Below are positions 1 through 39,810 of a stretch of 39,810 nt of DNA, one piece after another. Source of the stretch: Candidatus Moraniibacteriota bacterium (GTDB lineage Bacteria > Patescibacteriota > Minisyncoccia > Moranbacterales > UBA2206); assembly GCA_030679985.1 (NCBI GenBank), contig JAUXSI010000045.1, forward strand, positions 1 through 39,810. The letters are read 5' to 3'. Below the pieces are notes generated by a model. The model ran no database searches, had not been told where the DNA came from, and saw only the letters and a program-made list of their open reading frames with translations. Every line of letters begins with the position of its first letter. Position 1 is the stretch's first letter. A program made the translations under genes and the position numbers.

Positions 1-171
1 TTTCGGATGAGATTTTTGATTGGGGAAATTAAAAAAGAACCGGATAGAAATCCGCTCCTTCGGTTTGAAGAAACTGCCAATTGGGAAATTGTTTTTTTGA
101 TCGTTTTTTTCACCCGGAGTTTTGTTTTGGTTTTTTTAGATAATCGAGATTGGATTATTCCTTGGTTTTAA
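1..171 (+). CDS. 3' end of a CDS truncated by the left edge (possible membrane protein)
   Basis: Frame 1 is open from base 1 to TAA at 169-171: ...FRMRFLIGEIKKEPDRNPLLRFEETANWEIVFLIVFFTRSFVLVFLDNRDWIIPWF*. Plausible amino-acid composition; too short for the ORF track. Confidence 0.45.
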   Translation, partial: FRMRFLIGEIKKEPDRNPLLRFEETANWEIVFLIVFFTRSFVLVFLDNRDWIIPWF

Positions 172-249
172 TTATACCAGGCCGGCGGTTTATCTACAAT
201 GGGAAGTTATCCACAGCAAGAGCATAAATATTTCAGAATCACCAAAAAA

Positions 250-276
250 ACGAGTGTATTCACACTCGTTTTTTCG
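250..276 (-). terminator. Rho-independent-like terminator (bidirectional)
   Basis: CGAGTGTATTCACACTCG hairpin (251-268) flanked by an A-run and a T-run, just downstream of the minus-strand CDS ending at 300. Confidence 0.7.
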
Positions 277-299
277 TATCGTATACTCTCACTATTCGA

Positions 300-1112
300 T
301 TAACTCAAAAGTTTCGCATAATTGCGCGACCAATAGACCGCCTGGTTGGCATACCATTCATATGCACCGCTCGTAGTCCCGGACAAATACATTTTGGCCG
401 AATTCCTTTCCGCGTAATAGTTATGCTCAGTCACTCCGGGAGTATCCGCCAAAAGAAGCGCCATCGCCACTACGCCATCCTTAGCATTCCACGGATTAGG
501 ATTGTCATTGCCGACAATTTCCGCTACTTCATCTTTGTAGTACATCCAGATATCCGGCATAAACTGCGGTACGCCCAAGGCTCCGCCCGTCCCGGCATAG
601 TTTCCAGGATTACACGACACCCTTAGCCGATCCGTATCATATCCCAGATCTCCAGCTAACCTTTCAATGATTTTTTGTCGCTCCTGGAAAGTTCTCCAGG
701 CAGCCGCTCCCAACCTGCCACGTCTATGTGCCTCCTCAGCCTCCGTTGCTACTTCCGCATAAGTACATTTGCCAGTATTCCGGCCCAAGTCCGATTCTAC
801 CGTCAACATACCCATTAAAAAGTCTTTGCGTACGCCGGTTTTTTCACTGGCAAATTCGGCTGCTTTTTCAATTTCTTTCAGATCGGAAATCGGTTGCGGA
901 GTCCCTTTGTTATCCGCCATTTCCAGCACTTTTTCCTCAAATGAAGAATTATCCTGACGCGTTTGATCATATACCGCGGTATTTTTATTTTTAGCAAGCC
1001 TGATTAGGAAATCAGGAACCGCTGACCCTGCCGCTTGCGCCGGAGAGGCCCCATTGGCCAGAACGCCGAACAGCGCCGCTATGCTTAAAATTTTTAAAAA
1101 ATGCTTTTTAAT
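300..1112 (-). CDS. Secreted lytic transglycosylase-like (SLT-fold) protein; start likely upstream of the called ORF
   Basis: The C-terminus resembles the neighbour at 1445-2695 (GGALGVPQFMPDIW, NPWNAKDGVVAMA, YWSRNYAKLL). The frame stays open upstream and encodes (I/M)KKHFLKILSIAALFGVLANGASPAQA, a signal peptide, beginning at an ATT codon (1110-1112). Confidence 0.65.
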   Translation of the reverse strand: MKKHFLKILSIAALFGVLANGASPAQAAGSAVPDFLIRLAKNKNTAVYDQTRQDNSSFEEKVLEMADNKGTPQPISDLKEIEKAAEFASEKTGVRKDFLMGMLTVESDLGRNTGKCTYAEVATEAEEAHRRGRLGAAAWRTFQERQKIIERLAGDLGYDTDRLRVSCNPGNYAGTGGALGVPQFMPDIWMYYKDEVAEIVGNDNPNPWNAKDGVVAMALLLADTPGVTEHNYYAERNSAKMYLSGTTSGAYEWYANQAVYWSRNYAKLLS

Positions 1113-1444
1113 CCACTCTTCTTGTCTACAAATATTTTTTCTGATTACTTATTAATTTTGTCCTGTCTATGCTGATCCGATTTTGTCGAACCGCAATAGG
1201 ACTATTGCCATCTATTTTCTTTGCCTGGAAAACCCATAATGGATTGTAATTTTTGGTTAATAAAAAAGGCTCTTTTGAACCGATTTTTATTTATCTGAAA
1301 CGATATTATATCTGAATTGACAAAATTTGTCAAGGCCGGACTTGGGATATATTCGGATATTTTGCAATCGACAAAAAATGGGCTTAATACAGCCCATTTT
1401 TCCCAGCCTGCCGGCTATTACCTATTTTTTGATGTCCCGAAGAT

Positions 1445-2695
1445 TTATAAGAGTTTTTTGTAATTTTTCGACCAATAGACGATGCCTTCGTAATAGTCCC
1501 TATAGAAAGCTCCTAAATAATTGATAGAAGCTTTTTTAATGGCCGATTCGCTACTGGAAGTCGCGCCAGCCTCCCGCAATTTTATCGCCATCGCCATCAC
1601 TCCATCCGTAAGGCTCCAGGGGTCAGGATTTTTGTGCCCTGTCCGGGCGGTTATCCTCGCTTCATATCCCCTCCAAACATCCGACATAAATTGCGACACA
1701 CCCATCGCTCCACCTTGCCCGATATACCCGCTCGGGGAACAGGAAACTTTTTTAGTTTTGCTGTATCCAAGCGTATCCACTATATCATAGAAAATGTCCT
1801 GCCTCTTATACAATAAGTCGATTGAAGCCTGCCATTTTTTATTTTTTTTCAAAAGGGTCTTGTACCGCGCCACAGCGACCTTTTCCACTTCTTTATAGGT
1901 GCACTGACCGGTGTTCGCCCCCAGATTGGTTTCCTTCTTGAGAAAGCCATACAGGACACCTTCCGGAACGCCGGTCTTGTCGCTCGCATATCTGACCGCA
2001 TCTTTGATATCCTTCGCGTTATAATTCGATCCCAGTAATCTATTCAAATCGCTTTGCATCTCAGCGAATTTTTTCTGCAATTCCGCCAATGTGGCCTCAG
2101 CCTCCTGGATATCTCCAGCCACCATTCCCTGTTCCGCTTTTTTCTGTTGCAACAATTCTTCATGCTCCGCCTGCTTATCCGCCAATTCCTCCTTAACCTC
2201 GCCCAATCTCGTTTGCGAAGAATCTATCTCATCTAAAACGCCTATTATTTTCTCTTTCAAATTCAAAGCCTGGTCTTCGTTGCCAAAAATATCATTCAGA
2301 TTTTCATTGGCTACCGCCAACCTTATGACCGGATCCTGGTTATTAGCATACATCTCCTGCAGATAGGCCATCAGCATTTTACGGTGCAATTCCATCCGCT
2401 CATTCAAATTGGTTATTTCCGCCTCCTTCCTGGAAATCTCCTCGGCAGTCTGTGCCAGCACATTCTTCGTCGCTCCGACTTGGACCGTGACTTTATTGTA
2501 AATGATTTTTGAAGCGTCCAGTTCCTGCTGAGTCTTGTCTATCTTTTTTTCTATCTTGCTCATATCGCTTTGGATATCCGCCGCGTCATCCGCCGCGTCC
2601 GCGACATACGGATTGAAAACGCAAAAGACCGCCAATCCGATCAGCAATACCAAGACTTTTGATTTTTTCTTATTCCATACCATTTTCATTATCAT
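1445..2695 (-). CDS. Secreted coiled-coil plus lytic-transglycosylase-like protein
   Basis: N-terminal signal/TM segment, long coiled coil (KIEKKIDKTQQELDASK...), then an SLT-like C-terminus (GQGGAMGVSQFMSDVW...NPDPWSLTDGVMAMA). Confidence 0.75.
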   Translation of the reverse strand: MIMKMVWNKKKSKVLVLLIGLAVFCVFNPYVADAADDAADIQSDMSKIEKKIDKTQQELDASKIIYNKVTVQVGATKNVLAQTAEEISRKEAEITNLNERMELHRKMLMAYLQEMYANNQDPVIRLAVANENLNDIFGNEDQALNLKEKIIGVLDEIDSSQTRLGEVKEELADKQAEHEELLQQKKAEQGMVAGDIQEAEATLAELQKKFAEMQSDLNRLLGSNYNAKDIKDAVRYASDKTGVPEGVLYGFLKKETNLGANTGQCTYKEVEKVAVARYKTLLKKNKKWQASIDLLYKRQDIFYDIVDTLGYSKTKKVSCSPSGYIGQGGAMGVSQFMSDVWRGYEARITARTGHKNPDPWSLTDGVMAMAIKLREAGATSSSESAIKKASINYLGAFYRDYYEGIVYWSKNYKKLL

Positions 2696-2715
2696 AGCAT
2701 AATTTTGCGTAATTT

Positions 2716-2745
2716 AAAAACCGCTTCACTGATGAAGCGGTTTTT
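2716..2745. terminator. Hairpin terminator
   Basis: AAAAACCGCTTCACTGATGAAGCGGTTTTT; downstream of rplY on the minus strand. Confidence 0.75.
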
Positions 2746-2764
2746 GAGTGCAGGAAGGGGAAGA

Positions 2765-3430
2765 TTACTTCTTATCCTTCTTTTCTTCCACAGGAGCCTC
2801 CGGCTTGACTACGCCTTCAACCTTAGTAACATCCGCATCAACCTTATCTTCCAACTGGGCCAATTCCTCATCAGTTCTTGGCGGGGTCACCAAAGCCACT
2901 ACGGTCTCCGGATCGATATCCAATTCGACTTTTGCAGAAACCTTCAAATCTCCGATCGTAATATGCTTTTCAAATGAATCGATGACTGAAATATCCACAT
3001 CGATATGCGACGGCAAATCGGCTGGCAAACATTTCACCGTTACCTTGTCGATACTCTTGACCAAGATTCCGCCTGATCCTTTGACGACACCGGATTCGCC
3101 GATAAAAACCAACTCCACCTCGGTTTCGATTTTTTCATCCATCCGGACCTGGAAAAAATCGATATGGGTGAATTGTCCGCTTATACCATTCCGTTGGATT
3201 TCATGGATCAAGACATTGCGATCATCCTTGCCGTCAATCTGCAAATCGATAATCGTACTCTCTCCTGCTTTTCTCAACAGTCTTCGCAAATCCAGCGCGT
3301 TGACCCACAAGCTCTTTGATTCGACTCCGCGCCCATAGACGACGGACGGGACCGATCCCTCCCTGCGACCTTTATTGGTCTTGCGACCGCGTTCTTCCCT
3401 TGACTTTGCGTCTAGCTTTACCTTATCCAT
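2765..3430 (-). CDS. rplY: 50S ribosomal protein L25/general stress protein Ctc
   Basis: Protein reads as the L25/CTC family (N-terminal L25 domain plus TL5 C-terminal domain; RREGSVPSVVYGRG, DRNVLIHEIQ...THIDFFQV). Confidence 0.88.
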   Translation of the reverse strand: MDKVKLDAKSREERGRKTNKGRREGSVPSVVYGRGVESKSLWVNALDLRRLLRKAGESTIIDLQIDGKDDRNVLIHEIQRNGISGQFTHIDFFQVRMDEKIETEVELVFIGESGVVKGSGGILVKSIDKVTVKCLPADLPSHIDVDISVIDSFEKHITIGDLKVSAKVELDIDPETVVALVTPPRTDEELAQLEDKVDADVTKVEGVVKPEAPVEEKKDKK

Positions 3431-3485
3431 AATATTTACGCCCTACCTGCCCCGCATAGCGGAACCCCTCGGACATTAAAAAAAA

Positions 3486-3815
3486 TTAACTGCCTTTGAC
3501 TAATCGCATAATATCTCCCTCTCCACTTGAAACGAATTGATACAAATCCAGCACTTCGTCCGAATTTATAGCCTCTCCGTCAAATTTACTTGCAACTTCT
3601 TCTTTATCCAAATCAGTCGCCATTCCGACACTCATCACCCCGAGCTGGTTATTCAACAAAAAAACGATCGCCGCACTCCGGCATTTCGCGCAAGTGATAT
3701 GCATAGTCGTTTTTTGTTCTTTTTCGCTCAGAATGACTATATCAGTAGGATCCAGCAAGTTTTCGCAAACTGAACATTTGGCTAATAAATCAGCTTGATT
3801 AGGCTTATTTTTCAT
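3486..3815 (-). CDS. Small protein with two CxxC pairs (zinc-ribbon-like)
   Basis: CSVCENLLD...ITCAKCRSA. Confidence 0.6.
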   Translation of the reverse strand: MKNKPNQADLLAKCSVCENLLDPTDIVILSEKEQKTTMHITCAKCRSAAIVFLLNNQLGVMSVGMATDLDKEEVASKFDGEAINSDEVLDLYQFVSSGEGDIMRLVKGS

Positions 3816-3938
3816 ATTTTTGTACTCTGAGATTCTAACACATCCAGCAATCTAGTCAACCCCTGCGCCACCCTTGAAGACCCTAAGGACTTTTTAAGCG
3901 TAACCGTAAAAACATCCGGTCGGATAATGGCAATCGAC

Positions 3939-5027
3939 TCAGGAAGATTTGATGCGTCGCGCGTAGATACTCTGGATTATACCAAGCGAAGCCAGCACGG
4001 AAATCATCGAGCTTCCGCCATAACTCAAAAGAGGTAATGGCACGCCTGCCACCGGCGCCACGCCGATATTCATACCCACATTCACTAAAATCTGCAAAAA
4101 CAACATCGTACCGATGCCGACTGCCAACAGATAGCCGAAATTATCCCGGGCAAGCCTCGCGGTTTCCTTGATCCTATAGATCAAAACTCCAAACAATCCC
4201 AGAATCATAGCCGCTCCAGCAAACCCCAATTCCTCAGCAAAAACCGCAAAAATAAAATCGGTATGTTTTTCCGGCAAAAAATTCAATTGGGATTGTGAGC
4301 CATGTCCTAAGCCTTTGCCCCAGATGCCGCCCGAACCGACAGCTACGATCGATTGGATGACGTTATAACCGCTCCCGCGCGGATCCCGCTCCGGGCTCAC
4401 GAAATTCATCAGCCTTTCTTTTTGATAATCCTTCAATATGAACCAACCCGTCGAAGACATCATCACCCCGACCAAGACCAGACTGATCAAAATCCGTTTA
4501 TTCAAACCGGAAACGAACAACATCCCCGCCCAGATGCCGATGATTACGGCGGCCGAACCGAAATCTGGTTGTTTCAAAATCAGCATTACCGGCACGAACA
4601 CTAAAACTATCGAAGCGACTGTCCTGACCACGACACTCAGATGGGTTTTTTTCTTGGACAAAAAACTGGCCAAAAAAATTATCATAACCACCTTGGTCAT
4701 CTCCACCGGTTGGATATTAAAAGATCCAAAACCGATCCAGCCGGTCGTACCTCTGATGGTGGTGCCCCAAATCACCAACAAAGATAGGATTATTATCGTC
4801 AAGAAATAAAATTTGGTGCTGTATGTGATGAATACCCGGTAATCATATGCCGAAAAAAACAGCATCAAAAACAGGCCGATCGCGACCGAAGTCAGTTGTT
4901 TTTCGAAATAATTAAGTTGCGTACTGATTTCAGTCGAAGAAATGCTATACAATGTCATCAATCCCACTGCCAGCAACGAAGATACGGTGATCGTAAGTAT
5001 CCAATCAAGCTTTAAAAAATTTTTCAT
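3939..5027 (-). CDS. rodA: Rod shape-determining protein RodA (SEDS family)
   Basis: SEDS motifs: YNVIQSIVAVGSGGIWGKGLGHGSQSQLNFLPEKHTDFIFAVFAEELGF; PLLSYGGSSM. Confidence 0.92.
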   Translation of the reverse strand: MKNFLKLDWILTITVSSLLAVGLMTLYSISSTEISTQLNYFEKQLTSVAIGLFLMLFFSAYDYRVFITYSTKFYFLTIIILSLLVIWGTTIRGTTGWIGFGSFNIQPVEMTKVVMIIFLASFLSKKKTHLSVVVRTVASIVLVFVPVMLILKQPDFGSAAVIIGIWAGMLFVSGLNKRILISLVLVGVMMSSTGWFILKDYQKERLMNFVSPERDPRGSGYNVIQSIVAVGSGGIWGKGLGHGSQSQLNFLPEKHTDFIFAVFAEELGFAGAAMILGLFGVLIYRIKETARLARDNFGYLLAVGIGTMLFLQILVNVGMNIGVAPVAGVPLPLLSYGGSSMISVLASLGIIQSIYARRIKSS

Positions 5028-5047
5028 ATGTGATATCTAGCGCGGAG

Positions 5048-5926
5048 CTAGCGGTAATCCGTTTGTTGGGAGCTTCCGGATTCGAAATTTTTCTTGATGA
5101 ATGATTCTTCATCAAAAATGTCAACCTCCGCCTGGACTTCGAAATCCATAACCTCGCCCGGAAACCTATTAAGCCACAAGGACCTGAAATCCCTGTTTTC
5201 TCCCGATTTCACCGTACGCATCTCCGTGGAATTCAGAGCGATAACTTTTTCATCGGAGTTTTTTAAGATGATTTCCAATTTGATCAAACTGAAATCATAG
5301 GGGCTTTCATTCTTCAAGAGACCGATAACCTCGCTGAACCCGACGCCTGAGTTTATCGGATTATATTGCTTATTCACGACCTTCAACTGCGGTTTTTCAA
5401 AATAACCCGTGAATTCAACCCAAGACTGGCCGGTTATGCTGAATTCAACGCTATTGGGAATTTTATCCGTTTCGATATTGCTTTCTATGATATATTTGCT
5501 TTCCCCCGGCAAAATATAACCGGCGCCTTGCTTGGTCGCTATGACATTTCCTTCCGCGTCCTTCAATCGGAATTCATACTGGAAATTATCGCTGCCGAAA
5601 ATATTGTTCGGATTGGACACCCGGCTATACAAATCATATTTATTGACCGCGCCGCTTTCCACAAAACCGCTTTCCTGGCTGACCAAGTTTTCGGCTGTGA
5701 TTTTTTCACACTTATCCGGACACACCCCGCCGCAATCGATGCCGGTTTCATTTTGGTTTTTGATGCCATCCGTGCAAGTCGGCGCCGGACGAAGCCGTAG
5801 ATACACGGAAAAAACCATCGACAAAAAAATAACCGCGAAAACGGCTATGATAATAGTCCTTTTGCGTTTATACCTATCCTGCCAAAAATCGCCTATGGCT
5901 TGTTTTAAATCATCCCACATTTCCAT
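5048..5926 (-). CDS. Membrane-anchored extracytoplasmic protein with a Cys-rich DCGG motif
   Basis: N-terminal TM segment; CTDGIKNQNETGIDCGGVCPDKCE; beta-rich remainder. Confidence 0.6.
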   Translation of the reverse strand: MEMWDDLKQAIGDFWQDRYKRKRTIIIAVFAVIFLSMVFSVYLRLRPAPTCTDGIKNQNETGIDCGGVCPDKCEKITAENLVSQESGFVESGAVNKYDLYSRVSNPNNIFGSDNFQYEFRLKDAEGNVIATKQGAGYILPGESKYIIESNIETDKIPNSVEFSITGQSWVEFTGYFEKPQLKVVNKQYNPINSGVGFSEVIGLLKNESPYDFSLIKLEIILKNSDEKVIALNSTEMRTVKSGENRDFRSLWLNRFPGEVMDFEVQAEVDIFDEESFIKKNFESGSSQQTDYR

Positions 5927-6029
5927 ATTTTATATTCTAACACAAATTTTTCCACAAAAAAAGAGCATCTTAAAATACTCTATTTCTACGCTAAAATTGG
6001 CTGTTTTTTTTGCAAATAAAAAAGAGCAT

Positions 6030-6150
6030 TGTTTTGGCGGCGTCCTACTTTTCCTAAGCTAATGCCTAGATATCATCGGTGCTGAAGTGCTTAACTGCCG
6101 AGTTCGGAATGGGATCGGGTGTGACCACTTCGCTAGAACCACCAAAACAA
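6030..6150 (-). rRNA. rrf: 5S ribosomal RNA
   Basis: Minus strand carries the conserved 5S core (CGAACTCGGCAGTTAAGCACTTCAGC; TAGGAAAAGTAGGACGCCGCC). Ends approximate. Confidence 0.9.
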
Positions 6151-6479
6151 TGCTCTTTTTAAAATGCGTTTATGACCGGAGCGAAAAACAAGAAAGTAAA
6201 TGTCGCAATCGCGATTACGGAAAAGATTATGAAGATGAACTTCAAACTTTCCCCATACTTATTCAGATACATTTTCTTATTTTCATCCATTGTAAACATA
6301 CTATATGGTCTTATCATGTAAGTCAAATGCCTTGTCGGATGCCGTTTTGACCGGATCCGACTGGAGCCATTAGAAACTATTAACTGCTAACCGATCTAGC
6401 GACAAGTAACACGAGACACGAAACAAGAAAACTTGTTGCATGTTGCATGCTACACGCCACTAAAAAATTTAAATTTAAG

Positions 6480-9660
<3,181 letters not shown>

Positions 9661-9875
9661 TAGTTCGCTCGTATCGAAATGATACAAACGAACCGACCAG
9701 CAATTAGTAATCACTAATTGCTATATTTGAAATCTTCATTATATTCTCGCCTTCCGCAAGACTGCGAAAAATGATAATTCAGACTTCGACGTTATTCGAT
9801 TGTCAAGGTCCGTCTAGTGCGGAAATATTGATCTTTAAAGCCCAATTTATCGACCAATATTTCTGCACAAGGAAC

Positions 9876-9899
9876 AAAAAACCGCTTCGGGAGAAGCGG
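9876..9899 (-). terminator. Intrinsic terminator between the promoter and the 23S gene (attenuator-like)
   Basis: Minus strand CCGCTTC-TCCC-GAAGCGG followed by TTTTTT. Confidence 0.75.
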
Positions 9900-9928
9900 A
9901 GCAAGGGCAAATAGAAACACCCAAAAGT

Positions 9929-9970
9929 TTATCCGCTTCTTTTTATAAGGTTTATGGAAATATTTCTCAT
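9929..9970 (-). CDS. Possible 13-aa leader peptide (MRNISINLIKRSG)
   Basis: ATG AGA AAT ATT TCC ATA AAC CTT ATA AAA AGA AGC GGA TAA in the 23S leader; its last codons form the 5' antiterminator arm. No clear Shine-Dalgarno. Confidence 0.3.
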   Translation of the reverse strand: MRNISINLIKRSG

Positions 9971-10018
9971 TTAATTCGCTAAAAATTAGATTTTATTTTG
10001 TCTTTACCGCGCTTAAGC

Positions 10019-10047
10019 ATCATATTATTTTTCCAAATCCTTGTCAA
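10019..10047 (-). promoter_or_regulatory. Sigma-70-type promoter upstream of 23S
   Basis: Minus strand TTGACA - 17 nt (AGGATTTGGAAAAATAA) - TATGAT. Confidence 0.8.
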
Positions 10048-10073
10048 GCGTTCGCCCAACTGGAAAATATCAA

Positions 10074-10661
10074 TTATGCCTCATTCCTTATCTGCCCCAT
10101 AATTTCACTTATTTTAAGGCGCAAATCATCTTTTGAACCGTTATTCTCAAGCCTAAAATCGGTTTTTTTTCCAATTTCCGGAATTTGGACTTCGGTTTCG
10201 GCTTTTTCGTATTCTTGAAATTTTTCAAAACTCACTGCGTCGTCTGATTTTTCGCCCCGATCGTATATTCTTTCCCATCGCGCTTTACTGTCCAGAGTGA
10301 CATAAATTACATGTGAATTTGGGAAACTTTTTACAAACTCGAAATCTTCTTTTATTCGCATGCCGTTAAGAACAATAATTCCCTCGTTTACCCTATCAAA
10401 CTTTCTTCTTAAGCTATCCGAGATTACTCCGTTTTTATACTTTCTTCGGATATTATTGGAGAGCCAGATCATGTCTTCCCGACCAACCTCTTCCTTGGGT
10501 AGAAATACTTCCAGCGCTTCACGAAGCGGATCGCTGAATCGGAAAAGATGTGCGCCGTATTTATTTTCCAGATAGTCCGCTGCCGTATCCTTCCCGGAAC
10601 CCATTTCGCCCACCAGACCGATGATTATTTTTTTTGTTCCCTTTTGCATATGAGCAAACAA
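10074..10661 (-). CDS. P-loop kinase, dephospho-CoA-kinase/deoxynucleotide-kinase-like
   Basis: IGLVGEMGSGKDTAADYLENKYGA Walker A. A start at MQKGTKK is more likely than the upstream M. Confidence 0.65.
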   Translation of the reverse strand: MFAHMQKGTKKIIIGLVGEMGSGKDTAADYLENKYGAHLFRFSDPLREALEVFLPKEEVGREDMIWLSNNIRRKYKNGVISDSLRRKFDRVNEGIIVLNGMRIKEDFEFVKSFPNSHVIYVTLDSKARWERIYDRGEKSDDAVSFEKFQEYEKAETEVQIPEIGKKTDFRLENNGSKDDLRLKISEIMGQIRNEA

Positions 10662-10687
10662 AAATTGAGAGTTTTATCTCTCAATTT
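10662..10687 (-). terminator. Terminator after rplA
   Basis: AAATTGAGAGTTTTATCTCTCAATTT with a U-run on the minus strand. Confidence 0.7.
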
Positions 10688-10696
10688 ATTTTCATT

Positions 10697-11344
10697 TTAC
10701 ACATTGACATTATACGATTTTCCCATCGTCGAACAAATCGAAATGCTCTTGATGAACTTTCCTTTGGTTGCCTCAGTCTTGGCTTTTTTCAATGCTTCCA
10801 AAAATATTTCAAAATTCTTTTCAAGTTTCTCATTTTCAAAAGATACTTTTCCGATGATCTGATGGACGTTCCCCGAATTGTCATTCTTGAAATCAGCCCT
10901 TCCCTTTTTGAGCGATTCGATAATCTCTTTTACTTTCGGCGTGACTGTTTTATTTTTCGGATTCGGCATCATTCCTTTTGGTCCTAAAATCTTGGCAATG
11001 GTCGCGAGTTTGGGCATCATTTCCGGCGTCGCGAGAGCCATATCCGCGTCGATCTTTCCGGAAGATTTTATCTTGTCAATCAGCTCTTCTCCCCCTACAA
11101 GATCGGCTCCGGCGGCTTCGGCTTCTTTTTTTTGCGTCGTGGTAAAAACCGCCACTTTTATTGTTTTTCCGGTGCCATATGGAAGCTCGGCCACGCCACG
11201 GACCTGCTGATCGCTTTTCTTGGGATCGATTGTGAGGCGCGCGTGAACTTCGACAGATTCGTCAAACTTCGCTTTGGCATTTTTCTTTACTTCGGCAACT
11301 GCTTCTGTTATGGAAAATATTTTATTGTTTTCTGATTGATTCAT
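10697..11344 (-). CDS. rplA: 50S ribosomal protein L1
   Basis: VHARLTIDPKKSDQQVRGVAELPYGTGKTIKVAVF; LGPKGMMPNPKNKTVT. Confidence 0.95.
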   Translation of the reverse strand: MNQSENNKIFSITEAVAEVKKNAKAKFDESVEVHARLTIDPKKSDQQVRGVAELPYGTGKTIKVAVFTTTQKKEAEAAGADLVGGEELIDKIKSSGKIDADMALATPEMMPKLATIAKILGPKGMMPNPKNKTVTPKVKEIIESLKKGRADFKNDNSGNVHQIIGKVSFENEKLEKNFEIFLEALKKAKTEATKGKFIKSISICSTMGKSYNVNV

Positions 11345-11365
11345 GAATTTATCTACGGTTTACAC

Positions 11366-11788
11366 TTATTCGACTTTGATACCCATTGATCTCGCCGTTC
11401 CCTCAACGATTTTCATCGCCGCTTCCACATCATTCGCGTTCAAATCGACCATTTTCGCCTCGGCGATTTCACGAACTTGGGCCTTGGTGACACTCCCGAC
11501 CTTCTGCTTCAGGGGATCAGCCGCTCCTTTTTCAACTTTGGCCGCTTTTTTGAGAAGCTCGGCGGCCGGAGGAGTTTTCAGCACAAAATCAAAACTGCGG
11601 TCTTCATAGATCGTTATTTCAACCGGAATGATATCTCCGCTTTTGTCTTTTGTGGCGTCATTAAACTTCAGACAAAAATCCTGGATATTGAGACCGTGCT
11701 GGCCCAGCGCCGGCCCGACTGGAGGCGCCGGATTGGCTTGGGCGGCTTTTATTTGGAGTTTGACGACTGTTTTGATCTTTTTAGCCAT
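11366..11788 (-). CDS. rplK: 50S ribosomal protein L11
   Basis: [35 protein letters not shown]. Confidence 0.96.
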
Positions 11789-11792
11789 AAGT

Positions 11793-12338
11793 TTATATTT
11801 TCTTAATTTGCAAAAAATCGAGCTCTACCGGCGTTTCCCGTCCGAATATTGAAACCAGGACTTTTATTTTCCCTCTCGCTTCATCGATCGCGTCAACCTT
11901 TCCGTCAAATTCCTTGAAGGGTCCGTCAATTATTTTTACCGCTTCCCCTTTTTGAACATCAATCTTATATTTCGGTTCGGAAACTCCCATCCTTTTTTTC
12001 ATTGAATCAATCTCTTCCTGGGCGATAGGAGTCGGAGTGGTTCCGAGTCCGATGAATCCCGTCACATTCGGAGTGTTGCGAACCACATACCAGGAATCAT
12101 CGGTTACGACCATTTCCACCAGGACATAGCCCGGAAAAATTCTTTCCTCGATGACAGCCCGTTTGCCGTTTTTGATCTTGATCTTATTTTCTTTCGGCAC
12201 CATCACTTCAAAAATCCGATCCTGCATATCCAGGGATTCAATTCTTTGCTTCAAGTTTTTGGCCACATTGTCTTCATATCCGGAATAGGTATGGATGGCA
12301 TACCAAGCGCGGCCGTGATGTTGGGTTTGTTTCGCCAT
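11793..12338 (-). CDS. nusG: Transcription termination/antitermination protein NusG
   Basis: [45 protein letters not shown]. Confidence 0.95.
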
Positions 12339-12350
12339 AAAAATTGGAAA

Positions 12351-12536
12351 TTACTTTATCACATATGTCCGCAGAATATATTCAAAACCGAAATCCAGCA
12401 CTCCCAAAAAAATCGCTACTCCAATGCTGACTCCGATAACCAGGCTGGTGTATTTTATCGTCTGGCTCCTGGTCGGCCAGTTGACTTTCCGAAGCTCGAT
12501 GCGAGCTTCTTTTATGAATGTGAGAATTTTGTTCAT
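12351..12536 (-). CDS. secE: Preprotein translocase subunit SecE
   Basis: Single-TM 61-aa protein (EARIELRKVNWPTRSQTIKYT) immediately upstream of nusG. Confidence 0.9.
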   Translation of the reverse strand: MNKILTFIKEARIELRKVNWPTRSQTIKYTSLVIGVSIGVAIFLGVLDFGFEYILRTYVIK

Positions 12537-12551
12537 ATCAAGCCTTTTTTA

Positions 12552-12570
12552 AAAAGCCTCTGGGGCTTTT
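12552..12570 (-). terminator. Terminator after gyrB
   Basis: AAAAGCCTCTGGGGCTTTT hairpin with U-run on the minus strand. Confidence 0.6.
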
Positions 12571-12613
12571 ATGTTCCCAGTATATATTAATGGATAAATA
12601 TGTCAAGAAACAA

Positions 12614-14659
<2,046 letters not shown>

Positions 14660-14664
14660 TTATT

Positions 14665-14757
14665 GAAATGAGAAATAAAAAATAAAATAGAAGAAACAAA
14701 AATAAGAAATTTAAAAGAAATTGCTTTCTTCTGTCTTATTTCTTATATCTTATTTTG
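14665..14757. repeat. Long imperfect hairpin of A-rich word repeats
   Basis: AGAAATAAAAAATAAAATAGAAGAAA versus reverse complement of the right arm AGATATAAGAAATAAGACAGAAGAAA, about 22 of 26 matching. Confidence 0.5.
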
Positions 14758-15118
14758 ACAAAAACCACAATTCGACAAGCAAAGCCGCGACTATCACAAG
14801 TCCCGCGTCCCACCAAATAAGAAGTTTCAGGCTCTGCAAAATAAACATGGCCGTAATCGCCAGCGCGACCAGCAAACCTTGGCGAAAGCTGATCCCGACA
14901 TTCAGATAGGCTGTTTCGTTTTTGGAAAATAGCCTTCTGATCCAAAACAAAAAAAGCGTGGCAAGGCCTGTGACGAAGAAAAATAAGCTGACATAGAAAA
15001 GCACTTGCCCCAACAAACCGTCTTTTATCGGATCAATATAGCGGATTACGAGTCCTAAGCAGATTACCGCCACGAGCGTACTTGTCCTCATCCCCCAAAG
15101 ATAGGCGCGGATTGTCAT
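14750..15118 (-). CDS. Small multi-TM membrane protein
   Basis: Four hydrophobic segments in 122 aa. Confidence 0.65.
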   Translation of the reverse strand: MTIRAYLWGMRTSTLVAVICLGLVIRYIDPIKDGLLGQVLFYVSLFFFVTGLATLFLFWIRRLFSKNETAYLNVGISFRQGLLVALAITAMFILQSLKLLIWWDAGLVIVAALLVELWFLSK

Positions 15119-15210
15119 TTTTTGTTTGTATTAGGCCGATTTCACCTCTTCTATTCTAGCAGATATTTTCGAATTTGCCAAGTCCCAAAGCGCCTAAAAT
15201 CGAAAATGAA

Positions 15211-15256
15211 AAAGGAGCCATAATTAGCTTAAATAAAGCCTACGAATAGCTCCTTT
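15211..15256 (-). terminator. Hairpin terminator
   Basis: AAAGGAGC...GCTCCTTT downstream of the CDS at 15269-16300. Confidence 0.5.
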
Positions 15257-15268
15257 CTCGCATAAACA

Positions 15269-16300
15269 CTATTTGATTCGCACCGCGTTCGTTTTGGTCA
15301 CTTCGCCTTGGCCGGTGATCGATACTGTGAGCGGAAAAGTGCCAAGCGAGCTGAAACTATCCATTCCGTATCTGCAAATAACTTTATTGCCTTTTTTTGA
15401 AGTCCATACTCTCTCTGCCTGTTGAGATCCAAGCGTGCAACTCACGTCCTGCCCCTTCTTGTATAGATTCTTGCCTTTCACCGTCAACTTGAAAGTTTTC
15501 CCTTCTTTGTATTTGATCGATTTTTTCTTGACGCTTGAAATTTTCATCTTCTTGACTGTTGATCCTCGCTGAACCGCTTTGAAAGAGCTGAAGTGTCCCG
15601 GCGTGAAAGAAAGACTGTTTTCAGCATCGTTCCAAACAAGATCGCTATAGTCTATTCCTTCGATCGCTTTTCTCATATTCGCGCCGCTTGAAACATAGAT
15701 ATCGGGCTGCTGATCAAAGCCAAGCTGATACATTGTCAGTGTCGCGCCATAACTGATCATATCCGGAACCATAGCCGCGTTGAGACTGATATATCCGCCG
15801 TCAAACCGAACCATATTGTCAAAGTTGTTCATGAAATTGAAGAAACGGTAGCTCATAAAGTCAATCGTGTTTGAAAAACTTATGCGACCCATCGGCGCGT
15901 CATTATCTCCCAGTTTCTGAAAATAGAGACCGTCTATCGCGTGCCAATTGGTGTTGCCGGAATTGAATAAACTCGTCTCAACTCCATCGGAGGTCATGCC
16001 GGACTGCATATCTTCGGGCATATTCGCGACTTGCGTGCACATTTGCGACATTTCCGAGCGCATTTGTTCCACATCCGGCCCGCCGAATTCATCCGGATGA
16101 TTGGTTATATAATCACTGAGCGCCGCATTGCATCCGGCCGTATCATCCGGAGTTGTCATTTGAGAAAATACCTCCCAAAACATGCTGTCTGACGGCGGCA
16201 GATCACCTCGCTGATGATCATCGGCCATCACCGGCATCGTCATCGCCACCATCGCGAAGATGGCAATGCTCGCCAAAATCGCTCGTTTTGTTTTTTGCAT
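15269..16300 (-). CDS. Secreted protein with a Lys-rich Ig-like C-terminal region
   Basis: Signal peptide MQKTKRAILASIAIFAMVAMTMPVMADD; C-terminal KISSVKKKSIKYKEGKTFKLTVKGKNLYKKGQDVSCTL. Confidence 0.7.
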   Translation of the reverse strand: MQKTKRAILASIAIFAMVAMTMPVMADDHQRGDLPPSDSMFWEVFSQMTTPDDTAGCNAALSDYITNHPDEFGGPDVEQMRSEMSQMCTQVANMPEDMQSGMTSDGVETSLFNSGNTNWHAIDGLYFQKLGDNDAPMGRISFSNTIDFMSYRFFNFMNNFDNMVRFDGGYISLNAAMVPDMISYGATLTMYQLGFDQQPDIYVSSGANMRKAIEGIDYSDLVWNDAENSLSFTPGHFSSFKAVQRGSTVKKMKISSVKKKSIKYKEGKTFKLTVKGKNLYKKGQDVSCTLGSQQAERVWTSKKGNKVICRYGMDSFSSLGTFPLTVSITGQGEVTKTNAVRIK

Positions 16301-16389
16301 AATATTTATTTTAATTGTTAGTACTGAAATTATATCACGAAAAGAAATTTCGCAAAAATTTTCTTCTTCCTAATCTCCGAGATTGGAAA

Positions 16390-17907
16390 TTAGTTTACAC
16401 TCACCTTGATCGGATCGCCGGTTGAGGCGCTGATGGTTCTAGCTCTCTTGCCTTGAATCTTGATGATATATTTGATGTTTGTTCCCGCGTCAAGATTGAG
16501 CTTTTTATACCAGCCGCTCGTGCTTTTCCCCCGATAAACAACCTTTTTTTTCCATTTGTATCTCTTATTTTTCTTTTGAACTCGATATTTTTTTGTGATT
16601 GTCACTTTTTTCGCGCTGGATTTTTTGAGTGAATCAAGGCTTGCCTTTTCAACTGTTGCTCCGGAAACCTGGCCGTAAAGCGCGGTGTGCGTGTCGTCGC
16701 GCGTCAAGGCGTATATTCCGGCTGACATCGCTTCTTCACCGTGGCCCGTGAACATCCAGGCCTCCGATCCCCCGCCGATCATGAAAATGTTGGTCGCGTT
16801 GTCAAGAGCGGTTTCGCCGTTGTGGGAAGTATAATAGTCCCAGCTGGCAGTGCTCGGGTCATATATCGAAATTCCGCCCCGGTTGTTGGCATCAGTGCTT
16901 GTCTCCACCGCCAGCGACACTATCCAGATCCGACCGTCCGAATCCTCTTGAACTTTTTGCACCCGATCTGTAAAAATGTTGCTGTTGTCTTTGGTCCAAT
17001 TCGCCCACGTTCCGGCACTGATGTCATATCGAAACACGCCGTATCTCGTGCCGACCCAAACATCGCCGGATGAATCCACAAACGCGTCTGTCACGCCGTT
17101 TTTGAGCGCGACTCCGTTTCCGGTTGCATAGTCTTTGTTGAATTGCGTCCAAGTGCCGCCTTTATACCTCCAGATCCCGCTTCCCACGTCCCCGCCATCG
17201 GGATTTGAAAATTGATTTTCCGAGCTGTGATATTGATAGAACCAAAAACTGTTATCCTCTTCATTATACATCCCCCAGAAATCCGCGCCGTTGTTATTGG
17301 TATCAACCAGCGGCCCGCCCGCAAATCCACTATCGGTCCATATTCCAGAACTGTTGGTATAAATCAGCAAATATAACCGCGTGTCATTTGTAGCGACGGC
17401 ATACATAAAGTCCGCCGAATCTCGGTTTCCGAAAAGATTTTTGATTTTCAAATTTCCTCCGACCCCGACTTGGCTGCCGATCGTTGCTGATGTTATACTT
17501 GTCCAATTCCCGTCCGCTCCGTATTTCAAAAGCGCGACATTTGGATCTTTCCGGTTCGGCATCCAAACATTTCCATTTTGGTCGGCATACATATTGAGAA
17601 ACTCGATATCGCTGTATCCCGCGGCTTCAACCGTGCTGGTTTCGTCCGACCAGTTCGTTCCGTTGTATTTCACAATATGCCGCACAAAACTGGCCTCGCT
17701 ATTCATATCAACCCGGTCGTTCCCGTATAAAAATCTCACTCCGTTTGAGCTTTTGGTCATATTTTCAAGCTCAAGATGCTCCGGCAAAGCATTCCCGCTC
17801 GTTGAACGCGTATGCCGCGTCCAATAGTCCGCCTTGGCATTCCCCGACCAGAGAAATCCCACTGCCAGCGCCGCGACAATCAGCGCGATTTTGTGTTTGT
17901 TTTTCAT
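16390..17907 (-). CDS. Secreted beta-propeller-like protein (Reg_prop-type repeats) with a basic C-terminus
   Basis: Signal peptide; repeats such as FVDSSGDVWVGTRYGVFRYDISAGTWANWT and VQEDSDGRIWIVS. Confidence 0.72.
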   Translation of the reverse strand: MKNKHKIALIVAALAVGFLWSGNAKADYWTRHTRSTSGNALPEHLELENMTKSSNGVRFLYGNDRVDMNSEASFVRHIVKYNGTNWSDETSTVEAAGYSDIEFLNMYADQNGNVWMPNRKDPNVALLKYGADGNWTSITSATIGSQVGVGGNLKIKNLFGNRDSADFMYAVATNDTRLYLLIYTNSSGIWTDSGFAGGPLVDTNNNGADFWGMYNEEDNSFWFYQYHSSENQFSNPDGGDVGSGIWRYKGGTWTQFNKDYATGNGVALKNGVTDAFVDSSGDVWVGTRYGVFRYDISAGTWANWTKDNSNIFTDRVQKVQEDSDGRIWIVSLAVETSTDANNRGGISIYDPSTASWDYYTSHNGETALDNATNIFMIGGGSEAWMFTGHGEEAMSAGIYALTRDDTHTALYGQVSGATVEKASLDSLKKSSAKKVTITKKYRVQKKNKRYKWKKKVVYRGKSTSGWYKKLNLDAGTNIKYIIKIQGKRARTISASTGDPIKVSVN

Positions 17908-17941
17908 GTTATTAATCTTAATTATTACCTTATATAAGCCA

Positions 17942-18724
17942 TTAATCTATCTGCTGGAGCAACACCGAAAATGCGTTGCCACTGCTCATTGTCCCACTTT
18001 CCCAAATGGTCTTGTATTTTGTTTTGCCTTTTCTTGTGACGGCTTTTTTCAGCCCATTTTTATAAGTCAGGCTAATATCATAATTCCCCGCCGCCATTTT
18101 TCCGTATTTGAACTTCACCCGGACGATCGAGTTGCCGCCCGTACGAGTTATTCCCGTTATCACGCCCTTCTTGTTTCCCACCCGAACTTTGATCCATCTT
18201 TTGTTCTTGTATGACTGCCCTGCAACAGTAAGGCTGAAAACGGTTTTCGCGTTTTTCGATCTTGTTTGATAAACTTCAACAATTCCGTCGCTATCTCCGT
18301 CCTGATCATTCACTTCAAAAGATGGATGGACCGTCAACGCGCTATCAAGAGTAGAATATATATTCGGCGTCACGCCGCTGTCATAGACTGTGACGTCTTT
18401 GATATCCCCCGCTTTAGCTCCAACCGGAACCGTGGCGGTAATGGTCGTATTGTCCACAACCGTCACATTGGCCAGGGCTATCGCATCATCGGTGTCATCT
18501 TTTTTGTTGTCTATCCATTCTCCCAATCGCGCTCCGACTTGCACGATTGAGCTGAAACCCGTGCCGGTGATTGTGATGTCGTTCGCCTGATAGTTTTCAA
18601 CCGTTGACGGCGAAACTGAGGTCACGGAAAAGGTCGTGCTTTCAACGCCATTATTATTTGCCCGCGTGAGAACAGGCGCAGCGATCGCCAGCGCCAATGC
18701 GAGCGCCAGAATTTTTTGTTTCAT
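17942..18724 (-). CDS. Secreted protein with IPT/TIG-like domain
   Basis: Signal peptide; FSVTSVSPSTVENYQANDITITGTGFSSIVQVGARLG; KDVTVYDSG. Confidence 0.7.
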   Translation of the reverse strand: MKQKILALALALAIAAPVLTRANNNGVESTTFSVTSVSPSTVENYQANDITITGTGFSSIVQVGARLGEWIDNKKDDTDDAIALANVTVVDNTTITATVPVGAKAGDIKDVTVYDSGVTPNIYSTLDSALTVHPSFEVNDQDGDSDGIVEVYQTRSKNAKTVFSLTVAGQSYKNKRWIKVRVGNKKGVITGITRTGGNSIVRVKFKYGKMAAGNYDISLTYKNGLKKAVTRKGKTKYKTIWESGTMSSGNAFSVLLQQID

Positions 18725-18988
18725 GGTTTTTTTATTTAAATAATTACTTTTTATAAATTATCTTTATGCTATCGTCTTTGTCATATTAGTGTCTATCAAT
18801 CAGTCCCGCGCCTAAAATAAAAAACAAGACAAAAAGAAAAAATTTCTTGCCTTGTTTTGCAATTCTTCTCGTCATAGTTTTTGTCTTAATTTTTATTTTT
18901 ACTCCTTTTTTCACCCTTTTGCCGTATTATAGAACATTCTCTTTGCCGCGGCAAACCGGCTGTGGATAACTTTTCTTCCAAATGAAAT

Positions 18989-19654
18989 CTAATTCTCCGA
19001 ACCCGTGATGGAAACTCCCGTTGTTCCGGTTTTGTCGCCTTGACTGTCCGAAACGGTCAATAAAATATCCTTGTTCCCTTTTTTGAAATTCACCATCATC
19101 GCCCCATAATTTGCTTCCGTTTCCACCGTCCAGCCGTTTTTTGCCATTTCAGCTTTGTATTTTGCGACCACATCCGTGATGCTTTGGTTCACGGTATACG
19201 CGATCATATAGCTCGCCTTGGTCCCGTCCGCCGCGTTGGCCGGAGTTAAAGTGGAAAAAGTTATCTTGGCGTCGGGATACACAAACACATCCGAAGGAAA
19301 ATCCGATGGCAGCTTGATGGTTCCTTCTTCAGAGGCTGCCATTGTCCCTTCGTCCGTCTTGATATTCACCGTTTTTCCGTCGGCGCTCACATCCGCTTTT
19401 TGGCCGGTGCCCTGTTCAATCGCTTTTTCCAACATATTTTCCCCAATCTTTTGGCCGATTGTTTGCGAGACCTTCGCCTTGAGGCTTCTCATCACGAAAT
19501 AACCGCCCACTAGCGCGACAATTCCGAAAACAACAACCACCGCGATGATGATGAGCACGGTTTTATTGCTGCTCTTCTGCGGCGCGGGCTGTTGTTGCAC
19601 TGGCTGTTGCGCGGGCTGTTGCTGTCCTCCTTGTTCTGTTGGATTTTGTTCCAT
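18989..19654 (-). CDS. Single-TM protein with a Gln/Pro-rich N-terminus
   Basis: QQQPAQQPVQQQPAPQ, then KTVLIIIAVVVVFGIVALVGGYFVM, then an extracytoplasmic domain. Confidence 0.65.
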   Translation of the reverse strand: MEQNPTEQGGQQQPAQQPVQQQPAPQKSSNKTVLIIIAVVVVFGIVALVGGYFVMRSLKAKVSQTIGQKIGENMLEKAIEQGTGQKADVSADGKTVNIKTDEGTMAASEEGTIKLPSDFPSDVFVYPDAKITFSTLTPANAADGTKASYMIAYTVNQSITDVVAKYKAEMAKNGWTVETEANYGAMMVNFKKGNKDILLTVSDSQGDKTGTTGVSITGSEN

Positions 19655-19665
19655 TGTTTTTCTTG

Positions 19666-19703
19666 CCCTGTTAAATGCCGCTTAGCGGGATTATTTAACA
19701 GGG
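19666..19703. promoter_or_regulatory. Inverted repeat in the 5' UTR of the 18989-19654 gene
   Basis: CCCTGTTAAAT...ATTTAACAGGG (11-bp perfect) enclosing CCGC-TTA-GCGG. Confidence 0.5.
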
Positions 19704-19841
19704 TGAATTTAATTGTTAGCTGATTTCCTTGGCAATATTCTATCACAAATCGGCCGTTTTCTCAATTTTTGAAAACAAATCCGCGCCGCGTTCGTATTCA
19801 AAAGTGAAAGGTCGGCAAAAATAATTTTAAGAAGCAAACAT

Positions 19842-20063
19842 ATGTGCAACGAATACGAAAAAGGTTTCGAGGAAATGGATGAGGCGATGAAGATGTGCTG
19901 CGCGGGATGGCCGAAAAAATTCAAAAAGGAATTCATGATGGCCAAAATGAAGAAAAAGGAAAAAATTCTCGAGGCCAAGCTCGAATTCCTCCGCGAAATG
20001 CGGCGCCTAGCGGAAAAATCTGAAATGGAGGGCGAAAAAGAAGTTGAGGAAGAAAAAGATTGA
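19842..20063 (+). CDS. Small highly charged protein (73 aa)
   Basis: Purine-rich AAGAAG ahead of ATG; strongly helical Lys/Glu composition; followed directly by a terminator. Confidence 0.55.
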   Translation: MCNEYEKGFEEMDEAMKMCCAGWPKKFKKEFMMAKMKKKEKILEAKLEFLREMRRLAEKSEMEGEKEVEEEKD

Positions 20064-20067
20064 AGGC

Positions 20068-20105
20068 AAAAATAGATCACTCCAGGGGGGAGTGATCTAT
20101 TTTTA
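20068..20105. terminator. Strong bidirectional terminator
   Basis: AAAAATAGATCACTCC-AGGGG-GGAGTGATCTATTTTT. Confidence 0.85.
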
Positions 20106-20182
20106 TATCGAAAAATTTCCGGCGGGATTTTGGAGGGTTGGGATATTCCAGCGATCGAACCTCAGGAATACCTATGATTTTC

Positions 20183-20923
20183 TTATCTCAAAGTCCAGCC
20201 TCCATCCACGATGATCGTTTGTCCGGTGATATAGCCGGCCTTTCCCGAGGCCAGAAATACGACGGCATTCGCGATATCTTCGGGCTGGCCCATTCGTGAA
20301 AGCGGAATCATGGCAATTGTCTGTTTTTTTGATTCCTCTGTCGAAGTTTCGCCCGCACCCGGCGTGTCGATGGCGCCGGGAGCAACAGCGTTGACCGTAA
20401 TTTTTTTTGGAGCAAGTTCAAGGGCCAGCGCTCTGATCATTGAGTTTATGGCTCCTTTGGTCGCGCAATAATGCACCAATCCTTCAAACCCGACAAATGC
20501 GGCAATGGAGGAGATATTCACAATCCGTCCCCCTTCCGGCAATATTTTCGCCGCTTCCTTGGAACACAGAAATATGCTCTTTAAATTCACGTCCATTACT
20601 TTGTCCCAATCTTCTTCTTTCATCTCCGCAAACGGAACGAACGGAAAAATTCCCGCGTTGTTCACGAGAATATCCAGTTGGCCGAATTCTTCCACTGCTT
20701 TCGCAAAAAGTTTTTCCACATCCTCTTTTTTTGAGACATCGCACCGGACCGCGAGCGCCTTCGGCCCCAGTTTTCGCGCTTCCTCGGCAACTGCTTCGCA
20801 ATCTTTCTCGTCAATGTCGGAAACGACGACATTGCAGCCCTCTTTTGCGAGGGCAAGAGCAATGCCCTTCCCGATACCGCGCCGCGCGCCGGTCACTATG
20901 GCTGTTTTGTTTTCTAGCGGCAT
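20183..20923 (-). CDS. SDR-family oxidoreductase (FabG-like)
   Basis: TGARRGIGKGIALALA; NNAG; YCATKGA; SGKAGYITGQTIIVDGGWT. Confidence 0.88.
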   Translation of the reverse strand: MPLENKTAIVTGARRGIGKGIALALAKEGCNVVVSDIDEKDCEAVAEEARKLGPKALAVRCDVSKKEDVEKLFAKAVEEFGQLDILVNNAGIFPFVPFAEMKEEDWDKVMDVNLKSIFLCSKEAAKILPEGGRIVNISSIAAFVGFEGLVHYCATKGAINSMIRALALELAPKKITVNAVAPGAIDTPGAGETSTEESKKQTIAMIPLSRMGQPEDIANAVVFLASGKAGYITGQTIIVDGGWTLR

Positions 20924-20989
20924 ATTTTTTGTTTAATTATAAATGTTTTTATTTTTAATATATTCTAGCGTGATTTTGGAGGATTTATT

Positions 20990-21014
20990 TTTCCTAATCA
21001 ACGAGATTAGGAAA
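20990..21014. repeat. Palindromic repeat, copy 2
   Basis: TTTCCTAATC-AACGA-GATTAGGAAA; overlaps the stop codon of the CDS at 21007. Confidence 0.6.
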
Positions 21015-21669
21015 TAACTTTTAAGCAATTCCCAATCATTTCTTTCAAAATTTTCCGGCCGATTGCGAGTGAAGCCTTTTTCCGCGGATCGCAGCCGTAA
21101 TATCGGAAGCAATCGTCCGAAGCCGGGATTTTCATTTTCCGGCTTATTATTTTTTCTTCTGGATAACATGCCCAAAGAATTGATGTTTCGTATTCATCGG
21201 CATGCCTGACATGAATTGATAGATCCTGATAGGGATTCATGAAAATGATATTCCCTTGTTTCTTGGCAACTTTGAAAAGCGTTTCGACATGTTTTGCTCC
21301 GCCGTGACCCGTCACGATAATAATTTTTTTGAAGCCTTGTTTTCCCAAGGTTATCACCAGGCTGGTAATGACTTTTTCAAGAAGCGCAGGCTCAAGATAA
21401 TACATGCTGCCCGGAAGTTTTTTGCCCAAATGACGATCCATGCCAAATAACTTTTTACCCCGCACGATTCCGGATTTATCCGTCCCCAGATACATCGGCG
21501 GGAGAATATAGCCGGGTTTTTTCTTAGCGAGCATTTCGCATAATTTCACCGCTACCATATAATCCGTCTCTATCGGCAAATGGTTCCCGTGCCACTCCAA
21601 AGTGCCAATCGGCAGATACGCGATTCCCCTCTTCGCCATTTTTTCAAAATCTTTCAGATACGTTTTCAT
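21007..21669 (-). CDS. Creatininase family protein (paralog 1)
   Basis: YLPIGTLEWHGNHLPIETD; IIVTGHGGAKH; ADEYETS. Confidence 0.8.
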   Translation of the reverse strand: MKTYLKDFEKMAKRGIAYLPIGTLEWHGNHLPIETDYMVAVKLCEMLAKKKPGYILPPMYLGTDKSGIVRGKKLFGMDRHLGKKLPGSMYYLEPALLEKVITSLVITLGKQGFKKIIIVTGHGGAKHVETLFKVAKKQGNIIFMNPYQDLSIHVRHADEYETSILWACYPEEKIISRKMKIPASDDCFRYYGCDPRKKASLAIGRKILKEMIGNCLKVIS

Positions 21670-21728
21670 AATGTTAGTAAAATTTATATCTAAAAGTTAC
21701 CATTTTCAAGCAGAAAAATCAATTTTAA

Positions 21729-21753
21729 AGGGCCAGTCGCGAAGCTGGCCCCT
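21729..21753 (-). terminator. Terminator after the patatin gene
   Basis: AGGGCCAGTCGCGAAGCTGGCCCCT hairpin followed by a U-rich tract on the minus strand. Confidence 0.65.
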
Positions 21754-21766
21754 CTGTTAATCAATA

Positions 21767-22582
21767 TCAGCGCGGGAGTTTCTCGAGCGCTACCCTAGCA
21801 TCTTTTATGCCTAGATCGATAGTAGCGTTGAGACGCCCTGCATCGGTATCAACCGAACTCCTCAATGGCAGCCGTTCTGAAGGTCGAATTACGATCACGC
21901 GTCGGTTTTGCAGCGCTTCCTCCGATTTACGCACGCGGATTTCGTAGTCGTTCACGAGTTGAGAAACAGACCTCGAAAAAAATTTACACAACATGCCCAA
22001 GATATAGAAAGATCTCGGGATTTCGAAGTCCGCACGCTTATTGTTGACTGCAACGACAAATTGAGCTCCATCTTCAAGAGCTTTCGCAACCGGAAGTGGA
22101 TCGCTAAACGCTCCATCGATGAAATACTCATCACCTAAATGGACAGCGTTGTGAAGAATCGGCGTTGCCGCTGAAGCACGCATGCTACGAAAGATGTTCA
22201 AAGGAGTCGGCGTCTGATAGACTGCTTTTCCGTCCCGCAATCTTGTCAAAACATATATGAGACGAGTCCGTGATCGAAATACTTCCTCAATATCCAGAAG
22301 GGAATGCCCCTCTCGAAAAATGTTCTCGAGATAGCGAAGATTTAACGAGTTCCGGATGCGAAAATAATTAATGAGCTTGCGTCCATCAATATGGCGGCGC
22401 CATATTTCCTCCATGATGCGCGACTGATCTGCCGAAAAGTATGTTCCTGCAAACACTCCGACTGATGAAGCATAAATCGAGTCGAAGTATTTTGACCCCA
22501 ACTGCCTGCCCAACTCAGCAGTAACTCCGGCGCCGTAGGCGCCGTACATCGCGCCAGATCCGACCACCAGAGATTTATTCAC
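21767..22582 (-). CDS. Patatin-like phospholipase family protein (GTG start)
   Basis: GSGAMYGAYGAGV oxyanion-type loop; ASSVG nucleophile region; DGAFSDPLPV; AGGAGG upstream of GTG. Confidence 0.75.
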   Translation of the reverse strand: MNKSLVVGSGAMYGAYGAGVTAELGRQLGSKYFDSIYASSVGVFAGTYFSADQSRIMEEIWRRHIDGRKLINYFRIRNSLNLRYLENIFREGHSLLDIEEVFRSRTRLIYVLTRLRDGKAVYQTPTPLNIFRSMRASAATPILHNAVHLGDEYFIDGAFSDPLPVAKALEDGAQFVVAVNNKRADFEIPRSFYILGMLCKFFSRSVSQLVNDYEIRVRKSEEALQNRRVIVIRPSERLPLRSSVDTDAGRLNATIDLGIKDARVALEKLPR

Positions 22583-22683
22583 CGGATATCCTCCTATCGA
22601 GATTTGTTTTTTTCTAACATTTTATGCTAGAAATTTACTCCTTGTTTAAAGCCTATCATTTTTAAATCAAGAAATCAAAATTA

Positions 22684-22712
22684 TTGACTTGTTCTCAGAA
22701 TTTTGCTAGAAA
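22684..22712 (+). promoter_or_regulatory. Promoter of the UbiA-like gene
   Basis: TTGACT - 17 nt - TAGAAA, with AGGAGG upstream of ATG 22750. Confidence 0.6.
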
Positions 22713-22749
22713 AAAGAAAAATACACTAAGAGATTAGGAGGGTAACTCA

Positions 22750-23583
22750 ATGAGTACCTTTTGGTACTGGATAAAAATATCCAGACTGACGCAATGTTTG
22801 ATGGGGAGCCTCGCGACTTATACCGTAGCGTTGCTCTCGAATGGGCCGTACTGGCTGACAACGACAAAGACCTGGGCAGGAGGAGCAATGTTTTTCTCCA
22901 TATGGGGAGCGAGCGTATGGCATTATGGCCGTTGTCGCGAAATTTACGCCAAGAAGCATTGGGATCCGGTAAACATCGAAAATCCGCGACAAGTGCTCTG
23001 CGCCGGAGCAAGTGGATTTATGATCTCGATACTCATTTCATGGGCCTTTCTTCCGACACTGTGTGTCCTGATCACGGTCTTAAACGCCGTCACTATCATG
23101 TTCCTTTATGCCAAATTTCTCGATCAATACTGGCCTTGGAAAAACCTTTCCATAGCACTGGTGTGCATAACACCATTGCTCTTTGGATGGTTTTCTGGCC
23201 ACCGTCTGCATCCAATTATCCCGTCTTTAATATCAGCCACGTTCTTTTTCTACTTTGCCAGGGAGATATTAAAGGATTGCGCTGACCTCATGGCGAATCA
23301 AGGTCATCGTTTCACGATGGTTATGTCTATCGGCATACCAGCTGCCGCGAGAGTAGCAGGAGTCATGCTTTTGGTGTCGATATGCCTAATTATTTACTCC
23401 ATGAAGTACGCGCCACCCAACGTATGGATACGCGGATTATTTGGGACTGCGATACTGTGGCTGATCTGGTTCGCTCTTACATCTATCCGAGGTTGTAACA
23501 TTTCTTCGAAATTTGCCTGGATGGATATCGGCGTGGCGGTTATTCTTGTTGGGATGCTCTGCATACGTCTCTGTATGTATTGA
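22750..23583 (+). CDS. Polytopic membrane protein, UbiA-prenyltransferase-like
   Basis: Eight or more TM segments; FAREILKDCADLMANQGHRFTMVMSIG resembles the UbiA second Asp motif. Confidence 0.5.
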   Translation: MSTFWYWIKISRLTQCLMGSLATYTVALLSNGPYWLTTTKTWAGGAMFFSIWGASVWHYGRCREIYAKKHWDPVNIENPRQVLCAGASGFMISILISWAFLPTLCVLITVLNAVTIMFLYAKFLDQYWPWKNLSIALVCITPLLFGWFSGHRLHPIIPSLISATFFFYFAREILKDCADLMANQGHRFTMVMSIGIPAAARVAGVMLLVSICLIIYSMKYAPPNVWIRGLFGTAILWLIWFALTSIRGCNISSKFAWMDIGVAVILVGMLCIRLCMY

Positions 23584-23609
23584 GCATGTTTATCAGACTG
23601 ATAATTTAA

Positions 23610-23635
23610 AAGGGGTAGCCCTGCGGCTGCCCCTT
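23610..23635 (+). terminator. Terminator
   Basis: AAGGGGTAGCCCTGCGGCTGCCCCTT followed by AATTTTT. Confidence 0.75.
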
Positions 23636-23660
23636 AATTTTTGTAATTAGATTCAAAAGA

Positions 23661-24170
23661 TTACTCCGTTAAAATTTTATCAACAATAAACATTTCTGAA
23701 TATTTCCTTATCCCCGGCGTGAAGTTTTCGGGATGCGAATCAAGCTCGCTCAGTAATTCCTCTTTGGAAAACCATTTGATTTCTTCCACCTCGTCTTCCT
23801 GGATCTTGAATTCACCAATTATCTTGTCCGTCGTCAAAGTAAACCATTGGACAAAATAATTATATTCATCTTCAATTTTTATTTTAGGCCCGATTTTGGG
23901 TAAAATCTTTTCGAGTTCCAGCTCCTCTTTGGCTTCTTTTTTGATATTTTGTTCGTAACTCTCTCCTTCTTCAACTGTCCCCGAAACCGCCGGACCCCAT
24001 TTCAGCGGATCGTGTATTTTATTCCGATGACGAAGAGCCAGCAAAATTTCCCCGTGCGAATTCGTTATCCAAAGCGCCGCAACGCGATAAATGCGTTCTT
24101 TTTTGGCTTTTTCGAACTCCTCGGACCCGATAATCTGGTCATTTTCATCAACAATACTGATTTTCGACAT
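23661..24170 (-). CDS. NUDIX hydrolase (paralog 1)
   Basis: GTVEEGESYEQNIKKEAKEELELE NUDIX box; N-terminal SIVDENDQIIG. Confidence 0.85.
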   Translation of the reverse strand: MSKISIVDENDQIIGSEEFEKAKKERIYRVAALWITNSHGEILLALRHRNKIHDPLKWGPAVSGTVEEGESYEQNIKKEAKEELELEKILPKIGPKIKIEDEYNYFVQWFTLTTDKIIGEFKIQEDEVEEIKWFSKEELLSELDSHPENFTPGIRKYSEMFIVDKILTE

Positions 24171-24291
24171 TTTTTTTGCTTATATTATACCCAAAACCTA
24201 TCATTTCCAAACGGAAAAATCAAAGATATGAAAGAGAAATGTTTATTCTGTGCTATAATATTATTATAAGCATTAATATAAAAAACCATGA

Positions 24292-24372
24292 ATCCCGTTA
24301 GACATTCCAATATTTAGGGGCTGTCACGGAGTTCATTCTAATAATTAAAGTTAATAATATGTCTAACGGGAT
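24292..24372. repeat. Inverted-repeat-bounded element (14-bp arms)
   Basis: ATCCCGTTAGACAT (24292-24305) and ATGTCTAACGGGAT (24359-24372), perfect reverse complements. Confidence 0.65.
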
Positions 24373-24469
24373 GAAAGGTTATGTTGGAAACATAGAAGAC
24401 GCGGCCAAAGAGAACGACAATTTTCGAAAAGTTCTCTATACGGCCAAATTCCATTTCCTAATCTCGTAG
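24359..24469 (+). pseudogene. 5' remnant of a small cupin-domain gene
   Basis: MSNGMKGYVGNIEDAAKENDNFRKVLYTAKFHFLIS*: KGYVGNIE...ENxxFRKVLYTxK matches the recalled N-terminus of short cupin proteins, then breaks off at a palindromic repeat. Confidence 0.5.
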
Positions 24470-24480
24470 ATTAGGAAATG
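24452..24480. repeat. Palindromic repeat, copy 3
   Basis: CATTTCCTAATCT-CGT-AGATTAGGAAATG, 13-bp perfect stem. Confidence 0.7.
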
Positions 24481-24483
24481 AGT

Positions 24484-25335
24484 TTATTCCTCCGGATCGT
24501 CTTTATATAAATCCAGTAATTCCTTGACGCTCATTTCTTGAATCACGGAAGGCATGCCTTCCTCGTCAAGTTCAGAATCATTGGCGCTGCAAATAATGCT
24601 ATCTTCGCGCAATATTCCCTTTTTCAGCAAGTCCCGATACATCCTCCGGCATTCAAGGCAAGGATGCAAAGCACCGCAAGATTTGCTTGGATCGCCGGTT
24701 GTGGATTCTTTCGAGACGATAGTAATCGCAATAATCAATTTCGTGTTATAAAGAATAGCTCCTTCGACGGCGTGTTTTTCAGCACATCTTGTTTTAGATT
24801 CTTTCGTCGGCTTGTAATTAGCTCCTGGATGGATGGCGGGTTGATCGTCCGGCAAATCCGCATCAAGCGTCAGGGCCGTGCAGCCGACTTTGAACTGTTC
24901 GGGACGCCAAGAGACCGCATGGTCTCTGTTCATTGCCGCTCCGACAATCATGCTTTTTCTGCATTCCCGGTAATATTCCAAATATCTCGGCATATTTTGT
25001 TCAATCGCTTCGGGACTGAAATCGACATTCGAAGACGGACGATAATTAACACGAAGGATTTCGAGCCGATAAAATGTCATTTCTGCCTCCTTTTCGCCCA
25101 AGCCGAACGTTTTTGATGCGTTTGAATATATGCGCCGCAAAAAAGCTTGGTCGTCCATCTGCCTTTTGTCAGCGTCCCCTTTTAAAAAGGGAATTACTTT
25201 CGTATGCTCGCTGAAAATATAATTGTACACTTCAAGTTCCTGCTCGGTAATTTTTTCGGCCTTGAGCTCCGCTTCAGCCCACGGCTCAGGAACATTGATT
25301 TTATTTTCTATTTTCGGCGGTTTAATTTCTTCCAT
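24484..25335 (-). CDS. Cytidine-deaminase-like protein with a long N-terminal extension
   Basis: RCAEKHAVEGAI (CAE motif) and HPCLECRRMYRDL (PCxxC motif) in a 283-aa protein. Confidence 0.6.
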   Translation of the reverse strand: MEEIKPPKIENKINVPEPWAEAELKAEKITEQELEVYNYIFSEHTKVIPFLKGDADKRQMDDQAFLRRIYSNASKTFGLGEKEAEMTFYRLEILRVNYRPSSNVDFSPEAIEQNMPRYLEYYRECRKSMIVGAAMNRDHAVSWRPEQFKVGCTALTLDADLPDDQPAIHPGANYKPTKESKTRCAEKHAVEGAILYNTKLIIAITIVSKESTTGDPSKSCGALHPCLECRRMYRDLLKKGILREDSIICSANDSELDEEGMPSVIQEMSVKELLDLYKDDPEE

Positions 25336-25381
25336 TTTTTTAACAATTTATAGTGAAAATCTTCAATCGTTGCCATAAAAT

Positions 25382-25930
25382 TCACCCAATAAGGCTTTTT
25401 ATTTTTCTATACATATCCAAATATTTTTCATCATTTACGAGAGATGGTACAAATTCTCTTTTCTCCTCATCTGCGAGGCTAAGAATTTTATCAATCGGCC
25501 AAAATTTAAGACTGGTCGATTCACCCTCATCAAGTCTGAGGTCGGATAATTTTCCATTGAAACGATATGCATAAACTGCCTTGAAATGGCTGTTACCGGG
25601 CTGGAACTTCACGCTAAAATCGCCTTTTTTCAATTTTTCCAAAAAAATTAAATCTTCTTTCGCAGCTTTGATTCCCGTTTCTTCCTCAAGTTCTCGTAAA
25701 GCGGCTCCTTCGTAACTGTCGCTGATCTCCACGTTCCCCGCACAGGAGGCGGACCAAAGTCCCGGATGCCTTTCTTTTCTCATGGATCTTTTTTGTAAGA
25801 GTATCTCATGGTTATCGTTAAAAACCCAAACAGCGATTTCTCGATGGATTAGATTGTTTTCGTGAATATTCCTTCTGGTTTCTTCTCCAATTATATTGTC
25901 ATTTTCATCGACAATGTTGAGTTCTGACAT
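25382..25930 (-). CDS. NUDIX hydrolase, IPP-isomerase/YfcD-like (paralog 2)
   Basis: NLIHREIAVWVFNDNHEILLQKRS; GLWSASCAGNVEISDSYEGAALRELEEETGI. Confidence 0.85.
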   Translation of the reverse strand: MSELNIVDENDNIIGEETRRNIHENNLIHREIAVWVFNDNHEILLQKRSMRKERHPGLWSASCAGNVEISDSYEGAALRELEEETGIKAAKEDLIFLEKLKKGDFSVKFQPGNSHFKAVYAYRFNGKLSDLRLDEGESTSLKFWPIDKILSLADEEKREFVPSLVNDEKYLDMYRKIKSLIG

Positions 25931-25956
25931 TTTTTTTCGTTCTTATTTTTTATAAT

Positions 25957-26628
25957 TTATAAATATTTTTTTATTTCCCTCAAACAATTCTCAACCATCT
26001 CTTTTAATATCTTCCTCCCCAACCCAACTGACGCTTTTTTGCGCGGATCGTAGCCATAAAACCGAAAACAATCGTCCGAAGCCGGGATTTTCATTTTCCG
26101 GCTTATTATTTTTTCTTCTGGATAACATGCCCAAAGAATTGATGTTTCGTATTCATCAGCGTGCTTTGCGTCAATATTCAAATTCTCCCAAGGATTAACC
26201 AAAACCAATCCCGATTGTTTTTTCACGGCTTTGGCTAAAGTGTTCAGGTGTCCGGATCCCGCATGGCCTGCAATCAAAAATATTTTCTTGAATCCTTGCG
26301 ATTTCAGATTTTTTCCCAGGGATACTATCATTTTTTCAAAGAGCGCGGGATCGAGATAATACAAATTTCCCGCCAATTTTTTTCCGAGATAGCGGTCCAT
26401 TCCAACCAGCTTTTTGTTATTTACGATTTTATGCTTATCCGTCCCCAGATACATCGGCGGGAGAATATAGCCGGGTTTTTTCTTAGCGAGCATTTCGCAT
26501 AATTTCACCGCTACCAGATAATCCGTCTCTATCGGCAAATGGTTCCCGTGCCACTCCAAAGTGCCAATCGGCAGATACGCGATTCCCCTCTTCGCCATTT
26601 TTGAGAAATCTTTTAGGTATGTTTTCAT
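25957..26628 (-). CDS. Creatininase family protein (paralog 2)
   Basis: Same family motifs as paralog 1 (YLPIGTLEWHGNHLPIETD; LIAGHAGSGH). Confidence 0.8.
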   Translation of the reverse strand: MKTYLKDFSKMAKRGIAYLPIGTLEWHGNHLPIETDYLVAVKLCEMLAKKKPGYILPPMYLGTDKHKIVNNKKLVGMDRYLGKKLAGNLYYLDPALFEKMIVSLGKNLKSQGFKKIFLIAGHAGSGHLNTLAKAVKKQSGLVLVNPWENLNIDAKHADEYETSILWACYPEEKIISRKMKIPASDDCFRFYGYDPRKKASVGLGRKILKEMVENCLREIKKYL

Positions 26629-26685
26629 ATTGTTGATTAAAATCTATCATTTTCGAACGGAAAAATCAATGGAAATATAGTAATA

Positions 26686-27690
26686 TTACCGGCGAATATC
26701 TTTCCCCGCCAACTGCCCGCAGGCGGCTTCGATGTCGGTTCCGAAGCGGTATCTTTGGGTGGTGAATATGCCCGCATTTTCCAAAATATCCTTGAATTTC
26801 TTGATTTTTTCCGCGGGCGTTGGCTCGAATCCCCCGTTTGGATTATAGGCGATCAGATTTATCATATACAAAGGATATTTCAGCAGTCTCGCTAATTCTC
26901 TCGCCTGTTTTTCGGAATCGTTCACGCCTTTCAACATCACATATTCAAACATCACTTTGCGATTGGTCTTTTCGATATAATCATCGACTGCCTGAAACAC
27001 TTTTGGGAGCGGATATTTTTTGTTTACCGGCATCAGCTCGCCGCGCAACTTGTCATCCGGCGCGTGAAGCGATATCGCCAGATTGATCTGCGGAAATTCA
27101 TCCGCCAATTTTTCAATTCCTTCCGTGATTCCCGCGGTCGAAACAGAGATTTTTCGCGCCCCGATGCCAAAACAGTTATCATCGTTAATAAGTTTGATCG
27201 CCTCTTTCACATTTTCCCAGTTGAGAAACGGCTCCCCCATCCCCATAAAGACAATGTTTGAAATTTTTTCGTTTTGTTTTCCGAGATGTCTCGCGAAAAA
27301 CAAAACCTGTTCCGCAATTTCTGACGCGTTGAGATCTCTCTTGAACCCCATTTCTCCCGTAACGCAAAACAAACATCTCAAGGGACACCCGACTTGCGAA
27401 GAAACGCAGACCGTATTGCGCCGGTCCGTATGCTTCATCAGCACCGTTTCAATCGCAAGGCCGTCTTCGAGAACAAGGCGGACTTTTATTGTCCGGCCGT
27501 CTTTTGAAGAAAAAATTTCGGCATCAATATCAAGCGGCGCTTCCTTTTGCAATTTTTCGCGTATATTTTTCGGAAGAGTTGTCGCTTCGCTCCAGTCCGT
27601 TATCAAATCATGAAAAACCGCCTTTCGCGCTTGCTTCAGGCGAAAGTCCGGTTCATTTTTGAGGATTGTTTCGATTTTTTCGAGATTCAT
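26686..27690 (-). CDS. rlmN: Dual-specificity RNA methyltransferase RlmN (radical SAM)
   Basis: VSSQVGCPLRCLFCVTGEMGFKRDL; NIVFMGMGEPFLNWENV; TTQRYRFGTDIEAACGQL. Confidence 0.94.
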   Translation of the reverse strand: MNLEKIETILKNEPDFRLKQARKAVFHDLITDWSEATTLPKNIREKLQKEAPLDIDAEIFSSKDGRTIKVRLVLEDGLAIETVLMKHTDRRNTVCVSSQVGCPLRCLFCVTGEMGFKRDLNASEIAEQVLFFARHLGKQNEKISNIVFMGMGEPFLNWENVKEAIKLINDDNCFGIGARKISVSTAGITEGIEKLADEFPQINLAISLHAPDDKLRGELMPVNKKYPLPKVFQAVDDYIEKTNRKVMFEYVMLKGVNDSEKQARELARLLKYPLYMINLIAYNPNGGFEPTPAEKIKKFKDILENAGIFTTQRYRFGTDIEAACGQLAGKDIRR

Positions 27691-27736
27691 AATTTATTGA
27701 ATGCTATCACTAACGCCGCGATTTCTCAAAAAAAAC

Positions 27737-27766
27737 AAAAATATACTCGCGAGGAGTATATTTTTT
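27737..27766. terminator. Bidirectional terminator
   Basis: AAAAATATACTC-GCGA-GGAGTATATTTTTT. Confidence 0.75.
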
Positions 27767-27860
27767 CTGGGCGGGAAGGACGCGCCTCGAACCAGTCCGG
27801 TCACCCGATAAAAAATGCCATTCGCTCGCTTGACAAGACATCTTTCAAACATTCAACTGG

Positions 27861-28022
27861 ATGAAGAATTCGGTTAATCCAGTCACTCTTAATCATTTCA
27901 GCATATGCTATTCTCCAAAGATCCTTTTCTGGAATCAGCAGAAGAAAACCCGTGCTGACTGGAGCGAAAATCAAACAGCTAAGCGGGCAAGAAAGTATGA
28001 CACCGTTGATTCGGCGCCCTGA
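27861..28022 (+). CDS. Possible small ORF (53 aa)
   Basis: MKNSVNPVTLNHFSICYSPKILFWNQQKKTRADWSENQTAKRARKYDTVDSAP*; the exact antiparallel frame is also open (27801-28040). Confidence 0.2.
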   Translation: MKNSVNPVTLNHFSICYSPKILFWNQQKKTRADWSENQTAKRARKYDTVDSAP

Positions 28023-28106
28023 TTGAGATTTATATGCTCTTCACCGAATCCATCATAGCTGCTGTCAGTGCTTTAATAACGGAGGGAGCGAAAAATATTC
28101 GTAATA

Positions 28107-29228
28107 CTATCTGTTGCTTGTTGTTGACTCGTATTCTGAGATCGCATTTTCAATATTCGATCGAAAAGTTGCCACTTCATTCTGTATTTTTGGATCTAAA
28201 AGATCGGCATTTTCCGCTCTCCAAACTAAGTGAACTAAGTTTTCAACAACTATCCCAGAAAAAAGACCACGAACTCGATCTATATCTAAAGTACCCGATT
28301 CGTCATAGAAGTATGATTTCTGAAATATCTCACGATTTTCTGGATTCGTTCGAATATCCTTGTAAAACTTTCCAGCATCTTGCCCCAAAAAACCAACTCC
28401 TGCAAGTTCCCAATCGACAAGAGAAACTGTCCCGTCATTTTTGTTCATAACATTTTTTAGAGTGAGGTCTCCATGGGCAAACACAATCGGTAATTCCGGT
28501 CCTCCGAGAAATAAAGATGCAACTTTTTCTTTCACATCTTGATGAATAATATTTCCAGATCTATTGGCAAGATCACGAATTTCTTCATTTACTCTTCTTG
28601 CTTTTGAGAGATTTTTAATTTCTGGGTGCTGTGTTACGCGAGCTGACACATCAATGGATTCCATATACCGTATTTTTTTTGCCATATCGGCAACATGGTC
28701 TGGTGTCATGTTTTTTAATGTAGCGACCTGCCCCTCATTCATTGAAATGGATTCTATGATAATTGCTGCAGGTGTATCTTCTGTCGGATCGATAAGCTGT
28801 AACATCCGCGGACTGCCAAGTTCACGTAATTCGTTATCAAAAGTACCCATAATTTTTGACTCTAAGCGTAAAGAATCGAGCGTAGCGCCTCCACGAAAAT
28901 CAACTTTCATAAAACGCGTATCTCCTGTTTCATCCTTAACGAAACATGGATAAAATTTTGTTCCTCTATTATATTTCATTCGATGTTTAAGCCACTCACA
29001 GGCTGTTGGATAACGAATTTCTGGTGTTTGTGGGCTTACTTCGCTTACAAGAGCTAGTTTATTGTCTGAAAATAATCTGCTGATTCTTTCTTGAATATTT
29101 TCCGGAATTCCTTCCTTCTCTAACCATTCTTTCTCAACATCATTAAAAGACGCCCCTTTCCCCTCCCTATCTGGAAATATATCTGGCGCATTTTCATGTG
29201 ATGAACCAATGATTCTTTCAAAGTTCAT
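28107..29228 (-). CDS. Aminoglycoside-phosphotransferase-like kinase family protein
   Basis: IVFAHGDLTLKNVMNKNDGTVSLVDWELAGVG (Brenner and DxE/W-type motifs). Confidence 0.78.
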   Translation of the reverse strand: MNFERIIGSSHENAPDIFPDREGKGASFNDVEKEWLEKEGIPENIQERISRLFSDNKLALVSEVSPQTPEIRYPTACEWLKHRMKYNRGTKFYPCFVKDETGDTRFMKVDFRGGATLDSLRLESKIMGTFDNELRELGSPRMLQLIDPTEDTPAAIIIESISMNEGQVATLKNMTPDHVADMAKKIRYMESIDVSARVTQHPEIKNLSKARRVNEEIRDLANRSGNIIHQDVKEKVASLFLGGPELPIVFAHGDLTLKNVMNKNDGTVSLVDWELAGVGFLGQDAGKFYKDIRTNPENREIFQKSYFYDESGTLDIDRVRGLFSGIVVENLVHLVWRAENADLLDPKIQNEVATFRSNIENAISEYESTTSNR

Positions 29229-29377
29229 TTTTTATTCCCCTTTTCTTCGTCTTTTACAATCAGCTTAGGATCAATCATTATCCCTTTTTCGAGCATAGCT
29301 TCTTGTTCCTCAGGTGATAGTATACGTATTTCTCCCGTCTTTGGATCTTGAATTTTTATTGATTTAAATAATGACAT
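29225..29377 (-). CDS. Small protein (50 aa) overlapping the APH-like gene by ATGA
   Basis: MSLFKSIKIQDPKTGEIRILSPEEQEAMLEKGIMIDPKLIVKDEEKGNKK*; its TGA overlaps the downstream ATG. Confidence 0.65.
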   Translation of the reverse strand: MSLFKSIKIQDPKTGEIRILSPEEQEAMLEKGIMIDPKLIVKDEEKGNKK

Positions 29378-29570
29378 ATTTAATAAGTTATAAATTTATT
29401 CGTATTATATACTTTTTATATCCCGGCGTAAATGCGTTTATATGTTTCTTGAAGATATTATATATGAACTCTCCTTCTGTTTAATCTGGTCACTTTTACT
29501 GAACGAAGCTTGAATCTATTTTGAGCGAATGTCTGCGCTCTGACGGGAACAAAAGCAATGGATGCCGGAT

Positions 29571-30632
29571 CTAATCTTTGAAAGAAAGGCGGGATGAAAG
29601 GTAAGATAATAATGATTCAGCTCCTTGATTTAGGTTGACTCCTTTTTCCTCTAATCCGTCATATACTCCACCTGTATTTTGATCAACCATTTTAGCCCCC
29701 AAAATATTTCTCCCGTAATACCAATCGAGAGCTTTTTTCGCCCAATCTAGGTATTTTTTTTCTTTTGTAACCGAAAATGCTTCTATGCAAGCTTCCACTA
29801 CTGAACCCGCTTCAATCGGTTGTTGCCCGAAAACAGATCTATAGCCGCTTTTTTCAAACCACCCTCGATAACCTGGGAACGAAAAACAGTCTAATTTTTT
29901 GTCATAAATCTGTTCCAGCAGAAAATCTAATGATTCCTTGGCGACATTTAAATATTTTATATCGCCAAAAACCGAGTAAGCCCAAAACAAAGCCCACGGC
30001 AATCTTCCGTTATCGTAGGCAATTTTATCTTCAAACCATCTCCATGAAATATCAGAGTTCTTTTCGTAGCTTGTTATTAATTCATCAGACAATATTTTTG
30101 CCATTTTTTTAAAGTCATATTCTCCTATTTTTTCAATTTTATTCTGGGAGATTTTAACCTTTGTGTAATTTTCTAGCACCGATTTCAGTTTAGGGCTACA
30201 CTGATCTCTCATCAAAAGGCCATAAATCAACCATGACTTACTCCTAAGAGATTCTACTTTTTCAATACATTTTATGTATTGATCAAATAAAAACATGCTT
30301 GTCAGCTTCTGGTCCTCCCGTGGTCCCAGTTTTGCGGTATCCGCCAATCCTGCCATTGCCCGGCCAAAATTTTCTCCAATGGACTCATTTTCCCAAACCA
30401 AATTCTGATTCATGTCGTTCTTGAAACCATATTCCCCTGCAGCCGAGACTAAAAATCTCAAGTAAATATCAACCAATTTTTCCTCTTTTAGTCTAAGCGC
30501 CACCTGTAAAGCTCGAGCATTATCATCCACGCAGTATCCCTCCCGCAAATCTGGTGTAGCTATCAAACAATGCTCTGCTATCCCAACCATGTCGGTCATC
30601 CGATAAAGGTGATCAAGTTTTGGTTTATTCAT
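29571..30632 (-). CDS. Glycan-cluster protein, likely (alpha/alpha)-barrel fold
   Basis: HLYRMTDMVGIAEHCLIATPDLREGYCVDDNARALQVALRL; overlaps a GT4 gene start. Confidence 0.55.
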   Translation of the reverse strand: MNKPKLDHLYRMTDMVGIAEHCLIATPDLREGYCVDDNARALQVALRLKEEKLVDIYLRFLVSAAGEYGFKNDMNQNLVWENESIGENFGRAMAGLADTAKLGPREDQKLTSMFLFDQYIKCIEKVESLRSKSWLIYGLLMRDQCSPKLKSVLENYTKVKISQNKIEKIGEYDFKKMAKILSDELITSYEKNSDISWRWFEDKIAYDNGRLPWALFWAYSVFGDIKYLNVAKESLDFLLEQIYDKKLDCFSFPGYRGWFEKSGYRSVFGQQPIEAGSVVEACIEAFSVTKEKKYLDWAKKALDWYYGRNILGAKMVDQNTGGVYDGLEEKGVNLNQGAESLLSYLSSRLSFKD

Positions 30633-31656
30633 GTTTTTCCTTTACCTTCAAAATTTTTTGATATACTTTTTCATAATTATCCACCATTTGTTCCACTGTA
30701 AAGTTTTTCTCTACTCTTTCCCTGCAATTTTCCCTGGAAATTGAGCCAATATTTTTCATGGCGCTTTCCGCTTCTTTGAGGTTTTTAACCACAAAGCCTG
30801 TTTTTCGATCGTCAATTACTTCAGAAATAGACCCCAATTCCATTCCGATAACAGGCGTCCCGCAAGCCATCGCCTCAATTAGAGTTAAGCCAAAACCTTC
30901 AGGGTAAGTGTTCAAATGAAGAAAGCCATAAGCGTTTTTCAACAGAGTTTTCTTTTCTTTCTCTTCGACTAATCCTAAATATTGGATTTTATAATTTAGA
31001 TGAGGTTTGATTTCTTTTTCAAAGTATTCTTTATTTTCTGGAGCGGTAAGGCCGGCAATTTTTAGGTTAACGTTTAATTTCTTTGCCAGCTTGATTGCAT
31101 TGTGGACACCTTTATCCGGAGATATTCGACCGATAAAACAAAAATAGTTATCTGGTTTACCATTGTACGGGTAATCGTTTACCGGAATACCGTGGTAAAT
31201 ATTGGCTATATAATTTAAATTTGGTGCGTGTTTTCGATCGGCATAGCTTATTGAAACATAATAAGTATTTGAATATTTTTCATAAATTTGGTTAACCTGC
31301 GGAGAGGAAAAACCGTGGATGGTGGTAACAACTGGAGTTTTAACCAGTTTTGAGAAAACAAGAGGGTAAGCATCATAGTGATTATGGATAATGTCATATT
31401 GATCCGCGTCTTCAAAAACAGAAGCTGTGTGAAGGTATTGATAAACTTTTGGTTCTAAATCAGAGTCTTCCATTATCGGTTTAGGACAGACCCATTTCAA
31501 CCGTGCAGTCGTTTCTGAATCTCCTGTTGCGTAAAGAGTTACTGAATGGCCGAGTTTGACCATCCCTTCTGCGATATTGCTGGCAATTAGTTCCCATGGA
31601 CCGTATTTAGTCGGAGGGGTTCTCCAATGAATCGGTGAAAGAATAGCGATTTTCAT
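30625..31656 (-). CDS. Glycosyltransferase family 4 protein
   Basis: PTKYGPWELIASNIAEGMVKLGHSVTLYATG; PEGFGLTLIEAMACGTPVIG. Confidence 0.88.
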   Translation of the reverse strand: MKIAILSPIHWRTPPTKYGPWELIASNIAEGMVKLGHSVTLYATGDSETTARLKWVCPKPIMEDSDLEPKVYQYLHTASVFEDADQYDIIHNHYDAYPLVFSKLVKTPVVTTIHGFSSPQVNQIYEKYSNTYYVSISYADRKHAPNLNYIANIYHGIPVNDYPYNGKPDNYFCFIGRISPDKGVHNAIKLAKKLNVNLKIAGLTAPENKEYFEKEIKPHLNYKIQYLGLVEEKEKKTLLKNAYGFLHLNTYPEGFGLTLIEAMACGTPVIGMELGSISEVIDDRKTGFVVKNLKEAESAMKNIGSISRENCRERVEKNFTVEQMVDNYEKVYQKILKVKEKHE

Positions 31657-31661
31657 TAAAT

Positions 31662-32849
31662 TTATTTTTTTGAAAAAGCAATCGTTCTAAAAAGATTGAG
31701 GTATTGAAGTCCTATATTTGACCAAGTCATTAGTCTTCCATAATCGTAAGCTTTTTGGCTAATTCTTTCTTTTTTATCCTGATTTACCCACAATTCTATT
31801 ACCGCAGAAGCAATCGAATCAGCGTCCCGAAAAGGAACAAGAATACCTCTGTTATTGTCTAAAACCTCCTTCGCATATAAATATGGTGTGGAAATACAAC
31901 ATTTTCCTGCGCCTATGGCATAAGCAAGCGCTCCGGAGGCAGCTTGTTGGGGATCAAGATAGGGGGTGACATAAAAATCAATGATTTTTAACCAACCGAT
32001 TAATTCGTCAAGCGAAAGATATTTATTAACAAATCTGACATTCTTTTCTATTTTTAGTCTTTTTATTTCCTTTTTAAGAAAATTGCGGTATTCTTCGCCG
32101 TTAGTTTGTAAAAATACCGGGTGTGTTTGTCCGATTACTAGATATAAAACATTTGGATATTTTTTAGCGATAATAGCCACGGCACCTAAAGCATACTCAA
32201 TTCCTCTAGTTGGAGTTAACAGATTAATATTACCAAGGATTATCCTTCCGCTAAGTTGTTTTTTCTTCTTATGTGTATCTGTCGGAGCAAATGGAAGATC
32301 GGGTGTTCCGTGCGGAATGACTATAATTTTTTCTCTAGAAGCGCTATATCCATTGACCAATTTATCTTTGATTTTTTCCATCATAACAACTACGGCATCC
32401 GATTTTTTAATCACCCTTTTGAGAATCGTTCCTTCCCGACTGCTCGAATCATCAGGTACTGTGTGGAGGGTAGTTACTAGCGGTTTTTTTAGCGATTCTA
32501 CAAAAGGAATAATATATTCCCCACACTCACCACCAAACAAACCGTATTCGTGCTGAAGGGAAACAATATCGGTACCCGATTGGTTAATGTAATTAGCTGC
32601 TTCAAGATAAGTATGTAGCTCCTCTTGTTTAATTTTGTATTTTACTTCCCACGGGTAATTTATACACTCTTTTGGCCTTGTGGCGGCCATAATTTCCGCC
32701 AAATCATGAGGATTGAGTAAGTTGATCGCGTTGGTTAAATCTTTTGTATAAGTGGCAATACCACACTTACGCGGTATGTATGAAGAAAGGTAAATAGCCC
32801 TAATTTCTTTAGACTTTGAGGTTAAAAGTTTTTCTAAGTTTTTTGTCAT
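31662..32849 (-). CDS. Glycosyltransferase family 4 protein
   Basis: SSYIPRKCGIATYTKDL; VSLQHEYGLFGG; VVTTLHTVPDD; IPHGTPDLPF. Confidence 0.85.
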   Translation of the reverse strand: MTKNLEKLLTSKSKEIRAIYLSSYIPRKCGIATYTKDLTNAINLLNPHDLAEIMAATRPKECINYPWEVKYKIKQEELHTYLEAANYINQSGTDIVSLQHEYGLFGGECGEYIIPFVESLKKPLVTTLHTVPDDSSSREGTILKRVIKKSDAVVVMMEKIKDKLVNGYSASREKIIVIPHGTPDLPFAPTDTHKKKKQLSGRIILGNINLLTPTRGIEYALGAVAIIAKKYPNVLYLVIGQTHPVFLQTNGEEYRNFLKKEIKRLKIEKNVRFVNKYLSLDELIGWLKIIDFYVTPYLDPQQAASGALAYAIGAGKCCISTPYLYAKEVLDNNRGILVPFRDADSIASAVIELWVNQDKKERISQKAYDYGRLMTWSNIGLQYLNLFRTIAFSKK

Positions 32850-32968
32850 ACTTGAGAGCTTTCCTTTATTTGCGTTTCATCTCGTTTAGAAATCAGCTCC
32901 ATAATATACCACTAATCTTCCATCTTGTACAATTGTGCCGGTTGGAAAAACTGCATTGTTTGTTTGTT

Positions 32969-33988
32969 CTATCTTTTCTTGAGTTCAATCAGTAGCTCCA
33001 TGAGGTCAACAGATTTCGCGGCGATTAACTTGTCGCCCGCTCCATAATAAATATAAATTCGTCCGTCTTTTACTACTGCTCCGGTAGGAAAGACAACATT
33101 ATTTGTAACACCACTTTTTTCCCAAGAAGCCTTTGGGGAAAACAGGGGTTCTTTTAATCGCCCCAAAACTTTTAGGGGATTTTTGAGATCAAGTAGCGCG
33201 GCACTGGCATGATAAATTTTTCCGTATTTTGAATCCTCTGCTGCGTGATAAATCAAGAGCCAGCCATCCTCCGTCTCAATAGGAACCGCTCCGCCACCAA
33301 TTTTGTAACTCTCAAACTCATACTTTGGATCAAGAATGATATATTTAGCAAGTTCAACAAAATATTTTCGCCAGTAATCATCATTGAGTTCGGAAAATGA
33401 ATTAAAATAAGCAATCTGGATTCCAGGGAGTATTCGATGAATAAGGGCAAATTTTCCGTTAAATTTTTTCGGAAAAATAAACGCGTCTTTTTCCCACAGA
33501 AAAACATCTTTCCCTGCTCGGTCTTTCAGCACTGATTCAAACATTTGATATCTTTCCCGCACTTTCGACTGTCTAAACAAATCTTCCGCTTCATCGTAAG
33601 TAAATTGCGCCGAAATAATTCCACGTTTTCCAAAATGCGCAAGATCTTCGCTGGTAGCATAGGCAATCATGGCATTTTTTCCGTCATAGACAGTATAAAA
33701 AAGATAATATATTCCATCCAAAAAAACGATGCGAGGATCTTCTATGCCTTTTTTTTCAAAGTCATGTTCGGGAACCAAAATCGGATGATCAAACCGATTA
33801 ACTGCTTTCCCATTTTCATCGATTTGACAATATCCAATTGAAGAAACAAGATCGCCCTTTCGCACTGCTCGATAGAACATGTGCGTAATGCCGTTCGCTT
33901 CAATACACGTCGGATTGAACACCGCTTCGTTTTCAAATGGTAAATCGGTGGCCTGAAGGATAATTCCTTCATCTTTAACTTGAACCAT
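32969..33988 (-). CDS. GH130-like glycoside phosphorylase/hydrolase
   Basis: VFNPTCIEANGITHMFYRAVRKGDLVSSIGYC; IEDPRIVFLDGIYYLFYTVYDG; IGGGAVPIETEDGWLLIYHA; VVFPTGAVVKDGRIYIYYGAGD. Likely start is MVQVKDEG (33986-33988). Confidence 0.85.
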   Translation of the reverse strand: MVQVKDEGIILQATDLPFENEAVFNPTCIEANGITHMFYRAVRKGDLVSSIGYCQIDENGKAVNRFDHPILVPEHDFEKKGIEDPRIVFLDGIYYLFYTVYDGKNAMIAYATSEDLAHFGKRGIISAQFTYDEAEDLFRQSKVRERYQMFESVLKDRAGKDVFLWEKDAFIFPKKFNGKFALIHRILPGIQIAYFNSFSELNDDYWRKYFVELAKYIILDPKYEFESYKIGGGAVPIETEDGWLLIYHAAEDSKYGKIYHASAALLDLKNPLKVLGRLKEPLFSPKASWEKSGVTNNVVFPTGAVVKDGRIYIYYGAGDKLIAAKSVDLMELLIELKKR

Positions 33989-34096
33989 AATGAATATCTT
34001 GAAATAATAATCTATACACGAATCCTGCGAGGTCTTCGAAAAATAGCTTGAATAAACAAGCCTCATTGGTCTTGCTTTATACTTTTCATTCTAGGC

Positions 34097-34168
34097 GGAC
34101 CCGACCGGATTCGAACCGGCGATCTTCTCCGTGACAGGGAGACGTGATAACCGCTACACTACGGGTCC
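34097..34168 (-). tRNA. tRNA-Asp (GTC)
   Basis: Cloverleaf on the minus strand; anticodon stem TCTCC-CTGTCAC-GGAGA; no encoded CCA. Confidence 0.93.
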
Positions 34169-34183
34169 AATATTCAATTTTCG

Positions 34184-34257
34184 TACCGGGGGAGAGACTC
34201 GAACTCTCGACCTCGGGCTTATGAGTCCCGCGCTCTAACCAGCTGAGCTACCCCGGC
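34184..34257 (-). tRNA. tRNA-Met (CAT), elongator-type (tRNA-Ile2 not excluded)
   Basis: GCCGGGGTAGCTCAGCTGGTTAGAGC...CGGGA-CTCATAA-GCCCG...; no encoded CCA. Confidence 0.88.
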
Positions 34258-34346
34258 GTATGCTTATATTTTAAATCAAGTGTGGATCTTAATCAATAAA
34301 AAGCCAGCATGCCATTTCTGGGCCGGTTTATTTTTGCGGACGTTTG

Positions 34347-34420
34347 TTGCGGGGGTGGGATTTGAACCCACGACCTGGTGGTTATGAGCCACCCGAGCTA
34401 CCGGACTGCTCTACCCCGCT
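34347..34420 (-). tRNA. Initiator tRNA-Met (CAT)
   Basis: AGCGGGGTAGAGCAGTCCGGTAGCTC...GGTGG-CTCATAA-CCACC...CCCCCGCAA: A1-A72 mismatch and initiator-like D arm; no encoded CCA. Confidence 0.88.
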
Positions 34421-34436
34421 GTGATTACTACGTAAC

Positions 34437-34464
34437 ACTATACTGTTTTTTTGATTTTGTCAAT
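34437..34464 (-). promoter_or_regulatory. Promoter for the tRNA cluster
   Basis: Minus strand TTGACA - 16 nt - TATAGT. Confidence 0.65.
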
Positions 34465-34477
34465 AAAGGGGCAAAAA

Positions 34478-34506
34478 TTGACATCTTTTTGCTGTCGTAT
34501 TATTAT
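34478..34506 (+). promoter_or_regulatory. Promoter for the 34554 gene
   Basis: TTGACA - 17 nt (TCTTTTTGCTGTCGTAT) - TATTAT. Confidence 0.8.
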
Positions 34507-34553
34507 GGTTGGCTGTACCTTGAGTAAAATTACCTCAATCGGGGGTTCAAGCG

Positions 34554-34982
34554 ATGAGACAAATACTGCCTCTTGCATCGGCAATTATCGGAACCGCCGG
34601 CTTTGATATATGCCATAAGCTGGCCGGCGAACGAATCAATAACTTTTTAGGACCTGCTTTTGTGGGAGGAGTTGAGATTCTCCTGTCTGGAATATATTTT
34701 CTGATTTTTTATAGAACATATTCCAATGGAAATCTGCTCTTCACCATGGAAGGCGCACTTGCGGCAGCAGGAGTTGGACTTTTTGCGTGGATGATAGATA
34801 TCGGCCTGTTAGAACTTTACTATTCAGGAAAATCACTTTCGACCGTTGCACCTTTTGTCATCACTGCGGCGCTCGCTCTTTCGGTAACGTTTGGAATGAC
34901 GGCGCTTGGCGAGGCTATTACTCCAAAAAAGATCATCGGCATTATCCTCTCTCTGATGTCTTGTTATCTTCTGTTGGAGTGA
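34554..34982 (+). CDS. EamA/DMT-type half-transporter (4 TM, 142 aa)
   Basis: Four TM helices; GEAITPKKIIGIILSLMSCYLLL ending is typical of EamA halves. Confidence 0.65.
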   Translation: MRQILPLASAIIGTAGFDICHKLAGERINNFLGPAFVGGVEILLSGIYFLIFYRTYSNGNLLFTMEGALAAAGVGLFAWMIDIGLLELYYSGKSLSTVAPFVITAALALSVTFGMTALGEAITPKKIIGIILSLMSCYLLLE

Positions 34983-35007
34983 AGAACGCATAATTTGTCG
35001 CGAAAAA

Positions 35008-35084
35008 AGGAGGGGGCCTTGAAACAGCTTGGTCCCCTCACCCACTAAATTGATAAGCAAGCTTTCATAATTGAAAGCTTTTTT
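35008..35084 (+). terminator. Two consecutive hairpins, the second with a U-run
   Basis: AGGAGGGGGCC...GGTCCCCT and AAGCTTTCATAATTGAAAGCTT followed by TTTT. Confidence 0.65.
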
Positions 35085-35091
35085 ATTTACC

Positions 35092-36528
35092 CTAGAACCG
35101 GTTCCAGAGCATCTGATTCGTCACTTCGTGATGGAAGATAATTTCGGATGTTTTGACGGTTGTTCCCAGCTCTTTCGGGCTGCGGTCGGCGACGGATTGT
35201 TTCGGCCCGACGTATTTCGCTTTGTCATCCTCGGAGAGGATATCCGTGATATAGTCGCTCGCTTTGAAAATTTTTATCGCGTCATTGATATTGTCCGGCA
35301 AAAATCGCAATCGATCCCTTTTGTCTTTGTCTTTTTTGAGCTTTTTCCCCTCCATCGCCGTCTTCAAAATTGAATAGACAACCAAATATGGATTCGAGTC
35401 CGGCGCGACAGAGCGGATTTCAAGCCTCGTGCTCTTTTCGTCTCCGATTGGAATTCTGATCATTGATCCCCGATCGATTGAAGACACTTTGATTTGGTTC
35501 GGCGCTTCGAATTTCGGATCCAGCCGGCGGTAAGCGTTGACGCTGGAATTGAGAATGAGGCAAAGTTCCGGCGCGTGGTTGAGAACCCTCGAAATGGCGT
35601 CCCATCCCGCTTGAGATAATCCGTCTTTCCCGTCTTTTTCATAAAAAATATTTTTGTTGTCCCGGAAAAGAGAGAAATTGAGATGCATGCCGCTGCCGTT
35701 GATTTGCGTCGTCGGCTTGGGAAGAAACGTCGCGGTCATATCCATATTGTTCGCCACTTGCCGGCAAACGAGCTTATACAGCTGGATCATATCGCAGGCT
35801 TTAAGCGCGTCTTCATAAGTGAAATTGAGTTCAAACTGCGAAGGCGCCACTTCCGGATGGTCTTTTTCATTCCGAAATCCCATCGCTCTTTGCGCTTCCG
35901 CCGCCCGGTCAATGAAATTTCGCAACCGCCCCAGGGGAAGCGAATGATAATATCCTCCGCTGGAAATGAGCTTGAATTTATTGGTATCGCTGTAGTTTTG
36001 CTCCGCCTGTTTCCCATCCACTAAAAAACCTTCAACTTCGGCGGAAATGTATCCGGTTATGCCATTTTCTTTTTTTATTTTGTCGCAATATTCTTTGAGG
36101 CGGCCCCTGAAATCGGAAGAATACAGCGAACGATCGCGATTTTGAACAAAAGCGAACAAGACCACTTTCCCGGGGCCGAAAACATCCGACGGCAGCCAGC
36201 GAAAACTCGGCCAATCAAGCTCGAGACGCAAATCCGATTCATGAAGCGCGCTGAAACCTCGAATGGAAGATCCGTCAAAAGTCAGGTTTCCCGCCGAGCG
36301 CAAGAGAAAATTTTTATCGTAATCGAGCATATGAAGCCTGCCCTCAATGTCCGAAAAGCAAATTGTCACCGCTTTCACTCTTTTTTCTTTTCGGAGATAA
36401 TCCTGATATTCCTTTTCCAGTTGTTCCGGTTTCAATTTCTTCGCTTTTTCCCCCGCTTCCAGATTCATCGCTTCCAGCTCGTCATAGGGAATTTCAAGAA
36501 AATTCTTGAGTGGATTCGAATTTTCCAT
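35092..36528 (-). CDS. glnA: Glutamine synthetase
   Basis: FDGSSIRGFSALHESDLRL; EVAPSQFELNF; NGSGMHLNFSLF; RIPIGDEKSTRLEIRSVAPDSNPYLVV. Confidence 0.93.
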   Translation of the reverse strand: MENSNPLKNFLEIPYDELEAMNLEAGEKAKKLKPEQLEKEYQDYLRKEKRVKAVTICFSDIEGRLHMLDYDKNFLLRSAGNLTFDGSSIRGFSALHESDLRLELDWPSFRWLPSDVFGPGKVVLFAFVQNRDRSLYSSDFRGRLKEYCDKIKKENGITGYISAEVEGFLVDGKQAEQNYSDTNKFKLISSGGYYHSLPLGRLRNFIDRAAEAQRAMGFRNEKDHPEVAPSQFELNFTYEDALKACDMIQLYKLVCRQVANNMDMTATFLPKPTTQINGSGMHLNFSLFRDNKNIFYEKDGKDGLSQAGWDAISRVLNHAPELCLILNSSVNAYRRLDPKFEAPNQIKVSSIDRGSMIRIPIGDEKSTRLEIRSVAPDSNPYLVVYSILKTAMEGKKLKKDKDKRDRLRFLPDNINDAIKIFKASDYITDILSEDDKAKYVGPKQSVADRSPKELGTTVKTSEIIFHHEVTNQMLWNRF

Positions 36529-36700
36529 AATATTTTATATTATTTATTTACTTAATTAATATAAAATTATATTAATTTAAATTTAAAGTCAATATTATTA
36601 TTTATACTAAAAATATTTCATTGGACAAACCGCTGAATTTCTTTTAATATGACTAGCTGCTCTTTGACAGCAAAATATATCAAATCTCAAGGAGAAACCG

Positions 36701-37240
36701 ATGGATCCTGTGGCTCTTCATTATGTCCCAAGGGAAGTCCAGGATCTTTTCTGGACGATTAAGAGGGTTGTAACCCATATTCCGCAGGAGAAAGTTGTTC
36801 TGCGAAAAAACAGAAGTGGTAGTGATGTGATAATATCCTGCCACATTCTCTGTCGAGCACTGGAATATTTTTTTCCGGTTTCCTGCCAGGACGGCTATTT
36901 TGGCAAAATCCACTCTCATTCATGGTTGCTGTCAAAGTCGCGTTGGCCTGTCCTCTCGTATTTCTACGATAAGTATATCATTGATCCTTACCCTTGCGCT
37001 GTAGCAAGCGGACCGATGCTTGTTGTGAAAGAACGACATACTGCTTGGCACAGTCTTTACAAGGAAGATGATCTGTCCTTCTTAAGAATGGACAAGGACT
37101 ATATTTGTCCCAACGACGTCTTCTTAGTCGCACAAATGATTCAGGAAATAATCACGCAACTGAAAATCAAAACGCCGTCTGATCTCCAACTTCGAACCTA
37201 CATGTCTGTCAGACAAATCAAATGGCTTTATGACAAGTGA
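36701..37240 (+). CDS. Uncharacterised protein with a possible Cys-His-Asp catalytic layout
   Basis: AAGGAGA Shine-Dalgarno; SCHILCRAL...HSHSWLL...YIIDPYPCA. Confidence 0.6.
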   Translation: MDPVALHYVPREVQDLFWTIKRVVTHIPQEKVVLRKNRSGSDVIISCHILCRALEYFFPVSCQDGYFGKIHSHSWLLSKSRWPVLSYFYDKYIIDPYPCAVASGPMLVVKERHTAWHSLYKEDDLSFLRMDKDYICPNDVFLVAQMIQEIITQLKIKTPSDLQLRTYMSVRQIKWLYDK

Positions 37241-37301
37241 TCTGCTTGAAGGAGGCCGAAAAAGTCCTCCGCGAATTTTATCTCAACGAACCCATTGAAT
37301 A

Positions 37302-37343
37302 AGAGCAGCCCGTGCCATGCGCGGCCAACTGCTCTTTTTTTTA
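37302..37343 (+). terminator. Terminator
   Basis: AGAGCAG...CTGCTCT followed by TTTTTTT. Confidence 0.6.
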
Positions 37344-37359
37344 AACTTATAACTAAGAT

Positions 37360-39114
37360 TTATTTTTTTCGATTAGTATATTTCGTATGCAGCATTTCCT
37401 CCGCTTTTTCGCCGCCCGGTTTTCCCAGGAATTCTCTATATATATTTTTCACCACCGGATTTTCGTGCGATTTTCGAATCGGCATATCTTTGTCGCGCGC
37501 TATTATGCCTTTGATCCTGGCGCTTCTTATTTTCGGATTTGCCGGAATAGGCTGTCCCCCGCCCCCGATGCAGCCGTTGGGACAGGCCATAACTTCGATA
37601 AAATCGTAATGCGCTTTTCCGGATTTGAGATCTTCCAGCAACTTTTTGGCGTTTCGAATTTCGTGTACCACCGCCACCCGCAATTTCAGGCCATTGATTT
37701 CAATTTCGGCGCAGCGGATTCCCTCTTCTCCTCTGACAACCTCAAAATCGAGCCTGCCTAATTCTTCGCCGGTGATTTTTTCCACCGCCGTGCGAAGGGC
37801 CGCTTCCATTGCGCCACCGCTTGAGCCGAAAAGCACGCCTGCCCCGGTTGATATTCCCAAAGCCGGATCAAATTTTTTGTCTTTCAGTTTTGAGGGATCG
37901 ATTTTCTTTTTTCGGAGCAGTCTCGCCAGTTCCCGGATCGTGAGGACGATATCAACATCCCGATGTCCACTCGCGTTTATTTCCGGGCGGGCGGCTTCGT
38001 ATTTTTTCGAAGTGCAGGGCATAATGGAAACGGAAATAATGCTTTTTGGATCAAATTTTTCTTTTTGGGCGTAATAAGTTTTTATGAGAGGAGAGAGCAT
38101 CTGCTGGGGAGACTTGCAGCTTGAAAGATTGGGAATAAACTCCGGATAGTATTTTTCAATATACAATACCCATGAGGGGCAGCAGCTGGTGAACATCGGA
38201 AGAACATCTTTATTTTTGACGCGCCGGATAAGTTCCGTCGCTTCTTCAACGATCGTGAGATCCGCCCCGAGGATAGTATCAAAAACTTTATCGACTCCCA
38301 GAGCTTTGAGAGCCGCAACCAATTTTCCCTCCCAAAAAGTGCCCGGCGGCATCCCGAATTCTTCGGAAAAAGTGAAGCGGACCGAAGGCGCCGTTTGGAC
38401 AATCACCATTTTATTTGAATCCGCCAAAGCTTTTTCAAATTTCCCGATATCATCTTTTTCAGTGATGGCCGCCGTAGGGCAAACGACCGAGCACTGCCCG
38501 CAAAAAATGCAATCAAGCGGAATTTCATAAGGCGTTCCGACATTCGTTTTGGAACTGCGATAATTGAATCCGTATGCTTCAACTTTTTGCATATCCCGGC
38601 AAATCCGCACGCACCGGCGGCATTCAATGCAATACTGGCTGTCCCGGGCAATACTGGCGTTTTTTTCGTCCACTGCCACATGCGACCAGTTGTCTTTGAG
38701 GAGATCAAGTTCATCTTCGGATTTTAATTCTTTTCGGCGCGGGATAAATTTAAATTCATCAATATTATATTCTCGCGCCAGATCCTGAAGTTCGCAGCGT
38801 CCGTTTTTCCGGCACTGCGCGCATTTTCCCGCGTGATCCGCCCAGAGAAGTTCGAGATTTATTTTTCGAGCCTTATTCACGTTTTCCGTTTCCGTCAAAA
38901 CCTCGAGGCCCTCCGCAACTTTTTGCGCGCAAGAAGGAACCAAGCCCTTGTTTTGATTGGTTTCTACCAGGCACAGCCGGCAAACGCCCTCGCTCGGCAG
39001 AAGATCCGGATGCGCGCAAAGAACAGGAAGGCGGATGCCGTTTCGCTTGCAAACAGAGAGAATAGTATCGTCGTCTTCGCAGCTATAAAGTTTGTTATTT
39101 ATTTTAATCTTCAT
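37360..39114 (-). CDS. hydA: [FeFe] hydrogenase large subunit (HydA/NuoG-like N-terminus)
   Basis: H-cluster motifs TSCCPSW, MPCTSKKYEA, EVMACPNGCIGGGGQP; N-terminal 2Fe-2S, His-Cys3 and 2[4Fe-4S] domains. Start MKIKINNKLYSC preferred. Confidence 0.93.
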   Translation of the reverse strand: MKIKINNKLYSCEDDDTILSVCKRNGIRLPVLCAHPDLLPSEGVCRLCLVETNQNKGLVPSCAQKVAEGLEVLTETENVNKARKINLELLWADHAGKCAQCRKNGRCELQDLAREYNIDEFKFIPRRKELKSEDELDLLKDNWSHVAVDEKNASIARDSQYCIECRRCVRICRDMQKVEAYGFNYRSSKTNVGTPYEIPLDCIFCGQCSVVCPTAAITEKDDIGKFEKALADSNKMVIVQTAPSVRFTFSEEFGMPPGTFWEGKLVAALKALGVDKVFDTILGADLTIVEEATELIRRVKNKDVLPMFTSCCPSWVLYIEKYYPEFIPNLSSCKSPQQMLSPLIKTYYAQKEKFDPKSIISVSIMPCTSKKYEAARPEINASGHRDVDIVLTIRELARLLRKKKIDPSKLKDKKFDPALGISTGAGVLFGSSGGAMEAALRTAVEKITGEELGRLDFEVVRGEEGIRCAEIEINGLKLRVAVVHEIRNAKKLLEDLKSGKAHYDFIEVMACPNGCIGGGGQPIPANPKIRSARIKGIIARDKDMPIRKSHENPVVKNIYREFLGKPGGEKAEEMLHTKYTNRKK

Positions 39115-39121
39115 AAATTTT

Positions 39122-39232
39122 AACTCAAAGCGCAAAGTTCAAAGCTCAAAACCACAACTTAAAGCTCAAAGCTTATCTGGTTTTTAGTTTTGCGTTGTGG
39201 CTTTGCGTTTTGAGTTTTGAGTTTTGCGCTTA
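39122..39232. repeat. Long imperfect hairpin of CAAAGCT-like word repeats
   Basis: Left AAGCGCAAAGTTCAAAGCTCAAAAC...CCACAAC; the right arm is the near reverse complement GTTGTGG...GTTTTGAGTTTTGAGTTTTGCGCTT. Confidence 0.65.
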
Positions 39233-39233
39233 T

Positions 39234-39810
39234 TTAACGGAAAATTTCTTTTTCAAACATCTTTATAGCATCCGTCCAGGCGACAGCGGCAAATGACCCC
39301 AACGGGCAAAATGTCGTGTTTGAAAGCGTCCATAAAATATCTTCGATATTATTCCGGTCGCGCTCTTCCAGATCATTATTTTTGAGACGCTTGGCTATTT
39401 CCCGCATCCGATACGTCCCTTCCCGGCAGGGTATGCATTTTCCGCAGGATTCGCGATGAAAAAAATCCGCCCAGGAGAAAAGAAGGTTTTTGATATCGGT
39501 CATTTTATCGACCACAAGAATCGACCCGGCGCCAATCGGGTATTCAGAATTGCCATAAACGAAAGGCTGGTCCAGTTTTCCCCGCGGCATCAGGCGTCCG
39601 GACGCTCCTCCGATTTGCGCGAACCAGAATTCTTTTCCGTCTTCCAAACCCGCGCCATACAAAGAGTTAAAAATCAGTTCTTCGGCCGAAGTTCCCAGCG
39701 GAGCTTCGAAAATTCCTTTATTTTTCACCGCCCCCTCGAGCAAAAACAATTTTGTTCCCGGCGAAATGCTTGATCCGATTTTGGAATACACGCCGGCGCC
39801 GCGCCTTATG
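39234..39810 (-). CDS. NuoF/HydB-like flavoprotein subunit, truncated by the right edge
   Basis: HRESCGKCIPCREGTYRM (4Fe-4S) and TTFCPLGSFAA; frame open to the window end. Confidence 0.87.
   Translation of the reverse strand, partial: IRRGAGVYSKIGSSISPGTKLFLLEGAVKNKGIFEAPLGTSAEELIFNSLYGAGLEDGKEFWFAQIGGASGRLMPRGKLDQPFVYGNSEYPIGAGSILVVDKMTDIKNLLFSWADFFHRESCGKCIPCREGTYRMREIAKRLKNNDLEERDRNNIEDILWTLSNTTFCPLGSFAAVAWTDAIKMFEKEIFR

Follow-up and report, generated by a model that had tools for sequence, protein, structure and literature searches.

A likely leader-ORF transcription attenuator upstream of the unlinked 23S rRNA gene in Patescibacteria

Leader-peptide transcription attenuators are used by the trp, his, and ilv operons. 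These attenuators share with the patescibacterial leader described here a short leader ORF, an antiterminator and an intrinsic terminator that exclude each other, and, by inference for this leader, a ribosome that favors termination when it stands at the end of the upstream ORF (uORF). They control biosynthetic operons, whereas the patescibacterial leader precedes the 23S rRNA gene; this leader also contains no run of regulatory codons and its peptide is not conserved, the conserved feature being a stop codon on arm 1, the 5' arm of the antiterminator. Bacterial uORFs can report the state of the ribosome in other ways. For example, Escherichia coli toiL, located upstream of topAI (PMC12121999), does so by stalling at uORF codons, but its target is a protein gene, whose translation and Rho-dependent termination it controls. 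The antitermination system of boxA, NusB, and uS10 (PMC10931766) also acts on rRNA elongation, and a boxA-like element follows the patescibacterial terminator; however, that system needs an RNA-loaded protein complex and involves neither a leader ORF nor alternative hairpins. In the ribosome feedback model of Nomura for E. coli, translating ribosomes likewise feed back on rRNA synthesis, and the source of this feedback has been described as controversial (PMC2320978). Feedback on rRNA in E. coli acts mainly at initiation. In contrast to the Nomura model, the element proposed here acts in cis within a leader. Autogenous attenuation of a ribosome component is also known from L10(L12)4 on rplJL of Bacillus subtilis (PMC10931766), wherein the ligand is a free ribosomal protein instead of a translating ribosome and the target is an mRNA. 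A leader-ORF attenuator on an rRNA gene was not found in the literature searched, which was partial and left most subscription journals outside; an earlier note on this locus, made without database searches, knew of no leader-peptide attenuator on an rRNA operon either. The element is of a known kind and is apparently new on rRNA, a claim limited by that partial coverage.

The window is the whole stretch of DNA that was analyzed, 39,810 nucleotides of contig JAUXSI010000045.1 (assembly GCA_030679985.1), and comes from a Moranbacteria-type patescibacterium. On its minus strand the gene order is gyrB, nusG, rplK, rplA, a dNMP-kinase-like gene, the leader, 23S, and 5S (Table 1). The promoter, the leader of about 135 nt, the uORF, the arms, and the terminator that the earlier note had placed on this strand all held base for base. 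Its naming of the upstream gene as CoaE-like failed; the protein matches AAA_18 and, just below the cut-off, deoxynucleotide monophosphate kinase. The promoter lies about 400 nt 5' of 23S, and a transcription start near 10012 (minus) is expected from sequence alone. The uORF reads ATG AGA AAT ATT TCC ATA AAC CTT ATA AAA AGA AGC GGA TAA. An Rfam search of positions 9600-10100 found no family above the gathering cut-off except the edge of 23S, and the remaining best matches were at chance level. For the long hairpin between terminator and 23S, mir-16 was rejected, the Rfam matches being weak and at chance level. When the leader of the window alone was compared with shuffled sequences, no folding-stability signal was found (z -0.24). 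Chance cannot be excluded from the window alone because its leader is no more stable than the shuffles; the single sequence is statistically unremarkable, and the case therefore depends on comparison.

Table 1. Positions of the leader elements and neighboring genes in the window.
Feature	Position	Strand	Remark
dNMP-kinase-like gene, 5' neighbor of the leader	10074..10661	minus	last in the gyrB-nusG-rplK-rplA-kinase series; outside the switch; also the neighbor in f9 relatives
Sigma-70-like promoter of the 23S-5S unit, TTGACA-N17-TATGAT	10047-10019	minus	11/12 consensus
Leader RNA, about 135 nt, inferred start to U-tract	9876..10012	minus	covariance-model match 9876-9986
uORF, 13 codons, MRNISINLIKRSG then stop	9970-9929	minus	start, length, and stop position kept in relatives
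Arm 1, AGAAGCGGA, antiterminator 5' arm	9940-9932	minus	overlaps the final three uORF codons; covaries with arm 2
Antiterminator inner helix, 9922-9918 with 9909-9905	9905..9922	minus	predicted fold; window z only -0.8
Arm 2, TCCGCTTCT, common to antiterminator and terminator	9900-9892	minus	
Intrinsic terminator: arm 3 GAAGCGG (9888-9882) and U-tract T6 (9881-9876)	9876..9888	minus	
Long hairpin GTGCAGAAATATTGGTC...GATCAATATTTCCGCAC, between terminator and 23S	9817..9868	minus	probably precursor rRNA
GACCTTGACAATCGAATAAC, counterpart of the conserved boxA-like element (GAACTTTGACAACTGAATAG in relatives)	9791..9810	minus	read from relatives
23S rRNA, proposed controlled gene	6479..9649	minus	RF02541, 2564.8 bits; start about 9649
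5S rRNA	6032..6146	minus	RF00001; transcription unit with 23S likely common

The plan of the leader is shared by 16 of the 17 family-level loci with a readable 23S upstream region, in the order TTGACA promoter, uORF ending in (A/G)GCGG(G/A)-stop, arm 2, and terminator with U-tract. Covariance models of the leader, which had no knowledge of reading frames, were used for the order search (R1), the class search (R2), and the phylum search (R3). Matches were found in 33 of 132 genomes of the order and in 59 of 387 genomes of the class (Paceibacteria), one copy in each, and in 17 of 382 genomes of the phylum, 9 of them outside the class. Because the search filters were strict, these counts are minima. 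The distance from leader to 23S in the matches is nearly always 84-640 nt; for 47 of the 48 new matches of the class search, 23S follows 84-632 nt downstream, and the contig of the remaining one has only 311 nt left. Of the nine matches outside the class, eight precede 23S; the remaining one, G720 (L237), has no 23S nearby and was rejected, and two weak extra R3 matches (L228:182-277 and L250:5656-5745) were left out. Among named relatives, a GTDB-wide scan for the exact pattern returned Candidatus Moranbacteria/Moraniibacteriota, unclassified Patescibacteria, and one Candidatus Elulimicrobium; unrelated, mostly GC-rich genomes that also matched did not have the uORF in its conserved context and were put down to chance. 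Within the genus, a DNA similarity search with the 501-nt upstream region gave no match in the sole other member, which is explained by the resemblance of the window contig to another family.

An unbiased sample of 60 loci was taken from a class-wide search for 23S genes, picked regardless of leader. At E<1, R3 matched 40 of the 60; every match preceded 23S on the same strand as the rRNA, and the 205 kb of these loci contained no other. About a third of the 23S upstream regions of the class are thus unmatched by R3, and some of them apparently carry other leaders; the 20 negative loci include L241, a likely contaminant with 16S upstream, and L261, which has no upstream sequence. A model-free scan for exact matches required a terminator, an arm 1 complementary to arm 2, and an ATG-started uORF stopping at arm 1. 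It found the full architecture in 17 of 58 23S upstream regions chosen blind to the leader, whereas dinucleotide shuffles averaged 0.1 and the antisense strand gave 0. Manual reading of R3-negative regions revealed the same plan with other arm sequences in L258 (uORF MITYQTSETLSG then stop), L246, L253, L264, and L299, which were excluded from the counts; in L299, GCCAACC of the uORF can pair with a terminator-adjacent GGTTGGC. Other leader types also occur before 23S, with a promoter and hairpin but no clear uORF in f10 (L242, L296) and a conserved leader without an obvious terminator in f23 (L265, L267). The relatives are mostly draft metagenome-assembled genomes, and the shuffle counts overstate independence because the sequences are related.

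The uORF is conserved at the sequence level and is not a chance ORF. An aligned start codon is present in 122 of 126 leaders (119 ATG, 3 TTG); no recognizable start codon was seen in G084 (L154) or in the class members L279 and L288. Thirteen codons is the length in 63 leaders, and most have 12-14. All three stop codons are used (TGA 58, TAA 50, TAG 14), and in 107 of 122 leaders the stop is placed between -6 and +12 nt relative to the arm 1 core, compared with a mean of 46.9 (maximum 61) when the bodies were shuffled. In-frame stops are absent from 291 uORF body codons of 28 leaders, where the other two frames contain 36 and 20 and the shuffle mean is 28.6. Conservation at the amino-acid level is modest (BLOSUM column shuffle, P 0.008), and the aligned uORFs show no conserved residues beyond the arm-encoded Ser-Gly, the peptides differing widely. 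Regulatory codons for an operon end product were not found in the uORFs, whose target is an rRNA. In frame-variant members the peptide ends in EAG, WKR, GGGSV, or RRLQR, and the stop is still at or just past arm 1; because these off-frame variants keep the stop there, the position of the ribosome seems to be selected instead of the peptide. Enrichment of Shine-Dalgarno sequences was not significant (P 0.13), although a few leaders have a strong one, such as AAGGAG in L018. Since such pairing is not enriched, efficient initiation is not evident; the lack may suit weak initiation, yet it is also a caution. Translation of the uORF remains an inference, without ribosome-profiling data.

The alternative pairings are supported by compensatory change. 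Arm 1 spans the codons AGC GGN, wherein the N of the last Gly codon can be any of the four bases (G 27, A 24, C 20, T 13). Against the base of arm 2 that precedes CCGC, this wobble base forms GC in 21, CG in 17, AT in 9, and TA in 9 cases, and pairing is kept in 59 of 77 leaders, compared with a mean of 28.6 and a maximum of 41 in 2000 shuffles. The outer 1:2 pair also covaries (38/77 vs 25.8, maximum 37). When the partner was slid by 1-3 columns as a control, pairing fell from 90.7% to 32-50%. Alignments A3 and A4 were made with the models, and the count of wobble pairs was anchored on invariant cores. This covariation belongs to 1:2 and not to 2:3 because arm 3 is mostly U at the corresponding position. 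Covariation of 2:3 is weaker; nearly all relatives retain the GCGG and T-run of the terminator. The stretch that separates arms 1 and 2 repeatedly contains an inner helix, in differing sequences (TTTTAGA/TCTAAAA, GTTTAAG/CTTAAAC, TTTTAGC/GCTAAAA), and in 28 related leaders this segment folds better than shuffles (combined Z -5.5). In each of the 28 folded leaders, the prediction gives the antiterminator greater stability than the terminator, so that read-through should be expected unless a ribosome intervenes. The leader thus has the parts of a leader-peptide attenuator: a leader ORF between promoter and terminator, mutually exclusive 1:2 and 2:3, and an ORF end able to block 1:2. Termination itself is inferred, without expression data.

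These comparisons also bear on what the earlier note had left for checking. It had described 1:2 and 2:3 as mutually exclusive with the uORF stop on arm 1, which held on both comparative conservation and compensatory changes. The alignment of related 23S upstream regions that it proposed shows the arms, the pairing, and the uORF to be conserved across Paceibacteria and beyond, and the result it would have taken as refutation, arms not conserved among relatives, was not met. Its remark that no clear Shine-Dalgarno is present held, as many members, the window among them, have only a weak one or none, and its suggestion that the uORF may be chance failed.

A TTGACA promoter lies 5' of the leader in every relative examined, and no second conserved promoter was found between terminator and 23S in these relatives. 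The one exception among the 17 family-level loci, G024 (L012), has lost the uORF and terminator and keeps the promoter directly before the 23S precursor region, a pattern that fits a promoter serving 23S. In other families the kinase gene is absent upstream of 23S and the leader is still present.

Taken together, the leader is likely (probability roughly 0.78) a cis-acting transcription attenuator for the patescibacterial 23S-5S unit with unlinked 16S. Comparison shows the promoter, the uORF, its stop position, the covarying 1:2 pairing, the terminator, and the linkage to 23S; translation of the uORF, termination, the direction of the effect, and the physiological signal behind it are inferred, with no RNA-end, ribosome-profiling, or reporter data. 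In the proposed mechanism, the promoter would transcribe a leader encoding a short uORF ahead of 23S, and a ribosome at the uORF stop would mask arm 1 while the polymerase makes arms 2 and 3. With arm 1 masked, the 2:3 terminator would form and transcription would end at the U-tract, ahead of 23S. Should the stop not be reached by a 70S ribosome in time, arm 1 and the inner helix would capture arm 2 and transcription would read through into 23S. The stopping place of the ribosome would matter and the peptide hardly at all. A terminating ribosome covers roughly 12-15 nt beyond the decoding site. The start codon lies a median of 34 nt from the arm 1 core, and because an initiation complex does not usually reach that far forward, the state sensed may be a joined, elongating 70S ribosome and not a waiting 30S subunit. 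More translation of the leader would mean less 23S output, a negative feedback on the synthesis of the 50S subunit. Such feedback on 23S-5S, with translation favoring termination, had been suggested by the earlier note and is supported by the architecture; translation and direction remain inference.

The best surviving rival is that the same device senses ribosome stalling, caused by amino-acid shortage or an inhibitor, instead of ribosome abundance, so that a stall before arm 1 would free 23S as in trp. The architecture is that of a leader-peptide attenuator, and read-through would follow from a stall at any point upstream of arm 1. However, this reading is unlikely: apart from the Ser-Gly that the arm encodes, the widely different peptides share no conserved amino acid, and more 23S on starvation would oppose the stringent response, RelA/SpoT being present in 73 of 94 class genomes. 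The same count means that the attenuator does not merely stand in for the stringent response, and replacement of that response was rejected as a general rationale. The bin of the window (G000) has no RelA/SpoT domain match, and neither has any sampled f28 genome.

A second rival, already raised in the earlier note, is that the leader serves mainly as a small RNA that ends at the terminator after about 135 nt and acts in trans, with 23S transcribed by leakage or from another promoter. Promoter to terminator is indeed a compact unit that occurs once per genome. This is nevertheless very unlikely, as body and loop sequences are poorly conserved whereas the pairing and the stop position are conserved, 23S is always adjacent, no conserved promoter follows the terminator, and a competing 1:2 structure would be purposeless in a free RNA. 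A free RNA may still arise as a by-product, and a dual role is not excluded, but it leaves the uORF, the stop position, and the 1:2 covariation unexplained. That the terminator merely ends the transcript of the kinase or another upstream gene, with uORF and arm 1 incidental, is suggested by the kinase gene lying just 5' on the same strand in the window, and it is highly unlikely: the TTGACA promoter separates the upstream gene from the terminator in all relatives examined, the leader is kept in families without the kinase here, arm 1 covaries with arm 2, and the uORF is conserved. An arrest peptide that stalls its own ribosome on a small molecule would suit a short conserved uORF before a ribosome component, but is highly unlikely, since the C-terminal Ser-Gly is dictated by the sequence of the arm and the architecture persists in off-frame members that end in other residues.

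Unlinked rRNA genes are common in CPR bacteria and were reported in 27 of 34 circularized CPR genomes (PMC8172020). Here, 16S was found in only 1 of 59 23S upstream regions, that of the suspect L241, and the two genes lie on separate contigs in those relatives whose contigs are long. Each of the 13 unlinked 16S genes examined in family f1 (L004, L035-L046) is preceded, at 180-530 nt, by its own promoter and by a leader that includes a terminator hairpin. The hairpin arms change together (ATACATC...GATGT-T6 or ATACAGC...GCTGT-T6), often with a CGGGTGA motif, and no conserved uORF was recognizable in the 13 examined; this is a second, different attenuator-like leader. A boxA-like element similar to CTTTGACAACTGAATAG is conserved in relatives, placed after the 23S leader terminator and also before 16S; we take the form in relatives given in Table 1 to resemble the boxA of Gram-positive rRNA spacers, and no binding data exist. 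Insertions or introns may be present in many 23S genes of the relatives, since these extend over 3.2-5.1 kb or are matched by the model in several separate pieces.

The window contig (G000:C21) belongs to a bin that is placed in f1. Over 205 nt, the 23S of the window shares 99% identity with that of G086, a member of f9, and only about 77-82% with that of most f1 members; the kinase neighbor is also an f9 trait. Both observations indicate f9, so the window contig is probably mis-binned. The 16S of this bin may come from another organism; the argument for the attenuator is independent of binning.

Feedback of ribosome activity on rRNA synthesis is a long-standing question, and a large bacterial group seems to encode such feedback in its DNA, as a sensor of ribosome occupancy right before 23S. 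The leader might also suggest how genomes with unlinked 16S and 23S balance the two subunits. A bolder and still only possible reading is that it is a dedicated 50S homeostat that substitutes for operon linkage, since sensing of joined 70S ribosomes would turn the device into a sensor of 50S. If this is true, a shortage of 50S subunits would specifically release the transcription of 23S, and the unlinked 23S would be kept in step with 16S throughout a bacterial radiation.
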